From an uncultured Christensenellaceae bacterium (GTDB lineage Bacteria > Bacillota > Clostridia > Christensenellales > Aristaeellaceae), in assembly GCA_905234985.1 (NCBI GenBank), contig CAJOJQ010000038.1, positions 1 to 59,887 of the forward strand: a stretch of DNA of 59,887 bases, in the 5' to 3' direction. The position numbers and the translations under genes are program-made. The stretch's first letter is position 1; each line of letters begins with the position of its first letter. Under the pieces are notes generated by a model. That model searched no databases. It worked only from the letters and a program-made list of their open reading frames with translations, and had not been told where the DNA came from. Positions 1 to 59,887 of this stretch are shown here, piece by piece.

Positions 1-122
1 ATCCGTTCCTGCTTGAATGTCAACCCTCCTTTTTTCTTCCTGCTTTTCGCTGTTGCTATTGGACTTGGAGGAGAATTGCTTATGGGAAAGTTGAGAAAGA
101 TATTTTACATTTTGCCTTTCCC

Positions 123-151
123 TTGCAATCCATGCGGGTCTATGCCATAAT
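123..151 (+). promoter_or_regulatory. Sigma-A type promoter
   Basis: TTGCAA (123-128), a 17-base spacer and CATAAT (146-151) lie about 30 bases before the first plus-strand gene. It probably drives the small gene at 182 and perhaps the CotH gene and recG, which follow closely. Confidence 0.6.
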
Positions 152-181
152 AGACAGGAAAAGAAACAACGGGGAGGGCAT

Positions 182-469
182 ATGCCGATGGCTGCCGGGA
201 TTTGGGTCAGGCTGATGAAAAAGAACCGCATCGAAAGGGACGCGACCGTGGCGTGTAACCGGGCGGACTGGCAGGAGGCGCTGGCCCAGGCCTGCCATGA
301 GCTGGACACAGGCAAACCCCTGGTGCTGCCCCGCCACGAACGGGATTGGGAGCAGTTTTCCCAGGCCCGGTTTTTGAAGGAGCATTTCGTGGAGGACGTG
401 CCCTTCGACCGCATGGAAGTGGAATTCATCGACCCGGATCAGAAGCGCAAGCAGCCGGGCATTCTGTAA
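182..469 (+). CDS. Small hypothetical protein, 95 aa
   Basis: I do not recognise this protein. It is hydrophilic and charged, has no signal peptide or membrane segment, and is rich in Asp, Glu and Arg. The ATG at 182 follows a GGGGAGGG ribosome binding site and a promoter at 123-151. It ends 13 bases before the CotH-type gene, so the two are probably co-transcribed, possibly with recG. Codon use resembles its neighbours. A plasmid or cell-envelope role cannot be argued from the sequence. Confidence 0.6.
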   Translation: MPMAAGIWVRLMKKNRIERDATVACNRADWQEALAQACHELDTGKPLVLPRHERDWEQFSQARFLKEHFVEDVPFDRMEVEFIDPDQKRKQPGIL

Positions 470-482
470 ATTGGAGAAGGAC

Positions 483-2459
483 ATGCGCATCAAATTATTA
501 TTTTTTCTGGCCCTGCTTTTCTGTCTGATCGCTGTTTCCGCCAGCGCGGATATCGTGTTCAGCGAGGTCATGGCCTCCAACGGCGTATATGCAAACGGGG
601 AAGCCTACGATTGGGTGGAAATCCACAACACGGGCAGCAAGGCCGTGGATTTAAGCGGTTATTATCTCTCCGACAGCAAAAAGAACCCCGCCAAATGGGT
701 CTTTCCGGCCAAGACCACCGTGAAGGCGGGGGCGTACATCCTGGTGTACTGCACGGGGGAGGACATGAACGCCGGGAAAAACGGGGTCTATTACGCCAAC
801 TTCAAAATCTCCGCTTCCGGGGACAAGCTGATCCTGACGGAGCCGGACGGCGTGACCCAGGCGGCGTATTTAGACGTCCCCGCCCAGTACGGCAACGTGT
901 CCTGGGGCCTGCCGGAGGGCGGCAATGAATACCTGTATTTTGCCGAGGCCACGCCAGGGAAAAAGAACCCCAAAACAGGCTATGCCGCCCAAACGGAAGC
1001 GCCGGTTATCCTGACCGCCGGGGGCTTTTATGAGGGGCCTGTGACGGTAAATGTGCAAGCCGCGCCGGAAGCCGCGGTGCGCTATACCCTGGACGGCTCC
1101 ACTCCCACGGCCAAATCCAAGCTCTTCCCGGCGGAGGGCCTCACGTTCAGCAAAAACGCCGTGCTGCGGGTGCGGGCTTTTATGAGCGATCAGGTGCCCT
1201 CCCCCACGGTTTCCGCCTCCTATTTCATTGGGCTTTCCCAGCCCGTGCCGGTGATTTCCCTGATCACCGACGAAAAATACCTGTTCGACAAGAAAACCGG
1301 CGCGCTGGTGAAGGGAAGCAGCGATAGTTATCCCAATTACGAACGGGATTGGGAATACCCCGTGAACATCGAATACTTTGACGCAAACGGAACAAACGAA
1401 ATCAACCAGATGGGCACCTTCACGGCGGCGGGCCATTCCGCCCGGCAGAACGCCCAGAAATCCATCGCCATTTACGCCCGCAAGGCGTACGGGCCGGAAC
1501 GGTTTTCCTTCAATCCCTTCCCCCATCGGGACTATGACAGCTATAAATCCCTGCTGCTGCGTTCCGCCAATTCGGACGCCTTCTCCACCCGCCTCAGGGA
1601 CCCGGTGATTTCCTCCTTGGCGGAGCCGCTGAACATCATTTACCAGGACGCCTTAGCCATCGAGGTCTACATCAACGGCCAGTATTGGGGCCATTACAAC
1701 CTGCGGGAAAAGATCAACAAATATTTCGTGGCCCAGTGGGAGGGCGTCACCGACGAAAAAGAGATTGACAATATCGACATCCTGGCCCGCACGGGGCGGA
1801 ACGAATTTTTGCAGAACGGCAGCAACGAGGATTGGCTGGCCCTGTGCGATTTCTGCAAAACAAAAGACCTGAACGCGCCGGAGAATCTGCAATACGTATT
1901 AGACCGGCTGGACATCGACAGCCTGTTCACCCACACGGCCTTTGAAGTCATCATCGGCAACAACGATTTTACCAACGTGCGCGTGTACCGGGTGCCGGGA
2001 GGCAAATGGAAATACCTGCTGTTTGACGTGGAGGCGGGCTTCCTGTCCCTGGAATCCGGCCCCATGAATTACTACATCAAAAAGGTGGGCGACAAGGTGC
2101 AGGGCTTCCGCCACGAACCCCTGGCGGCGCTTTTGAACGTGCCGGAAATGAAAGCGGCGTTCCTGAAACGCTTTGCGGAAGTGCTGGAGCTTTCCTTCCA
2201 GTGGCCTTACGTGGAAGCCCATTTTATTCCCTGGGAAGAAACATTGGAAACGCTGCTGCCCCGGCATTTGGAGCGCTGGCCCCATTTTTCCATGAAGGCC
2301 TGGCGGCAGAACGTGGACGCGGTAAAATATTACGCCCGCATGCGGCCCGTCAAGATCGTATCCATGCTGCAAAAGCACATGAAGCTCACCGACGCGGAAG
2401 TGGAGCAATATTTCGGGGAAACGCAGCGGCTGCTGGAAGGATTCGTCAAAAAGAAATGA
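483..2459 (+). CDS. Secreted CotH-type protein with lamin-tail and chitobiase-C-like domains
   Basis: An N-terminal signal peptide (hydrophobic run, about residues 5-22) is followed by a lamin-tail-like domain (VFSEVMASNG..., ~25-165), a chitobiase/hexosaminidase C-terminal-like segment (VRYTLDGSTPTAKSK, ~175-255), then a CotH kinase-type domain containing EVYINGQYWGHYNLREKIN and LFDVEAGF. CotH-family proteins are atypical protein kinases known from spore coats and from extracellular proteins of Clostridia. This three-part architecture suggests export and action on a surface or extracellular target. The ATG at 483 sits 6 bases after GGAGAAGG and is a better start than the TTG at 471. Its stop overlaps the recG start (ATGA-type overlap), implying translational coupling. 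Confidence 0.85.
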   Translation: MRIKLLFFLALLFCLIAVSASADIVFSEVMASNGVYANGEAYDWVEIHNTGSKAVDLSGYYLSDSKKNPAKWVFPAKTTVKAGAYILVYCTGEDMNAGKNGVYYANFKISASGDKLILTEPDGVTQAAYLDVPAQYGNVSWGLPEGGNEYLYFAEATPGKKNPKTGYAAQTEAPVILTAGGFYEGPVTVNVQAAPEAAVRYTLDGSTPTAKSKLFPAEGLTFSKNAVLRVRAFMSDQVPSPTVSASYFIGLSQPVPVISLITDEKYLFDKKTGALVKGSSDSYPNYERDWEYPVNIEYFDANGTNEINQMGTFTAAGHSARQNAQKSIAIYARKAYGPERFSFNPFPHRDYDSYKSLLLRSANSDAFSTRLRDPVISSLAEPLNIIYQDALAIEVYINGQYWGHYNLREKINKYFVAQWEGVTDEKEIDNIDILARTGRNEFLQNGSNEDWLALCDFCKTKDLNAPENLQYVLDRLDIDSLFTHTAFEVIIGNNDFTNVRVYRVPGGKWKYLLFDVEAGFLSLESGPMNYYIKKVGDKVQGFRHEPLAALLNVPEMKAAFLKRFAEVLELSFQWPYVEAHFIPWEETLETLLPRHLERWPHFSMKAWRQNVDAVKYYARMRPVKIVSMLQKHMKLTDAEVEQYFGETQRLLEGFVKKK

Positions 2460-4468
2460 GGACGCTGGAGGAATTGAAGGGCGTGGGCAAGGCCCGGCTG
2501 GAAACCCTGAAGGCGGCGGGCATTCACACCCTAACCGATCTTTTGTTGACCCTGCCCGTACGCTACCAGGATACGTCCACAGTCACGCCCCTTTCCGAAG
2601 CGGCCCCCGGCATGGAAATCTGTGTGTCCGGTTATCCCAAGGCCGCGCCGAGGCTGAGCCGTTTTCACGGCCTCACCTCCGTCACCCTGCGCCTGTGCGA
2701 CGAAACGGGGGGCCTGCCCATCGTCTGGTTCAACCAGCCCTGGCTGCAAACCCAGATCGGCTCGGAAACGCTTTTGACCCTGTACGGCAGGGTGGACCGG
2801 GACAAACAGGGCCGCGTGCGCATGGTCAGCCCCCAGATCGTGAAGGAGCGGGGCATTTTGCCCGTGTACCGGGCGCTTTCCGGCATCCCGCCCAAGGCCA
2901 TGCGGGATATGACGCGGCAGGCCCTCACCCAATTGGAGGACTGCTGCCCGGAAACCCTGCCGGACATCCTGCGGATCAAATACCGCCTGTGCGAGCGGAA
3001 TTTTGCTCTGCGGCAGGCCCATTTCCCGGAAACAAAAGAAAACTTAGCCATTGCCCTGCGGCGGGTGTCCTTTGAAGGAATGCTGCTGTATCAGGCCGCC
3101 GCCGCGTCTCTGCGGGGAGAGCGGGCCAAAGGCATCGTGATCGACGCGCCGGAAAAAGCCGTGGACGCTTACTGGGCCTCTCTGCCCTTTCCGCCCACGG
3201 GCGCGCAAAAACGGGTGCTTTCTGAAATCGCCGCCGATTTGGCCGCCCCCTCCGCCATGGGCCGCATGATCCAGGGGGACGTGGGCTGCGGCAAAACAGC
3301 CCTGGCCTTCGGAGCCATGGCGCTGACCGCCCAGGCCGGGTATCAGTGCGCCCTGATGGCCCCCACGGAAATCCTGGCCCGGCAGCATTTGGAAAGCGCA
3401 AAGAAGATGCTGGAACCGCTGGGCATTTCCTGCGGCCTGCTGTTAGGCGGCATGAAGGCCAGGGAACGGCGGGAAGCGATAGAGAAGATCGCCTCCGGCC
3501 AGTGGCAGGCGGTGATCGGCACCCACGCCCTGATTTCCGAGGGAGTGGAATACAAGAATTTGGGTCTGGTGGTGACGGACGAGCAGCACCGCTTCGGCGT
3601 GCGCCAGCGGCGGCTGTTGAGCAAAAAAGCCGTCGAAAGTGAAGCCGCCCCCAACGAGCTGGTCATGTCCGCCACGCCCATTCCCCGCACCCTGGCCCTG
3701 GTGCTGTACGGCGATTTGGATTTATCGGTGGTGGACGAACTACCGCCGGGCCGCACGCCGGTGAAAACCCGCCTGGTGCCGGAGGATAAGCGGGAAGGGC
3801 TGTACGATTTCATTAAAAAAGAAGCCGCCCAAGGGCGGCAGACCTACATCGTGTGCCCCCTGGTGGAAGAAAGCGAGCAGATCGACGCCCGCAGCGCCCA
3901 GGAGACCTACGCGGAATTATGCACCGGCCCCCTGGCCGACCTGCGCTTAGGCCTCACCTTCGGGGAGCAGGACGCCGCCGAAAAGGAAGAAACCATCCGT
4001 CGCTTTGCCGCCGGTGAATTAGATGTTCTCGTATCCACCACGGTGATCGAGGTGGGCGTCAACGTGCCCACCGCCACGGTGATGGTGATCGAAAACGCGG
4101 ACCGCTTCGGCCTTTCCCAGCTGCATCAGCTTCGGGGCCGGGTGGGCCGGGGGGCGGAGGAAAGCTGGTGCTTCCTCATGGCCGCGCCCAACGAACGGCT
4201 GAAAACCCTGTGCGAAACCAATGACGGCTTCAAAATCGCCCAAAAAGATTTGGAGCTGCGCGGCCCCGGCGATTTCTTAGGCACCCGTCAGCACGGCGAC
4301 ACGCTGATCCCCGGCATGGCCTTGGGCGCGGATGTGCAGATGTTAGAGGAAACCTCCAATTGTTTAAAATGGCTGCGTTCCCCCGGCTATGAGGAGGAGT
4401 GGGGCCAGGTAAAACGCAGCGCCCAAGCTGCGTTCAGCCGGGCGCTGGATGAAATTGCTATGAATTGA
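2456..4468 (+). CDS. recG: ATP-dependent DNA helicase RecG
   Basis: About 670 residues, the normal RecG length. It has an N-terminal wedge/OB region, Walker A GDVGCGKT (~274-281), a DEQH box, the motif SATPIPRTL and the C-terminal LRGRVGRG helicase motif. RecG remodels stalled replication forks and Holliday junctions by branch migration. The ATG at 2456 overlaps the CotH stop, so expression is probably coupled. Its last 24 codons are copied, diverged but in frame, in a relic at 12162-12311, which marks a past rearrangement here. The downstream operon is convergent and starts its stop codon only 18 bases away. Confidence 0.97.
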   Translation: MRTLEELKGVGKARLETLKAAGIHTLTDLLLTLPVRYQDTSTVTPLSEAAPGMEICVSGYPKAAPRLSRFHGLTSVTLRLCDETGGLPIVWFNQPWLQTQIGSETLLTLYGRVDRDKQGRVRMVSPQIVKERGILPVYRALSGIPPKAMRDMTRQALTQLEDCCPETLPDILRIKYRLCERNFALRQAHFPETKENLAIALRRVSFEGMLLYQAAAASLRGERAKGIVIDAPEKAVDAYWASLPFPPTGAQKRVLSEIAADLAAPSAMGRMIQGDVGCGKTALAFGAMALTAQAGYQCALMAPTEILARQHLESAKKMLEPLGISCGLLLGGMKARERREAIEKIASGQWQAVIGTHALISEGVEYKNLGLVVTDEQHRFGVRQRRLLSKKAVESEAAPNELVMSATPIPRTLALVLYGDLDLSVVDELPPGRTPVKTRLVPEDKREGLYDFIKKEAAQGRQTYIVCPLVEESEQIDARSAQETYAELCTGPLADLRLGLTFGEQDAAEKEETIRRFAAGELDVLVSTTVIEVGVNVPTATVMVIENADRFGLSQLHQLRGRVGRGAEESWCFLMAAPNERLKTLCETNDGFKIAQKDLELRGPGDFLGTRQHGDTLIPGMALGADVQMLEETSNCLKWLRSPGYEEEWGQVKRSAQAAFSRALDEIAMN

Positions 4469-4486
4469 TCTATGGATCGGCCCGCA

Positions 4487-5623
4487 TTATCGCCTGATGC
4501 CGCGGCCCGCGTAAGCGTCGGCTTCAGCTCTTGAGAGCATTAACTCCTCATTGGTCTGCATGTTTTTCAGCGTTGCGTCGGATTCTTTGATCCTGTTTTG
4601 CAATTCAAGCTGTTCGTGGAAGGCCTGTTTCATCCATTCAGTTACCTTGCGCACATTACCAATCGCGTCCGTTTGGGACTTGTAGGTGATCGTCACAGTC
4701 CGCATCCCATTGGGGATCGGAACGTATACATTTTTCTTTTTTTCCACGGTTCCCGCGTGATTGAAGTAGTTCACCGCCACGTTCATCAAGCCGTTTCCAA
4801 TCCCTTTGGCGTCATTTCGCTCCGCGCCGGGAATCTGGCGCAGCGGCGCGGTAAGGGAACACCATCTTTTCACTTTCTCCTGAAGATCCTCTACGCTCCA
4901 AAAACGCAGGGAAGTCGCCTCCTGCAGCTCTTTTGTTGCGGCGTCGATTTCGGCTTTCAGCTTTTCCGCTTTTTCATGAACGCGCATCCTGTACGCGTCG
5001 CACGCGGCTTCCGCCACCACGCCCTGGGAATCGACTTCGCCCGACTCAAGAATCTTCTGAAGCGTGTCGGAAGCAGCGGCGTCCGAAAGAATTTTTTCCA
5101 CGCTGCGCCTCACCGGTACGCACAGCTCGCGCAGGTGATCGTTCAGCAGCCCTGCCAGGCTGAATTCATCCGAAATGGGTTCCCAGCCGCCCTTGGTCCG
5201 GTCCTCATTGATCGCCTGCAGCGTATCGTTTGTGGTGATCTGCCCGATGATGCCGTCCAGCGCGCGGCAAAGGCCTATGATCAGCTCGGGGGAATCCGTG
5301 GGCCAAATTTCAAACAGCGGGGCGAGGGCGTTTGCCTGGGCCAGCGCTGTGCCAAGCTCAAGCACAGGGGGAATTGGGGCCGCTTCCCCTTGGGAAACGG
5401 TGCGGGCATATGCCAGAAAAGCGTCGGCGGCTTCCGCCGTGGCCCCCGGAAGCCAGGCCAATTCCGCCGAAATGCGGCGGTTCATCTGCATCAGCTGGTT
5501 CAGCGCGCCTTCCGTATCGGCGCCGCTCAGCATTGCCGCTTCATCCGCTTTTTCATTCAAAGCCCTCCGGTTATCGCCCGGCATAGCGCCAAGCTGGGCA
5601 AAAGCATTATCAAGCAATGTCAT
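4487..5623 (-). CDS. Unknown protein, last gene of Hsp70/AAA operon
   Basis: About 378 residues, not recognised. It is predicted mostly alpha-helical and Ala/Glu/Leu-rich, with a likely coiled coil near residues 215-245 (KAEKLKAEIDAATKELQEA) and another near the C-terminus. There is no signal peptide or membrane segment, so it is probably cytoplasmic. ATG at 5623 follows GGAGG at a 9-base spacing and is preferred over the upstream TTG. It lies 62 bases after the membrane-anchored gene and is the distal gene of a five-gene minus-strand operon, so a role in the same Hsp70/AAA complex is an inference from position only. Confidence 0.7.
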   Translation of the reverse strand: MTLLDNAFAQLGAMPGDNRRALNEKADEAAMLSGADTEGALNQLMQMNRRISAELAWLPGATAEAADAFLAYARTVSQGEAAPIPPVLELGTALAQANALAPLFEIWPTDSPELIIGLCRALDGIIGQITTNDTLQAINEDRTKGGWEPISDEFSLAGLLNDHLRELCVPVRRSVEKILSDAAASDTLQKILESGEVDSQGVVAEAACDAYRMRVHEKAEKLKAEIDAATKELQEATSLRFWSVEDLQEKVKRWCSLTAPLRQIPGAERNDAKGIGNGLMNVAVNYFNHAGTVEKKKNVYVPIPNGMRTVTITYKSQTDAIGNVRKVTEWMKQAFHEQLELQNRIKESDATLKNMQTNEELMLSRAEADAYAGRGIRR

Positions 5624-5685
5624 AGGGTTTTTCCTCCGCAATCATCATTTTTTCGTCTTCCTGTCCCGCAGGCTATGGAACGGGA

Positions 5686-7485
5686 TCAATCCGTACTCAG
5701 CCGCATCAAGAGAATCGTCACATATATATTTTTCACCATTTCCTCGTATTCGTTTTTCAGCGTTTCCGTGTCAAATTCGCCCATCATGTTGGCTTCCGTG
5801 TACAGGGAGCTGCTATTCTTGTTTTTGTTGAACCACTCGTCATCCGCGGCCTGTGGGTTATTCCCCTTCGCGTAAAGCACGGAGGAAACGTTTTTGTCCG
5901 AAGGCGCGTAAACGGCAATGACGTCCAGCGCGATGAACATCGGATGATATTTGTAAGTGGAATAAGTTCCCAGGCTTTTTGACGTCTTTGTGGTTTTTTC
6001 ATAGATACTGCCGCTGCAATAATATGTGTTCTGCATGCACAGCAGGGAATCACACTCGCTGAACGAGGCGGGCAGCATATCTTCCGGAAGAAGGAAAAGA
6101 TATTCCGCCAGCAAGCGCACCTCGTACTGCGCGTCATTTATCTGTATTTCATCTATTCTTTTTTCCAGATCGTCTTGGCTGCGGTTGTTTGTAATCTTAC
6201 AAATGCTGCCACCGTCGTACGTGGTTTTTTCCCTGATAGACAGCGGAAGGATCTTGCTCATCTGGGGCAGCTGCGTTGATGCGTCGTCTGTCAGCGTCTT
6301 TTTCAGCTGAACGATGCTTTCTCCCAGCGAAATGCGCACCGGGACGCCGTTGGGGAAAAGCGCGCCCACGTCATAACCCGCGCCGTGCAAAGCGTACAGA
6401 AAACGAAGCGCTGTGTCCGGTTCTATCTGCACACGGTCGAGAAGCTCCCTGCTTTCCGCCGCCCAAACGCTCATATCCTGATGGGTTTGAGCAGCTGTCT
6501 CCTCTATGAGCAATTCGATGCAGGCGTTTGACAGTTCGTCAATGGTTTCCTGCGTCAAAGCGGAATAGGGTAACTGCTCCTTTGCCATGAAGCACAGCAG
6601 CTGCCATCTGTCTTTCAGCGGAAGCTCCTTGTTTTCGATCCGCGACGTGCAGTAGCCTCTGAAACCATAGCTGTCCAGAATGTTTCTGGCCGTCTTCTCG
6701 TAAGTCTCATACAGCTCGCACGCTGCCTGAGCGCCCAAATCAGCGGCGGTTTTTTCCAGCACAGCGCCCGCAAGCGCTTCCATCTGCGAATGGTATCGTC
6801 CGGGGACGCCTCCATTGTACAGCGCGGAAATCACCTCCAGCGCGTTGGAATACTCCCCTTTCTCCGTGATGGCGGCTGTGTTTTCCAATAAAGCGTCTAT
6901 AGCCTGCTGAAGCTCTTGAAGCTCCGCCCTTTTTTCGTCTTCTTTGATCAGACCGGAAAGCACGTCGATGGATTCGGCGTTTTTCCCTTCTTCCGCCAGC
7001 GTCCGCGCCTCGGCGATCCGGCTCAGCATCTGCTGATGTTTTTGGTAATTACTTACAGAAATAAATACGACCAATGCGACCACGGCCGCCGCCGCCGCCA
7101 GGAAGCAGATCCTTCTTCTCTTTTTCTTTTGCTCCTGTCTGCGCTTTTCTTCTTCTTTTAGTTGCTCGATACGCTGTTTGGCCGCTTCGATCGGTTTGCT
7201 CACGTCTTGATAATCGCTGAATTGCTCCAGTTCCTTGATGGCTTGTTCGATAGCGCTTATATCCTGAACAGTTTCCAGTTTTTTCAGCGCGGCCTGATAA
7301 CGCTTTTCCAGGTTCTCTTTTTGGATTTCCAGCTTATTGGAAACACTGTCCGAAATCTTTGCGCCATCCAATAATTTCAGTATTTCGCAGACTCTGTTGA
7401 TTTCGCTGGCGGTCATCTCCGGTTTGGAAAGCATTTTCAAGATGGAATCTGCCAGGGGAGCCGCCCAGTTTTCTACGATCGCCAT
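5686..7485 (-). CDS. Membrane-anchored coiled-coil protein of Hsp70/AAA operon
   Basis: 599 residues. The first ~120 are charged and heptad-like (KRYQAALKKLETVQ, AAKQRIEQLKEEEKRRQEQ), ending in a basic run KKKRRR, followed by a single membrane span at ~126-145 (Ala/Val-rich). The remaining ~450 residues lie on the other side; the basic run suggests the N-terminus is cytoplasmic. The long C-terminal part has TPR-like helical pairs near 150-330, then an unrecognised domain. Start ATG follows GAGAGGATATCAC. In context it could anchor the ATPase/chaperone pair at the membrane; this is inference. Confidence 0.7.
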   Translation of the reverse strand: MAIVENWAAPLADSILKMLSKPEMTASEINRVCEILKLLDGAKISDSVSNKLEIQKENLEKRYQAALKKLETVQDISAIEQAIKELEQFSDYQDVSKPIEAAKQRIEQLKEEEKRRQEQKKKRRRICFLAAAAAVVALVVFISVSNYQKHQQMLSRIAEARTLAEEGKNAESIDVLSGLIKEDEKRAELQELQQAIDALLENTAAITEKGEYSNALEVISALYNGGVPGRYHSQMEALAGAVLEKTAADLGAQAACELYETYEKTARNILDSYGFRGYCTSRIENKELPLKDRWQLLCFMAKEQLPYSALTQETIDELSNACIELLIEETAAQTHQDMSVWAAESRELLDRVQIEPDTALRFLYALHGAGYDVGALFPNGVPVRISLGESIVQLKKTLTDDASTQLPQMSKILPLSIREKTTYDGGSICKITNNRSQDDLEKRIDEIQINDAQYEVRLLAEYLFLLPEDMLPASFSECDSLLCMQNTYYCSGSIYEKTTKTSKSLGTYSTYKYHPMFIALDVIAVYAPSDKNVSSVLYAKGNNPQAADDEWFNKNKNSSSLYTEANMMGEFDTETLKNEYEEMVKNIYVTILLMRLSTD

Positions 7486-7522
7486 GTGATATCCTCTCTT
7501 TCTTTATCGCAGCGGGAAATGC

Positions 7523-8944
7523 TCAGCGTTCGCCAAAGCCTATCCTTTTTTTCTTGCCGTCCGGCGGAGGCAGCGCGTTCATCGCGGTTTGCAGCTCCTC
7601 CGCCCCGATGGCCTGTTTGCCCGCGCGCACGGCCCGCCGCGCGGCGTCCTGAACCATAAAAGATATATCGGATATGGGGCGGCCCAGCAAATCCCTGCTG
7701 AACTGTTCCAGGGGAAGCTGATCCTCCGTCGGCTTATCCTTCAGCATGCTTTCCAGCAAAGACAGAATTTCTTCCTTGCCGGGCATGCCCACCTCGATAA
7801 TGTGGTCTATGCGCCCACGCCGGAGAATGGCCTTATCCATGCTGTCCAGCAGATTGGTCATGCCGAAAAGCAGCACGCGCTTTTTGGGCGCTTCGGGAAT
7901 CTTCCGAAGAAATTCGGCCACTTCTTCCATATGGATTTCACGGGAACCCATGCTGGAATCCCGGCTGGAAAGAAAAGCCTCCATTTCGTCAATAACGATG
8001 ATGGACGGGGCGTTTTCCGCGGCCTTATCAAAGATTTCAGCCACCTTGCGGCTGGTTTCATGGATATATTTACTGCCGATATTGCCGGAATCAATCGTAA
8101 AGACCGGCCAATTCAGGTACTCGGTCAGGCGTTCCACCGCATAGGTTTTTCCGCAGCCTGTGGGGCCGTGCAGCACGGTTCCCCCCGGGAAACCGACGCC
8201 CATTCGCCGATACGCTTCTTCATTGTCCACAATATCAATGATTTCCTCAAGAAAGAAGCGTTCCAGTTCCGGTCGTCCGGGCAGCGTGAAGGGACCCTTC
8301 TGCCGCGTTCCGCGCTGTGTGGGCGGCTTGCCGATGGCGGCCTCCGAACCTGCGGCGGACAAAGTGCCGGATGTGCCCTCGTCTTTCGTGATTTGCAGCA
8401 TATCCAATATCTGGTTCAAATCGCTTTCCGTGAGATACGGAGCGTATTGCAGCACCAGCGGCACATTGCTCAGCGGAACGTCAACGCCCCCGGTCAGAAA
8501 CCTGCCCGCCGCCCGCGCCACGCTCATCGGGGCCGATTCATTGAATGACGTGGCAAGAATCAGGGAAAAGCTGGCGATATAGATGGCGTCGTTCAGCTGA
8601 ATGGCGCCCATCCGTTCCAGCGAGCGGCGAAGGGAACGAATAAAATCCATCGCCTGCTGACGGTTGTGCGGATAGGGGCCAAAGTTCAGGCTGGAGAGCA
8701 TGGTGCCCGCCCTGGAGCTGAACACATGCACGCTTTCATCCGTCGGCGACGCGTCCTCAAACAGCCCCGGTTCGATCCATTCCGCGTTCAGCCAGCGGTC
8801 GTAAAGCTCCGCTTTCACGGCAAGCGCAAATCCATCCTCCGCGGTGGTGTAAAGCTGCCAGGCCGCGCTGCGCACATACAGACTGCGAATATGATTGCCA
8901 TCCGTCAGAATATAATCCAGCGGTAGCCAGCGTTCCTCAGCCAT
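7523..8944 (-). CDS. AAA+ ATPase partnered with a divergent Hsp70
   Basis: 473 residues. A unique N-terminal ~220 residues precede a classic AAA module: Walker A GPTGCGKT (260-267), Walker B IIVIDE (315-320), sensor-1 MTN (~362-364) and arginine finger region RRGR (375-378). The arrangement resembles Cdc48/FtsH-type AAA domains but lacks a protease domain, so it is likely an unfoldase or remodeller that depends on a partner. It starts 12 bases after the Hsp70 gene, and the two are surely co-transcribed. The first 220 residues are probably the substrate- or partner-binding part and have no family I can name. Confidence 0.85.
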   Translation of the reverse strand: MAEERWLPLDYILTDGNHIRSLYVRSAAWQLYTTAEDGFALAVKAELYDRWLNAEWIEPGLFEDASPTDESVHVFSSRAGTMLSSLNFGPYPHNRQQAMDFIRSLRRSLERMGAIQLNDAIYIASFSLILATSFNESAPMSVARAAGRFLTGGVDVPLSNVPLVLQYAPYLTESDLNQILDMLQITKDEGTSGTLSAAGSEAAIGKPPTQRGTRQKGPFTLPGRPELERFFLEEIIDIVDNEEAYRRMGVGFPGGTVLHGPTGCGKTYAVERLTEYLNWPVFTIDSGNIGSKYIHETSRKVAEIFDKAAENAPSIIVIDEMEAFLSSRDSSMGSREIHMEEVAEFLRKIPEAPKKRVLLFGMTNLLDSMDKAILRRGRIDHIIEVGMPGKEEILSLLESMLKDKPTEDQLPLEQFSRDLLGRPISDISFMVQDAARRAVRAGKQAIGAEELQTAMNALPPPDGKKKRIGFGER

Positions 8945-8956
8945 CGGAATAAAGCC

Positions 8957-11434
8957 TCACTTTCTCAGCACGTTCACTTTCTCCATCATTTGCTCCGCGC
9001 CGTTGACGCTGTCGCTCTTTTCGATCGACATCAGCTCGGACAGGATCCGCCGCAGCTCGTCGAAATGTTTGTTTTTGTCGGCGACGATGGCTGCGGCGCG
9101 CAGCTGGTCAAACTTTACGTGGTCGGTAAAGTTATTGGGATGCTGGAGCCGGTTGAACACATTCATGCGAATCACGTCGTTATTCCGCCACAAAAGCGCG
9201 TTGGCGCGGGTTTCCAGTTCCGACATGTTGGCCTCAAACGCGGCCGAATCCCGATCCACAGCCCGCAGCGCCGCCTCCCGGCAGACGCTGAAGGCGGCCT
9301 TTTCCGCCTCGGAGGCAGAGGCTTTGAAGCACTCAAATTTTGCCGTTACCTGATCCAGATCCAGCAGGCGGATATCCCGGCGGTGTACCTGACGGATATT
9401 GGAGAGGGCGCGCAGGCATTCGAGCATATCATTGTTGGCTTTCAGCAGGCTTTCCGGGTCGCTGGAATGCTCCGCGATATCCCGGATATCGGCGACTTTC
9501 TGGGACAGAGCGACCAATTCCTCCTGGTTTGGCATTCTGCCGCGAATCAGCGCGATGCGCTGTTCCATGGCCGCCACCTGCGCCAGCAGCCTGGGCTGGT
9601 CATCCAGCGCCGTCTGGCCCTCCTGGCGGGAGTAATAGTTCGCCTCATGCAGTTTGACCCCGATCGACGGGATATTCACGCCCAAGCGCAGCGCCCCGGC
9701 GTCGGACATTTCATATTCGCAGATGATTTCTGAACCCGCGGCGACGGTGCCCTCCGGCAAAGATTTGCCGCTGATTCGATAGATGCCGATATAGCGGTTG
9801 TCCTCGATAGGATCCTTGATCCCGCCCTCCCATAAAGTAAACACCAGGGCTTCCTCGCTGCCGGCGTGCAGCGTCTGGCCGGCAATCAGGGTGATCTGTC
9901 CCTTCTTGGGAAGCGGATCGTTTTCATTGACCAGATACAAGGGCACCGCCTTGCCGCCCACCCGATCCAGCACCTTGATGGAAATGGGGCTGGAGGCGGG
10001 GATCGTTCCAATCACCGCCATGGTTCTGGTGATCGTAATGGCGGATTGCTGCATTTCTACCTGACGGCCCATGGCGTCCCATACCTGAATGTGGAAATTG
10101 TTTTCCCCCGGCATTGCCAGGGGCAGCGTGAGAACGATGCTCTTTTTCATGGATACACGGCCGCTGCTCCAGCCCGTCTGATCGCACGTGATTTCCAAAG
10201 TGACGTCCACGGGTTCTTTCGTCACAAAGGCGATTTTCGCCGAATCGGACGCAATGCGCTTTTCATAGCGGATCACAATATCGCGCAGGGAATGCAGTTC
10301 CTCGCGGGACTGCTTGCGGTGATGCTGCACATCGCTCCAATCCACGGATTCCGCGTAGATGCTGGCCCCTTCGGCCACGGCGGTCATTTGATCCACCATA
10401 GCGCCTGCGGGGATTCCGAGTTCGGCAAGCACCATTTGGCGAAGCGGCGCGTATTTGGTGGGGCCGCCGATGAAAATCACCTGATGAATGTCCTTTTCCG
10501 CCAGGCCGATCTTTTTGAGCGTCTGCCGGGTAACCTCCACCGTGTCCTGAACGGTTTCTTTCAGCAGGCCGTTGACGTCATCCTGCGTCAGCGGAACGTC
10601 CAAATAGATTTCATTGTCCTCCGCGTCCCGCATGTTGATGCGGGTTTCGTCCATGCGGATCTCCGTAGCGGGCTGGGATGAAAGCTCGATTTTTGCCTGT
10701 TCGCTTGCGTACATGGTCAGGCGGAACAGCATGCGCCAGGCAGGATCCTGGGCCCAGCCGTCCGGCAGGGAGAAGTGGGATTCCAGCCAGGGCGCGGCGA
10801 TGCGCTTGAAGATCAGGCGATCCAGATCGCGCCCGCCGCACATTTCACGGCCGCCCTGAGCAAGCAGATTGACCCGGCTGCCGATGCTTTCCGCCACCGC
10901 CACATCAAATGTGCCGCCGCCCAAATCGTAAATCAAAAACGTCTTGTCCCCGGGGGCGGCCTTCATCACGCTCATCACGGCGGCGACAGGCTCCTGAATC
11001 AGCGTGACCCGGCTGATTCCGGCCAGCTGGGCCGCCTCCAGCGTCGCGTCCTTTTTCATCTGATTGAACGCGGCGGGAACGGTGATCACAGTGGCGGTTT
11101 CAGGATCGGCGGAGATTTCCGGCGGCAAATACCCAAACAGCACCTTGAGGATTTCCGCGCTGCATTCCTCCGGGGTAAACTCCTGGCCCTGAAGCGTAAA
11201 TTTCATATTGGTTCCCAGGTAGCGCTTGAACAGGGAAGCGGCGTTCTTTTCGTTCAGCGGCGCCATATCATACGCCCGGCGGCCATAGAAACGGTTTCCG
11301 CGCCGGTCCACATAAATAACGGAGGGCGTGACGTCGTTCATTTCCGGGCTTTTCCACACGGTCGTTTTCTTGCCGTCGAATGTGCAGATAACGCTGTTCG
11401 TTGTGCCAAGATCAATCCCTACATAATTTCTCAT
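8957..11434 (-). CDS. Divergent Hsp70-family protein with long helical C-terminus
   Basis: 825 residues. The ATPase domain is clear: IDLGTTNS (7-14), VTVPAAF (~118-124), DLGGGTFD (170-177) and a later FIGGPTKYAPLR motif. The substrate-binding region is poorly conserved and followed by ~200 residues of helix-rich extension, so it is not the housekeeping DnaK. ATG at 11434 follows AAAGGAAT; the upstream in-frame sequence is not needed. No J-domain gene is adjacent. It follows a small GrpE-like gene and precedes an AAA+ ATPase, suggesting a dedicated chaperone machine. Confidence is high for the ATPase fold and low for any client. Confidence 0.9.
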   Translation of the reverse strand: MRNYVGIDLGTTNSVICTFDGKKTTVWKSPEMNDVTPSVIYVDRRGNRFYGRRAYDMAPLNEKNAASLFKRYLGTNMKFTLQGQEFTPEECSAEILKVLFGYLPPEISADPETATVITVPAAFNQMKKDATLEAAQLAGISRVTLIQEPVAAVMSVMKAAPGDKTFLIYDLGGGTFDVAVAESIGSRVNLLAQGGREMCGGRDLDRLIFKRIAAPWLESHFSLPDGWAQDPAWRMLFRLTMYASEQAKIELSSQPATEIRMDETRINMRDAEDNEIYLDVPLTQDDVNGLLKETVQDTVEVTRQTLKKIGLAEKDIHQVIFIGGPTKYAPLRQMVLAELGIPAGAMVDQMTAVAEGASIYAESVDWSDVQHHRKQSREELHSLRDIVIRYEKRIASDSAKIAFVTKEPVDVTLEITCDQTGWSSGRVSMKKSIVLTLPLAMPGENNFHIQVWDAMGRQVEMQQSAITITRTMAVIGTIPASSPISIKVLDRVGGKAVPLYLVNENDPLPKKGQITLIAGQTLHAGSEEALVFTLWEGGIKDPIEDNRYIGIYRISGKSLPEGTVAAGSEIICEYEMSDAGALRLGVNIPSIGVKLHEANYYSRQEGQTALDDQPRLLAQVAAMEQRIALIRGRMPNQEELVALSQKVADIRDIAEHSSDPESLLKANNDMLECLRALSNIRQVHRRDIRLLDLDQVTAKFECFKASASEAEKAAFSVCREAALRAVDRDSAAFEANMSELETRANALLWRNNDVIRMNVFNRLQHPNNFTDHVKFDQLRAAAIVADKNKHFDELRRILSELMSIEKSDSVNGAEQMMEKVNVLRK

Positions 11435-11462
11435 GGGTTTATTCCTTTCAATTTCAAATGAT

Positions 11463-11864
11463 TTATGCGCGTCCAAGCATAACCACGCCTGTTTTGATCA
11501 CGCGACGGTCGATCATGATTACCGGTTCAATGGTCTGGGTGATGATCAACGCTTCGTCTTCATCAAATTCCTCCAGATTCATTGCCTGGATCGGAAGCCC
11601 CGGATTGTAGCCCTGGCCGGTCAGATCAAGCACCGTCAGCCCGGCGGAGGCTACCGCCCGGTTCACCTTGGAAGCGAAATAGCCGTATTGCCGCGAAAAA
11701 CGCTCGGCCTCAATTACGTCCATTCGCTTGAGTACCTTGCCCAGCGCCAGTTGATAGCGCCAGGACTCCGCGGCGATTTCCGCGATGGCGAATTGCAGCG
11801 TCTCCGGTTCTATTCGTTCCTCTTGTTCCTTTTTTATCTTATTTTTTATCCTGTTTTTCATCAT
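11463..11864 (-). CDS. Small GrpE-like protein (possible nucleotide exchange factor)
   Basis: About 133 residues from ATG 11864, which follows AAAGGATTGATTGGA; an upstream in-frame start at 11942 lacks a good ribosome site. The N-terminus is Lys-rich, then helical. The C-terminal half (LTGQGYNPGLP ... TIEPVIMIDRRVIKTGVVM) resembles in layout the GrpE beta domain, where a 'D.NLH.AV' segment is followed by 'G....RVIRPAMV'. As the first gene of the Hsp70 operon, a nucleotide exchange role is plausible. This is inference from layout and position; it lacks the long GrpE N-terminal coiled coil. Confidence 0.6.
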   Translation of the reverse strand: MMKNRIKNKIKKEQEERIEPETLQFAIAEIAAESWRYQLALGKVLKRMDVIEAERFSRQYGYFASKVNRAVASAGLTVLDLTGQGYNPGLPIQAMNLEEFDEDEALIITQTIEPVIMIDRRVIKTGVVMLGRA

Positions 11865-11983
11865 TCCAATCAATCCTTTGTAAAATAATGCTTTAACACA
11901 GCGCTTTGAACGCATATAATTCTTTATTGCTTCAGTAATCAAATGCCGGGCTGCAATATATAATCATACATAAAACCAATTAT

Positions 11984-12012
11984 ATTTTACCATATCCGGA
12001 AAAAAATTGCAA
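11984..12012 (-). promoter_or_regulatory. Sigma-A promoter of the Hsp70/AAA operon
   Basis: Read on the minus strand: TTGCAA (12012-12007), 17-base spacer and TAAAAT (11989-11984). It sits ~120 bases before the first likely start codon at 11864, in an AT-rich patch unlike the surrounding DNA. No CIRCE heat-shock operator was seen. Confidence 0.65.
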
Positions 12013-12161
12013 TAGGAACGAAAAAAACAGCTTGCGCAAGGTCTCGCTTGCCAGGAATCGCTTTGTGTGTTATTCTATAAAAAATGTTCACGCCTGACTC
12101 CTTAGCGGCAAAAATGTCCGTTTCAGGCTGGAACAGATCATGAACAGCCGGGGAGAACGCT

Positions 12162-12311
12162 ATGCGCACTGTTTTAGGCGGCAATCAGAAAACCCTGCGG
12201 CGAGAACTGCCGCGCACGGCGGCCCCCGGCTGCCAAGAAGCATGGACGCGGGGAAAGCGCAGCGCCCATGCCGCGTCCAGCCGGGCGCCGGACGGAATCG
12301 CTATGAATTGA
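12162..12311 (+). pseudogene. In-frame relic: addB start fused to recG end
   Basis: A 49-codon open frame. Its first 24 codons match the first 24 codons of the addB gene at 13015 (16 identical residues, including VLGGNQ and LRREL), and the preceding ribosome site is also kept. Its last 24 codons match the end of RecG (16 identical residues, including KRSA and IAMN-stop). The fusion is in frame. The order is addB-start then recG-end, the reverse of the intact genes around it, as expected at the junction of a tandem duplication of the recG-addB interval. Whether it is translated is unknown. Confidence 0.75.
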
Positions 12312-12335
12312 CCAAAGATAGAGGGGTATCTGACG

Positions 12336-12959
12336 ATGAAGAAAAAATTTGATTGGGGCATTCTGCTTCTGTTCGCGGTGTATCTTGCGTTTGGCGCGGC
12401 GATACTCGTGGCGTTCAGCCCCATGCAGAAGCAGCAGGATTATCCCACCGAGGAAAAAGCCCGCGCTTCCTTTGAACAGCACTTTGAGGCGTTTGATCAG
12501 GTGTCCCGCATCCTGTGGAACCATCCGGATTATTTCGACGACCTGTATGAAAAAACGGAAGTGCGCGGGCTTTTGTTCAATACGAAGAACGCGCTGGAAG
12601 CGTACGGCGGCGAAGGATACTTGACCGAAGCGGAATGGGATCGGCTCAAAGCCCTCTGCGACCTCGTCCAGCCCTATGAAATCGTCATGCGCAGTCATGG
12701 CGGCGCAAATGCCGTGGAATGGGTATTCATCGTTCAGGAATCAGACGGAAAGCCTTACTGCCTGAATCTGTTCTATATTCGCGCCAAGGGCGCCCCGACG
12801 CCTGAAAAAGAACGGGACGCCGTCGATGAGGCGGTTTCGTATTTAGGCCAGTTCAACGAGCTTTCCCCCATGGAGGGAAAGGATGGCTGGTATGAATCCG
12901 TCACATCCCCGGCCAACGACTGGGATAAACCGATGCCGCGCCCGCCCAAAGACGAATAA
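12336..12959 (+). CDS. Membrane-anchored hypothetical protein, 207 aa
   Basis: Not recognised. A short basic start (MKKKFDWG) leads into one hydrophobic segment (~8-27), either an uncleaved anchor or a signal peptide. The rest is hydrophilic and mixed alpha/beta with a Pro-rich tail (MPRPPKDE). The ATG follows GAGGGG. It lies between the addB/recG relic and the intact addB gene, on the same strand as addB; its stop is 55 bases before the addB start. No lipoprotein lipobox is present. Confidence 0.65.
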   Translation: MKKKFDWGILLLFAVYLAFGAAILVAFSPMQKQQDYPTEEKARASFEQHFEAFDQVSRILWNHPDYFDDLYEKTEVRGLLFNTKNALEAYGGEGYLTEAEWDRLKALCDLVQPYEIVMRSHGGANAVEWVFIVQESDGKPYCLNLFYIRAKGAPTPEKERDAVDEAVSYLGQFNELSPMEGKDGWYESVTSPANDWDKPMPRPPKDE

Positions 12960-13014
12960 TATGCTTGATTGGACGATTGAAGCGCCAAAAAGCCGAACGA
13001 AGGGAGGAAAGCCC

Positions 13015-16000
13015 ATGCTGCAAGTCCTGGGCGGCAATCAGGAAGCCCTGCGGCGGGAGCTGCTGCGCATGGCAGCCCCGGACGGGCGGATGCTGGTGAT
13101 CGTGCCGGAGCAATACACGCTGCAAACCGAACGGGAGCTGATGGACGGCCTGAACCTGCCCGGCTTTTTCGACTTGGAGGTGCTTTCCCCCTCCCGGCTC
13201 ACGGAGCGGGTGTTCGCTCTGGCGGGGTCCGGCGGACAGGTGCGCATCGACGCCCGGGGCAAGCAATTGACCCTGGCCCGGGCTTTGCTGAAATGCAAAA
13301 ACGATTTAAAATATTATGAAAGCGCCGTAGACCGGCAGGGCTTCATCGAGCGCATCGGCAGCCTGATCGCCACCTTCAAGCGGGCCGAGGTGACGCCGGA
13401 GGCCCTGCGCGCCCACGCGGAGGCCCTGCCGGAGGGCGCGTCCCGGGACAAGCTCGCGGATCTTGCCCTTTTGTACGCGGAATATGAAAGCCGCCTGTCC
13501 GGCCAGTTCGTGGACGGGGAGGACGTGCTGGACGATATGCTGCGCCGCCTGCCGGAAAGCGGCGTGGCGCGGGACGCCCGGGCGGCGGTGTACGGCTTCG
13601 ACGTCCTCACCGGGCAGATGAACCGGCTGCTGCTTGCCCTGGCCCGGCAGAGCGAGGACGTGCGTGTACTGATCGTGATGGGGCAGGACGAGGTCTTCGT
13701 CCCCGTGCGGGACAGCGTGGCCCGCCTGCAAAAGGAGGCCGGGGAAGCGGGCGTTCCCTGCCGCCTGACGCTGCTGCCATTCGATTATGCCGGGCAGATC
13801 ACTCCCCTTGCCCACCTTTCCCGGGAATACCTGCGCAATCCGCCCAAGCTTTGGGAAGGAGTGCCCTCCGGCCTGCGGCTCTACGCCGCCCCCAATCCCT
13901 ATTTTGAGGCCCACTTCGCCGCCCAGGAAATGGTGCTGCTCCACGAGCAAGGCGTCGACTTTGGCGACATGGCCGTTGCCATGGGTGATAACGGCTTTTC
14001 CGGGGTGCTGGCCGCGGTGCTGCGTTCCTACCGCATTCCGGCCTACGTGGCCCGGAAGCTGCCCATCGTCACCCACGGGGCCGTGCGTTTTCTGCTTTCC
14101 TCCCTGCGGGCGGTGGCGGAGGGGTACAGCGCGACGGAAATGCTGAACGTGATCAAATCCGGCTACGCCCCCATTACCCAGGAGGACGCCTGGAACTTGG
14201 AAAACTATATCCTTTCCTACGGCATCCGGGGAAAATTGTGGCTTTCCCCTTTCACGCGGGGCGGCGCGGAGGCGTGCGCACTGGTGGAGGACGCCCGGCA
14301 GGCATTGATGGAACCCCTGCAGGCCCTGCGCCAGGCGTTTAAAGAAGCGGAAAACGCGGGCCAAGTCCTCACCGCCGTGTACGATTACCTCACCGCCGCC
14401 GGGCTGTATGAACGGCTCACCGCCCAGGTGGACAAGCTGATCTCTCACGATATGGCGGCGGAGGCCATGCAGAGCCAGCAGGTGTGGGAAGCCCTGACCC
14501 AGCTTTTGTCCCAGGCCCACGCGCTTCTTTCCGACAGCCGGGTATCCCCCCGGCAGCTTTCCTCCTGGCTGGAAGCGGGCCTGGAGGCCTGCGAGCTTTC
14601 CGCCCTGCCCCCCACGGCGGGGGCGGTGGTGTGCGGCCAGGTGGGCAATCTGCCCCTGGCCCGGCCCCGCGCCCTGTTCCTGATGAACATGACGGACGGC
14701 ATGCTGTCCGCCCCCAATCCCGGCCTGCTCTCTCCCCAGGAAAAGGAGGAAGCGGAAAAATCCCTCCACGCTTATTTATCCCTGGACGAGGACGGCCAGG
14801 ACGCCCTGGCCCGGCTGGACGTGTGGAAAACCCTGTCCAGCCCCACGGAATATCTGTTTCTTTCCCGCGCCCAGGCCACCCAGGACGGCGGGGCTTTGCG
14901 TCCCTTCGCCGGGCTTTCCCAGATTCGCTTCATCTTCCCCGGCCTGGTGGAGGAGGGCGGCGTGACCCAGCGGGGCGCGGTGACTTTCCCTCTTGCCCCC
15001 CGGCCCGCCCTGGATGCTCTCGGCGCGAAAATGCGGGAAGGCCCCCTGGAGGGCGAATGGAAACAAACCTGGCGCTATCTGTGCCAGGCGGAGGAAACGA
15101 AAACGGAAGCCAAGGCCCTGCTTTCCGCCTTCGAGCCGGAAACCAACGCCCCGCCCCTGCCCCCGGAGGTCACCCAAGCCCTGTTCATGGAGCGCACCAT
15201 GTCGGTGAGCCGATTGGAGAGCTTCGCGGCCTGTCCCTACCGGCATTTCGTGGAGCAGGGCCTTGCCCCCAAGCCCCGGAAAGAATGGACGCTGACGCCC
15301 ATCGACGCGGGCAACTTTTACCACAGCGCCTTGGAGGGCTTCACCCGCCTGCTGCCCACCGTTCCCCACTGGCCCAAGATCGACAAAAAGACCTGCGACG
15401 CGATCGTGGATCAAGCGGCGGAACCGCTGTTTGAACAACTCCTGTCCGGCGTCATGGGCGACAGCGCCCGCATGCGCGCTCAGGGTGAAAAATACCGCCG
15501 GGTGCTGAAACGGGTGGCCTGGACGTTTACGCGGGGCGCGAAGCAGAGCGCCTTTTCGCCCCAGAGCGCCGAAGTGAGATTCGGCTACGGGGAGGGCATT
15601 CCCCCGGTGGCGCTGACCCTCGAGGATGGTTCCACGGTGTACGTGCGGGGCGTTATCGACCGCATCGACCGCTACGAGGGGGACGCGGGGGTGTACCTGC
15701 GGGTGGTGGACTATAAGTCCGGCACGGAAAAGTTGGACGCCGCCCGGATCTTCTGGGGAACGCAATTGCAATTGCTGCTGTACCTTCGGGCCGCCCTGTC
15801 TCAGGAGGAAAACGCCCAGCCCGCCGGTGCCTTTTACATGCGGGTGGCCGATCCTCTTTTGCCCGATCAGGAGGATACAGCGCAGGTGGAGGACGCCTTG
15901 GCCCGCGCCCTGTGCCTGCGGGGGGTGGCCCTGAAAGACGCGGCCATTCTGCGGGCCATGGACGATGGCACGCCGCCCCTGACTCTGCCCAAGGTACTCA

Positions 16001-16287
16001 CCGCCAGCGGGGACTTCGACCAGCGGGCCATGCTGGCCACCCTGGAGGACCTGAAAGCCCTCATCGGCCACGCCTGCGAAATGGCCGCCCAGTGGGCGGA
16101 AAAAATGCGGGCGGGGGAAATCAGCGCGTCTCCCCTGTGCGATCAAAAACTGAAAGGCCCCTGCGAATACTGCGAGTACGCCGCCATCTGCCGAAGGGAC
16201 GTATCCCGCGCCCCGGAAAACGCGCGGCTCATGCAGGAAATGCGCTTCGACGCCCTGCTGGAGGAAATCAACAAGCCCAAAGCATAA
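13015..16287 (+). CDS. addB: ATP-dependent helicase/nuclease subunit B (AddB/RexB)
   Basis: About 1090 residues. The start MLQVLGGNQEALRREL... follows GGGAGG (13002 region). The C-terminal PD-(D/E)XK nuclease region has RVVDYKSG and the cysteines of the AddB iron-sulfur cluster: C in SFAACPYRHF and the trio in CEYCEYAAICRRD. With AddA it would form the RecBCD-like complex that resects double-strand breaks. An N-terminal Walker A is not obvious, which occurs in AddB homologues. Unusually, no addA follows: a terminator and a convergent gene come next. Thus addA must be elsewhere or absent. Confidence 0.92.
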   Translation: MLQVLGGNQEALRRELLRMAAPDGRMLVIVPEQYTLQTERELMDGLNLPGFFDLEVLSPSRLTERVFALAGSGGQVRIDARGKQLTLARALLKCKNDLKYYESAVDRQGFIERIGSLIATFKRAEVTPEALRAHAEALPEGASRDKLADLALLYAEYESRLSGQFVDGEDVLDDMLRRLPESGVARDARAAVYGFDVLTGQMNRLLLALARQSEDVRVLIVMGQDEVFVPVRDSVARLQKEAGEAGVPCRLTLLPFDYAGQITPLAHLSREYLRNPPKLWEGVPSGLRLYAAPNPYFEAHFAAQEMVLLHEQGVDFGDMAVAMGDNGFSGVLAAVLRSYRIPAYVARKLPIVTHGAVRFLLSSLRAVAEGYSATEMLNVIKSGYAPITQEDAWNLENYILSYGIRGKLWLSPFTRGGAEACALVEDARQALMEPLQALRQAFKEAENAGQVLTAVYDYLTAAGLYERLTAQVDKLISHDMAAEAMQSQQVWEALTQLLSQAHALLSDSRVSPRQLSSWLEAGLEACELSALPPTAGAVVCGQVGNLPLARPRALFLMNMTDGMLSAPNPGLLSPQEKEEAEKSLHAYLSLDEDGQDALARLDVWKTLSSPTEYLFLSRAQATQDGGALRPFAGLSQIRFIFPGLVEEGGVTQRGAVTFPLAPRPALDALGAKMREGPLEGEWKQTWRYLCQAEETKTEAKALLSAFEPETNAPPLPPEVTQALFMERTMSVSRLESFAACPYRHFVEQGLAPKPRKEWTLTPIDAGNFYHSALEGFTRLLPTVPHWPKIDKKTCDAIVDQAAEPLFEQLLSGVMGDSARMRAQGEKYRRVLKRVAWTFTRGAKQSAFSPQSAEVRFGYGEGIPPVALTLEDGSTVYVRGVIDRIDRYEGDAGVYLRVVDYKSGTEKLDAARIFWGTQLQLLLYLRAALSQEENAQPAGAFYMRVADPLLPDQEDTAQVEDALARALCLRGVALKDAAILRAMDDGTPPLTLPKVLTASGDFDQRAMLATLEDLKALIGHACEMAAQWAEKMRAGEISASPLCDQKLKGPCEYCEYAAICRRDVSRAPENARLMQEMRFDALLEEINKPKA

Positions 16288-16299
16288 TACGGTTTTTCG

Positions 16300-16336
16300 T
16301 CCAAAAAAGACTGCCTCTTGTTGAGACAGCCTTTTT
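16300..16336. terminator. Bidirectional terminator between addB and the Ro-like gene
   Basis: An imperfect hairpin (CTGCCTC...GAGACAG) is flanked by A6 on the left and T6 on the right, so it can serve both convergent genes. Confidence 0.7.
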
Positions 16337-16341
16337 TAATG

Positions 16342-17793
16342 TTATACCGCGATCCGCGCGTACCGATCGGAACCGATCACGTGCATCATGTTGCGGTAGG
16401 GGTCAAGCTCGCCCTCCATCACCTGGGAGAAGATGCGGGCGGAGCAGCCGGACACCAGCGCCACGCCCCGCTCGTTCATCTTCACGGGCTGCTGCTCGTT
16501 GCGGGACTGGACGTTCCAGAACACCACCCGGGGCAGCTTGTAGCCGCGGGCCTGATACTGGGCCTTGGCGCAGGCAAAGTTGGTCATGGAGGCGTTGGAC
16601 GCGCAAGCGTCAAACTCCATGTCGGAAACGATGTACAAAGTGGAGGGCAGCTCCTTCTGCGGCAGACGGTGCTGCACGGCGGTTTGCAGGATCAGGTCGA
16701 ACACAGCCTGCAGGTTGGTGTTGGCGCACTCGTTGAAAGTGCGGCAGAAGCGAACCTTCTCCACGATGTCGCGGCCCTTGATCTCCACCAGCCGGGGAGA
16801 CATGGAAAAAGTGATGAAGTGGTTGCGGAACGCGCCGCGGTTGCGCTCCGCGTAGTAGATCGCCAAAGACTGCGCCACGTCAGCAGGCAGCGGCTTGCCG
16901 CCCCAATACATGGAGCCGGAGCCGTCCGCCACCACCAGGGCGTTCTCATCCTTGGTAAAGTCCTCCAAAGCGTTCCAGGTCATATCCAGGGCCGCGCGGT
17001 CCTGCTCCTTGGCGTTGTAGGCCGCCTCCACGATCTCATAGGGCATCAGCGCGCCGACGTGCAGGGACGCCTTGCCCGCCTTCACCTGCTCCATGTAGGC
17101 GGAATAACGCGCCTGGTCGTTCCGCGCAAAGGCCCGGCGGTACTTGAACATGGCCTTGGAGGGCTGCTTGGCATAGTCGAAGGTATAGTCCCGCTCCCGC
17201 AGGTTGTTCTCCAGGATGCGGATACGCGCGCGCAGGGCGGACAGGGCCTTGCGGTAGGCCGCGTCGGTCAGGCCGAAGGCCTGGGCCAGATGCTTTGCCA
17301 GACGCACAGTGTCCGCGTTGGACGCGTTCACGGAGGGCATCCACTTGCCCAGCAGGGAAACCGGCTCGTCCTTGGAAAGGGCGGTCACATCCGCCTGAAA
17401 CTGCTCCCGCAGCAGGGCCTCCGCCTCCCGATGGGCCGGAGTGTCCAGCAGCGCCAGCACGTCGTCCCAGCGGCCATACTCCGCGATATAGGGCAGGTTG
17501 CGCACCAGAGAAGCCTTCTCGTTCCGCGCCAAATACCGCAGCAGGGTGCGGAACACACGGCGCTCGCCTAAGCCGCCGCGCACGTCACGGGCATAGAAGA
17601 GAATCTTCATGGCCAGGTCGGGGTTCTCGGCGTAAGCGCGCAGGAAGCGGGTCTCGATTTCCGCGTCGGTCCGGGCGCGCAGCGCACCGATGGTGGAAAA
17701 CAGGTTCAGACAGTCCGAACCGGTGGAGCGCAGGGTCACAGCGCCGTTCTCGGTCAGGGTCTTGTTGGCGTGGAGCTTTAACAGGTTCAGCAT
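16342..17793 (-). CDS. DUF2828/TROVE-type Ro-like protein with vWA domain
   Basis: 483 residues from ATG 17793, after AAAGGAGAG. The N-terminal ~275 residues are helical with features I associate with DUF2828 proteins, relatives of the TROVE domain of Ro60/Rsr: RDVRGGLGERR, LLGKWMPSVNAS and FARNDQARYSAYMEQVKAGK. The C-terminal half is a von Willebrand A domain with the MIDAS motif DGSGS (290-294) and a later DMEFD. Ro proteins are RNA-binding rings that hold structured or misfolded RNAs and Y RNAs. This gene lies 37 bases downstream of a tRNA-like RNA and an array of other structured RNAs on the same strand, a context that strongly suggests it binds them. The assignment is family knowledge; RNA binding here is inference. 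Confidence 0.8.
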   Translation of the reverse strand: MLNLLKLHANKTLTENGAVTLRSTGSDCLNLFSTIGALRARTDAEIETRFLRAYAENPDLAMKILFYARDVRGGLGERRVFRTLLRYLARNEKASLVRNLPYIAEYGRWDDVLALLDTPAHREAEALLREQFQADVTALSKDEPVSLLGKWMPSVNASNADTVRLAKHLAQAFGLTDAAYRKALSALRARIRILENNLRERDYTFDYAKQPSKAMFKYRRAFARNDQARYSAYMEQVKAGKASLHVGALMPYEIVEAAYNAKEQDRAALDMTWNALEDFTKDENALVVADGSGSMYWGGKPLPADVAQSLAIYYAERNRGAFRNHFITFSMSPRLVEIKGRDIVEKVRFCRTFNECANTNLQAVFDLILQTAVQHRLPQKELPSTLYIVSDMEFDACASNASMTNFACAKAQYQARGYKLPRVVFWNVQSRNEQQPVKMNERGVALVSGCSARIFSQVMEGELDPYRNMMHVIGSDRYARIAV

Positions 17794-17830
17794 GGAAATT
17801 CTCTCCTTTCCGGAAAAATGGTTGGACGTC

Positions 17831-17902
17831 AAGGCTCCGCGGGAATCGAACCCGCGTCTTCCGGTTTGGAACCGGTTGTGTTTCCATTCACACCAGGAAC
17901 CT
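17831..17902 (-). tRNA. tRNA-like RNA, anticodon CCA (Trp)
   Basis: 72-nt cloverleaf. Acceptor AGGTTCC/GGAGCCT (one G-U), D stem GTGT/ACAC, anticodon stem ACCGG/CCGGA with an A-A mismatch at the outer pair, loop TTCCAAA, T arm GCGGG-TTCGATT-CCCGC. Position 73 is T, unusual for Trp (normally G), and no CCA is encoded. It is the last RNA before the Ro-like gene. Confidence 0.8.
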
Positions 17903-17905
17903 AAG

Positions 17906-18700
17906 AAATAAGAAAACAGACTGAGAACTTGATCTGTTCCGTCCGCGTCGGCCGGCGTTGGCGCCGGTGTTCACACTGAGGATTAGTCAGTAGCGGACAT
18001 CAACACTGATTTTGTAAAAACCAGCAAACTCTTGCTTCAGGACCTCATAGATTTCCTTTGGGCACATTCTTCCTTGCGGGATTCAGAGATTGCGGTCTCT
18101 TAGAGTTGCACTTACTCGATACTTTCTCATATGTCGGCTTGCGGCCTTCATACGTGTTCATATTGCAGAACAATAAGTTGATTTTCTTTCCTGAAGCCGT
18201 ACACGCTTTGGCTGCATTTGCCGGATTTGAACCGACAACTTTCAAGGAGGAGTTGAACGCTCAGCCATTGAGCTAAAATGCTTGTGGACTGCGAGGTGTA
18301 CATTTACCATCCCTGTCTTTTGGACAAGGCCCAGAATTCGCAGCCCTGTTCGTCTTGCGGACTCCCTTCTGTCCTTCCGTCCCTTCCTTTGCAGATAAAT
18401 ACAGCACTCGTTCTCGCAAAACTCGCACCGTAGATCCATAAAACCTTCTCCCCTGTTTCCAGGTTAGGAACCCGGCGCTGTACCGCCGATCCCGATCCTG
18501 CCATACCCTCAGCAGTCGCCCTTGGGCAGAAAGGCAAAATCTGTGTTTATGGGTTTTCCGCTGAACTCGCCTTGCGGCAAGTCGGGACGAACATCCCTTT
18601 ATCCCCATCACTGGGTTTATCTCAAAGAGCCGAAACCACCCTTTTGAACAAATCCGTCGAAATCAGCGCCACCGCGGGAAGGTTTTGTTCACGGCGCCAT
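17906..18700 (-). ncRNA. Large ornate structured RNA with embedded tRNA (GOLLD/ROOL-like)
   Basis: About 795 nt lacking a credible protein gene but dense in hairpins. On the minus strand: a pseudoknot in which GCGCC/GGCGC (18697-18693 with 18670-18666) encloses TGAACAAA (18691-18684) that pairs perfectly with TTTGTTCA (18652-18645); a GCAA-loop hairpin (18565-18582); a GAAA-loop hairpin (18452-18463); a 7-bp hairpin (18311-18329); and a three-way junction closed by GTCCGC/GCGGAC (17998-17941) holding two perfect hairpins. Five hairpins share a CGCAA loop. A complete tRNA-like fold sits inside at 18212-18282. Size, pseudoknots, tetraloops and embedded tRNA recall the GOLLD and ROOL families, known near tRNAs and in phages. 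Ends are approximate. Confidence 0.7.
18212..18282 (-). tRNA. tRNA-like RNA, anticodon CCT (Arg), inside the large RNA
   Basis: 71-nt cloverleaf: acceptor AGCATTT/AAATGCA (outer A-A mismatch, 6 pairs), D stem GCTC/GAGC, anticodon arm TTCAA-CTCCTCC-TTGAA, T arm GTCGG-TTCAAAT-CCGGC. Position 37 is C instead of the usual purine. No 3' CCA. It is flanked on both sides by non-tRNA structured sequence. Confidence 0.75.
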
Positions 18701-18702
18701 GG

Positions 18703-18773
18703 CAACCTCTGCGGGAATTGGACCCGCGCTTCAGGAATGAGAATCCCGCGTCCTGCCGTTAGACGAAGAGGCT
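18703..18773 (-). tRNA. tRNA-like RNA, anticodon CTC (Glu)
   Basis: 71 nt: acceptor AGCCTCT/AGAGGTT, D stem GTC/GAC, anticodon arm CGGGA-TTCTCAT-TCCTG, T stem GCGGG/CCCGC with loop TCCAATT. The near-invariant U55 is replaced by C. No encoded CCA. It lies just before the large RNA in the transcript. Confidence 0.75.
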
Positions 18774-18783
18774 ATATGGAAAA

Positions 18784-18854
18784 CGGCCTGAATGGGAATC
18801 GAACCCACATTCCCGGATCGACAGTCCGGCGTTCTGCCATTGAACTACCAGGTC
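18784..18854 (-). tRNA. tRNA-like RNA, anticodon GTC (Asp)
   Basis: 71 nt: acceptor GACCTGG/TCAGGCC with an A2-C71 mismatch, D stem GTTC/GAAC, anticodon arm CCGGA-CTGTCGA-TCCGG (G37), T arm GTGGG-TTCGATT-CCCAT. No encoded CCA. Confidence 0.8.
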
Positions 18855-18860
18855 ATGAAC

Positions 18861-18940
18861 GAGGCACGTTTTTCTGCTGGAAGCGGAGCTTCCGAAATAC
18901 TTAAGAGGTATCTGCATGCGTTCTTTGCTGTACGTGCCTC
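18861..18940 (-). ncRNA. Small closed-stem RNA with anticodon-like arm (type 2)
   Basis: 80 nt, closed by a perfect 9-bp stem between its own ends, GAGGCACGT/ACGTGCCTC. Inside are ACAGCAAAGAA, a 6-bp arm AGATAC/GTATTT with the 7-nt loop CTCTTAA (would read as anticodon CTT), a hairpin GGAAGC-TCC-GCTTCC and an A-rich strand. It shares sequence with the RNA at 19207-19309 but lacks its T-like arm. The plan, an end-to-end stem plus tRNA-like parts, recalls bacterial Y RNAs bound by Ro proteins. Confidence 0.65.
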
Positions 18941-18950
18941 TTGGGGTGAA

Positions 18951-19023
18951 TGCACCTGGCAGGGTTCGAACCTGCGGCTCACGGTTTAAGGGACCGTTAC
19001 TCTGCCAACTGAGTTACAGATGC
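18951..19023 (-). tRNA. tRNA-like RNA, anticodon CTT (Lys)
   Basis: 73 nt: acceptor GCATCTG/CAGGTGC, extendable to 9 bp with flanking AT/AT, D stem ACTC/GAGT, anticodon arm ACGGT-CCCTTAA-ACCGT, T arm GCAGG-TTCGAAC-CCTGC. Position 33 is C where U is almost invariant, which would disturb the anticodon U-turn. No CCA. Confidence 0.8.
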
Positions 19024-19029
19024 ATGGAA

Positions 19030-19101
19030 TGCGTCTTAAGGGATTTGAACCCTTGGCTCCCTGGTTAAAAGCCAGGTACTCTTCCGCTGAGTTAAAGGCG
19101 C
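19030..19101 (-). tRNA. tRNA-like RNA, anticodon TTT (Lys)
   Basis: 72 nt: acceptor GCGCCTT/AAGACGC with one C-A mismatch and two more possible flanking pairs, D stem ACTC/GAGT, anticodon arm CCTGG-CTTTTAA-CCAGG, T arm AAGGG-TTCAAAT-CCCTT. Loop residues are canonical. No CCA. Confidence 0.85.
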
Positions 19102-19129
19102 ATGGTGCGCCGTCATCCGGCGCGATGAG

Positions 19130-19200
19130 AGGCCCGAATGGGAATCGAACCCATATACCCGGATTAACAGTCCGGAGTTCTCCCTTTGGACTATCAGGCC
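19130..19200 (-). tRNA. tRNA-like RNA, anticodon GTT (Asn)
   Basis: 71 nt: acceptor GGCCTGA/TCGGGCC, D stem GTCC/GAAC with one mismatch, anticodon arm CCGGA-CTGTTAA-TCCGG, T arm ATGGG-TTCGATT-CCCAT. Position 73 is T and no CCA is encoded. A 6-bp hairpin GCGCCG-GATGA-CGGCGC follows in the spacer to the Lys tRNA. Confidence 0.85.
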
Positions 19201-19206
19201 ACGGAC

Positions 19207-19309
19207 AAGGCACGTTTGTTTTGCTGGAAGCAGCCGCGCTTACGCGGGAGTCGAACCCGCTCCAAAATACGTGAAAGGTATTTCGCAGATTCTTTGCTGT
19301 GCGTGCCTT
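19207..19309 (-). ncRNA. Small closed-stem RNA with anticodon- and T-like arms (type 1)
   Basis: 103 nt, closed end to end by AAGGCACG/CGTGCCTT. Inside: a CGCA/TGCG arm, a 6-bp arm AAATAC/GTATTT with loop CTTTCAC (would read as anticodon TTC), a T-like arm GCGGG-TTCGACT-CCCGC, a small hairpin, then CAGCAAAACAAA. The closing stem, the ACAGCAAAGAA segment and the CTTCCAGCA segment are shared with the RNA at 18861-18940. It cannot form a normal tRNA acceptor because extra sequence separates the T-like arm from the 3' strand; the plan is Y-RNA-like. Confidence 0.65.
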
Positions 19310-19316
19310 TAGAAAG

Positions 19317-19388
19317 TAACCCCTGCGGGAATCGAACCCGCATCGCAGGATTGAAAATCCTGTGTCTTGACCGTTGGACCAAGGGGCC
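19317..19388 (-). tRNA. tRNA-like RNA, anticodon TTC (Glu)
   Basis: 72 nt: acceptor GGCCCCT/AGGGGTT (two G-U pairs at the end, two further pairs with flanking GT/AC), D stem GTC/GAC, anticodon arm CAGGA-TTTTCAA-TCCTG, T arm GCGGG-TTCGATT-CCCGC. No CCA. First RNA of the array. Confidence 0.85.
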
Positions 19389-19475
19389 ACGGTTTGGTTT
19401 GCCTCGGGGCTGCCTTTCCTCGGCTTTTCGCGCCGCCCGTTTTGTTCCGGTCGCGCTTTCCCTTTCGGCAAGCAT

Positions 19476-19481
19476 ACTATA
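19476..19481 (-). promoter_or_regulatory. Possible -10 box of the RNA array
   Basis: TATAGT on the minus strand, ~90 bases before the first tRNA-like RNA and after the WYL operon terminator. No convincing -35 element lies at the usual spacing, so an activator or another sigma factor may be involved. Confidence 0.35.
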
Positions 19482-19523
19482 ACATACCCGCAAATACACT
19501 TCCCGGAAAAAAAGTTGCGAACG

Positions 19524-19554
19524 AAAAAAAAGGAACGGGTTTTTTTCCGTTCCT
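19524..19554 (-). terminator. Rho-independent terminator of the WYL operon
   Basis: Minus-strand hairpin AGGAACGG/CCGTTCCT with an A-rich loop, followed by eight T residues. It separates the regulators from the RNA array. Confidence 0.85.
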
Positions 19555-19562
19555 CGCGCAGG

Positions 19563-20480
19563 TTATGTTTTCGCCTCCGGTGGGGTAAGCAGGGCCTGTT
19601 TTCCAATGCGTTCCCGCAAAAGCCGGATGAACCCCTCCGGCTCCGTAACGCGGATGGCGGGGCCGAAGGACAGGATGCGGATGAGGATTTCCGTTTCATC
19701 CTGCCTGTCGTACCTCAGGGTCACTCGATAGCCGTTTTCGTCCAGGCGCTTGGTTTCCTTTTCCAGGTGCGAAAAATGCAGCAGCACGCGCCGCATGGCG
19801 TTTCGCCTGTCCTTCAGCTCAAAGGTCACGCTGGCCAGCTCCCGGGCGTGTACGGGCATATCCACGTCCGTATAGGCCAGGCTGCAATCCGTGATTCTGC
19901 GCAGGTTCACGATCCACCGCCGTTTCCGTCCATCCGCCACCAGGCGGAAGCGGTCGTCCTTTTCGGAGTATTCGAGAAAGCGGGGCTTTACCGACAGCAT
20001 GAAATGAGCGCCCCGCCCGGAGGCGTAGCCGATATACAGGCAATGGTTTTCCCGCAGCGCCTCCAGGATCGTGCGGAAGTGGGCGATATAGGAAGGGTCA
20101 TGGTAAGGATCGCCGTCGGTATACCGGTCGTAATACACGATTTGATCCGGGGTAAACAGCGGCTCCACGTCCTCCAGGCCGGTTTCATCGGGAGAAAAAA
20201 GCTGAACCCGGGGATCGGCCAGGATGGCCTTCATCCAGCGCTTTTCCAGGGCGGTCAGGGGCATGGCGGGCGCGTCCAGCAGGGCACTGGACAAATCCCG
20301 GTGCAGCAGACGCCATTTTTCCCCCAGCAGGCCCTCCGGCATGGTGAGCAGGCTTTCCCCAAACGCCTGCTGCCGGATGATCTCGGTAAGGCGCTTGGAG
20401 GTCAGCGTGCCCTGAGAAGCCTGACGGAGGATGGCCGCCGTCACCTGATAATACGTTCCGTACATCTCATGAAACAGCAT
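19563..20480 (-). CDS. WYL-domain regulator, second of a pair
   Basis: 305 residues; a WYL-type protein by overall layout: an N-terminal helical region, then a beta-rich domain with ENHCLYIGYASGRG and a later FLEYSEKDDRFRLVADG, and a C-terminal extension (RVTLRYDRQDETEILIRILSFG) typical of WYL-C parts. WYL proteins are ligand-sensing transcription regulators; some control phage-defence and nucleic-acid-repair operons. Start ATG follows AAGGAGAAG. It overlaps the upstream WYL gene by 14 bases, so the two are translationally coupled, perhaps as a heterodimer. No clear helix-turn-helix was seen in this partner. Confidence 0.75.
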   Translation of the reverse strand: MLFHEMYGTYYQVTAAILRQASQGTLTSKRLTEIIRQQAFGESLLTMPEGLLGEKWRLLHRDLSSALLDAPAMPLTALEKRWMKAILADPRVQLFSPDETGLEDVEPLFTPDQIVYYDRYTDGDPYHDPSYIAHFRTILEALRENHCLYIGYASGRGAHFMLSVKPRFLEYSEKDDRFRLVADGRKRRWIVNLRRITDCSLAYTDVDMPVHARELASVTFELKDRRNAMRRVLLHFSHLEKETKRLDENGYRVTLRYDRQDETEILIRILSFGPAIRVTEPEGFIRLLRERIGKQALLTPPEAKT

Positions 20481-21690
20481 GGTCTTCTCCTTGATACAGG
20501 GCCGCCAAGGCGTGAAAGTCCTCCCAGAAGCGCTTCGTCACTTCCGGGTCGGTGCATTGAAGATCGGTGATCCGGCCCATAAAGGTGCGCAGCCAGGGCA
20601 GCGTTTCACGGGCGCTGTACACGTCGGCGGAGAAGCGCCAGTGGGTTTCGTCCACGCGCTCCACCGCGCCGCAGCGCTTTTCCCGCTCCAGCCTGTTCAG
20701 GATATGCTCCTCCCCGGGGGCAACGAACACGGTCATTTCCAGGCGCTCCGGTTTTCCGTAGTTATGGCCGGTAATGCCCCAGGCGTGGCGGCAGAATCTT
20801 TCCATTTTTTCCGGCAGGAAATCCGGCGTCTCAAACACGTCCCCCGCCTTCACCTCGTCCATCAGATCCAGCCGGTGGAAAGAAAAGCGCTGGTGGCGCG
20901 GGGACCAAACCAGCAGATACTGCCGTCCCGTCTGGCAGCCCACATAGATTTTCAGCGGCAGCGCGGTGGCCCACTGGCCCCGGATCAGGAACGTGACCAG
21001 CCGGTTTTCGCTCATGGCGGCAAACAGCGCCGCTAGGATCTCGCCGTCCAGGGCGTTGAGGATATAATGATGCTTGAAGCGAAAGCAGGAAAGCCGCGTT
21101 TCCATCCGATCCAGCACGTAGGAGCCGATCACGCCCAGGGGCGCGGCTTCGGAAAAGAACGCGGCGGCGGCGTCCCAGCTTTTCAGGTCCGTTTCACTGG
21201 GAGAAACGGAATAACAGGTTTCCCGGCCCCGCTTTTTGCTTTGCAGCAGGCCCAGGGAAACGTATTCCTTCAGTTTTTTCCGAACGGTGGATTCATCCGG
21301 CAGCTCGCCGTCATCGAATTCCGAAAGCCGGTCGGTCAGTTCCTCCATGATGGATGAGATGGGCAGGCCCTCCGAATCGGAAAGCATATCCAGCAAATGA
21401 AAGTGCAGCATGATATCCCGATCCGTAAAGGTTTTTGCCCGGAACGCCTGATAGAAGGGATTCTGCGGAACGGCCCGGCTGTCCACGGAAAGGAACACCC
21501 GCCGTCCTTCCGTGTCCTGTTCAAAGCGCATGTAGTCTCCCAGCCAGCTTTCCACCCGGCGGCGTTCGTTGTCGTAGCTCCGGGCGCTTTTCAGGTCAAA
21601 CTCGCCGCGATACCGGAACCCGTAAACATAAAAGGAGCGCAGGTATTCCCGGATGCTGCCGAAACTTTTGATCAGTTCGCTGTATGCCAT
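20467..21690 (-). CDS. WYL-domain transcription regulator, first of a pair
   Basis: About 407 residues from ATG 21690 after GAGGAGG. Residues ~85-165 look like a winged-helix unit (DIMLHFHLLDMLSD...STVRKKLKEYVSLGLLQ), followed by a WYL-type domain with KHHYILNALDGEIL, GCQTGRQYLLVWSPRHQRFSFHRLD and a WYL-C-like tail. It is transcribed toward the structured-RNA array and Ro-like gene, but a terminator lies between. Regulation of that array by this pair is a reasonable but untested idea. Confidence 0.75.
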   Translation of the reverse strand: MAYSELIKSFGSIREYLRSFYVYGFRYRGEFDLKSARSYDNERRRVESWLGDYMRFEQDTEGRRVFLSVDSRAVPQNPFYQAFRAKTFTDRDIMLHFHLLDMLSDSEGLPISSIMEELTDRLSEFDDGELPDESTVRKKLKEYVSLGLLQSKKRGRETCYSVSPSETDLKSWDAAAAFFSEAAPLGVIGSYVLDRMETRLSCFRFKHHYILNALDGEILAALFAAMSENRLVTFLIRGQWATALPLKIYVGCQTGRQYLLVWSPRHQRFSFHRLDLMDEVKAGDVFETPDFLPEKMERFCRHAWGITGHNYGKPERLEMTVFVAPGEEHILNRLEREKRCGAVERVDETHWRFSADVYSARETLPWLRTFMGRITDLQCTDPEVTKRFWEDFHALAALYQGEDHAVS

Positions 21691-21741
21691 GGCGCTCCCT
21701 CCTCTCCGGGCGTTTTCAGAATCTGGCAAAGGGATATCCCG

Positions 21742-22314
21742 TCATTCTCTTTTTTTTGAGAACAGGAAAAAGGGCCTCTCCCGGCAATCGTCCCGGATGA
21801 CGGAAAAATCAGCCCAGGCCACGTTTCCCTCCATACGCACCTTGCCCGCTCGGCCCGGCACGTTGTACCGGCCCGGACGGTAGCAGGAATCCAGCACGGC
21901 GGTCTGCGTCCCTTCGGCGGCAATCAGCAGGATATAATGCCCACCGTCGGAAAACACGCCGGTGTAGCCGTCCCGGTCGCCGTAGGTGTTGGCGACCACC
22001 ATGCCCTTCCCCGCCTGGAGAAAGGTCAGCGCTTCCGCCGCGTCCTCCGTATCGGTAACGTCCAGCGGAAAACGCTCCGCCAGGGACTTGGCGTAGATGT
22101 AGAAATCCGTGCCGAAGCCCTCCCGCGCGCCGCAGGCTTTGGCGAAACGGGCGCTTTCCTCTAAAGGGAAGGGCACGCCCAGCAGGTTTTCCACCAGCAT
22201 GGAGGCGGCGCACACCCCGCAGCCGTTGTCGGCCAAGTTCCCCTTGGGGCTGGCAGGGGAGGGATAGGGGATGTGTTCATAATCTAACTGACAGTAAAAA
22301 ACAGGTTGTTTCAT
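21742..22314 (-). CDS. C39-like cysteine peptidase family protein
   Basis: About 190 residues. It has the papain-like catalytic pattern of the peptidase C39 group: Cys in NGCGVCAASMLV near the N-terminus, His in SDGGHYILLIA and Asp in VLDSCY. No signal peptide or transporter domain is present, so it is probably a cytoplasmic or accessory protein of the C39_2 type, whose targets are mostly unknown. ATG 22314 follows AAAGGCG; an upstream in-frame TTG is less likely. It ends ~50 bases before the WYL gene start and may be co-transcribed with it. Confidence 0.7.
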   Translation of the reverse strand: MKQPVFYCQLDYEHIPYPSPASPKGNLADNGCGVCAASMLVENLLGVPFPLEESARFAKACGAREGFGTDFYIYAKSLAERFPLDVTDTEDAAEALTFLQAGKGMVVANTYGDRDGYTGVFSDGGHYILLIAAEGTQTAVLDSCYRPGRYNVPGRAGKVRMEGNVAWADFSVIRDDCRERPFFLFSKKRE

Positions 22315-22332
22315 GGCGCTCACGCCTTTCAA

Positions 22333-22446
22333 AGAGAGTTGAGAGTTGAAAGTTGAGAGTTGAGATGGATTTTGATTAATAGATAGAGTTGCCTTGGTCG
22401 ACTATATAAATCTCAACTCTCAACTCTCCGTTCTCAACTCTTTTTC
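22333..22446. repeat. Inverted heptamer-repeat element, copy 1
   Basis: Left arm of tandem GAGTTGA-type heptamers (22335-22365), a ~45-base centre containing TATATAGTCGA when read on the minus strand, and a complementary right arm (22411-22445). It can form a long hairpin. Confidence 0.85.
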
Positions 22447-22487
22447 GTTATATTTTGCATCCAAAGAACGGTTTCCCCCAGAAATAC

Positions 22488-23678
22488 TTAAAGCCCCGGT
22501 ACGCCATGCATATTGTCCAATACGAATTGAACGAACAGTCGCACGCCTGTTTCCATACCGCTTTCCTCCACGTCCCAATCGCAGGTATGGGCGGGCTTAT
22601 TGAAGCCCTTTTCGTCGTTGCGCAGGCCTAAACCGAAGAGCAGCCCGGGCTTTTTCTGCTCGTAATAGGCGAAATCCTCCCCGCCGGGGGAAGGCTCCAG
22701 GGGCAGGCAGTAGCCCGGCCCGCCCACCTTTTCGGCGGATTTCACAAAGGCCTCGTACATACGCGGGTCGTTGTACGCAGGGGGCAGGGGATCGTCGGAA
22801 AATTCCAGCTCGTATTCCCCCCGCATGTCCTCGCACACGGTTTTGACCAGGCGATTGATGCGCTCCCGCGCCCAGGCCATGGTGCTTTCCTTGAAGCAGC
22901 GCACGCTGCCGGTCATTTCGCACCGGTCGGCGTTGGCGGAGATGGTGTTGCCCGCGTGCATGGTGCAGACGGAGAAAACCACAGTGTCGAAGGGGTCTGT
23001 TTCCCGGGAGAGCATCATTTGGATGCCGTCGTAAATCTTCACGGCCATGGCCAGGGCGTCAATGCCCCGATGAGGGGAGGCCACGTGTACCGCCCGGCCC
23101 TTGGTGACGATCTTGAAGCGGGCGGTGGAGGCGTTGGTGATGCCTGCCCGGCAGGAGGGGCGCGGGGCGGGGTCGTTGCAGTTGACGTGGCACATGATGA
23201 TGCAGTCGATGTCGTCCATCACCCCATGCTCGCACAGGGTTTTGGCTCCGCTGGGGCGGGTTTCCTCGCTGGGCTGGAAAATCAGGCGCACCCGGCAGGC
23301 CAGCTGATCCCGGATGGCGTAGAGGGCCTTGCAGGCTCCGATGAGCATGGCGGTGTGGGTGTCGTGGCCGCAGGCGTGCATCACGCCGGGGGTCTGGGAC
23401 CGGTAGGGCTTGTCCTCGTTTTTTTCCTGAATGGGCAGAGCGTCCATGTCCCCCCGGATGCCGATGGTGAAGCCCGTTTTTTCCGGGTTCACGGTGGCGA
23501 CGATGGAATTGCGCCCGAATTTTTCAAATTCATAAGGAATGCCGATCTGGTCCAGCTCCCGGCGCACCAAGGCGGCAGTGCGATCCAATTCCCAGCCCAA
23601 TTCGGGGTGCATGTGCAATTCCCGGCGGATACGCACCAGCATCTCCTGATCCACGGGACAGTGCAGCGCGTCGATCAT
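22488..23678 (-). CDS. M20 family amidohydrolase (N-acyl amino acid/hippurate type)
   Basis: About 396 residues. Metal-binding motifs of the M20D group are clear: RGDMDALP, MHACGHDTHTAML, QPSEE and, near the end, GGEDFAYY. These enzymes remove acyl groups from N-acyl amino acids or related amides. ATG 23678 sits 7 bases after GAGGAGG and 2 bases past the preceding gene's stop, so it is the last gene of a four-gene operon with a ceramidase-like protein, an SIS protein and a BadF-type kinase. The operon suggests use of an N-acylated sugar or lipid. Confidence 0.92.
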   Translation of the reverse strand: MIDALHCPVDQEMLVRIRRELHMHPELGWELDRTAALVRRELDQIGIPYEFEKFGRNSIVATVNPEKTGFTIGIRGDMDALPIQEKNEDKPYRSQTPGVMHACGHDTHTAMLIGACKALYAIRDQLACRVRLIFQPSEETRPSGAKTLCEHGVMDDIDCIIMCHVNCNDPAPRPSCRAGITNASTARFKIVTKGRAVHVASPHRGIDALAMAVKIYDGIQMMLSRETDPFDTVVFSVCTMHAGNTISANADRCEMTGSVRCFKESTMAWARERINRLVKTVCEDMRGEYELEFSDDPLPPAYNDPRMYEAFVKSAEKVGGPGYCLPLEPSPGGEDFAYYEQKKPGLLFGLGLRNDEKGFNKPAHTCDWDVEESGMETGVRLFVQFVLDNMHGVPGL

Positions 23679-23680
23679 GG

Positions 23681-24925
23681 TCATTCCTCCTCTTTCAGCG
23701 CGTCAGCCAGCTTTTTCCCCAATTCCTCTCCCAGCCGTTCCGCCTCTCCCCGCAGGGTGGGAATACGGCGGTAGAGGAAAAAGGCGTCCCTGGAAGCATA
23801 GGAACCCCGGTCGTAATCGTCCATGGTGGGAAGGTAACCCATCATTTCCTCCGCGCAGCCCAAGACCAAAGCATTATCATCGCCCAGGGCCTTGCGAATC
23901 AGCATGCCGGTGAGGGTGTAGGTTTCAAAGGGCAGCGCGGCGATCAGCACGCCGCCCAGGGCCAAATACCGCACGTGGAAGGCTTCTTCCGTTTTGTTCG
24001 GATCGTAGGTTTCCAGCATTTCCTGTTCCCAGGCCCGGGCCGCCCGCCCGCCGCCCGGCGGGTCGGTTTCCTGTTCGTTGGCCGCGTCGGCCATGCGGCG
24101 GATATCCTCGGGCGTTATTTGCTGTAATTTGAGTTTGTCTTCCAGCTGCCCGCCGGAAATGGTGAGGGGCAGGGAAACGCTTTCTCCCTCCATGCCCTGG
24201 CAGATCGTATCCGCGAAGCCCCGCAAACGGGCGGGACGTTCCTCCTTGGCGCACCGGATGGGGTCGATATCCCCGCAGGCCCCGTTCAGGTACAGGGCCT
24301 GGAAGCCCTTTTCCTCCAAATTCGCACACACCCGGCCCGGATAATCGGCGGAGATGCCCCGGATGCTGCCCTGACACACGGCGTGGCAGGCATAGGAGGC
24401 CAGGAGCATGGGCGGGGCGTCCTGCCGGTCGATGCGGAAAAACCGCGTCTGATCGTCCACCGGGTTTTCCGCGCAGGCCCGGTTATAGGCCCACTGCTTC
24501 CGGATGGGCTGCCGGAAAAAGCGCAGACCGGTCACTTCTTTCAGGTCGTTCAGGGCGACACGACAGGCCTCCGCGATCTTGCCCGGCACGGTGCGGGTAT
24601 AGTCCGGGCTTACATTTCCGCAGCCCCCGTGATACTTCATGGCGGGGCCGGTGTGGGTGTGGATGCTCACCAGGGTGATATGGTCGGCGGGCATGCAGAA
24701 ATCCCGCAGCAGCACGCTTTCCACGCTCTCCACGATTTCCTGACTCAAGCCCAAGCAGTCGCAGGAAACCAAAAGATATCGTTCCCCGTCCTGCTCAAAG
24801 GCCGCCGCCCGCGCAAACAGCGGATCCAGCACCCCGTCCGCCGTCCGGCCCAAATAATACCCGTACCCGGCCAGCTCCACCCCCAAGGGCGGAGTGATTT
24901 CCGCTTTTCCGAATCCCGCGCGCAT
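23681..24925 (-). CDS. Neutral/alkaline ceramidase N-terminal-like protein
   Basis: 414 residues, start MRAGFGKAEITPPLGVELAGY typical of the 'neutral/alkaline non-lysosomal ceramidase N-terminal' family. HTHTGPA and YLNGACGDIDP supply likely metal ligands and active-site residues. The family hydrolyses amide bonds in ceramides, but many short bacterial members lack the C-terminal domain and a signal peptide, as here, and their substrates are unknown. ATG follows AAGGAG. Placement with an M20 amidohydrolase and sugar-type genes suggests a de-N-acylation role in the cytoplasm. Confidence 0.85.
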   Translation of the reverse strand: MRAGFGKAEITPPLGVELAGYGYYLGRTADGVLDPLFARAAAFEQDGERYLLVSCDCLGLSQEIVESVESVLLRDFCMPADHITLVSIHTHTGPAMKYHGGCGNVSPDYTRTVPGKIAEACRVALNDLKEVTGLRFFRQPIRKQWAYNRACAENPVDDQTRFFRIDRQDAPPMLLASYACHAVCQGSIRGISADYPGRVCANLEEKGFQALYLNGACGDIDPIRCAKEERPARLRGFADTICQGMEGESVSLPLTISGGQLEDKLKLQQITPEDIRRMADAANEQETDPPGGGRAARAWEQEMLETYDPNKTEEAFHVRYLALGGVLIAALPFETYTLTGMLIRKALGDDNALVLGCAEEMMGYLPTMDDYDRGSYASRDAFFLYRRIPTLRGEAERLGEELGKKLADALKEEE

Positions 24926-24937
24926 GGAATCATCTCC

Positions 24938-25672
24938 TTATAAAGCCGGTATATGCCCCTTATATTTTTTCAAAAAAGCGGCGTTGATTTCGTCGCCCCC
25001 GTCGATATTGCTGGAAGCGAAGTATTCGATATCCTGCCCCCGCTCCCGGGCGATTTCCTCCACCCGGCACACGATGGCCTGGAGCAGCGCCGCGCCCACC
25101 GCCGTGGACGTGGGGCCTACCATGCGGCCCCCCGTTCCGGTCACGCAGGCGTCGCCCAGCACGCCCATATTGTCCAGCACCAGATCCGCCGCCTCAAACA
25201 GCCGCAGGTTCAGGGCGTTGCGCGGCGCGGCGGCGGAGGAATGGTTCATGTTGGTCAGGGCAATGACGAACGCGCCCCTTTCCCGGCAGGCCACGGCCAT
25301 TTCCACCGGCACGGCGTTGCGTCCGGAATTGGAGGTGATCAGCACCGTGTCCCCCGCTTTCACGGGATACTTTTGCAGCAGCTCCGCCGCCAGCCCCTCC
25401 TTCCGCTCCCATTCCGAGCTTTCGCTGGCGGAAAGATGCAGCATGAGCCGCTCGTCTAACATGGGGCACACCCGCACCAGCCCCCCCGCCCGGTAAAAGA
25501 TTTCCAGGGCCAGCAGATGGCCGTGACCGGTGCCGAAGGTGTACAGCATGCCGCCGGACAGCACCGTGTCCGCGATCCTTTGGGCGGCTTTTTCGATGGC
25601 CGCTTCCTGTTCGGCAAACGCCCAGTGCAGCATGTCCTGTAAAAGAAAATAATAACGATCCTGCGCAGGCAT
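24938..25672 (-). CDS. SIS-domain protein (UPF0309-like)
   Basis: 244 residues. Sugar-isomerase fold features: GGMLYTFGTGHGHLLALEIFYRAGG and the phosphosugar loop DTVLITSNSGRNAVPVE, followed by NMGVLGDACV. SIS proteins bind phosphosugars and act as isomerases, etherases or regulators. The start MPAQDRYYFLLQDML was chosen because the region upstream is an inverted repeat; GGGAGG lies before it. It precedes the ceramidase-like gene by 12 bases. Together with the BadF-type kinase upstream it suggests amino-sugar metabolism. Confidence 0.85.
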   Translation of the reverse strand: MPAQDRYYFLLQDMLHWAFAEQEAAIEKAAQRIADTVLSGGMLYTFGTGHGHLLALEIFYRAGGLVRVCPMLDERLMLHLSASESSEWERKEGLAAELLQKYPVKAGDTVLITSNSGRNAVPVEMAVACRERGAFVIALTNMNHSSAAAPRNALNLRLFEAADLVLDNMGVLGDACVTGTGGRMVGPTSTAVGAALLQAIVCRVEEIARERGQDIEYFASSNIDGGDEINAAFLKKYKGHIPAL

Positions 25673-25722
25673 GATTGAAACGACCTCCCTTTTTGATGGT
25701 GAAGGACACTTTAAATGAGAAC

Positions 25723-25826
25723 GAGAGTTGAGAGTTGAGATGGACATTTGATGAAAAGCGATGGGGGTCCCTTCCTGGCCGACCATATAAATCTCCACTC
25801 TCAACTCTCCACTCTCAACTCTTTTT
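25723..25826. repeat. Inverted heptamer-repeat element, copy 2
   Basis: Arms of GAGTTGA/GAGTGGA heptamers around a ~55-base centre with TTTATATGGTCGG on the minus strand. The right arm contains the last codons and stop of the kinase gene ending at 25801. Confidence 0.85.
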
Positions 25827-26802
25827 GTGCCGCCTCCGACAGCGCGTAATAGCTCGTTTTCAGGTTCGCCAGCCGGGTATCGTTCAGCGTTCCCAAACGT
25901 TTGAAGCCCCGGATCACCGCGCCGATCTCCGGCGGATATTCCGGTTTTACGATTTGAATGCTCCGCCCCGGCAGGCGCGCCCGCAAAGCGTCGGCAAACA
26001 GCTGCCGGGCCAGGGGCTGATGCTGGAAAATGCCGCCGTACAGGCCCACCTTTTCCACCCCCGGCGCGCTTTGCAGCAGGGACGCCGCCTGCCAAGCGAC
26101 AAGCCGCGTTTCTTCCCGGATGATGTTTTCCGCTTCCCCGTCGCCATCTTCCGCCAGGGCGAACACCTCCCCGGCGAAGCGGGCCACAGTATCCGGCCCG
26201 CAGGCAGGGTCATAGATCAGGCCGATCAAATCGCGGGGCTGATTCAGCTTCCAATAGGCCATCGCCCTGTCCGCAAGCGCCGTTTCCGGCCCCGTGCCTT
26301 CCCAGGCGCGGATGGCGGCCCGCAGACCGGCCAGGGCGATGCTGTAGCCGCTGCCAGGATCGCCTAACAGATAGCCCCAGCCCCCGGCCACCCTTTGGCT
26401 GCTTCCGTCGTCCAGCAGCGCCATGGAGCCGGTGCCGCAAATGACGATCATGCCCCTGTCCCCAACCGTCATGCCCTCCAGGGCCATGCAGGCGTCGGAT
26501 TCCAGGATCAGCCTTTCGGGGTCAAATACGTCCCCCGCGAAGGCACGCAGGGTTGCTTTGTCCGCCGTGGTATCCAGGGAAGGCAGGCCCACGCTGAGCA
26601 GCACGCACGCGCCGCCGCAGGCCCTTTCCAGCCCGTCCATGATTTCCTTTAAATTCCGCCGGGCCTGCTCCGCGCCGATCTGATAGGAATTTGTTCCGCC
26701 GCCGCGGTAAACCGCCAGCACACGACCGCTTTCGTCCGCCGCCGCGCCGATGCTCTTGCTTCCGCCGCCGTCCACGCCAATGATGAGCTTCTTTTTTCCC
26801 AT
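25801..26802 (-). CDS. BadF/BadG/BcrA-type ATPase, probable N-acetylglucosamine kinase
   Basis: 333 residues with the actin-like ATPase motifs IIGVDGGGSKS at the N-terminus, VICGTGSMALL and GWGYLLGDPGSGYSI in the middle and GLYGGIFQH later. The layout matches N-acetylglucosamine kinase-like members of the family. It heads an operon with an SIS protein, a ceramidase-like enzyme and an amidohydrolase. The final residues (KELRVES) and stop lie inside an inverted heptamer repeat, so the repeat has replaced or extended the native C-terminus. Confidence 0.85.
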   Translation of the reverse strand: MGKKKLIIGVDGGGSKSIGAAADESGRVLAVYRGGGTNSYQIGAEQARRNLKEIMDGLERACGGACVLLSVGLPSLDTTADKATLRAFAGDVFDPERLILESDACMALEGMTVGDRGMIVICGTGSMALLDDGSSQRVAGGWGYLLGDPGSGYSIALAGLRAAIRAWEGTGPETALADRAMAYWKLNQPRDLIGLIYDPACGPDTVARFAGEVFALAEDGDGEAENIIREETRLVAWQAASLLQSAPGVEKVGLYGGIFQHQPLARQLFADALRARLPGRSIQIVKPEYPPEIGAVIRGFKRLGTLNDTRLANLKTSYYALSEAAQKELRVES

Positions 26803-26868
26803 ATGCTTCCGTTCCTGTAGCCTTGATTCATCCGTATTGTATGCTTTTGCGCGGGCAAAGTCAAGGCT

Positions 26869-26902
26869 AAAAAAGGAGGGCTGCGCGAAGCAGTCCCCCC
26901 TC
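26869..26902 (-). terminator. Terminator after the SH3 gene
   Basis: Minus-strand hairpin GGGGGGACTGC-TTCGC-GCAGCCCTCC (one mismatch) followed by TTTTTT. It separates the SH3 gene from the kinase operon. Confidence 0.8.
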
Positions 26903-26950
26903 TTTTCCCATGAGCGGCCAAGGCCCGCTTTCAGGGTTGTAAGATTGTTT

Positions 26951-27652
26951 TCAGAATTTCAGCATGTAGGTACTCACATAGCCCTGCACGCCCTCGATTT
27001 CTACCTTGCACCAGTTTTCGCCCTTTTCCAGCACCGTCACCGCGGTACCCACGGGATAGGCCTTGATGATCTTGGTTTTCATGCCGGGATACAGGCGGAA
27101 GTTCACCACGCTGCCTCCGTTGATGTTTTTCATCACCGCCTGCACGGGCGTGGACAGGGGCGTGGTGTAGGAAGGCGCTTTGGCGGAAGCCAAGTAGGCG
27201 CTGGACATGTAGCCCTCCGTTTCGCCCACCTTCACCTTATGCCAGCCGCTGCCCCGCTGGAGTACGGTGACGGCGGTGCCGATGGGGAAGGAGGTGATGA
27301 TGGCGGCGCTGGTGCTGGGGCCTTCCCGCAGGTTTAGGCCGATGCCGGTGTTGGTGCGCACGTACAGGATGGAGCCGGACGCGCCGAAGTTCAGGTATTT
27401 GGTCATCATGTAGCCCGTTTTTCCGGCCACCTTTACCTTGCTCCAGGTATCGCCCTTGGACGTGACCTCGATCCAGGTGCCCGTGCCGTACTGGCCCAGC
27501 ACCTTGGCTTGCAGGGAAGCCGTCTGGCGCAGGTTCAGCCCGCCGCCCTTCACGGTGGCGTATTCGCTGGCCAAACCGGCGGCAGGCACGGCGAAGCACA
27601 GCGCGCCCGCCAGCACGGCGCTGAGGATTCGATGGGATTTGCGGTTGTTCAT
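26951..27652 (-). CDS. Secreted protein with three bacterial SH3 domains
   Basis: About 233 residues from ATG 27652 after AAAGGAGGAA. Signal peptide at ~1-28 (ILSAVLAGALCFAVPAAGLAS). Three SH3_3-type repeats follow, each with a LNLR or VNFRLYPG core and a WxKVKV...GYM motif (LNLRQTASLQAKVL, LNLREGPSTSAAII, VNFRLYPGMKTKII). Such domains usually bind peptidoglycan or other wall components. No catalytic domain is attached. It is transcribed divergently from the XRE regulator at 27962, which could control it. Confidence 0.9.
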   Translation of the reverse strand: MNNRKSHRILSAVLAGALCFAVPAAGLASEYATVKGGGLNLRQTASLQAKVLGQYGTGTWIEVTSKGDTWSKVKVAGKTGYMMTKYLNFGASGSILYVRTNTGIGLNLREGPSTSAAIITSFPIGTAVTVLQRGSGWHKVKVGETEGYMSSAYLASAKAPSYTTPLSTPVQAVMKNINGGSVVNFRLYPGMKTKIIKAYPVGTAVTVLEKGENWCKVEIEGVQGYVSTYMLKF

Positions 27653-27891
27653 GGGGGTTTCCTCCTTTGGTATATCTTTGTTCCGGCCTTGGCCGTACAC
27701 TACATTGACGGAGAAAATGCCCGCCCTTCATCCGCAAAAAGGTGCCAATATATGGCAAAGAAAGTCCCGTTTGCCAGCAATTTCCTGGTCTTTCCTTCCT
27801 CCTTTTCTTCCTTTCGGCTCGGCGTTTGCGGTTTCGTCTTTTATGTTTTTTCTTTCTTTCCATGTATTTCCTTCCCGCGTTTCGACAATCC

Positions 27892-27920
27892 TTTACAAAA
27901 TTCGATCCATACCGTATAAT
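27892..27920 (+). promoter_or_regulatory. Sigma-A promoter of the XRE gene
   Basis: TTTACA (27892-27897), 17-base spacer and perfect TATAAT (27915-27920), about 40 bases before the start codon. Confidence 0.8.
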
Positions 27921-27961
27921 CGACAGAAAAAGAAAACCGCCGTTTTGCGGAAAGGATGGAT

Positions 27962-28321
27962 ATGGGCATGGTAGATTATGAAAAGATGGGCAAGCGCATG
28001 AAGTACAAGCGTCAGCGCAAGAATATGAAGCAAGAGGAAATCGCCAACATGGTGTGCATTGCCCCTTCCTATTACGGCAATATCGAGCGCGGCGCCCGCA
28101 TCCCCAGTGTGGATACGCTGGTGGCTATCGCCAACGCCTTGCAGGTGGGCACGGACTTTCTGCTGGCCGACAGTTTAGCGATTGCGAACCGCCAGCGCAC
28201 GGAGCAGGAAACCCGCTTGCTCTCCCGCTTCCTGCGGGAACGGGTGGAGGAATTGGTCTACGACGACGCGCCCATCGAGGACGACGCGCCCATCGAGGAC
28301 GACGCGCCGCCGGAATTCTGA
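27962..28321 (+). CDS. XRE-family DNA-binding regulator with acidic repeat tail
   Basis: About 119 residues. A helix-turn-helix of the Cro/CI type occupies ~10-70 (KQEEIANMVCIAPSYYGNIE, then RIPSVDTLVAIANALQVG). After a short linker the C-terminus consists of a repeated DDAPIE unit encoded by direct repeats of an 18-base unit, which probably varies in number by slippage. GGAAAGG lies 6 bases before the chosen ATG; neighbouring in-frame ATGs at 27956 and 27968 are possible. It is divergent from the SH3 gene. Confidence 0.85.
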   Translation: MGMVDYEKMGKRMKYKRQRKNMKQEEIANMVCIAPSYYGNIERGARIPSVDTLVAIANALQVGTDFLLADSLAIANRQRTEQETRLLSRFLRERVEELVYDDAPIEDDAPIEDDAPPEF

Positions 28322-28344
28322 AAATGACATTCGTTTTCAAAAAA

Positions 28345-28372
28345 GACAGGCATCCATCGTGCCTGCCTTTTT
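28345..28372. terminator. Bidirectional terminator
   Basis: Hairpin CAGGCA-tccatcg-TGCCTG with A and T runs on both sides, between the XRE gene and the convergent Ig-like gene. Confidence 0.8.
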
Positions 28373-28379
28373 CATTGAA

Positions 28380-29660
28380 TCAAACGGTTTTTTTTCCTTC
28401 CGCGGGGGGCGCGAGAAGCATCGCCCCGAACGCGGCGTTATCCACCGTCGCCTGCGGGAAATTGTTTTCGGTAAAGTGTCTTGCCGTAGAGAAATAGAAG
28501 CTGCCCCAAACGGGATCGTAGGTCAGCATGGCGCAGTTGTCTTCGCCGCTGACCATCACCACGGTGACGGGGAACGTCTCGTTATCCGCCGAGCCGGTCA
28601 GGAAGATTTTCCCGTTTGCGGCGGCAGTCTGGGCGAAATAATACAGTATATCGGCCTTCGACGCGTTTTCAATTTCGGCAAGTCTTTCCTGGGCGGCCCG
28701 GACGATCCGCCCGGCGGTTTCCGTGGCTTTTTCCGCGTCTGCCGTGAAAGCAACGCCCGCGTCTTTCAGAGCGGAGGCGTTAAACCTGTAGGAAGACGGC
28801 CCCAGTACGAAGACCTTGCAGCTCGCCGCCGTTCCTCCGCCGTCGGCGGCGGTCGCCGTTACGGTGCAGACGCCGGCCTTGACCGCCGCGACCGTTCCGT
28901 TTTTCACGGTCGCCACGTTTTTATCGGAGGTATCCCATTTCGCCTTCCGGTTTTCCGCGTTCTCCGGCAGCGCTTCCGCGGAGATTTCGGCGGTGTCCGT
29001 GGCGTCCTGGGTGGTATCCTTTTCCCACAGGATCAGCAGCGCGGCGTCCAGCTCGATCTTTTCCACCCCCTGCTTCACCGTGAACTGTACGCTGGAAGTG
29101 AGCGCCTTGGTCTGATTGGGCTGGTCCGTTTCGCAGGTGATCTTCACCTTACCGGGCTGGTGCGCCGTCACCACGCCGTTTTCGTCCACCGTGGCAATGC
29201 TTTCGTCGCTGCTGGTCCAGCGCAGCTTCATATACGCGGCGTCCTTCGGCGTAATGGTCGTTTCAATCTGAGCGGGCAGGTTGACGAATAAAAAATTTCC
29301 CTTGATCGGCGACGCCGCCTTGACGGATTTGACGGAGGTGTATACCGTCACGTCACAGGAGGCCGTGGCGACTACGTTCTTTCCCACCGCCGCCGTGCAG
29401 GTGATCGTCGCTTCCCCCGCCGCCACGCCGGAAACGTTGCCTTTGGCGTCCACGGAGGCGATTTTCTTATTGGAGCTTTCCCAGGTATATTTCAGTTTTT
29501 CCGTGCTTTCCGTGGCAGCCTCCAGCTTCATCTTGACGCCGGTGCCGATCAGCAGGCTGCTTTCGCTGAGGGTGATGGAAACCTCGCCCTCCGCCAGGGC
29601 GGGAAGGAGCATGGCCGCGCAGAGCAGCAGCGCAAGGAGGATCGTCATACATCTTTTCAT
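28380..29660 (-). CDS. Secreted protein with bacterial Ig-like (BIG2) domains
   Basis: 426 residues with a signal peptide (~1-23, ILLALLLCAAMLLPALA). Three BIG2-type domains follow, each with the hallmark 'WxSSxxxIATVDxxGxVxA..G.v.IT' (for example ESSNKKIASVDAKGNVSGVA and SSDESIATVDENGVVTAHQP). The C-terminal ~120 residues are unrecognised. No LPXTG or membrane tail is present, so it is probably released or bound non-covalently to the surface. It lies downstream of another secreted protein gene, 40 bases away, likely in one operon. Confidence 0.88.
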   Translation of the reverse strand: MKRCMTILLALLLCAAMLLPALAEGEVSITLSESSLLIGTGVKMKLEAATESTEKLKYTWESSNKKIASVDAKGNVSGVAAGEATITCTAAVGKNVVATASCDVTVYTSVKSVKAASPIKGNFLFVNLPAQIETTITPKDAAYMKLRWTSSDESIATVDENGVVTAHQPGKVKITCETDQPNQTKALTSSVQFTVKQGVEKIELDAALLILWEKDTTQDATDTAEISAEALPENAENRKAKWDTSDKNVATVKNGTVAAVKAGVCTVTATAADGGGTAASCKVFVLGPSSYRFNASALKDAGVAFTADAEKATETAGRIVRAAQERLAEIENASKADILYYFAQTAAANGKIFLTGSADNETFPVTVVMVSGEDNCAMLTYDPVWGSFYFSTARHFTENNFPQATVDNAAFGAMLLAPPAEGKKTV

Positions 29661-29699
29661 CGTTTTATGCCTCTCTTTCTATCCCTGCCGCGCAGCCCG

Positions 29700-30989
29700 T
29701 CAGGTCGCGGGTTCTGTCACCGCGAAGAGGCTGATTCCGCCGCCCCGCGGCATATCGAAATACCAGTTGCCGTTTTCGTCCTGTTCCAGGGGCGTTTTTT
29801 CCTCTTCGCCGTTGAGCACGCCGGTCACCCTGTACCCGTCCGCCGCCTGAACCTCTACCAGCACCCGCTCGCCTTCGCACGCCACGGGATAGCCGAAGCT
29901 TCTCCGGATGTCCTCGCCGTTCGCCTTTTTCAGCGTGAAAGCGGCCCTGTCGGTTTCTTCCGTGCGGATGATGTAACGGATCGCCTTCTCCAGCGCTTCG
30001 GCCGCTTTGCTTTCAACCGCGGTGTCCTTTTCACCCTCCGGCAGCGCCACGTGCCCCGAAGCGGTCGGAATAATACGCCAGGCCAGGATGACCTGCGTCT
30101 TATCGTTAAAACCGACGCCGCTCCGGCCGGACATGTTCACCGCCAGGATCGGCGCTTCCGTGGCTCTGATGGTGCCCAGCACGATCAGCTTCACCTGCTC
30201 GTCGGAATAGAACTTGACGCCGATCCTTCCCGTAAGGTCTTCCTTTACGAGAATATCCGCCACATTGCCCCGATCAACCATGAGCCGCAGGGCGATATCC
30301 CCCGCGGTCACCTTCCCAAAAACAAATTCCGAATAATAGCCGCTTCCGTATTGCTGGAATTCCACGCCGATTCCCGTTGTTTCCAGCTCATCGGCCCACA
30401 ATGTGACGAGCGTTTTCTTCCCGTCGCCTTTGCCGGTACATTGGAGAAATACGCCGTAATCCCCGTCGTTTTTGATCTTTTTGGCGCTGAAGGTCAGCGA
30501 GGAACTGCCTTCCAGAAAGCCGATGAGTCCATATTTGCCATTGACCGCGATGGAACCCGCCTGAACTCCCACCGCAGAGGCTCCCTCCTCATTGATATAG
30601 AAGCCCTGAGACCCGGTTTCCGTAGTGCAGTCTCCCCCGGTCAATCTGATAAAGCCGCCGCTGTTCGCCTTGATCTGAGCCAGGTTTCCGGGAGTTGTCA
30701 TGATTTCATCGTAAGAGGCGATAACGGAGCCGCCATCAGCGGTCAGACCGATTGCGTTACTCTTGCTTTCAACGGTAATTCGATCAACGCTGATCATAAT
30801 GTGGCCGTTTTTAGTGGTCGCCCAGACGCCGCCTTTTTCACTCGTTACATCACCGATTTCAATCATTCGGATCTCACCGGCAGAAGCTTCGTAAGAAACG
30901 GATTGGGTGAAGTTTACTTTTTCCGCTGCCGCCGGCAGAGTAATCGTCGCCAAACACAGCGCGAGCATCAGCAACAACACTCGTTTCAT
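29700..30989 (-). CDS. Secreted protein, repetitive beta-rich
   Basis: 429 residues. Signal peptide at ~1-22 (LLLMLALCLATITLPAAA). The body is made of short beta-strand repeats with alternating hydrophobics (GDVTSEKGGVWATTKNGHIM and similar), suggesting a right-handed beta-helix. I cannot name a family. The C-terminal ~80 residues (YRVTGVLNGEEEKTPLEQDE) look like a small Ig-like or InlB-type repeat. ATG follows GGGAGG. The stop lies 39 bases before the start of the BIG2 gene. Confidence 0.75.
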   Translation of the reverse strand: MKRVLLLMLALCLATITLPAAAEKVNFTQSVSYEASAGEIRMIEIGDVTSEKGGVWATTKNGHIMISVDRITVESKSNAIGLTADGGSVIASYDEIMTTPGNLAQIKANSGGFIRLTGGDCTTETGSQGFYINEEGASAVGVQAGSIAVNGKYGLIGFLEGSSSLTFSAKKIKNDGDYGVFLQCTGKGDGKKTLVTLWADELETTGIGVEFQQYGSGYYSEFVFGKVTAGDIALRLMVDRGNVADILVKEDLTGRIGVKFYSDEQVKLIVLGTIRATEAPILAVNMSGRSGVGFNDKTQVILAWRIIPTASGHVALPEGEKDTAVESKAAEALEKAIRYIIRTEETDRAAFTLKKANGEDIRRSFGYPVACEGERVLVEVQAADGYRVTGVLNGEEEKTPLEQDENGNWYFDMPRGGGISLFAVTEPAT

Positions 30990-31132
30990 TTTTCTAACCT
31001 CCCATGTAAAGCTGTATATATATTTTATATAATTTGCCGGGACGCGTCAACGATTTTGGCTTAAGCGGTCTTTTTTTCGGTTCAAACGGTCAAAAAAAGC
31101 GGCATACAGCCGCTGAATTCAAAGCAATCGCG

Positions 31133-31981
31133 TCACCCCACGGTGATGATATGCCGCCGGGCAATGCTTTCTCCCGGTTCCAGGCGCATAAAGCCGGGCT
31201 TTTGGTCGATAGCGGCGGGGGCGTCCACGAAATCGGGGCCGTTGCACCAGGGCTCGATGCAGATATAGGGGGCCTTGGGTTTCGTCCAGAGCAGCAGGAA
31301 GGGATGATCGGGATAATCCACCCGGATGGTGCGGCTGTGCTTCAAGCTGCGCAGGGTCACGCCCCGGCTTTTCAGGCTGCGGAACACCAGCGCGTCCACG
31401 GAGAAGTATTCGTATTTCAGGGGCAGGGTCTTGGCATGCTCGGCCAGGATCACGGTTTCATGGTCGTTCAGGTTGCCGTGAAGGGGCGAATGGGCCAGGG
31501 TTTCTTCCTCGTCGAACACGATTTCATAATCCTCAATGCCGCTGGGGGTGGCGTAGGCTTCATGGGAACCGATGCTGAAGCAGAAGGGCCGCTGATCCCG
31601 GTTGGCGACGGTGTATTTCACTTCCAGCTGGCTGTCCTTCACCGTATACGTGGCCCGCAGGTCATATTCAAAGGGGAAGCCCTCGTGCTTTTCCTGGAGC
31701 AGGAAGGTAGCCTGATTTTCCTTTACGTCCTCCACCTGCCATTCCAGGGGACGGATGAAGCCGTGCTTGGGCATGGGATACCATTTTCCCTGCCATTCGT
31801 AGCAGTCGTTTTTCAGGCCTCCCGCCACGGGGAACAGAATGGGCGCGCGGTTGGGCCAAAAAGCGGGATCGCCGTTGAACATCCGCTCCACTCCGTTTTT
31901 ATCCTGGATGGACTGAATCTCCGCACCCTTGGAGGAAATGGTCACAGACAGCAGACCGCTTTTGATGGTAATCAGTTTCAT
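31133..31981 (-). CDS. Aldose 1-epimerase family protein (LacX-like)
   Basis: 282 residues. Galactose-mutarotase fold features: N-terminal GAEIQSIQDKNG, NRAPILFPVAG, the histidine region MPKHGFIRPLEW, FSIGSHEAYATP and IEPWCNGPDF near the C-terminus. These enzymes interconvert anomers of hexoses; LacX-type members are often of unknown sugar preference. ATG follows AAGAAGG. A zinc-ribbon gene begins upstream on the same strand with 17 bases between, so the two are probably co-transcribed. Confidence 0.9.
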   Translation of the reverse strand: MKLITIKSGLLSVTISSKGAEIQSIQDKNGVERMFNGDPAFWPNRAPILFPVAGGLKNDCYEWQGKWYPMPKHGFIRPLEWQVEDVKENQATFLLQEKHEGFPFEYDLRATYTVKDSQLEVKYTVANRDQRPFCFSIGSHEAYATPSGIEDYEIVFDEEETLAHSPLHGNLNDHETVILAEHAKTLPLKYEYFSVDALVFRSLKSRGVTLRSLKHSRTIRVDYPDHPFLLLWTKPKAPYICIEPWCNGPDFVDAPAAIDQKPGFMRLEPGESIARRHIITVG

Positions 31982-31998
31982 ATCGCACCTTCTTCGTT

Positions 31999-32367
31999 TC
32001 AGTCGTCTTCGCTTTCCCGTTCGATATCGGGATCGTCGTCGCAGAGTTCTTCTTCCTCCCCGGCTTCCCCTTCGGGGAACACGGCCTGGGTGATTTCCTT
32101 TGCCCGGTCATATTGGGCGAAGGGCACAAACAGGCTGTACAGCTCCAGGGAAAAGCCGGTGAGCGCCGTCATAGCCGCGCCCAAGCTGCCCTGCTTCAGG
32201 TACGGAATCTTTTCCTGATCCAGCAGCTCGCAGGCCATGTCCACCCAAATCTGCCCGCCGGACAGCAGGAAACAGGGGTCCTCCGGCAAAGCGTCTCGAT
32301 GGCATTTCTTTCCGCACTCGGGGCAAATTTCGCCCTCCGTCAATCGCTTGCACCGTTCACAATACAT
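31999..32367 (-). CDS. Small zinc-ribbon protein with DUF2007-like domain
   Basis: 122 residues. Two CxxC knuckles at the N-terminus (CERC, CPEC) followed by FLLSGGQIWVDMACELLDQE, resembling the putative signal-transducing DUF2007 fold, which is small and often follows a zinc ribbon. The C-terminus is very acidic (EEEELCDDDPDIERESEDD). Cytoplasmic; function unknown. ATG follows AAAGGAGGTAACG. Confidence 0.65.
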   Translation of the reverse strand: MYCERCKRLTEGEICPECGKKCHRDALPEDPCFLLSGGQIWVDMACELLDQEKIPYLKQGSLGAAMTALTGFSLELYSLFVPFAQYDRAKEITQAVFPEGEAGEEEELCDDDPDIERESEDD

Positions 32368-32407
32368 AGCGTTACCTCCTTTTCAGGCCGGTTGTATCTG
32401 TTTTTCG

Positions 32408-32659
32408 TTACGCGATCCGAAATTCTTCATATAATTTCTGGCGATATTCCGCATCGTTCAGCGCCCGCATAGCGTCATTGCTCCGATTGACCGCGAACAG
32501 CAAATTCATCAGCTTGGAGAATCTCTTTTCTCCAGCCTGTATACCTGCCTGTATACCTTCCTGCCTGCCTTCCTGCCTGCCTTCCTGCCTGCCTTCCTGC
32601 CTACCGTCTTCATAAAACAGCTCCATCTGTTTCTTTTCGTTGTATTCTGTGGTCAGCAT
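32408..32659 (-). CDS. Predicted internal-start short Rpn form (RpnS-type)
   Basis: An in-frame ATG at 32659 is preceded by GGAGGTG with a 6-base spacing, far better than expected by chance within a coding region. It would give an 83-residue product with the GRQE repeats and the helical tail but no nuclease core. In characterised enteric Rpn systems the short C-terminal form from an internal start inhibits the full-length toxin; here the role is inferred by analogy. Confidence 0.6.
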   Translation of the reverse strand: MLTTEYNEKKQMELFYEDGRQEGRQEGRQEGRQEGIQAGIQAGEKRFSKLMNLLFAVNRSNDAMRALNDAEYRQKLYEEFRIA

Positions 32660-33328
32660 CTCCTTCACCTCCGATTTATGCGCCTCAAGATACCGCTTGA
32701 TTGCAAAGGTTTCCGGCATATCTTCAATGGCTTGGTCGATGGCGGACTGCAAATCCATCGTTGCCTCCAATTCCTGAACCCTGGCAATAAATTCGGCGTA
32801 TTCCCGCAATGGCTCGCACGCGCGCATGATCTGAGCGCTGTGGCCCTGATTGACGTTCACCATGCGAACCCTGACCTGAATATCCGCGTCCGCACGCCGT
32901 TTTTCATCGAAAGCGTCCGACAGACGCAGCACGCTTTCATCCGGCTGTTCGTCCGAGCCGTTGTAGAATACCACCATTTTGGGAATGGGCAGCTGGATCA
33001 GCATCCTGCCGTATTTATTCTTTTTCTGTTCGGTAATCAGTTTTTCATACAGATGCCCAATATATTGGAGCATACGCAGCGGGATGTTGGGATTGAACGA
33101 GGATTGCTGCTCGTACAAGTTCATTTCTCCCACAATCATAAAGGATACGTCGTTGTGCATCCCCATATACAGCACCTGCTGGATGGTGGTAATGGTGATC
33201 TGCTCCGGATCGGTATACGAGGTTCCGTTTACAGCGTTATACAGCGACAGCGTCCATTCCTTATGTTCGCTGTTTCCAAACAAAAAGTTGAACAGCCGAT
33301 CCCGGTATTCGTCCCGCGCGGCAGCCAT
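32408..33328 (-). CDS. Rpn-family PD-(D/E)XK nuclease (transposase-related)
   Basis: About 306 residues. N-terminal YRDRLFNFLFGN, then a PDDEXK_2/Rpn-type domain with GMHNDVSFMIVGEMNLYEQQSS-like core (D...E-x-Q) and YLEAHKSEVKEMLTTEYN near residue 215-230. A tandem GRQE repeat (four units, encoded by 12-base repeats at about 32554-32600) precedes a helical tail. Rpn proteins are DNA endonucleases implicated in recombination and antiphage defence. The ATG at 33328 is chosen because AGGAGG lies 8 bases upstream. A strong internal start lies within it at 32659. Confidence 0.85.
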   Translation of the reverse strand: MAAARDEYRDRLFNFLFGNSEHKEWTLSLYNAVNGTSYTDPEQITITTIQQVLYMGMHNDVSFMIVGEMNLYEQQSSFNPNIPLRMLQYIGHLYEKLITEQKKNKYGRMLIQLPIPKMVVFYNGSDEQPDESVLRLSDAFDEKRRADADIQVRVRMVNVNQGHSAQIMRACEPLREYAEFIARVQELEATMDLQSAIDQAIEDMPETFAIKRYLEAHKSEVKEMLTTEYNEKKQMELFYEDGRQEGRQEGRQEGRQEGIQAGIQAGEKRFSKLMNLLFAVNRSNDAMRALNDAEYRQKLYEEFRIA

Positions 33329-33357
33329 ACGCATCGCCTCCTGACTTCAACATCGCC

Positions 33358-33711
33358 TCACTGTACGCCCTTTTTGATCCATTCCGCCCAAGCCGCTTCA
33401 TCCGCCCCCAGGGCCACCTGCTCGCCGCAGCGCACGATGGGCGTGCGCAGAAAACGGGGGTATTCCGCCAGGGTGTCCAGGATATACTGGGCGTCGTCGG
33501 TGTGGGCGGCGGGGTGGCTGATGGCCTCCGGGTTTTTGCGGTCGATCAGGTTTTCCGCGCCTAAGCGCCGGGCGAACAATTGCAGCTCCCGGGCGCCCAA
33601 CTTATGCTTTTTCAAATCCAGCAGCTGGTAGGGCACCCGCCGTTCCTTGAAAAAGCGCTCCGCCTTCTGGGTATCGAAATTCTTTTTCAGGCAATAAATC
33701 TGAATGCTCAT
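33358..33711 (-). CDS. ArsC/Spx-family thioredoxin-fold protein
   Basis: 117 residues with the ArsC-family fold: YCLKKNFDTQKAERFFKERR at the N-terminus, LIDRKNP in the middle and RFLRTPIVRCGEQVALG near the end. Only one N-terminal Cys (C8) is present, so it is not a classical CXXC Spx. Such proteins reduce arsenate or act on RNA polymerase; many members are simply unassigned. Its ATG overlaps the rsfS stop (ATGA), suggesting coupled translation. Confidence 0.8.
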   Translation of the reverse strand: MSIQIYCLKKNFDTQKAERFFKERRVPYQLLDLKKHKLGARELQLFARRLGAENLIDRKNPEAISHPAAHTDDAQYILDTLAEYPRFLRTPIVRCGEQVALGADEAAWAEWIKKGVQ

Positions 33712-34088
33712 GCTTGGGGCTTCTCCCCGTCCTCTTCCTCCGTGAAGGGCAGCGGCACCCGATTTTCACCGTCCGCCCACAGGCGTTCCAAATGATAGAA
33801 GCGCCGATCCTCGGGATGGAAGATATGCACCAGCACCGTACCGTAATCCAGCACGATCCAGCGCCCCTCGCCCTGCCCTTCCCGGGCGCGGAGGGTCACG
33901 CCCTCCATGGCCAGGGCGTCGTCCACGTCGTCCGCCAGGGCTTTCACCTGCAAAGCGGACCGACCGCTGGCGATCACCATATAATCGGTGATCACGGTCA
34001 AATGGGCTACGTTCAGTACGGTGATATCCTGCGCTTTTTTATCGTACAGGATGCGCGCGATTCTCAGGGCCAAGCTGCTGTTTTCCAT
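33708..34088 (-). CDS. rsfS: Ribosome silencing factor RsfS
   Basis: 126 residues of the RsfS/Iojap family: DYMVIASGRSALQVKALADDV and GRWIVLDYGTVLVHIFHPEDRRFYHLERLW are the family signatures. It binds ribosomal protein L14 (uL14) and blocks subunit joining when nutrients run low. ATG follows GGAGG at 8 bases. It directly follows the nadD-yqeK gene, the usual gene order in Firmicutes, and overlaps the ArsC-like gene downstream. The C-terminal tail is acidic and slightly longer than usual. Confidence 0.95.
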   Translation of the reverse strand: MENSSLALRIARILYDKKAQDITVLNVAHLTVITDYMVIASGRSALQVKALADDVDDALAMEGVTLRAREGQGEGRWIVLDYGTVLVHIFHPEDRRFYHLERLWADGENRVPLPFTEEEDGEKPQA

Positions 34089-35282
34089 TCAGATTCCTCC
34101 TTCTTCTTCCTCCAGCGCCAGCAAGCGCTTTTCTTCGGGGGTCATCAATCCTTTCACATAGGCCATTGTTTTTAACGACGACGGGTCAAACGCCCGATTG
34201 GTTTCTTTCAAATATTCCTGAGTGAGCTGGAAAGACCGGTACACGGCGGCGGGCAGGGACACATCCGCCAAGCGGCGGAGCTGGGCCAGCCCCCTGTAAT
34301 CCTCCCGGTTTTCCTCCGTAGCGTCCGCCACGAAAATGCACATCTCCAGCCGGGACATGCCCGCGCGGCCCACGGTATGGCTGCGGATGGCGTTCAATAC
34401 GTCCTCGTCCCGGACGCCGAATTCTTTTTTCGCCAGGAAAGCGCCCACCGGGGCGTGGAGCAGCGCGCCGGAGGCCAGGGTGGCTTCGTCCTCCGTCAGG
34501 TGTTCTTCCCGGGCCAGGCGGGCCATGTCCTTCAGGCTCATGCCCTTGGCGCAGTCGTGCAGCAGTCCCGCCAGCGCCGCTTTCTGGATGGGCAGACCGT
34601 GGACGCCCGCCAGACGCACCGCCTCCTTCCGCACGCCTAAGGTATGCTGGAAACGGTGGGGATTCATCATGGTTTTCAGTTTCGGAATAAAATCGGGCTG
34701 GTACAGGCCGTGCAGCGCCATGTAGCTCAGCACCTTGGGGTTCAGCCCCGGCGCGTCCTGGTATTGGGCCGTTTGCAAACGGATCATGGAAGCGGACCAG
34801 GGTGTGCGGAATTCCGGCAGCAGTTCGATCCGTGCCCCCGCCCGCCGGGCTTTTTCCAGGGCTTCCTCCGCCGCCACGCCGCTGCGGGCAAAGCACAGGA
34901 AGCCGCATTGGGCAAACAATTGCTCCGCCTGATACCAGTAGGGCAGGCTGACCAGCTTATCCGCGCCGATCAGAAACACAAACTCCGCCTGGGGAAATTC
35001 CCGCCGCAGGGGCGCGACCGTATCCCATGTGTATTTAACGCCGGGGGCCATGCCCGCCTGGGACAGCAAAAGACCCTTTTCGTCCTCGATCGCCAGGCGG
35101 CACATGGCAAGCCGATCCGGCGCACCGGCGTCCGCTTCCCGGTGGGCGGGCCGGGCCATGGGCAGCAGGATCACGCCGTCCAGGCCGCCCAAACGCAGCG
35201 CTTCCCGGGCCAGAGCGATATGGCCCGCGTGAATAGGGTCAAAAGTACCGCCCAATACGCCCAGTTTCTGCAAAACGATCAT
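34089..35282 (-). CDS. nadD: NadD-YqeK fusion: nicotinate-nucleotide adenylyltransferase plus HD hydrolase
   Basis: 397 residues. Residues ~1-190 are NadD, with the nucleotidyltransferase signature GGTFDPIHAGHIAL and PWSASMIR near the domain end. Residues ~205-390 are a YqeK-type HD phosphohydrolase with HTLGVRKEA, LLHDCAKGM and SHTVGRAGMS; YqeK proteins cleave diadenosine tetraphosphate. In many Firmicutes the genes are adjacent; here they form one protein. The start is uncertain: an ATG touches GGAG, and the TTG at 35273 has better spacing. Confidence 0.93.
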   Translation of the reverse strand: MIVLQKLGVLGGTFDPIHAGHIALAREALRLGGLDGVILLPMARPAHREADAGAPDRLAMCRLAIEDEKGLLLSQAGMAPGVKYTWDTVAPLRREFPQAEFVFLIGADKLVSLPYWYQAEQLFAQCGFLCFARSGVAAEEALEKARRAGARIELLPEFRTPWSASMIRLQTAQYQDAPGLNPKVLSYMALHGLYQPDFIPKLKTMMNPHRFQHTLGVRKEAVRLAGVHGLPIQKAALAGLLHDCAKGMSLKDMARLAREEHLTEDEATLASGALLHAPVGAFLAKKEFGVRDEDVLNAIRSHTVGRAGMSRLEMCIFVADATEENREDYRGLAQLRRLADVSLPAAVYRSFQLTQEYLKETNRAFDPSSLKTMAYVKGLMTPEEKRLLALEEEEGGI

Positions 35283-35340
35283 CTCCTGTCCATATTATAC
35301 AGCATTTTGGGCATTCTGAAAAGAGGGAGGGGACACAAGA

Positions 35341-36174
35341 ATGCAGGAATATTTGCATCGTTCGCGCTTAGGAAGCATTTTGGATGGCGTCGGCTTTCAT
35401 TTGCTCGCGCTGGCTGTCAGCTTTTTATGGTTCCTGCTGCTGTGGGGCCTGCGCCTTTCCAGCGTTTTGGCGGGGCTTGCCCTGTACGAGATGATTTTGC
35501 TTCTTAGGCGCAAGGCGCGGGACGACCGGCTGACCCGCCGGGAAAAGCAGATGCGGGCCACCATTGGCGGGGAGCTGGCCTTGGAAAGGCTGCTGCTGAC
35601 CCAAAAGGAACGGGCGCATTTTGAAACGGCTGTGCTTTTGTCCATGGCTCATCCCCTGGTGCTGCTGCAAACGGGAGAAGAAGGGGTGCTGTGCGATTTG
35701 AAGGGGAAAAAGGTGCTGATCGCCTTTTTGCAGCGTCCCGCTTCCGCCGCCGCGGAGGCGGATCAGGTGCTTGCCATGCAGCGGGCCGTGCGCCTGCTGT
35801 GCGCGGACAGGGGCCTTTTGTGCGTGCCCTGCGCCATCTCCCCGAAGGCCCGGGAGCAGGCCCAATCCCAGCCCCCCGTGGCCTTTCTGTCCAGAGAGGA
35901 AATGATTGCCCTGTTCGGCCGGGCCAACCCCGCCACGGACGCCCAATTGGTGGCCTTAGGCCGGAGGAAAAAAGCTCCCCGCCCCGCCCGCTGGCTGCGT
36001 CTGGTGCTGGATCGCCGCAGGGCGCGCCGCTACGCCTGCTACGGCGCGCTGCTGTTGATCATGAACCGGCTCACCGGCTTTTTCTTTTACGCCCCGGCGG
36101 GGCTGCTGTGCGCGGGGCTGGCGGCGGCATGCCGGTGTGTCAGGGAGAAGAACACTCTGTTCAGGGATTTGTAA
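35341..36174 (+). CDS. Membrane protein, 277 aa, unknown
   Basis: Not recognised. A pair of membrane spans at ~18-55 (LLALAVSFLWFLLLWGLRLS..., SVLAGLALYEMILLL), a cytoplasmic middle of ~170 residues, and a C-terminal pair at ~230-265 (ACYGALLLIMNRL, FFFYAPAGLLCAGLAAAC). The middle contains KKVLIAFLQRP and looks like a small alpha/beta domain, reminiscent of restriction-endonuclease-like domains. ATG follows GGGAGGGG. It is transcribed divergently from nadD-yqeK with about 58 bases between. Confidence 0.7.
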   Translation: MQEYLHRSRLGSILDGVGFHLLALAVSFLWFLLLWGLRLSSVLAGLALYEMILLLRRKARDDRLTRREKQMRATIGGELALERLLLTQKERAHFETAVLLSMAHPLVLLQTGEEGVLCDLKGKKVLIAFLQRPASAAAEADQVLAMQRAVRLLCADRGLLCVPCAISPKAREQAQSQPPVAFLSREEMIALFGRANPATDAQLVALGRRKKAPRPARWLRLVLDRRRARRYACYGALLLIMNRLTGFFFYAPAGLLCAGLAAACRCVREKNTLFRDL

Positions 36175-36188
36175 GGGGCAGGCAAAAA

Positions 36189-36297
36189 GGAGTTGAGAGT
36201 TGGGAGTTGAGAGTTGAGATTTATATAGCGAATATGTTCAGAATCCTGATGACAGACTATATATGATCTCAACTCCCAACTCTCCACTCTCCACTCT
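36189..36297. repeat. Inverted heptamer-repeat element, copy 3
   Basis: Arms of GAGTTGA/GAGTTGG heptamers, centre with TTTATATAGCG and TATATATGATC. It fills most of the gap between two plus-strand genes. Confidence 0.85.
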
Positions 36298-36360
36298 GAA
36301 CCTCGCGCTGACCGCTCCCGTCCCTTTCGCATACCCTGGAAGTAAAGGGGGTGCGCGGCC

Positions 36361-37164
36361 ATGCAGCTGTGGGCGGCGGACGGGGAACAGGGGCTGATGC
36401 GGGCGAAGGGCGGCGATATACGCAGGTTAGGGCCGCCCTGCGGCGCGCTGTGCTGCGGGTGGGGGCGGGTTTTCTGCGCGGAGCAGCACCGGTGCGTATG
36501 CCGGGACCGGGACGGGGGCGGCGTGCTGTTCGATCTGCCCCTGCCCACCGGCGTGTGTACCATGACGGTGTGGGACGGCCAGGTGTGCGCCCTGTCCGCC
36601 GACGCGGACAGCGTGACCGCCTTTTCCGCCCTGACGGGAGAACTCAAGTGCTGCGCCCCGGCGGGGATGTATCCAAGGGATTTATGCGTTTCCCGTCAAG
36701 GCAGATTCATGGCGGTGGCGGGCGGAGCCAGCGGCAGCGTGCTGCTGCTGGACCGTGACCTGCGCCTGCTCAAGGAATACCGCCTGCCGGGCGCCGTGTG
36801 CGGCGTTCATTGCCTCAAACGGAGCCTGCTGGCCCTGTGCGCAGTGGAGCGGGGCGACATTGAAACCAGGCTTTTGCGCGTGAGCCTGCGCGGCGCGGCG
36901 GAGGAGGTGTTTTCCTCGCCCCTGACCCCCGCCTGCCTGTGCCCCCTGCCGGGACGCGGCTGCGCCGTGGGCTGCATGGGGCGGGTGCTGTTCCTGTCCG
37001 CCGACTATAAAATCGTGGGAGCGCTGCCCTGCCCCTGTCCAGTGCGCATGCGGCCCACCCGTCAAGGACTGCTCATCTGCGACCCCTGCCAGGGTACGGC
37101 GGCGCTGGCGGGTGGGGCCGTCCTCTATCGCGGTATTTCACCCCAGGACGCGGTGCTGATTTAA
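36361..37164 (+). CDS. Cysteine-rich protein, probably beta-propeller-like
   Basis: 267 residues, not recognised. Cys content is very high (about 20). The sequence has repeating 'G.V.AL..DxDSVTAFSALTGE' type strands that suggest a WD40 or YncE-like propeller of a few blades (TVWDGQVCALSADADSVTAF, GSVLLLDRDLRLLKEY). There is no signal peptide. ATG follows AAAGGGGG. It lies between two inverted heptamer repeats. Function cannot be assigned. Confidence 0.6.
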   Translation: MQLWAADGEQGLMRAKGGDIRRLGPPCGALCCGWGRVFCAEQHRCVCRDRDGGGVLFDLPLPTGVCTMTVWDGQVCALSADADSVTAFSALTGELKCCAPAGMYPRDLCVSRQGRFMAVAGGASGSVLLLDRDLRLLKEYRLPGAVCGVHCLKRSLLALCAVERGDIETRLLRVSLRGAAEEVFSSPLTPACLCPLPGRGCAVGCMGRVLFLSADYKIVGALPCPCPVRMRPTRQGLLICDPCQGTAALAGGAVLYRGISPQDAVLI

Positions 37165-37168
37165 AAAC

Positions 37169-37283
37169 AAAAGTGAAAAGTGGAAAGTGAAAAGTGAAAA
37201 TAAGTTTGTCTGCGCTTTGCCGGACGGCAGTTATCGCGAACCATATATAATTCCACTTTTCACTTTTCAATTTCCACTTTTCG
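37169..37283. repeat. Inverted heptamer-repeat element, copy 4 (AAAGTGA variant)
   Basis: Same architecture as the other copies but built from AAAGTGA/AAAGTGG heptamers. The centre, read on the minus strand, has ATTATATATGGTTCG. It starts five bases after the stop of the preceding gene. Confidence 0.8.
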
Positions 37284-37325
37284 TCCTCTAACAAAAAAGC
37301 GCAGGGCATCATGCTTACTGCGCTG

Positions 37326-37805
37326 TCAGTAAAGCCTGGGTTTCCGTTCCCGGGCATACATCAATTCCGTTTTGTAGCCGCTGCGGATGATGAACTGGTA
37401 GGCGTCGTCCTTCTGGCCGTTGGGCCGCGTCACCTTGTACCGTTTCAGCTTGTAGCACCGGTTTTCCAGCAGCACCGGCAAATCGTCGGTGATCGCCTGG
37501 GCCAGGGCCATGGTGCGCCGGGGATTCAGGGGACGGTGGCCCCATTCCGACATGACGAAGGCTCCGATCTCTCCCGGCGGGCACACCGAGAAAAACACGA
37601 CGCGGGTGCGCTCAATGAGGACGTGGTCGATATCGTGGCTGCGGGCTTCCACGATCAGGGGATAGATTTCGTAGTACAGCATGCTGCCCCGCATGCGCTC
37701 CACGTCCATCCGTTCATGCTGACGGCGAACGTGATCCATCCACAGGATCGCCAGCATGCCCACAGCCGCCGCACAAAAAAACAGCGTCCATCCGCTCATC
37801 CGCAT
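37326..37805 (-). CDS. Small single-span membrane protein, unknown
   Basis: 159 residues with one membrane segment at ~5-22 (WTLFFCAAAVGMLAILWM) and a cytoplasmic or external globular part with MLYYEIYPLIVEARSHDID and FIIRSGYKTELMYARERK. No family recognised. ATG follows AAGGAAGGAG. It stands alone between an inverted repeat and a tandem repeat region. Confidence 0.6.
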   Translation of the reverse strand: MRMSGWTLFFCAAAVGMLAILWMDHVRRQHERMDVERMRGSMLYYEIYPLIVEARSHDIDHVLIERTRVVFFSVCPPGEIGAFVMSEWGHRPLNPRRTMALAQAITDDLPVLLENRCYKLKRYKVTRPNGQKDDAYQFIIRSGYKTELMYARERKPRLY

Positions 37806-37926
37806 GAACTCCTTCCTTCATCAATATATTGTGTATTGTATCACCCGCTATGCACAATTGCAAGGCAGATTCAAGATTGTACGTAATTTGTAATATTTTT
37901 GACAATTCTGTCAAAACAGCGCGCAT

Positions 37927-38110
37927 CGCCGTCCAGCCGGGCCGCGTATGCGTGCACTGCTGGCATCACGATGAGGCAACCGCATAAAGTGCGGTTCGCC
38001 GTCCAGCCGGGCCGCGTATGCGAACACTGCTGGCATCACGATGAGGCAACCGCGTTAAGCGCGGTTCGCCGTCCAGCCGGGCCGCGTATGCGAACACGGC
38101 TGGCATCACA
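37927..38110. repeat. Three tandem 70-bp repeats
   Basis: Copies begin at 37927, 37997 and 38067; the third is partial. Each holds a 7-bp inverted repeat, AACCGCA/TGCGGTT in the first junction and AACCGCG/CGCGGTT in the second, a compensatory change that keeps the stem. There is no open frame. The adjacent stretch back to 37806 holds nothing I recognise. Confidence 0.85.
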
Positions 38111-38151
38111 AAAAATAGGAAGCCGTGTTTTGTCGCCAAAGCGCGGCTTCC
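38110..38151 (-). terminator. Terminator of the acyl-CoA ligase gene
   Basis: Minus-strand hairpin GGAAGCCG/CGGCTTCC followed by TATTTTTTG, just after the stop codon at 38168. Confidence 0.75.
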
Positions 38152-38167
38152 CATTTCTTTTTGTTTC

Positions 38168-40441
38168 TTACAGCAGATTCCGCTGAATCTTCCCGCTGAT
38201 GGTCTTGGGCAGATCGTCCCGGAAGACCACGATGCGGGGATACTTATAGGGCGCGGTGCGCTGCTTGACGTAGTTCTGAATCTCTTTCTTGAGTTCCTCG
38301 GTGCCCTCCTTGCCCTTGACCAGCACGATGCTGGCCTTGACCACCTGGCCGCGGACGGGATCGGGGGCGGCGGAAACGCCGCACTCCAGCACGTAGGGCA
38401 ATTCCATGATGACCGATTCGATCTCGAACGGCCCGATGCGGTAGCCGGAGGACTTGATCACGTCGTCCAAACGGCCCACGTACCAGTAGAAGCCGTCCTC
38501 GTCCTTCCAGGCGGTGTCGCCGGTGTGGTAGAGGCCGTCGGGATGGTCGTCCTCGAGGCCCACATAGCCAAGGTACAGGCCGCAGGCGGGCTTGCCGTCG
38601 CCCAAGCGGATAACGATTTCGCCCGTTTCGCCGGTGGGCACGGGGTTGCCCTGGGCGTCCACGATGTCCACGTCAAACAGCGGCGAGGGCTTGCCCATGG
38701 AGCCGACTTTCGGGGTCATGCCCACCAGATTGCCGATGGACAGGGTGGTTTCGGTCTGGCCGAAGCCCTCCATGAGGGACAGGCCGGTGGCTTTCTGGAA
38801 CTGGTAGAACACTTCGGGGTTCAGGGCTTCGCCCGCCACGGTGGCGTGGTGGATGGAGGACAGGTCGTATTTGCTCAAATCTTCCTTGATGAGCATGCGC
38901 AGCATGGTGGGCGGCGCGCAGAAGGTGGTGATATTGTACTGCTTGAACAGAGGCAGAATTTCTTCCGCGTGGAAGCGGTCGAAGTCATAGGCGAACACGG
39001 CGGCTTCGCACAGCCATTGGCCGTACAGCTTGCCCCACAGGGCTTTGCCCCAGCCGGTGTCAGAAATGGTCAGGTGCAGCCGTCCCGGCTCCACGCAGTG
39101 CCAGTATTTGGCGGTGATGAAGTGGCCCATGGGGTAGGTGTGGGCGTGGGCCACCAGCTTGGGATAGCCGGTAGTGCCGGAGGTGAAGAACATGACCATG
39201 GGATCCTTGCCGCAGGGAGTGTCCTTGGTGCGGGGGAAGCGGGAAGAAAAATGCTCGAAATCCCCGTCGAAATCGTGCCAGCCCTCCCGGCTGCCGCCGC
39301 AGAGGATCAGGGTCTTCACCGTGGGGCACAGGGGCAGGGCTTCCTCCACGTGTTCCGTGGCCTTGCCGTGGGCGGTACACAGGACGGCGCTGACCTCCGC
39401 CTTGTTGAAGCGGTATTCGTAGTCGTGGGCCAGCAATTGGTCGGTAGCGGGGATGGCGATAGCGCCGATCTTGCACAGGGCCATCATGGAAAGCCAGAAG
39501 TGATACTGGCGGCGCAGCACCACCAGCACCTTGTCCCCCTTCTTGATGCCTAAGGAACGGAAATAGTTGGCCGCGCGGGCGGACTGCTTCTTCATGTCCA
39601 GGAAGGTGAAGCGCCGCTCCTGCCTGTTTTCGTCCAGGTGCAGCATGGCTAAGGCGTCGGGCTTGGTATCGCCCAAAGCGTCCACCACGTCGAAGGCGAA
39701 ATTGAAGGCGTCCAGGTTGGTGAAGGAAATGGACTGCAAAGCACCCGTTTCATCTTCCACGGGATGGGCGAACTTTTCATAGATGAAGTGTTCGTCCTTG
39801 GGCGTCTGGCTGGCCTTGATGGTCTGCATCACCTGGCGCTCTTCGATTTCCTCGCCGGGCAGCACCACCGCCAGGAACACGCAGTCGCCGCCCTCGGCGG
39901 CCACCATGCCGTGGGGCGTGGAGGAATCGTAGTAAATGGAATCGCCCTCCCGGAGCAATTCAATGTTGTGGCCCACCTGAATCTTCAGCGCGCCGGACAG
40001 GATGTAGTCAAATTCCTGGCCGGAGTGGGTGGTGGTATGGATGGGCTTGTTCTGCAAAGCGGGGTCGTAGGTATAGCGGACGAAATAAGGCTCCGAAATC
40101 TTCTTGCGGAACATGGGGGCCAGGTTGCGGATGTCAATGCCCTCTTCCTGGGCGGTCAGCTCCGCTGCTCCCTTGCGGGTAATGGTATAGGAAGAAAGCT
40201 GCGCGCTGCGGCCCTCCATCAGGTCGATCATGTCCACCTTAAAGGTCAGGGCGCACTTGTGCAGGAAGGTAAAGGGCAGGTCCGCCCGGGCGTTTTCGTA
40301 ATCCAGATATTGGGCTTCCGTTACGTCGGTCATCCGGGCCATTTCCGCCACGGTGTAGCCGCTGATTTCGCGCAGCTCGCGGATGCGGGCCGCTACCTCG
40401 CGCACCTGATCGGGGATGTGCTGCGCCTGGGATACGTTCAT
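38168..40441 (-). CDS. XRE-cupin-AMP-binding fusion (acyl-CoA ligase with regulator domains)
   Basis: 757 residues from ATG 40441 after GGAGGAA. Three modules: an XRE helix-turn-helix (~10-65, ISGYTVAEMARMTDVTEAQY), a cupin domain (~120-210, HTTTHSGQEFDYILSGALKI and TPHGMVAAEGG), and an adenylate-forming ligase (~255-757) with FFTSGTTGYPKLV, EGFGQTETT, YHTGDTAW and the catalytic Lys region KTISGKIQRN. The ligase resembles medium-chain or aryl acyl-CoA synthetases. The regulator part suggests self-regulation or moonlighting. A T-box leader precedes it. Confidence 0.9.
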   Translation of the reverse strand: MNVSQAQHIPDQVREVAARIRELREISGYTVAEMARMTDVTEAQYLDYENARADLPFTFLHKCALTFKVDMIDLMEGRSAQLSSYTITRKGAAELTAQEEGIDIRNLAPMFRKKISEPYFVRYTYDPALQNKPIHTTTHSGQEFDYILSGALKIQVGHNIELLREGDSIYYDSSTPHGMVAAEGGDCVFLAVVLPGEEIEERQVMQTIKASQTPKDEHFIYEKFAHPVEDETGALQSISFTNLDAFNFAFDVVDALGDTKPDALAMLHLDENRQERRFTFLDMKKQSARAANYFRSLGIKKGDKVLVVLRRQYHFWLSMMALCKIGAIAIPATDQLLAHDYEYRFNKAEVSAVLCTAHGKATEHVEEALPLCPTVKTLILCGGSREGWHDFDGDFEHFSSRFPRTKDTPCGKDPMVMFFTSGTTGYPKLVAHAHTYPMGHFITAKYWHCVEPGRLHLTISDTGWGKALWGKLYGQWLCEAAVFAYDFDRFHAEEILPLFKQYNITTFCAPPTMLRMLIKEDLSKYDLSSIHHATVAGEALNPEVFYQFQKATGLSLMEGFGQTETTLSIGNLVGMTPKVGSMGKPSPLFDVDIVDAQGNPVPTGETGEIVIRLGDGKPACGLYLGYVGLEDDHPDGLYHTGDTAWKDEDGFYWYVGRLDDVIKSSGYRIGPFEIESVIMELPYVLECGVSAAPDPVRGQVVKASIVLVKGKEGTEELKKEIQNYVKQRTAPYKYPRIVVFRDDLPKTISGKIQRNLL

Positions 40442-40486
40442 GGTCGTGTTCCTCCGTTTTCTCAATTGTGCGGGACGTTTTTCCAC

Positions 40487-40815
40487 AAAGAAAAACCCGT
40501 CCCAAAGTCATTCTTTGAGACGGGCTGAATATCAGCTCGCGGTACCACTCAAATTGCGTCCAAGGACGCCCCTCTGCGGGTTCGTGTTCCAAACCCCCGG
40601 CAACTTACGCGGCCTCACGGAAGACGATTACTCCCAGCCGCGTTCAGGAACAGGAATCGCTTTCCCGCCCTTGGTTCGGCGTCGGTTTCACCGCTTCGGC
40701 TCGGAAGGGATGGGCGTTTGGGAATCGCTCGCCGCCGGTTTTCAGCTGCCCCGGCTCTCTGGATGCGGCCTTTCCCCGCCGTCTTCGTCATCGCCTTTGC
40801 TATGAAATTACGGCA
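40487..40815 (-). ncRNA. T-box riboswitch leader
   Basis: Minus-strand leader between the promoter and the ligase gene. It has a Stem I-like region with GATGACGAAGAC and AGAGAGCCGGGG...CTGAAAACC, the T-box sequence TGGTACCGCG (40543-40534) that pairs with the tRNA acceptor end, and a final terminator. Thus uncharged tRNA should promote read-through. I could not fix the specifier codon, so the amino acid is not assigned. T-box leaders usually precede synthetase or amino-acid genes. Confidence 0.88.
40491..40524 (-). terminator. T-box attenuator terminator
   Basis: Hairpin CCCGTCTCAAAG-AATGA-CTTTGGGACGGG followed by TTTTT on the minus strand. It overlaps the antiterminator pairing of the T-box. 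Confidence 0.85.
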
Positions 40816-40844
40816 AGTGTATCACCGGTTCGCCCGTTTGTCAA
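40816..40844 (-). promoter_or_regulatory. Promoter of the T-box leader
   Basis: Minus strand: TTGACA (40844-40839), 17-base spacer, TACACT (40821-40816). Confidence 0.85.
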
Positions 40845-40923
40845 GCGCGATTTGCGAAAAACAGCGGAAGAACAGCGAAAAGCGTCGTTCACCCTTCACA
40901 GACAGATAGGAAAAAGGGGTATA

Positions 40924-43401
40924 TCAGTTGTTCAGCCAGTCCAGGCTGTCGGGGTAGGTATATTTGATATTGTGTTCTTTGCAGTATTGAAGGGCGTAGC
41001 TATCCCGGCCAACGGTGACGGTCAGATTGTCACAACCGGAAAACGCAGATTCCCCAATGTCGGTCACGCTGTCCGGAATCGTGATGGATGTCAGGCTGGA
41101 ACATCCGTAAAACGCGCTATACCAAATGGCGGTCACGCTGTCCGGAATGGTAACGGTTGTCAGGCTGGTACAATAGGAAAACGCATCATTACAAATGTAG
41201 GTCACGCTGTCCGGAATGGTAACGGAGGTCAGGCCAGTACATCTGGAAAACGCCCATTCCACAATAGCGGTCACGCTGTCCGGAATGGTAACGGATGTCA
41301 GGCTGGTACAATAGGAAAACGCTCCATTCCCAATGGCGGTCACGCTGTCCGGAATGGTAACGGTTGTCAGGCTGAAACATCTGTCAAACGCCCATTCCCC
41401 AATGGCGGTCACGCTGTCTGGAATCGTAACGGAGGTTAGGCTGGTACATCCAGAAAACGCACGATCACCAATGATTTGAATGCCAGACGGAATCTGATAT
41501 TCTGTTTCCTGTTTTCCCGCAGGATAACAAATCAAACGTTTATCCTGTTTTGAAAAAAGAACGCCGTCAATCACTGCCAATACAGGGTGATCAGGAGATA
41601 CGATGATTGTCGAGAGATTGGAGCATCTCTCAAAAGGATTGTCGCCAAGCATTTCCACGCTATCCGGAATGGTGATGGATGTCAGGCTGGAACATCCGTA
41701 AAACGCTCTATTCCCAATGGCGGTCACGCTGTCCGGGATGGTAACGGAGGTCAGACTGGTACATTCGAAAAACACATCATTCCCAATGTCGGTCACGCTG
41801 TCTGGAATCGTTATGGATGTCAGGCTGGTACATCTGGAAAACGCATAATCCCCAATGTAGGTCACGCTGTCCGGAATCGCGATGGATGTCAGGCTGTCAC
41901 AATCGGAAAACGCGACATGCCCTATGGCGGTCACGCTGTCCGGAATCGTGATGGATGTCAGGCTGTCACAAGCGAAAAACGCACCATCCCCAATGTAGGT
42001 CACACTGTCCGGAATCGTGATGGATGTCAGGCTGTCATATCCGTAAAACGCATAATCCCCAATGCTTAGAATGCCGGACGGAATCTGATATTCTGTTTCC
42101 TTTTTTCCGGCGAGATAACAAATCAAGCGCTTATCCTGTTTTGAGAATAAAACGCTGTCAATCACTGCCAATACAGGGTGATCGGGAGATACGATGTTTG
42201 TCGAGAGATTGGTGCAAGATTCAAAAGGATTAGCGCCAACCGTAACCACGCTGTCCGGAATCGTGATGGATGTCAGGCCGTTACAACCGGCAAACGCGCA
42301 ATTCCCAATAGTGGTCACGCTGTCCGGAATCGTGATGGATGTCAGGCCGTTACAATCGCAAAACGCGCAATTCCCAATAGCGGTCACGCTGTCCGGAATC
42401 GTGATGGATGTCAGGCTGTAACATTCGGAAAACGCAGAATCCCCAATGGCGGTCACGCTGTCCGGAATCGTGATGGATGTCAGGCTGTCACATTCGTAAA
42501 ACGCTTCATCCCCAATAGTGGTCACGCTATCCGGAATGGTAACGGAAATCAGGCCGCCACGAGCCCAAAACGCCTGATCCCCAATAGCGGTCACACAGTA
42601 TCCGTCCAGTTGATCGGGGAGGATGAGTTCTCCGTCTTTCCCTTTATATCCTGTTATCTCCGCCGTGCCGTCATCCAGCAAGATATAGGTATAATCCCCG
42701 CTTCTGAAGATTTCCGGTATCGTTTCTTCGGCGGGCGCTTCGGCGGCTTCGCTCCTGGCGGCGGCCAAGGCCTTGCCGACGGCTTCCTTCACAGCCTTGG
42801 AGGTCACGGTGGCGCCGGTCATGTCATCCACGGCTTCGGCATCCGCTTTGCCCACATAGGCTTCTTCCATGACGGTAATAGCCGCGCTGCCAATGATGAT
42901 CGGTTCTTCCGGACTAACGATCTCAATCGCGATGATGGCGTTTTCGTCCACAGTGACGACAACCTTCACTTCGCTGTCGAGGACGAAGCCCTGCGCAGCG
43001 GCTTCATAAGTGCCGGGAGTGAAGCCCTTCGCTTCCTCAGCGGGGGCGGCAGCGACAAGCGCGGCAGCAGCCAGCGCCTTGGTCACAGCTTCCTTCACAG
43101 CATTAGAGGTGAAAGTCGCGCCAGCCACGGCGTCCACAGCTTCGGCGTCGGCCTTGCCAACGTAGGCTTCCGCCATGATGGGTATGGCCGCGCCGCCGAA
43201 GCCGGGGGTTTCGCCCGCGCCGACGATCTCGATGGCGGTGATGGCGTTTTCATCCACGGTGACGGTAACTTTCACGTCGCCCGCAAAGCCTTCCGCGGTG
43301 CCCGTGTAGGTGCCGGGGGTAAAAGCGGCGTCCGCAAACGCAAAGCCCATGGTGCCTAAAATCAGGCACAGGCTCAGAAACAGGGACAGGTACTTTTCCA
43401 T
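40924..43401 (-). CDS. Secreted protein with two FMN-binding domains and BspA-type LRRs
   Basis: 825 residues. A signal peptide (~1-24) is followed by two FMN_bind domains, each ending in a (S/T)GAT-type site for covalent FMN: AGATFTSNAV (~93-102) and TGATVTSKAV (~190). The rest (~240-800) is a long array of LRR_5/BspA repeats of ~23 residues (LTSITIPDSVTAIGDSAF), encoded by ~69-base DNA repeats at about 41030-42560. BspA repeats mediate adhesion or binding; FMN domains carry electrons in RNF/NQR and in extracellular electron transfer. The combination suggests a surface flavoprotein. ATG follows AAGGAGGAA. Confidence 0.9.
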   Translation of the reverse strand: MEKYLSLFLSLCLILGTMGFAFADAAFTPGTYTGTAEGFAGDVKVTVTVDENAITAIEIVGAGETPGFGGAAIPIMAEAYVGKADAEAVDAVAGATFTSNAVKEAVTKALAAAALVAAAPAEEAKGFTPGTYEAAAQGFVLDSEVKVVVTVDENAIIAIEIVSPEEPIIIGSAAITVMEEAYVGKADAEAVDDMTGATVTSKAVKEAVGKALAAARSEAAEAPAEETIPEIFRSGDYTYILLDDGTAEITGYKGKDGELILPDQLDGYCVTAIGDQAFWARGGLISVTIPDSVTTIGDEAFYECDSLTSITIPDSVTAIGDSAFSECYSLTSITIPDSVTAIGNCAFCDCNGLTSITIPDSVTTIGNCAFAGCNGLTSITIPDSVVTVGANPFESCTNLSTNIVSPDHPVLAVIDSVLFSKQDKRLICYLAGKKETEYQIPSGILSIGDYAFYGYDSLTSITIPDSVTYIGDGAFFACDSLTSITIPDSVTAIGHVAFSDCDSLTSIAIPDSVTYIGDYAFSRCTSLTSITIPDSVTDIGNDVFFECTSLTSVTIPDSVTAIGNRAFYGCSSLTSITIPDSVEMLGDNPFERCSNLSTIIVSPDHPVLAVIDGVLFSKQDKRLICYPAGKQETEYQIPSGIQIIGDRAFSGCTSLTSVTIPDSVTAIGEWAFDRCFSLTTVTIPDSVTAIGNGAFSYCTSLTSVTIPDSVTAIVEWAFSRCTGLTSVTIPDSVTYICNDAFSYCTSLTTVTIPDSVTAIWYSAFYGCSSLTSITIPDSVTDIGESAFSGCDNLTVTVGRDSYALQYCKEHNIKYTYPDSLDWLNN

Positions 43402-43445
43402 AGCTAATTCCTCCTTCTTGCTTGACCAGTGTTCAGTCTGGTTTG

Positions 43446-43476
43446 ATTATACCATAATAAGATGGACAAATTGCAA
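43446..43476 (-). promoter_or_regulatory. Probable promoter of the FMN/LRR gene
   Basis: A perfect minus-strand TATAAT (43451-43446) with TTGCAA 19 bases upstream (43476-43471). The spacing is longer than ideal. Confidence 0.5.
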
Positions 43477-43571
43477 ACGGATTCGCCGCTTGCGTGTTCC
43501 TATTCCCAGCCGCGAAAAACAGCGGGAAGCATGTGCTGTCAGGGGATATCCTTTCTCACTGTCCGGAAGCG

Positions 43572-43796
43572 TCAATAGATTTCTTTCAGGCTCTCCACCC
43601 CCACCTGGCGCTTGAAATCCTCTAAGCCCTGGCGATCCACCATCATCAGGTCGTGGAATTTGCCGGTGGCTTTGTCGATGTAGCCCACGGTCATTTCCCC
43701 GGTGCAGATGCTTTTGCGCACGGCGGGTTCCTGGGCGACAGGGTCGAAGGCAAAGGCGGGCATATGCTGCGATTTTTTGAAAAAGGACACGGCCAT
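43572..43796 (-). CDS. Small hypothetical protein, 74 aa
   Basis: Not recognised. Basic N-terminus, no membrane segment, and a short motif GYIDKATGKFHDLMMVDRQG that looks like a beta hairpin. GAGGGAGGAA precedes the ATG. It stands alone between the FMN/LRR gene and a structured element. Confidence 0.55.
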   Translation of the reverse strand: MAVSFFKKSQHMPAFAFDPVAQEPAVRKSICTGEMTVGYIDKATGKFHDLMMVDRQGLEDFKRQVGVESLKEIY

Positions 43797-43873
43797 TTCC
43801 TCCCTCCGGGGTTTTATGGCTTCATTATAACATTCCCGAATAGGCAGCGCAAGGTTTCCCGAATGATTTTATA

Positions 43874-44241
43874 GGTAGCCATTCATGTATCTTGATAACA
43901 GTCAAGCGGCATATCAGCGGAGGGGGCGTCGGGGGCATTCCCCGACTGTAATCCGCACCGGCGGCGTGTACGTCGGGAGGACGGAAAATTTCTGTAAGGA
44001 GCGAAGACGACTGAAAGAAATTTTCCTTCCTTGCGGTTTTTCCGCCCGGAAATCCCGTAGGGATTTTAGGAAAAACCGGGCGGGGGACGAACCGCCGATG
44101 ACCGCCTGTGGCAGGAATCTCATCGGCGGTGAGATCAGGCGAAAAGGAGCAATGTCCGCATGAAGCGGACTTGCGACTATTGAGCCTGCGGATTCGCGGG
44201 GGGTATGCAATAACCATGAACCCGAAGGGCGAATGGTAACC
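43874..44241. other. Palindrome-rich element, probable structured RNA (strand unsure)
   Basis: The 584-base gap before the next gene holds ~370 bases with long stems: an outer GGTagCCATTC/GAATGGtaACC pair (43874-43884 with 44231-44241), GTCGGGG/CCCCGAC (43928-43946), an 11-bp GGAAAATTTCT/AGAAATTTTCC (43983-44026), CCGCCCGG/CCGGGCGG around AAATCCC/GGGATTT, an 11-bp ACCGCCGATGA/TCATCGGCGGT (44091-44130) and TCCGC/GCGGA (44155-44169). GGTTTTTCC/GGAAAAACC competes with one of them. A short open frame here is not credible as a gene. A HEARO/omega-RNA-like or other ornate RNA is possible. Confidence 0.6.
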
Positions 44242-44280
44242 TTTATAGCAATGTTTTACAATTTCCCGCCTTTCCCCGCA

Positions 44281-44309
44281 TTGACAATCCCGGCAGTTTG
44301 CATTATCAT
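44281..44309 (+). promoter_or_regulatory. Sigma-A promoter of the SdrD-B gene
   Basis: TTGACA (44281-44286), 17-base spacer, TATCAT (44304-44309), about 72 bases before the start codon. Confidence 0.75.
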
Positions 44310-44380
44310 GGATTATGGTGCTGTATGAAATTTTATGGCACGGCGCGGACGCGCGCCGTGTTTTGATGGAGGCTTTCAGT

Positions 44381-47300
44381 ATGCGCGCGACGCAAAAGCA
44401 TGTAGGGTTGATCCTGATTTTCGCAATGCTGCTCCTGATCTTTGGCGTTCAGGGGGCGCTGGCCGAAGCGGGCCAGATCAGCGGTATAGTCTGGGTGGAC
44501 AAAACCCCCGACGGGGTCATCGCGGGCAACGAGGGCGGCTTGTCCGGCGCGCGGGTGACCCTGGAAACGAAGGACGCCGAAGGGAAAAGCCAGGTGGCGA
44601 AAAACGCCACGGCTTCCAAATCCGGCGAATTTCTGTTCGACGGGCTGGCGGCGGGCGAATACCGCCTGCGGGTGGAAGTGAGCAAGGAATACCACTTTAC
44701 CCTCCACGGCAAGGACAGCGCCGTGCTGCCCGCCCAGGGCAACGCGAGCTACACCCCCTGGTTTATCTTGGGTGAAGGCGAAAGCCGCCAGGTCAACGCG
44801 GGCGCGACGAAATCCGCCTGTCTGGTGAGCGTGATCGCCTTTGAGGACGCCAACGTCAACGGCGGCCGCATGGAAACCGAGCCGACGGTGCGGGGCGTGC
44901 CGGTGCAGGTGGTGTACGAATACGAGGGCGAAACCTACGTGGTCGCTTCCGATAATACGGATAAAAGCGGCCAGGCCGTGATGCGGGACCTGTCGCCCGC
45001 CACCTACCGGGTGCGCGCCGTTTATCCCGAGCATTACACCGCCGGACCCGTGGGCCAGAAAATGAACACCTACTATAATTGTCTGGCGGCGGACGAAAAC
45101 AACGTGGGCCTGTCCGAGCCGTTTACCCTGGCGGCCAAGGAATCCATGGGCCTGGGCGTCGGCGTGGTGCGCACCGGCTCCCTGGCGGGCAAGGTGTGGT
45201 TCGACGCGAACTATAACGGCAAATGGGACGGCGAGGAAGCAGGCCTGACCGGCGCGGAAATCACCCTGCATTTCATTGAAACGGGGCTGAAGCGCACCCT
45301 GCAGCCCGACGAAAAAGGCGATTACCGCTTTGACATCCTGCAGCCCGGCGATTATTTATTGCAGTTCGCCCTGCCGGAGGGCATGATTTTCACCTATCCC
45401 GGCCAGTCCAAGCTGTCCGATACGGCGAATACGGGCGCGCTGAACGTGTATGTGAAGGTGGACGTGACCACCGACGTGGGCGCTGTGGGCGCTATGCCCG
45501 CGGCGGGCCTTACCCTGACGCTGTACGCGGATATGAACCTGAACGGCGTGCGGGACGGGGACGAACCCCTGCTGTCCGGCGCGGCGGTGACGGCGGCCCA
45601 GGGCGGCAAAACCGTGGAAAAGACCGAAACGGATGAAAACGGCGAAGCAGTGTTCAACGCCCTGCGGGGCGGCGAAACCCAGATCACCGCCGCGCTGCCA
45701 GAGGGCTGGCTGTTCCGGGCGGACGAAGCGGGGCTGTTTGCTGTTTCCGGCATTCAAAACACCGCCCAGGCTGAAATCATCCTGGACGGCTTGCAGCCCG
45801 ACGCCCAGTACGAAGCGGCGGTGATTCCCGCTTCCGCTGTCAGCGGCATGCTGTTTGAGGACGCCGCCAACACCGGCCTGATGCGGCAGGACAGCCGCCC
45901 GCTTTCCGGCTTCACGGTGCAGGCCGTGGCCCCGAACGGGGACATCCTCGCGGAAGCAGTCACGGATGAAAGCGGCGCGTACACCCTGTATCCCCTGTCC
46001 GCGGACGCGTACACGGTGCGCTTCCTGCTGCGGGACGCTTACGTGGCCTCGCCCTACGCGGCGGATCAGGAGGAAAGCGCCAACCGTATTCAGGCCCAGA
46101 ACCCCGAATTCGGCGACAGCGAACAAATCACCCTGGCCCCCGGCGAAAAGCGGACGGGCTTCAACGGCAGCGTGTTCCAGGCGGGCCTGGCGGACGGTCG
46201 AGTGCTGGTGAGCAGCGTTTACGCGGAGAAGGATACCGGCATTCCCGGCGTGACGGTGACGCTGCTGGACGCGGACGGACAGCCCGTTTCCGATCACAGC
46301 TACGGCGTGACGGATGAAAACGGTTACTTCTTTATCAAGGGCATCCTGCCCGGCGCCTATTCCCTGGCCTATCAAATGCCCGACAACGGCGTGTTCACCG
46401 AACCCAGCGTGGAGGGCACCCGCTACGTGGGCGAATCCTTCGTCAGCGGCAGCGGCTCCCATTTTGAGGCCGCCGAGATCAGGGGCCTTCTCACCGCCTC
46501 CATCGCGGGCAAGCTCCTGCACGACAATCCGGCGGAAGCGGGCCTGTATAACGCCCAGCTGTCCCTGCGGGGCCATACGGTAAATTACGCCTACGGGATT
46601 CACGCCAACCCCGACGGCTCCTTCGCCTTTACCGGCCTGATGCCCGACACCTACACCCTCACCGTGACCCTGCCCCAGGGCCTGGTCTTCGGCGAAAAGG
46701 AAGGGGCTGTGATCAGCCGTTCCCGCAGCGAGCAGGCGTCGGCGGAAATTACTCTGGCCCTGGGAGAAAAACGGCTGGATACCGACATCTTGGCCGTGAC
46801 CCCCGTTTCCCTCTCCGGCGTGGTGTACTATGACGACAACCTTTCCGCCGAAATGGACGAAGAGGAATACGGCGCCGAATCCCGCTCCCTGACCCTGTGG
46901 GAGAACGGGGAGCAGATCGAGGCGCTGGAAACCGACGAAAACGGCGGCTTCGTGTTTGAAGGGCTGATTCCCGGTTCCTACGAGCTGCGCATCGCCCTGG
47001 ACGATAACGAGGATTTGGTGGACGTTCCCGGCGCGGCCCGGGGCAACGAGGACATGGCCCTGCCCGTGGCCGTTCTTCAGGACGCGCGGGTTTCCCTGCC
47101 CGTGATGCGCTACGCCTCCGTCGCCGGTCAGGTGTGGAGCTTAGGCGGCGGCGAGGGCATGAGCGGCGTCAATGTTTCCCTGCTGAACAGCGAGGGCGAG
47201 GCCCTGGCCGAAACGGCCAGCGGGGAGAGCGGCGAATTTGAGTTTGGCCGCCTGTTACCCGGCACCTACGCCCTGGCCGCCACCCTGCCCGAGGGCTACC

Positions 47301-47857
47301 TGTTCGCCCGGGCGCAGGACACCGGCGCGCGGGACAGCTTCATTCAAAGCCAGGTGGACGGCACCGTGGTCGCCATTCCCTTTGAGGTGATTACCGGCGA
47401 CGACATGAGCGGCGTCGATATCGGCGTGGGCACCATGGGCCGTATCGGCGACCGGGCGTGGCTGGACGTGAACGGCAACGGCATGCAGGATATGGACGAA
47501 CCCAGCATGCCCGGCATCGTGATCGAATTGTACCAGCACGGCGAGCTGGTCGCCAGCACCGTCACCGACGCGTACGGTCGGTACGCCATGGATAACCTGT
47601 ACCCCGGCGAATACGAAATGCGCGTGACCATGCACAAGGAGCTGAAAGCCACCGTGCATCAGACCGAATTCCCCCTGGTGGGCAGCATCCTGCCTGAAAG
47701 CGACGAACTGACCGTGACAGTCTCCGGCGTGATCGTGCCCAGCGGCAGAGCCAACCTGCACTGCGACTTGGGCTTCCAGCTGCGCAAAAAGAACGTGTAC
47801 CCCGCCGTCATGGACGATATTCCCGTCAAGGACTGGCGGCCCTATTCCGAACGGTAA
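44381..47857 (+). CDS. Large secreted SdrD-B repeat protein
   Basis: About 1158 residues from ATG 44381 after GGAGG (an upstream frame to 44315 is not needed). A signal peptide (~5-28) precedes about ten SdrD-B/Cna-B-like repeats of ~90-100 residues, each with the 'G.V(W/F)xDxNxNGxxDxDExxLxGVxV.L' plan (VWFDANYNGKWDGEEAGL, YADMNLNGVRDGDEPLL, AWLDVNGNGMQDMDEPSM) and ending in 'TDExGxYxFxxLxPGxY'. The Asp-rich loops probably bind calcium. No LPXTG motif or membrane tail closes the protein, so attachment is unclear. Its stop overlaps the ComEA-like start by one base. Confidence 0.9.
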   Translation: MRATQKHVGLILIFAMLLLIFGVQGALAEAGQISGIVWVDKTPDGVIAGNEGGLSGARVTLETKDAEGKSQVAKNATASKSGEFLFDGLAAGEYRLRVEVSKEYHFTLHGKDSAVLPAQGNASYTPWFILGEGESRQVNAGATKSACLVSVIAFEDANVNGGRMETEPTVRGVPVQVVYEYEGETYVVASDNTDKSGQAVMRDLSPATYRVRAVYPEHYTAGPVGQKMNTYYNCLAADENNVGLSEPFTLAAKESMGLGVGVVRTGSLAGKVWFDANYNGKWDGEEAGLTGAEITLHFIETGLKRTLQPDEKGDYRFDILQPGDYLLQFALPEGMIFTYPGQSKLSDTANTGALNVYVKVDVTTDVGAVGAMPAAGLTLTLYADMNLNGVRDGDEPLLSGAAVTAAQGGKTVEKTETDENGEAVFNALRGGETQITAALPEGWLFRADEAGLFAVSGIQNTAQAEIILDGLQPDAQYEAAVIPASAVSGMLFEDAANTGLMRQDSRPLSGFTVQAVAPNGDILAEAVTDESGAYTLYPLSADAYTVRFLLRDAYVASPYAADQEESANRIQAQNPEFGDSEQITLAPGEKRTGFNGSVFQAGLADGRVLVSSVYAEKDTGIPGVTVTLLDADGQPVSDHSYGVTDENGYFFIKGILPGAYSLAYQMPDNGVFTEPSVEGTRYVGESFVSGSGSHFEAAEIRGLLTASIAGKLLHDNPAEAGLYNAQLSLRGHTVNYAYGIHANPDGSFAFTGLMPDTYTLTVTLPQGLVFGEKEGAVISRSRSEQASAEITLALGEKRLDTDILAVTPVSLSGVVYYDDNLSAEMDEEEYGAESRSLTLWENGEQIEALETDENGGFVFEGLIPGSYELRIALDDNEDLVDVPGAARGNEDMALPVAVLQDARVSLPVMRYASVAGQVWSLGGGEGMSGVNVSLLNSEGEALAETASGESGEFEFGRLLPGTYALAATLPEGYLFARAQDTGARDSFIQSQVDGTVVAIPFEVITGDDMSGVDIGVGTMGRIGDRAWLDVNGNGMQDMDEPSMPGIVIELYQHGELVASTVTDAYGRYAMDNLYPGEYEMRVTMHKELKATVHQTEFPLVGSILPESDELTVTVSGVIVPSGRANLHCDLGFQLRKKNVYPAVMDDIPVKDWRPYSER

Positions 47858-48279
47858 TGCGGATTCGCGGGTGCGGATCGCCGCAAAACAGCGATGAACA
47901 AAGAACGACGCGCCGCCAAATCGCGGCGCGCCTGCTTTTGTGGTGCTTGGGCATTTGCTGTGCGGGCATTCTTCTGTTTCAGGCGGCGGACACGGTGAAA
48001 AGCCGCCTGCCGGTCCAGACGCGGACGGTACACCAGGAACAGCCGCCGACCCGCGCCGCGCCGGAATCGGAGGAGAAATGGAACGTCAATCAGGCAACGG
48101 CGGAGGACTTGCAGAAAGCGGAAGGCGTCGGCCCCGCCCTGGCCCAAAGAATATGCGATTTGCGGGAGGAGAGGGGCGGGTTCCGCTTCCTGGAGGAGCT
48201 TATGGACGTGCCCGGCATCGGCGAAAAACGCTTTGAAGCCCTGAGCGCACTCTTTTATTGTCCCGCGCCGGAGCCGTGA
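47857..48279 (+). CDS. ComEA-like protein with helix-hairpin-helix domain
   Basis: 140 residues. One membrane segment at ~26-45 (LLLWCLGICCAGILLF), a linker, and a helix-hairpin-helix pair at ~75-135 (VNQATAEDLQKAEGVGPALA and LMDVPGIGEKRFEALSALF) that matches the DNA-binding part of ComEA. ComEA is the membrane-bound DNA receptor for uptake in competent bacteria. It lacks the SLBB domain that many ComEA proteins carry. Start overlaps the previous stop (TAATG), so it may be translationally coupled; no other competence gene is nearby. Confidence 0.8.
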   Translation: MRIRGCGSPQNSDEQRTTRRQIAARLLLWCLGICCAGILLFQAADTVKSRLPVQTRTVHQEQPPTRAAPESEEKWNVNQATAEDLQKAEGVGPALAQRICDLREERGGFRFLEELMDVPGIGEKRFEALSALFYCPAPEP

Positions 48280-48291
48280 ACAGGGCCAAAA

Positions 48292-48394
48292 AGAGTTGAG
48301 AGCGGAGAGTTGAGATTTATATAGTCGATCATATAGGATTCTCTTGTGATAAACATGATATGATCTCAACTCTCAACTCTTAACTCCCAACTCT
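48292..48394. repeat. Inverted heptamer-repeat element, copy 5
   Basis: Plus-strand left arm AAAAAGAGTTGAGAG..., centre with TTTATATAGTCGATCATATA, right arm of complementary heptamers. The right arm contains the stop codon of the NUDIX gene. Confidence 0.85.
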
Positions 48395-48962
48395 GGCTTC
48401 CTTGCGCTGATTCCCGCAGCTTTTCGTTCAATTTGCCATACACGCGCCGGACCATCCAGGGTTCGGCGCAATTTTTGAGCGCGTTTTCCAGGGTGAACCA
48501 CTGGACGGCGGCGTTTTCGTCGGATTTGGGACGGATGGGGGCAGTATCGTCGGCCCGAAGCAGGTAGGTCACGTTCAGGTGCAGATGGCTGGGCACATAG
48601 CGTCCCCGCTTTTCGTGACCGTCCACCGTGAGGATTTCCAGAGAGAAAATATCCTCCGTCACAGGTTCCGCGTGAATGCCCGTTTCCTCCCGGGCTTCCC
48701 GCAGGGCCACGGCAAGCAAATTCCTGTCTCCGTCGGCGTGGCCGCCCGTCCAGGCCCAGGCCCGGTACAGGTTGTGGTAGGCCATGAGTACCCGGCTGCC
48801 GTCCTGGTTCACGATCCAGGAAGAAGCGCTGAAATGGGCGATTTCGTTGGCCCGGTCAAAGCAGTCCGGCATGGTGGAAAGTACCCGCAGCATCACGGCT
48901 TTGTCCCTCTCCTCCTGCTCGTTCCAGGGGCGGTAGGCGCAAATGGCTTCTTCGATGGTCAT
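48366..48962 (-). CDS. NUDIX hydrolase
   Basis: 198 residues with a Nudix box GGHADGDRNLLAVALREAREETG (its first acidic position is Asp). The layout resembles NUDIX members that hydrolyse nucleotide-sugar or dNTP-like substrates; specificity cannot be read. The last residues (SQSWELRVES) and the stop come from an inverted heptamer repeat. Its start overlaps the stop of the upstream GNAT gene by four bases (ATGA), so the two form one unit. Confidence 0.9.
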   Translation of the reverse strand: MTIEEAICAYRPWNEQEERDKAVMLRVLSTMPDCFDRANEIAHFSASSWIVNQDGSRVLMAYHNLYRAWAWTGGHADGDRNLLAVALREAREETGIHAEPVTEDIFSLEILTVDGHEKRGRYVPSHLHLNVTYLLRADDTAPIRPKSDENAAVQWFTLENALKNCAEPWMVRRVYGKLNEKLRESAQGSQSWELRVES

Positions 48963-49417
48963 GGTTTTCCCTCCTCGCGTTCCAGCGAAAATTCGATTTC
49001 GTCAAGCCAGTCGGTGATGGCGTTTACTTTTCCAGTCTCCTTGAAGCCCAGGCGGCGGTAGAGCCTTGCCGCATTGGCATTGTTCTCCAATATCCAGAGC
49101 GTGGGTACGTCCGGGCAAAGGCTTATGGCGAATTTCAGCAATTCGGTACCACATCCCCTGTTCTGCATATCAGGAAGGATATACAGGTCTTCGATCATGC
49201 TTCCGGTGACGGATACGACGCCCACGGGACGATTCTTTAACAGCATATAGACTTTGCTTCCTTTGTCCATCTTTCCGCGCAGATATTCCCGCTGATGTTC
49301 CGGCGTGTGCAGGGCGATAAAATCCGGGGAACAGAAGGAACGGTGGGAATCCTGCCAGGATACAGAATGGATCGTGGCGGCTTCGGGAAGGTTGGATTCA
49401 TCTACAATGACGATCAT
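48959..49417 (-). CDS. GNAT-family N-acetyltransferase
   Basis: 152 residues with the acetyl-CoA loop DMQNRGCGTELLKFA (the Q/R-x-x-G-x-G/A motif) and the C-terminal NANAARLYRRLGFKETGKVN typical of GNAT enzymes. The substrate is unknown. ATG follows AGGAGCAAATCA. Coupled to the NUDIX gene downstream. Confidence 0.9.
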   Translation of the reverse strand: MIVIVDESNLPEAATIHSVSWQDSHRSFCSPDFIALHTPEHQREYLRGKMDKGSKVYMLLKNRPVGVVSVTGSMIEDLYILPDMQNRGCGTELLKFAISLCPDVPTLWILENNANAARLYRRLGFKETGKVNAITDWLDEIEFSLEREEGKP

Positions 49418-49607
49418 TGATTTGCTCCTGTCGAAAAAAGAGAGAGGGGACTTTTGAAGTAAAAGCCTCCCTCCCGTGAAGTAGCTGCGTTGTATTTGTT
49501 CGTTCGATTGATATGAAACAGAGAGTAAGATATATATATTATTGAGGGTCCAGGGGGATCATCCCCCCTGGCGCGGGGTCTGGGGCCGCGGAGGCCCCAG
49601 CGTCCTT

Positions 49608-50977
49608 TTAGAACTCCGCGCTGCCGGTGGTGCGGGGGAAGGGCAGCACGTCGCGGATGTTGGAAACGCCGGTCAAATACATGATGAGGCGCTCGAAGCC
49701 TAAACCGAAGCCCGCGTGGGGCGTGGTGCCGAACTTGCGCAGCTCCAAATACCACCAGTAGGAATCCATGTCCAGGCCCAATTCCTTGATGCGGGCTTCC
49801 AGCACGTCCAGGCGTTCCTCGCGCTGGCTGCCGCCGATCAGTTCGCCGATGCCGGGCACCAGGATGTCCACGGCGGCCACGGTCTTGCCGTCGTCGTTCT
49901 GGCGCATGTAGAAGGCCTTGATTTCCTTGGGATAGTTGTAGACGCAGACCGGGCAGCCGAAGTGTTCTTCGGCCAAGTAGCGCTCGTGTTCGGTCTGGAT
50001 ATCCATGCCCCAGTGGACGGGATATTCAAACTGTTTGTCGGCTTTTTGCAGGATGTCGATGGCGTCGGTGTAGCTGCACCGGGCAAATTTGCTGTTGACC
50101 ACGTGCTGTAAGCGTTCGATGAGGCCCTTGTCCACGAAGGCGTTGAGGAATTCCATTTCCTCCGGGGCTTTGGCCAGCACGTCGGCGATGACGTACTTGA
50201 GCATGTCTTCCGCCAGTTCCATATCATCTTCCAGGTCGGCGAAGGCGATTTCCGGCTCGATCATCCAGAATTCCGCCGCGTGGCGGGGAGTGTAGGATTT
50301 TTCGGCACGGAAGGTGGGGCCGAAGGTGTAAACGTTGCGGAAGGCCTGGGCGAAGCATTCCACGTTGAGCTGGCCGGACACGGTCAGGTTGGCGGGCTTG
50401 CCGAAGAAATCTTCCTTGTCTCGTCTTTGGGCAGGTCGTTGAGATCCAGGGTGGTCACCCGGAACATTTCGCCCGCGCCCTCGGCGTCGGAGGTGGTGAT
50501 GAGGGGGGTGTGGACGTAAACGAAGGCGCGTTCCGCGAAGAAGGCGTGAATGGCCTGGGCGGCGATGGAACGGATACGGAAGACGGCGCTGAACAGGTTG
50601 GTGCGGGGGCGCAGGTGGGCCTGGGTGCGCAGGTATTCCACGGTGTGGCGCTTCTTCTGCATGGGATAGCTGGGATCGCAGGGGCCGACGACGGTGACCT
50701 GCTGGGCCTTGATTTCAAAGGGCTGCTGCGCGCCGGGAGTGAGGGCCAGGAGGCCGGTGACTTCGATGGCGCTGCCCAGGGTGGTTTTTACCACGTCGGC
50801 AAAGTTGCACAGGTTCTGCTCGCAGACGATCTGCACGGGCTTAAAGAAGGTGCCATCGTTGAGGGCGATAAAGGCGAAGGCTTTGCTGTCGCGCACCGTG
50901 CGCACCCAGCCGGATACGGTCACCACCGTCTGGTCCGCGGGGGTTTCCCGGAACAGCTGGCGAACGGAATATTTCAT
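49608..50977 (-). pseudogene. asnS: Asparaginyl-tRNA synthetase interrupted by a frameshift
   Basis: Two adjoining frames together give a class IIb asparaginyl-tRNA synthetase: the N-terminal anticodon-binding OB domain ([17 protein letters not shown]) and the start of the catalytic core lie at 50384-50977, and the rest with motifs 2 and 3 ([24 protein letters not shown]) at 49608 to ~50420. The break falls after [10 protein letters not shown] near 50418-50424, where one base appears missing; the other frame continues [19 protein letters not shown]. Neither half looks otherwise decayed. It may be a recent mutation or a sequencing/assembly error. Ribosome site AGGAGG precedes the start. The ~190 bases downstream hold two GC-rich hairpins ending near TTTT. 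Confidence 0.9.
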
Positions 50978-51078
50978 GGTGGGGTTCCTCCTAAATCAAT
51001 TGTTTTTTGTTTCACTGGAAATCAAGTTGGCATAGTTTTATAAGAAATTTCCAGAAGTGGTTTTCAGAGGGGGGCCGG

Positions 51079-51109
51079 GGGAGGCACTTTTGGCACAAAA
51101 GTGCTTCCC
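51079..51109. repeat. Intergenic palindrome (14-bp arms)
   Basis: GGGAGGCACTTTTG and CAAAAGTGCTTCCC (one G-U) around GCA, beside CCGGCCCCCC and GAAAACCACT-type sequence when read on the minus strand. It resembles the palindrome at 54899 and may end transcription of the ROK gene. Confidence 0.7.
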
Positions 51110-51126
51110 ACGGCATCTTTCTTCGT

Positions 51127-52071
51127 CTACCTCCCCAGCATGGCCGCGCCGATGATCCCGGCTTCGTTGCCGAGGCGGGCAAGCACTACGGGGGCGATGG
51201 GCAGGGGTTCGCCCATCTGGTGGCGGGGAATGAGGGCGTTGACGGCGTCCAGCAGGAAGTCGCCCGCGTAGCTTAAGCCCCCGCCTAAGACGACGATTTC
51301 GGGGTCAAAGGCCCAGATGAGGTTATTGATGGCCATGGCTAAATACCGGGCGAAGGAATTGAATACCCGGAGGGCGGGCGCATCACCTTCCTTCGCGGCG
51401 TCAATGACCAGCTTGGCATTGATTTTTTCTATATTGCCTCCCGCCTTTTGCAGGATGGAGGTTTCGGGGAAGTTGCGGCAGGCCTGTTTCGCCTCGCGGA
51501 TGAGGGCGGTGCCGGAGCAGTAGCGCTCCACACAGCCGCTTTTGCCGCAGGTGCAGGGCACGCCGTCGGGGACCAAAATCATGTGCCCCATTTCGCCGGC
51601 TCGGCCATGAGCGCCTGCCCAGGGCTTGCCGCCCACGACGATGCCGCCGCCCACGCCGGTGCCTAAGGTGAGCAGGATGCTGCTTTTGCAGCCCGCGCTG
51701 GCCCCGGCGACGCTTTCGGCCAGAGCGGCCGCGTTGGCGTCGTTATCAATGAAAATGGGCCTGTCGATGTACTTTTTCATTTCCGCCCGCAGGGGCACGT
51801 TGATCCAGCCTAAATTGGTGCAGTTGTAGACCACGCCGGTATCGGCGAAGGCCACGCCGGGAATGCCGATGCCGACGGCTTTCACGTCGTCCATGGTGAG
51901 GCGGGCTTTAAAGACGGCCCGTTTCACCAGCTCCGTCATGTCGCGGACGATGGCCTGATAGGGCCTGTCCGCCAAGGTTTTGGCCCCGGTTTCGGCCAGG
52001 ATGGAACCGGCTTCGCTGACCACGCCCACGGCGATGTTGGTGCCGCCCAAGTCGATGCCTACATATACCAT
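51127..52071 (-). CDS. glcK: ROK-family glucokinase
   Basis: 314 residues. ROK signatures: VGIDLGGTNIAVGVV, DNDANAAALAE, LTLGTGVGGGIVVGG, and the zinc site CTCGKSGCVERYCSG. Such kinases phosphorylate glucose at C6 in Firmicutes. It follows hprK by 13 bases on the same strand, linking glucose entry with carbon-catabolite signalling. ATG follows AAGGAGG. A role as another hexose kinase cannot be excluded. Confidence 0.9.
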   Translation of the reverse strand: MVYVGIDLGGTNIAVGVVSEAGSILAETGAKTLADRPYQAIVRDMTELVKRAVFKARLTMDDVKAVGIGIPGVAFADTGVVYNCTNLGWINVPLRAEMKKYIDRPIFIDNDANAAALAESVAGASAGCKSSILLTLGTGVGGGIVVGGKPWAGAHGRAGEMGHMILVPDGVPCTCGKSGCVERYCSGTALIREAKQACRNFPETSILQKAGGNIEKINAKLVIDAAKEGDAPALRVFNSFARYLAMAINNLIWAFDPEIVVLGGGLSYAGDFLLDAVNALIPRHQMGEPLPIAPVVLARLGNEAGIIGAAMLGR

Positions 52072-52084
52072 AGCCGAGACCTCC

Positions 52085-53011
52085 TTACTTGCCCATAGAG
52101 TTCATCATCATTTCGTTCAGCCGCCGGTCCAGTTCCTGGGCGGCGGAATAACCGTTCTGCTTGAGGGAATGATTCCGAGCGGCCACCTCAATAACGACAG
52201 CTACGTTGCGGCCAGGCCGCACGGGCAGCACCAGCTGTGGCACACGCACGTCCATAATGGTGGTGAAATCCTCGGCCAGGCCCAGGCGGTCATAGGCTTT
52301 CTTTTCCTTCCAGGCCTCCAAATGGATCACCATATCGATGGTTTTGCTGTTCAGCACGGCGCTGATGCCGTACATGGCCTTGATATCGATGATGCCGATG
52401 CCCCGGATCTCCATAAAGTGGCGCACCGTTTCCGGGGATTCGCCGATGAGGCGGTTTTCGGTCACGCGGCACACGTCCACCACGTCGTCCGCCACCAGCT
52501 GATGGCCGCGGCGCACCAATTCGAGCGCCGCTTCGCTTTTGCCCACGCCGCTTTCGCCGGTGATCAGCACGCCCATGCCGTACACGTCCACCAGCACGCC
52601 GTGGAGGGTGGCGCGGGGGGCCAGGCAGCGGTTCAGGTAATTCATGGTCAGGGCTACGAACCGGGTGGTGTATTCCTCCGTGCTGAGCAGGGGCACCTGA
52701 TGGGCGGTGGCCAGCTCTAACATATCGTCCGGGGGCGTCATACCGCGGCAGATGATGGCGCAGGGGATCATCTTATGCGAAAAGAACGCGTCCAGCCGTT
52801 CCCTGCGCACGTCGTCGGACAGGGATTCCAGATAGGTCATTTCCGTCAGGCCCACCACCTGGGGCCAGTCGGCGCGGAAATGGTCGTAAAAGCCCACGAA
52901 CTGCAGGCCCGGCCGGTTCAGTTCGGCGGAATGGATGTCCCATTCCTCCTGATAGGTGGAATTGAGTACCCGCAGGTTCAGCTCCTTGATGAAATCCTTC
53001 GCCTTGATCAT
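52085..53011 (-). CDS. hprK: HPr kinase/phosphorylase
   Basis: 308 residues, the usual length. Walker A GESGVGKSE, the HPrK signature region EIRGIGIIDIKAMYG, and the C-terminal RPGRNVAVVIEVAARN. HprK phosphorylates Ser46 of HPr and reverses it, controlling CcpA-dependent catabolite repression in Gram-positive bacteria. ATG follows GGAGG. Immediately upstream of glcK. Confidence 0.96.
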   Translation of the reverse strand: MIKAKDFIKELNLRVLNSTYQEEWDIHSAELNRPGLQFVGFYDHFRADWPQVVGLTEMTYLESLSDDVRRERLDAFFSHKMIPCAIICRGMTPPDDMLELATAHQVPLLSTEEYTTRFVALTMNYLNRCLAPRATLHGVLVDVYGMGVLITGESGVGKSEAALELVRRGHQLVADDVVDVCRVTENRLIGESPETVRHFMEIRGIGIIDIKAMYGISAVLNSKTIDMVIHLEAWKEKKAYDRLGLAEDFTTIMDVRVPQLVLPVRPGRNVAVVIEVAARNHSLKQNGYSAAQELDRRLNEMMMNSMGK

Positions 53012-53103
53012 AAAAAGCCTCCAGCCGTCGCGGGGATTCCCCGGCAGATTTCACGGATTATTATAGTCTTTTTGCCCGCCTTTTGCAAGGCGCGCCGCCG
53101 GAA

Positions 53104-54228
53104 TTATTGCGCCGGGGCGGGCATAAAATCCTGCACCGCGCCCACGCCCTCCACGAAGGGATTCAGCTTGCGGAGGTAACTGTCATCCCGGATGGCTTTG
53201 ATCACCTTGTCCGCCGCGTCGCCGGTGACGGGCACGGGCTGATAATTGTTGTAATCCGCCGTGCCGGATACGTGGCAGGGGATGATGTTCAGCTGATGGC
53301 CCAGGTAACGGCCATTCTGATCGAAAGAAAGGGTAAACTGGGCGAGGAAGGCGTTCAGATTGATTTTGCCGTTATTGGGGCTTTTTTTCCGGGAGATCAC
53401 CACGCTGGAATTGCCGCCGAAGGAGAAATTGCCTAAGCTCCACAGGGTACAGACGCCGTTCACGTCCCGAACGCCCTGGACGATGTGGGGATGATTGCCC
53501 ACCACGATTTCCGCGCCGTATCGGATCAGCTGATCCGCCATCTTTTCCTGATTCTTATCGTGGCGCGTATCGTATTCCACGCCGCCGTGCATGCAGGCGA
53601 TGACCAGGCTGCAGCCCCCGTCTTTCAGGGTCTGAATCTGCTCCTTGACGACGGTGGGCATGCCGGGCGTCCACCAATCGGAAATGTAGATGGACACAAA
53701 GCCGATTTTCACGCCGTCCTTCTCAAAAACATCGGCATACGCTTCTTTCTCCGTGAAGGTGCCGAAGTAATGAATGTTGGCGTCCTTCAGGGTCTGGACG
53801 GTGGACTGGAGGCCGGAAATGCCGTAATCCATCATGTGGTTGTTGCCCAGGGAGCAGGCTTCGATGCTGGATTCGGTCAGGATGTTCACAAAATCCGTGG
53901 GGGCGCGGAAATGATAGTTGGAATCGGGCTTCAGGTCCGCGTCGTAATTGTAAAAGGTGCCCTCCAGGTTGATGACGGTGAGATCGTCCTGCTCAAAATA
54001 CTGCTTCACCTTTTCAAAGGGATAGCCGTAGCCGTACTTTTTGATATAGGCTTCAAAGCCCGAATCCCGGCCCCGTTCCCGGGGATCGCAGCCCAGGGTG
54101 CAGTCGCCGGTGAAGGTGATCACGATCTGCGTGGCGGTCCCTTCGGGAACGGCTATGGCTTCGCCAAGGGCGGGCAGAGCGGCGCAGAGCAGCGCCAGCA
54201 GAAGGAAAAAGGAAACGATTCTGCGCAT
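53104..54228 (-). CDS. CapA-family secreted protein
   Basis: 374 residues with a signal peptide (~1-22) and the CapA/PGA-synthesis metallophosphatase-like signature: FTGDCTLGCD, NLEGTF, SLGNNHMMDYG, ACMHGGVEYD and VVGNHPHIVQG. Family members take part in poly-gamma-glutamate capsule assembly or act as phosphoesterases; lone members like this one have no known substrate. Start ATG follows GGAG. It precedes hprK on the same strand with ~92 bases between, so co-transcription is possible. Confidence 0.9.
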   Translation of the reverse strand: MRRIVSFFLLLALLCAALPALGEAIAVPEGTATQIVITFTGDCTLGCDPRERGRDSGFEAYIKKYGYGYPFEKVKQYFEQDDLTVINLEGTFYNYDADLKPDSNYHFRAPTDFVNILTESSIEACSLGNNHMMDYGISGLQSTVQTLKDANIHYFGTFTEKEAYADVFEKDGVKIGFVSIYISDWWTPGMPTVVKEQIQTLKDGGCSLVIACMHGGVEYDTRHDKNQEKMADQLIRYGAEIVVGNHPHIVQGVRDVNGVCTLWSLGNFSFGGNSSVVISRKKSPNNGKINLNAFLAQFTLSFDQNGRYLGHQLNIIPCHVSGTADYNNYQPVPVTGDAADKVIKAIRDDSYLRKLNPFVEGVGAVQDFMPAPAQ

Positions 54229-54252
54229 AAGACATTCTCCTGTATCAAGTAT

Positions 54253-54891
54253 TCAGCCTTCTTCCGGCCAGGGGTAATGGGTTTCCTCCAGCTCCAGCCA
54301 TTCGGCTTTGGCGTCGGTGAGGGCGGTGAGCTTTTGGGTCACGTCTTCCAAATCCTTGACGCGCACCAGCACCGTGGCCTCCACGGACGCGCCGAATTGG
54401 GTGTCCTCGATCAGCACGGGCAGGGATTTCATGGCGTGGCTCACCCGATCCCACAGGGGATAGGGCACGTCCAGCAGCAGCTTTTGGGAAAGCTGCATGG
54501 CGACCACCTGGGCGGCATCCAGTGCGATAACGCAGCCCTTGGTATAGGCCCGCACCAGGCCGCCAGCGCCTAACAGCACCCCGCCGAAATAGCGGGTGAC
54601 GACCACGCAGCAGTTCACCACGCCCCGGCTTTTGAGGACTTCCATCATGGGCAGACCCGCAGTGCCGCCCGGCTCCCCATCGTCGGAATAGCGCATGACG
54701 CCCGCGTTCTCCCCGATCACATAGGCGTAACAATTGTGGGTGGCGTCCCGGTGCTTCTCCCGGATGGTCTTTAGAAAGGCAAGCGCCTCCTCTTCACTTT
54801 GGCAGGGGGAGGCGTAGCCGATGAAGCGGCTTTTATTCACGATGAATTCATCATGGGCCGCTTGCTTCAAAGTCTTGTAATCACCGTGCAT
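54253..54891 (-). CDS. YigZ/IMPACT-family protein
   Basis: 212 residues. The IMPACT N-terminal domain is clear: KSRFIGYASPCQSEEEALAFL, DATHNCYAYVIGE and VVVTRYFGGVLLGAGGLVRAY. The C-terminal ferredoxin-like DUF1949 domain follows. Bacterial members are of unsettled function, possibly linked to translation stress. The chosen start MHGDYKTLKQ has a weak ribosome site; the frame is open upstream through a 21-bp palindrome (54899-54943) that abuts the start. Confidence 0.9.
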   Translation of the reverse strand: MHGDYKTLKQAAHDEFIVNKSRFIGYASPCQSEEEALAFLKTIREKHRDATHNCYAYVIGENAGVMRYSDDGEPGGTAGLPMMEVLKSRGVVNCCVVVTRYFGGVLLGAGGLVRAYTKGCVIALDAAQVVAMQLSQKLLLDVPYPLWDRVSHAMKSLPVLIEDTQFGASVEATVLVRVKDLEDVTQKLTALTDAKAEWLELEETHYPWPEEG

Positions 54892-54898
54892 GGTTTTT

Positions 54899-54943
54899 GC
54901 GGGGGAAACCTCTCTTTGGAGGCCAAAGAGAGGTTTCCCCCGC
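54899..54943. repeat. Perfect 21-bp palindrome before yigZ-like gene
   Basis: GCGGGGGAAACCTCTCTTTGG and its exact complement flank a 3-base loop. It begins eight bases upstream of the YigZ start codon and so would lie in its leader. Beyond it to 55183 I see no gene; 55040-55090 repeats the ACCACTCC/CCCCCAGACCCCC-type sequence of this element family. Confidence 0.85.
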
Positions 54944-55183
54944 ACCCCCCTTCCGAGAAAGCCATAAAGGGGTGGGCCTTTGACCTGTCAGAACAATCAG
55001 TGTATTGTTGAATCCTTCACGGGGAACCAATCAACATAAAAGTAACCTTGTTCATTCCCGGAGTGGTTTTCGGGAAGGGGGTCTGGGGGAAACCCGCTTT
55101 TGGGGCCGAAGCGCCCGGAAAACCTGCCCTTGGGCAATTGTTGATAAAGAACCTTTTTCTGAAAGATTGCGTGATCGGTCTGG

Positions 55184-56830
55184 TCACGCAGTTTTTTCGT
55201 TCAAGCCTTTAGCCACGATAATCGATTGGTTGATCGCGGGGAAGTCAAGCTCGCCAATGAAATTGAAGATGATCTCGATCTTCTGGACACGCTTGCCGGA
55301 AGAGTTGTCCGCCTCGTGGACGATGATCTTTTTCACAAATTCGTTCACAATGGTGGGCGTCAGTTCCGCAATGTCCGCGCCGACATACCTGCGCACCAGA
55401 TTCATGAACTGGGCGAATTGATCGTTGGTTTCCGCCTGACGTCGGACAATTTTGTCCAGCGTAGAGATTTCATCGGTCAATTCCTTCTGTTCCCGCTCGT
55501 ATTTAGCGGACATCTTCTGGTAGCGTTCCAGCGTGAGGATGCCTTTGGCGTAATCCTCATAGGCGCGCGTCAGAAGATCGTCGATCTCATCGCTCCGTTT
55601 CCTCGCCTGCTCCATCCGCTTCTGTGCTTGCTGGAGTTCATTCTCCTGCCGATTGCGTTGGCTCTGCATCCATTCACCGGCAAAATCCACCGCTTCCGCA
55701 GCCACATACGAAGTCATGTACACGATCTGTTCCAGGACGATGGTTTTCAAAACCGTTTCCCGGATGTAGTGCGCGCTGCAATCCCCGCGTCCCAACGCGT
55801 ATTTCCCGCAGTAATAGCTGTCCCTGTTGGTCTTTCCCCTGGGATCGGCCCGGTAATACAGCCTTGTTCCGCAGTCGGCGCAGAACAGCAGGCCGGAAAA
55901 CATGCCCTGCCGGTTCGGTTCCTTCGTCGGGCGGCGCTTCTTGTCCAGCAGTTCCTGCACCCGTTCCCATTGCGCAAACGGAATGATGGCTTCTTGCGTA
56001 TTCGGGATTTCGAGGGTGTTTTCCGGCGCGTTCAGCAGGCGCTTTTTCAGCTTATAAGACTTGGAATAGGTCTTAAAGTTGATCGTGCAGCCTGTGTACT
56101 CTTTGCTACGCAAAATCTTCCGAACCGAATTGTTGTTCCACCGGTACGGCTCTTTCTTGGGCGTCCTGCCATGGCGAAGGTCGTTTACCGCCGACGGGTT
56201 GAACACTTTTTCCGCTTCCAGCAGCTCCGCGATCTGCCTTGTACCTTTTCCGTCCATTGCCATAGCAAACATCCGCTTGACGACAGGCGCATATTCTTCG
56301 TCAATGATCCACGCGCCTTTTGCGTCCGGCGAATCCCGATACCCATACATGGGCCGGTTGAGATGCTGGCCGCTTTTTCCTTTGGCCTGCATGACAGCCC
56401 GCACTTTCCGACTGGTGTCGCGCGCATAGAAATCGTTGAACAAGCTGCGGACCGGCGTAAAATCGTCCTCTCCCTTGGCGGAATCAACGCCATCGTTGAT
56501 GGCGATGAAGCGGACGTTCTGCATGGGAAACTTAATTTCAAGGTACTTTCCAACTTGCAGATAGTCCCTTCCAAACCGGCTCAGGTCTTTGACGATGATC
56601 GTTCCCACTTGACCTGCTTCCACCAAGGAAAGCACTTCCTGCATGGCGGGGCGGTCAAAGTTGGTTCCGGTGTAACCGTCATCGACGAAGAATCGGGTGT
56701 TGGGAAAACCATGATCCTGGGCGTACTTTCCAAGGATGGCACGCTGGTTGGAGATGGAGTTGCTCTCGCCTTCCTGGTCATCCTCGTTGGAAAGGCGGCA
56801 GTAGAGCGCGGTGATCAGTTGCTGATCCAT
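55184..56830 (-). CDS. Large serine recombinase (Tn4451/TnpX type)
   Basis: About 548 residues from ATG 56830, eight bases after AAAGGAGG. Resolvase domain: ALYCRLSNEDDQ with the catalytic Ser region, YTGTNFDRPAMQ, VKDLSRFGRDYL. A recombinase domain follows (GKGTRQIAELLEAEKV, WNNNSVRKILRSKEYTG), then a zinc ribbon (CADCG ... YYCGKYALGRGDC) and a long coiled coil. Such enzymes excise and insert mobilizable elements of clostridia. It ends at a hairpin GCGTGA/TCACGC that includes the stop. It is the first gene of the mobile segment reaching the window edge. Confidence 0.93.
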   Translation of the reverse strand: MDQQLITALYCRLSNEDDQEGESNSISNQRAILGKYAQDHGFPNTRFFVDDGYTGTNFDRPAMQEVLSLVEAGQVGTIIVKDLSRFGRDYLQVGKYLEIKFPMQNVRFIAINDGVDSAKGEDDFTPVRSLFNDFYARDTSRKVRAVMQAKGKSGQHLNRPMYGYRDSPDAKGAWIIDEEYAPVVKRMFAMAMDGKGTRQIAELLEAEKVFNPSAVNDLRHGRTPKKEPYRWNNNSVRKILRSKEYTGCTINFKTYSKSYKLKKRLLNAPENTLEIPNTQEAIIPFAQWERVQELLDKKRRPTKEPNRQGMFSGLLFCADCGTRLYYRADPRGKTNRDSYYCGKYALGRGDCSAHYIRETVLKTIVLEQIVYMTSYVAAEAVDFAGEWMQSQRNRQENELQQAQKRMEQARKRSDEIDDLLTRAYEDYAKGILTLERYQKMSAKYEREQKELTDEISTLDKIVRRQAETNDQFAQFMNLVRRYVGADIAELTPTIVNEFVKKIIVHEADNSSGKRVQKIEIIFNFIGELDFPAINQSIIVAKGLNEKTA

Positions 56831-56910
56831 TTCGTTATCCTCCTTTGTTGGATCAGCCGACTGTACCGTAGTGCTTGTAGGTATTATATCACGATTGGCT
56901 GGAAAAGTCA

Positions 56911-57174
56911 TTACGTATTTACCTCTTTCTGCGTTTGGGCGGATAATAGATCATCAAAAAGAATCCGCTTGAGCTTATCAAGAAACGGTTCTTTGCCCTG
57001 ACAGCACACAGTAATTTTGTAAATTGTATTGCCGATCTCTTTTTTTGTAGGGTCGGAAAATGGATCGTATTCATCAACGCATGGAGAAAGCGATTTACGG
57101 TTTTTTATATCTTCCATCGCATAATCAATATAATCATAGGAGTTGCCGGATTCATAGTCATCATTGTGGTTCAT
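56911..57174 (-). CDS. TnpW-like small mobile-element protein
   Basis: 87 residues. The C-terminal segment IGNTIYKITVCCQGKEPFLDKLKRILFDD matches the layout of TnpW proteins found next to large serine recombinases. The N-terminus is acidic and disordered. Function unknown. It lies between the relaxase and the recombinase. Confidence 0.7.
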   Translation of the reverse strand: MNHNDDYESGNSYDYIDYAMEDIKNRKSLSPCVDEYDPFSDPTKKEIGNTIYKITVCCQGKEPFLDKLKRILFDDLLSAQTQKEVNT

Positions 57175-57210
57175 GGTTTCGCCTCTTTCATTCTTATAAG
57201 GTTCATATTT

Positions 57211-58785
57211 TTAGTTTCTATTATACTGTGTCTGGGCTTGTCTCTCTGCTTGTTCGGCCTGCTGCCGGGCAAGACGTTCCTGATTCGCCCGTTCAAGCTG
57301 TTCCAGAATGGACGGATATTCCGGTTCTTCGTCCTGAATGGCGACGTCCACGCAATGCTGGACGTTCCGAAGCTGATCCAGGATCGGCTTTATATCTTCC
57401 AGCTTATTTTGCAGCTTTGCAAGATGGGCTGTCAGCCTTTCGCTTTCCGCTTTCAGGGCGGCGGTATTCACTTGGATACTGCCGTTCACTTTCATGAGAT
57501 AGTGGTAGGCTTTTCCGTACTGCTTCAATTCGTCCTGGTGCTGGGCGTAAAAGGCTTCCTTCTTTCCTTTGAAAAAAATACGGCTGTACTGGTCGTGAAG
57601 GGGCTGAAGCTGTTGCAGCGTTTTTCCAGTCTCCGTTATCGTGGAAATGTTTTTCAGCCGCTTGTTTGCCTTTTTCATTTCGGCGTCAATATCTCCCGTT
57701 TCGGTTTGCAGCGCTTCCAGCTTGACCTTCATATCCTCCACGGTGAAGATTTTCTGCTCTTTCAGAAACGTGGTGGCCTCGGAAATGCGCATCATGTCCT
57801 GCGCCATCCGCTTCAAAACTACCGTGCGGTTCTTCCAATGCGCCCGTTCCTCGTTCCGAATCAGAATCCAGGAATAGAGATAGCCGTTGATAGGCGGATT
57901 CTTTTCCAGTTTCTTTTCTTCCCGTTGCTCTTTGGCGGCTTCGATTTTTTCTTTCACCCACCCCTGAAGCTTCTTGAAGTTCCTTCTCAAATACGCCAGC
58001 AATTTGTTGGTTTCTTTGATGTCGCGGTTCAAATCGCCCAAGTAACTTTTCTCTCCCCGCGCTTCCATGGCGCAGGCTGCACGGCCCATGTGGACGGTGG
58101 GAATCTGATCAATCTCCTGCCGTTTATAAGATCGGAGATCCACCCGCTCCGGTTGATGATTCCGTTCCAAATATTCGTTCTGAATCGTCTCCCAGCCGTG
58201 ACGCCAGATTTCGCAGTTCCGGGGATCATTCCAATTGTTCACGTTTTCCCGGTAACTGACCCATTCACCGGAAGGAAGCTGCATCCGGTTTCCGTTGCCG
58301 TCCAGCTCGTAAACTTTCCGGCATTTGGGCATCCATTTTCCCTGCTCGTCCAAAGAACGGAGCGTCAGCAGAATATGAACGTGCGGATTGCGCGGTCCCT
58401 TGCCTTCATCGTGGATAGCAAAGTCGCAGCACATTCCCTCATCCACGAAATATTTCTGGCAGTATTCCCGCACCATTTCCGGGTATTGTTCGGCTGGCAC
58501 TTCAACGGGCAATGCCATGATGATGCGCCTTGCAAGCTGCGCGTTCCACTGTGTCTCCGCTTTCTCGGCGGCGTTCCACAATGTACCCCGATCCTTGTAG
58601 GCTTCCGGGGCGTTTTTCGGCAGCTGGATTTCCGTATGGATCACACCCGGTTTGCTTCTGTACTTCTTCCATTTTTGCTCATAATCCGAATAAATATCAG
58701 TCCCGCTTTGGTAAGCTGCCCCCGCAACGGCAGACTTCTTTGCGGATCGCTTTACCAGCGAAACCTCGAAATGGGGGCAGGGCAT
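57211..58785 (-). CDS. MobA/MobL-family relaxase
   Basis: About 524 residues from ATG 58785 after GGGGAGGTGAGG. Relaxase features: MPCPHFEVSLVKRSAKKSAVAGAAY at the start, ALPVEVPAEQY, and the metal-binding HVHILLTLR (HxH). The C-terminal half is a long coiled coil rich in Gln/Glu/Lys and ends in a Gln-rich tail. It should nick oriT and lead DNA transfer using a helper conjugation machine. Upstream lies a putative oriT and a DUF3847-like gene. Confidence 0.92.
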   Translation of the reverse strand: MPCPHFEVSLVKRSAKKSAVAGAAYQSGTDIYSDYEQKWKKYRSKPGVIHTEIQLPKNAPEAYKDRGTLWNAAEKAETQWNAQLARRIIMALPVEVPAEQYPEMVREYCQKYFVDEGMCCDFAIHDEGKGPRNPHVHILLTLRSLDEQGKWMPKCRKVYELDGNGNRMQLPSGEWVSYRENVNNWNDPRNCEIWRHGWETIQNEYLERNHQPERVDLRSYKRQEIDQIPTVHMGRAACAMEARGEKSYLGDLNRDIKETNKLLAYLRRNFKKLQGWVKEKIEAAKEQREEKKLEKNPPINGYLYSWILIRNEERAHWKNRTVVLKRMAQDMMRISEATTFLKEQKIFTVEDMKVKLEALQTETGDIDAEMKKANKRLKNISTITETGKTLQQLQPLHDQYSRIFFKGKKEAFYAQHQDELKQYGKAYHYLMKVNGSIQVNTAALKAESERLTAHLAKLQNKLEDIKPILDQLRNVQHCVDVAIQDEEPEYPSILEQLERANQERLARQQAEQAERQAQTQYNRN

Positions 58786-58937
58786 TTCCTCACCTCCCCA
58801 TACGCCCTGACCCTGCGCGGTGCTCTGCACCCGTCGTTCCTCTCTCAAAAGGGATAGCCGCAAAGCGGCGCAAGGGACCGCAGTCCCTTGGTGATGAACC
58901 GCAACGCGGCCAGGATGGCAAAGCGCGGAGGTTCATC

Positions 58938-59016
58938 TATTTGCGAATCCGGCCCCGGCCGGGTACGCAAATACCCTCGGAGAGCGCAATTGCACCGGAA
59001 CGGTGTATAATTGCGC
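58938..59016. other. Putative origin of transfer (oriT)
   Basis: Two strong nested inverted repeats between the relaxase and its small neighbour: TATTTGCG/CGCAAATA (58938-58945, 58966-58973) around CCGGCC/GGCCGG, and GCGCAATT/AATTGCGC (58984-59016) around CACCG-GAA-CGGTG. Such paired repeats beside a MobA-type gene are typical of oriT. The nick site is not identified. A further AGGGAC-CGCA-GTCCCT hairpin lies nearer the relaxase. Confidence 0.6.
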
Positions 59017-59017
59017 C

Positions 59018-59353
59018 TCATGCTTCGGTCGTTCTCTGAGACTCACCCGAATAGGCTTCTTGCAGCATCTTTTTCAATGCTTCTTTGACGGATTCTTGCT
59101 CAAAAGCGATCCTTAACAGGGCCATGACTTGATCATTGGATAATGCTTCCGGATCCCGGAGAAAACTCTCCAGCATCCCGGCTCGTGTACATAGGCGGTG
59201 GGTTCTCTCCCGGTGCGTGTAGCTGTCCATCAGCTTTTCGTCCGCTTTGATCTTATCTCTCAAGGCACGTTGGCGCTGGGTGAGTTTTGCCACATACGCG
59301 TTATTTCTGTCACGCTTGGCATACAGTTCTGGTAACGACATTTTGCTGTTCAT
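59018..59353 (-). CDS. DUF3847-like mobilization accessory protein
   Basis: 111 residues. Charged, helical protein (YAKRDRNNAYVAKLTQRQRALRDKI at the N-terminus) of the type found directly upstream of MobA/MobL relaxases in clostridial mobilizable elements, annotated DUF3847. It may bind DNA at oriT. ATG follows TGAGGTGAAG. Confidence 0.75.
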   Translation of the reverse strand: MNSKMSLPELYAKRDRNNAYVAKLTQRQRALRDKIKADEKLMDSYTHRERTHRLCTRAGMLESFLRDPEALSNDQVMALLRIAFEQESVKEALKKMLQEAYSGESQRTTEA

Positions 59354-59867
59354 TGATCTTCACCTCAGTTTTCTTTCTTTCTCTGCGTTCCTTTGTGCAA
59401 TTGATTCTCAAATCAGCAAATAAAAAACAGCCATGACCTCCTTTGCGACGCATTCTAAAAAGAATAACGTAGAATCATCGCATCAGTCGATCATGACTGT
59501 TATTCCGGATGCTCGGATGCTGTTCCGAATGTTTACCCTGCGTTATCGCAGGACATCCGATGGCGATCTTGTGCTCAATGAAATGCCTTTCGGCAATTCT
59601 CGTGAACAGCCGTGATGAATATAATTCAAGCCAACCAGCATCTGTTATGCTTGATCGATCACGACTACACAAATATTTTATACGGGATACGCCGTTTTGT
59701 CAAATGAATAAATTGTAAATTCGTCTCGATCCCAATATAAAGAACACACATTTTTTTCATTCCTTCATATCGCTATGTGCCATGAAATATTTATGAGAAC
59801 CTCCAAAAACTAAGAAAGAACAGCAGATCAAGTCGAGAAATGGTATAATACCAAAGGGTGATGAAAG
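59354..59867. other. AT-rich gap without a recognised gene
   Basis: I see no credible protein gene here. Short imperfect inverted repeats (TCATGACTG, GGATGCTCGGATGC) and an AT-rich run with a perfect TATAAT at 59844-59849 occur near the right end. Confidence 0.5.
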
Positions 59868-59887
59868 ATGGAGCAAGCGGGGATATT
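59868..59887 (+). CDS. Start of a gene cut by the window edge
   Basis: Only MEQAGI is visible. The ATG follows AAAGGGTG and a TATAAT (59844-59849). Too short to identify. Confidence 0.35.

Follow-up and report, generated by a model that had tools for sequence, protein, structure and literature searches.

The window, by which we mean the whole stretch of DNA analyzed (59,887 nucleotides), comes from an uncultured Christensenellaceae bacterium that probably lives in the ruminant gut. All features described here are read on the minus strand, and the locus probably forms a single transcription unit. The gene at its end (16342..17793, with the ATG at 17793 and the stop at 16342-16344) encodes a protein of 483 aa and starts 37 bases after the last tRNA-like gene, which ends at 17831, exactly the spacing that the first-pass annotation had given for a protein of the TROVE/vWA type. 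A profile search found DUF2828 and DUF7788 as the domain content of this protein, while the Pfam TROVE profile gave no match in it up to E 1. The predicted protein model combines a HEAT-type ring with a vWA domain, as Ro60 does, and has Ro60/TROVE structures (PDB 1yvr, 2i91, 2nvo, 9l5y) as its best structural matches, aligning in both domains to Ro60/Rsr/TROVE structures across 381-412 residues with 10-16% identity. The MIDAS-type DxSxS residues are invariant in 16/16 cases. Because it carries DUF2828 and DUF7788 without a TROVE match, the protein was classed as a structural relative of Ro60, with a predicted Ro60-like fold, and not as a TROVE member; it shares the predicted two-domain fold and the DxSxS residues with Ro60/Rsr/TROVE proteins and differs from them in sequence identity and in the lack of a Pfam TROVE match.

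tRNA-like genes and the GOLLD-like RNA

Eight tRNA-type cloverleaves were found on the minus strand between 17831 and 19388 by ARAGORN and Rfam RF00005 (49.7-67.5 bits, all above the curated cut-off of 29), the same number as in the first-pass annotation. They comprise tRNA-like genes with anticodons TTC (Glu; 19316..19388), GTT (Asn; 19129..19200, discriminator T73), TTT (Lys; 19029..19102, single acceptor mismatch), CTT (Lys; 18950..19024, C at position 33), GTC (Asp; 18783..18855, single acceptor mismatch), CTC (Glu; 18700..18773, C at position 55), CCT (Arg; 18209..18282, C at position 37) and CCA (Trp; 17831..17902, T73 discriminator vs G73 in the host tRNA-Trp), with the Trp-type gene bearing the anticodon TCA in the near relative L052. 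Their anticodon loops differ from that of the host isoacceptor in six of the seven comparable cases. In viral genomes, tRNAs were located within 6 kb of DUF2828 in 42/80 loci, and both these and the altered loops of the window recall the altered-loop tRNAs reported for phages in PMC10264068 and PMC11455837.

The free-standing tRNAs of the array might serve as cleavage-resistant spares or as additional decoys. It has also to be considered that the whole array is an island of spares that take the place of Lys, Glu, Asp and Asn tRNAs once these are cut, with the small RNAs between them (clamp RNAs, below) only processing or punctuating the transcript. The altered loops, so like those of the phage tRNAs, speak for such an island, as do unlinked arrays led by the same operator-like site as here, which bear Lys, Asn, Glu and Asp tRNAs. 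We nevertheless consider it quite improbable, since the array tRNAs show oddities such as U33C, R37C and T73, only 2/8 encode CCA vs 29/38 host tRNAs, and in 48/80 related loci ARAGORN found no tRNA within 3 kb upstream on the strand of the gene, as far as the DNA extends.

The structured RNA of about 800 nt probably spans about 17903-18699 (fold z-score -2.70, 20 shuffles), and its conserved 3' part (17918..18346) matches RF02032 over model positions 1-416 (E 4.6e-18). The match covers the full model at 71.4 bits, yet this falls short of the Rfam gathering score of 150, and the RNA is therefore named GOLLD-like. Judged by sequence, it is probably a diverged GOLLD whose linker holds a tRNA; tRNA-Arg(CCT) lies within the match and was thus not counted as a separate item. 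The structure claimed for this "ornate" RNA in the first-pass annotation was confirmed, while its separateness from the eighth tRNA was not, and the RNA is probably of a known type, GOLLD. Full-length model match, tRNA island and linker tRNA are all in line with GOLLD as presented in PMC12286853 and PMC6582537, where the Mycobacterium linker holds a pseudo-tRNA; the score under the gathering threshold and the adjoining Ro-like gene are differences. L052, at 69.7 bits, and L061, at 65 bits, show the same arrangement, including the tRNA island neighbourhood and the linker tRNA. Beyond the window, GOLLD was detected in 2/16 loci searched sensitively and is thus no regular component of the system; it may be a passenger of the array or a packaging element.

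Clamp RNAs and their anticodon loops

Two small RNAs stand among the tRNA-like genes: clamp RNA A (19206..19309; AAGGCACG..CAGCAA ... CGTGCCTTG), which contains an anticodon-type hairpin and a T arm, and clamp RNA B (18860..18940; GAGGCACG..CAGCAA ... CGTGCCTCG). Their fold z-scores of -2.61 and -3.98 and their end stems, 7 and 9 bp long, respectively (the ends were moved by 1-3 bases for folding), agree with the earlier description of both as end-closed. That description also called them Y-like, but they do not match the Y RNA models of Rfam: YrlA (RF02553, gathering score 69 bits) gave no match on either RNA up to E 5. The only weak YrlA match of 19.6 bits elsewhere in the window spans both tRNA-Lys genes. 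The pattern AAGGCACNNNCAGCAAN{56,86}GTGCCTTG matches only clamp RNA A in this genome, while clamp RNA B was aligned with 12 other clamp RNAs.

On sequence grounds, these RNAs belong to a family defined here by a covarying clamp, AAGRYRYnnnCAGCAA ... RYRYCTTG, around a variable insert. A total of 249 clamp units were found upstream of 77/80 related genes (14.9 expected), in arrays of up to nine units. The upstream 5'-half motif has 152 matches, 137 of them with an exactly matching 3' half, compared with a mean of 3.8 and a maximum of 9 for mismatched partners (200 draws), and in 862 kb the opposite strand has no copy of the motif. The covariation score of 17 cloverleaf units was attained by 0/500 shuffles. 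Many clamps enclose tRNA-like inserts, which are cloverleaves, permuted tRNAs of the YrlA type or single hairpins; an end-closed stem around a tRNA-like module beside a Ro gene is thus seen in the family, though not with every insert, and the rules used recognised no T or D arm in 153/249 units. The order of T arm and D arm is permuted in 13/249 units, and two clamps of L067 hold a YrlA tRNA-mimic module (32-33 bits, E 4.7e-5 and 6.8e-5). The family thus resembles YrlA in its closed ends and tRNA-like module, and the window RNAs differ from it in lacking a model match, in clamp sequence and in having anticodon arms. Homologues with the protein and never the RNAs, which had been named as grounds for rejecting a joint system, are not the general picture at the related genes; the exceptions are a paralogue clade, with a DUF2828 protein and no clamps by the rules used, and 27/80 viral loci, likewise without clamps by these rules, with 53/80 having them. 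Three of four named phages also have the protein, and convincing clamps were not found in them.

Both clamp RNAs of the window present a host anticodon loop, with the 7-nt loop taken from the minimum-energy fold: CTTTCAC in the hairpin of clamp RNA A (19266..19282), identical to the loop of host tRNA-Glu(UUC), and CTCTTAA in that of clamp RNA B (18896..18912), identical to that of host tRNA-Lys(CUU). Such host-identical hairpins number 35 in 251 clamp units, compared with a shuffled mean of 0.15 and a maximum of 1 (100 shuffles), 0.7 and 4 when the loop letters were shuffled (200 shuffles), and 2/521 hairpins in gene bodies; the clamp counts are not independent, because the units have common ancestry. 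The viral loci replicate this, with seven native-loop hairpins in 81 distinct units vs 0.01 expected, two of the seven being the same hairpin in the related contigs L178 and L180. The identical loops are of 13 kinds and sit on differing stems, with the Lys(UUU) loop kept while stems vary between units. Common descent partly explains the Lys-type loop in the clade to which the window belongs.

That clamp RNAs are simply the Y RNAs of a DUF2828-type Ro protein, with inserts that serve as its gate, or as its tether to a nuclease or tRNA-modifying enzymes, and have no decoy role, seems unlikely to us. The YrlA module within clamps and the permuted arm order favour this idea, as does the Deinococcus Y RNA that tethers Rsr to PNPase (PMC7790460), but it leaves unexplained both the 13 kinds of anticodon-identical loop on differing stems and the arrays reaching nine units. 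The A site of the ribosome can accept anticodon stem-loops, and the hairpins might instead dock in the empty A sites of ribosomes that stall because the cut tRNA is lacking, and bring the Ro particle there. The binding of ribosomes to GOLLD reported from pull-downs in PMC12286853 would fit; we hold this tether to be very improbable, as at least 216/251 clamp units lack a hairpin that bears any of the 35 reference loops. The same figure, together with the 153/249 units without a recognised T or D arm, means that "decoy" fails to account for every insert as well.

Regulation, RtcB and a proposed tRNA-damage regulon

The array is preceded by an operator-like site (GTTCGCAACTTTTTTTCC; 19505..19522), of which this genome has no second copy even when up to 2 mismatches are allowed. 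A -10-like box, TATAGT (19476..19481), was assigned by eye 23 nt past it; scanning the region for consensus promoters gave none, and the layout of box and site is similar in relatives. Upstream, where a bounding terminator had been placed at 19524-19554, a terminator-like hairpin does occur at 19530..19555, after the upstream regulator gene, but such matches are no commoner in the region than in shuffles (4 vs a mean of 5.0). The regulators are WYL1, of the WYL/WCX type (19563..20480; PADLOC WYL E 1.8e-9, with Pfam WCX at E 7e-5 falling narrowly short of the cut-off), and WYL2, of the WYL type (20467..21729; PADLOC WYL E 8.7e-10, with no Pfam match at 1e-3), and would switch the unit on via the single site in front. 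WYL homologues occur in 47/80 loci and the operator-like site upstream in 62/75, against a background of 25 matches in 1.16 Mb, and 28/30 sites retrieved are followed by clamps, tRNAs or DUF2828, unlinked arrays included. The position of the tRNA-like elements between promoter and gene would suit a regulatory leader that senses the tRNA state in cis and controls the DUF2828 gene in T-box fashion. This is highly improbable, given that some operator-led arrays have no DUF2828 in the DNA read downstream, that closed stems end the units and that Rfam matched no T-box in the window's array.

RtcB, an RNA ligase, is encoded in 37/80 related loci and lies beside the operator-like site in L394, L400 and L401. 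It gave no match in this genome (92.7% complete), nor in the 80 viral loci as retrieved. RtcB would be expected to trade off against free tRNAs, but the test for this did not reach significance (p 0.41).

The best reading, on sequence evidence, is that of a tRNA-damage regulon with a predicted array of anticodon-loop decoys, its logic akin to that of Salmonella rsr-yrlBA-rtcBA, which likewise unites a Ro protein, tRNA-mimic Y RNAs and RtcB and is induced by cut tRNAs (PMC7790460). The Salmonella operon differs in having RtcR where WYL regulators and a common operator-like site are found here, and a TROVE sequence in place of DUF2828; clamp arrays of up to nine, native-loop anticodon arms, free tRNAs and GOLLD are further features of the present loci. 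The authors of PMC7790460 name YrlA as a possible competitor for anticodon nuclease and also report it uncut by the nuclease; clamp units could likewise stay uncut, which would count against decoys. In PMC7824862, ROT/TROVE proteins are described as a platform for RNA repair that has a tRNA-like partner.

The earlier proposal that protein and RNAs form one system, perhaps for tRNA repair, decoy or supply under attack, is thus supported by the clamps, the operator-like site, RtcB and the native loops. We think it probable that the window holds a one-unit locus with a WYL-switched Ro60-like protein and tRNA look-alikes, in which the clamps act as anticodon-loop decoys carried by that protein. 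By analogy with Ro60, which holds Y RNAs by their end stem, the Ro-like protein may bind the CAGCAA-flanked clamp. The inducing signal would be tRNA damage or attack; the clamp RNAs, with the protein as carrier, would present copies of anticodon loops to tRNA-cutting enzymes, and the native-loop hairpins could titrate or sense anticodon nucleases. RtcB, where encoded, would rejoin the cut tRNAs; in this genome, which gave no RtcB match, the task would fall to protection and replacement. The wider proposal, that bacteria and phages alike keep genomic libraries of Ro-bound anticodon-loop decoys, we regard as evenly balanced. Each decoy in such an array would be a constant clamp around the native-loop anticodon hairpin of some tRNA, attack on tRNAs would induce the array so that it titrates or detects anticodon nucleases, and the regulon would also include RtcB and spare tRNAs with altered loops. 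The clamp family, native loops, YrlA modules, operator-like site, RtcB neighbours, co-occurrence and Ro60-like fold support the decoy reading, while the missing RtcB in this genome and the viral loci, the non-significant trade-off and the clampless viral loci, phages and paralogue clade count against it. Clamp RNAs bear unaltered loops, the opposite arrangement to the phage tRNAs of PMC10264068 and PMC11455837.

The finding bears on the purpose of bacterial Y RNAs and phage Ro proteins, and would join GOLLD, phage tRNA islands, Ro proteins and RtcB in one picture. With letter-perfect anticodon loops on unrelated stems, arrays and an operator shared with RtcB, the hint of a nuclease competitor becomes sharply and cheaply testable, and if the proposal of decoy libraries is true, the loop repertoire would show which tRNAs each lineage must defend. 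Clamp and operator also provide a sequence signature for finding more members. The clamp pattern occurs in 5/21 genomes with DUF7788 and 0/129 without, and the exact operator-like site in 7/21 and 1/129, respectively.

Layout of the locus and its GOLLD-like RNA

Between 19555 and about 16300, the minus strand of the window carries in turn a terminator-like hairpin 3′ of a WYL gene (19530-19555), an operator-like site, GTTCGCAACTTTTTTTCC (19505-19522), with a -10-like box assigned by eye, the RNA array, and a DUF2828/DUF7788 gene encoding 483 aa with a predicted Ro60-like fold. The array runs tRNA-Glu(TTC), clamp RNA A (19206-19309), tRNA-Asn(GTT), tRNA-Lys(TTT), tRNA-Lys(CTT), clamp RNA B (18860-18940), tRNA-Asp(GTC), tRNA-Glu(CTC), a GOLLD-like RNA with tRNA-Arg(CCT) inside, and tRNA-Trp(CCA), with the gene following 37 bases later. 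Two adjacent WYL-type regulator genes (a WYL pair) lie upstream of the array, and a convergent AddB gene lies downstream of the DUF2828 gene. The protein gave no match in an NCBIfam search, in phmmer against PDB sequences up to E 1, or among PADLOC models up to E 0.01.

The Rfam GOLLD model (RF02032) was matched end to end in the window, with an E value of 4.6e-18 and 71.4 bits, the gathering score being 150. That GOLLD occurs beside tRNA islands and can hold tRNAs in its linker is already known from two reports (PMC12286853, PMC6582537). The arrangement of tRNA island, GOLLD, tRNA inside GOLLD, clamp RNAs and DUF2828 was also observed in two compared loci: L052, a near-identical relative of the window locus (95% protein identity), and L061 (74%), which has 14 tRNA-type genes within 3 kb upstream as called by ARAGORN. 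GOLLD as a general partner was rejected, since sensitive Rfam searches detected it outside the window in these two loci only, out of 16. Bulk searches found it in one of 49 genomes, under strict filters that missed L052, and in none of 50 viral records, which yielded no match of any kind and therefore do not establish absence. The L052 counterpart of the window tRNA-Trp(CCA), 37 nt before the gene, reads TCA, and this position drifts between near-identical genomes.

The clamp RNA family

Repeated AAGRYRY-nnn-CAGCAA-insert-RYRYCTTG units, in which a covarying clamp closes the ends of a variable insert, became apparent when the upstream DNA of 21 relatives was read. A non-circular test was applied, with the 5′ half picked by sequence alone and the matching 3′ half then sought. 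In 80 genome loci, the DNA preceding the gene gave 152 5′-half matches, 137 of them with the exact partner, while a partner of another type was found in a mean of 3.8 (maximum 9, 200 draws). Nearly all gene-strand matches of the 5′ motif lay upstream of the gene (152 of 159), and, over the same 862 kb, the other strand contained none. The 80 viral loci gave 110 5′-half matches, 78 of them partnered versus a mean of 1.4, with four matches on the opposite strand.

The first count of 169 units in 68 of the 80 genome loci was replaced by a wider tail rule, adopted after reading loci with the operator-like site but no clamp call. This rule, tuned like the other detection rules during the reading of loci, gives 249 units in 77 of the 80 loci against a background expectation of 14.9, and these counts overstate independence because the units are related by descent. 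Each such locus holds one to nine units, the last often 20-60 nt ahead of the protein-match start. Two of the three loci without units, L060 and L068, have just 51 and 2 upstream bases, respectively, and the units of the third, L123, look degenerate by eye.

In the reverse test, the clamp pattern occurred in five of 150 family genomes, all five among the 21 with DUF7788. When 80 viral stretches were found by the clamp pattern alone, a DUF2828 relative was present in the fetched DNA of 45 and elsewhere in the record of 10 more, the base rate being 1.3% of phage records. Three of four named phages had no convincing clamp by the detection rules. Four loci titled Thermoguttaceae, Planctomycetales, Aeromonadales and Chloroflexi (L064, L067, L085 and L101) carry clamps and proteins 61-73% identical, and are either misbinned contigs or cases of transfer; several MAG titles are mutually inconsistent and may reflect misbinning.

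A T-loop motif was present in 56 of the first 169 units (2.2 expected), and three clear insert architectures were observed. Cloverleaves in tRNA order account for 30 of the 249 units; 17 of them, when aligned, share stems for the clamp and for the D, anticodon and T arms, and both partners have changed in 10 of the 21 pairs. Of 500 shuffles, none reached any of four whole-structure measures and 9 reached a fifth. A permuted order of T arm, acceptor hairpin and D arm, found in 13 of the 249, is the layout of the bacterial Y RNA YrlA, whose model RF02553 matches two of them (E 4.7e-5 and 6.8e-5). Short units, some of them just a clamp plus a hairpin, form the third type, with 70 of the 249 at ≤70 nt and lacking a T or D arm. 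Altogether, the detection rules recognised no T or D arm in 153 of the 249 units. One insert type, with TGAATAGGCTA...CTGAACCTTATCA, recurs in the units of L074 and L076.

Anticodon loops in clamp hairpins and array tRNAs

All hairpins of 5 bp with 7-nt loops in 251 units were compared with the anticodon loops (35 distinct) of the 38 host tRNAs, those of the window's genome outside the window, so that the reference represents one genome only. A loop identical to a reference loop was found in 35 of 244 hairpins, comprising 13 loops and 29 different 17-mers, versus 0.15 for shuffled units (maximum 1, 100 shuffles), 0.7 for shuffled loop letters (maximum 4, 200 shuffles) and 2 of 521 hairpins in DUF2828 gene bodies. 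The commonest, CTTTTAA of tRNA-Lys(UUU), was seen ten times, six of them on related GATAC/AATAC-GTATT stems in the window's clade, and it also sits on AATCA/TGATT, TATGA/TCATA, CAAGA/TCTTG and CATGA/TCATG stems; the loop is therefore kept while the stems change. Clamp RNA A carries CTTTCAC, the loop of host tRNA-Glu UUC, and clamp RNA B carries CTCTTAA, that of host tRNA-Lys CUU, each as a 7-nt loop in the minimum-energy fold. Among 81 distinct viral units, seven identical loops were found versus 0.01, two of the seven being the same hairpin from related contigs, and one of three clamp candidates upstream of the DUF2828 gene of Bacillus phage FADO (host B. subtilis BEST7003), read by eye, holds ACAAT-CTTTTAA-ATTGT. 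Judged from these sequences, the loops of the matching clamp hairpins are real anticodon loops.

In six of seven comparable cases, the anticodon loop of a free-standing tRNA in the window's array differs from that of the host isoacceptor; no host tRNA-Asn was found for comparison. Deviation checks flagged six of eight array tRNAs versus 10 of 38 host tRNAs, and, as several host deviations are mild, little weight is placed on array tRNAs being degenerate. Loss of U33 or R37 was flagged in two of the eight and none of the 38.

Operator-like sites, RtcB and a proposed working

The operator-like sequence is present as a single copy in the window's genome. When ≤3 mismatches are allowed, 62 of 75 loci have it upstream (background, 25 matches in 1.16 Mb), often with a -10-like box 3′ of it, and in 13 of the 62 it lies 55-65 nt ahead of the first unit by the first clamp count. 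WYL homologues occur in 47 of 80 loci, and in 33 of 62 with enough upstream DNA on the same strand. Across the 150 family genomes, 7 of the 21 with DUF7788 contain the exact site, versus 1 of the 129 without, and this sole genome holds a WYL pair, the site and a piece of RtcB, an RNA ligase.

A pattern search of 19 chosen genomes gave 32 sites; 28 of 30 examined have clamps, tRNAs and/or DUF2828 behind them within the DNA read, many being already-known loci. Ten sites lie away from known DUF2828 genes, and eight of these lead clamps and/or tRNAs (Lys, Asn, Glu, Asp). Three genomes of a single genus have the DUF2828 gene and the WYL-plus-array on separate contigs, each preceded by its own site copy. 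Of the two sites that lead neither clamps nor tRNAs, one is in Oscillibacter valericigenes (L394, 3867-8877, minus strand), which has a WYL pair, the site, an SPFH/Band-7 protein and RtcB in this order, with no DUF2828 there; the other, in L367, is an exact site close to the end of its contig and is followed only by short open frames, including one of 87 aa. In L401 (minus strand), RtcB is followed by a site copy at about 2300-2317, and the open frame behind this copy resembles, judging by a motif, an ADP-ribosylglycohydrolase.

RtcB was detected in 37 of the 80 DUF2828 genome loci, and, of the 63 loci with sufficient DNA, 25 have it ≤1.5 kb downstream; none was found in the 80 viral loci as fetched or in the window's genome. 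In Listeria phage LP-048 (L397, 6843-8054), the DUF2828 gene is followed 1.3 kb further on by an annotated RtcB-like ligase and is surrounded by several tRNAs, with no clamp by the detection rules. A repair-or-replace scheme, in which loci with free tRNAs would lack RtcB, was not supported (Fisher p 0.41). On sequence grounds, the operator-like site, arrays, DUF2828 and RtcB probably form one regulon.

The simplest reading, in which we infer binding, induction and protection, is a decoy or bait set with a Ro-like carrier and spare tRNAs: the clamp RNAs would be induced on tRNA attack as decoys (or baits), the Ro-like protein would carry them, and the altered-loop array tRNAs would act as spares, a strategy reported for phages (PMC10264068, PMC11455837). 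The Salmonella rsr-yrlBA-rtcBA operon combines Ro, tRNA-mimic RNA and RtcB and is induced by cut tRNAs; its authors suggest that the tRNA-like Y RNA might, as one of its functions, compete for the anticodon nuclease (PMC7790460). Here the mimicry extends to the anticodon loop, the very target of the nuclease, of which many versions occur on a constant clamp. Among open-access PMC titles, abstract openings and some passages, we recognised no report on a DUF2828-RNA array, Ro-carried anticodon-loop decoys or GOLLD with Ro.

A second DUF2828 paralogue clade, also present in the window's genome (contig C27), is without clamps and has a conserved structured RNA of ~330 nt ahead of the gene, at 10728-11060 (minus strand) in L030 and in eight further sequences (alignment A2). 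Its position gave no Rfam match in L030 and L034, and RNAalifold on the nine sequences predicted 62 pairs, 29 of them with at least one compensatory change.
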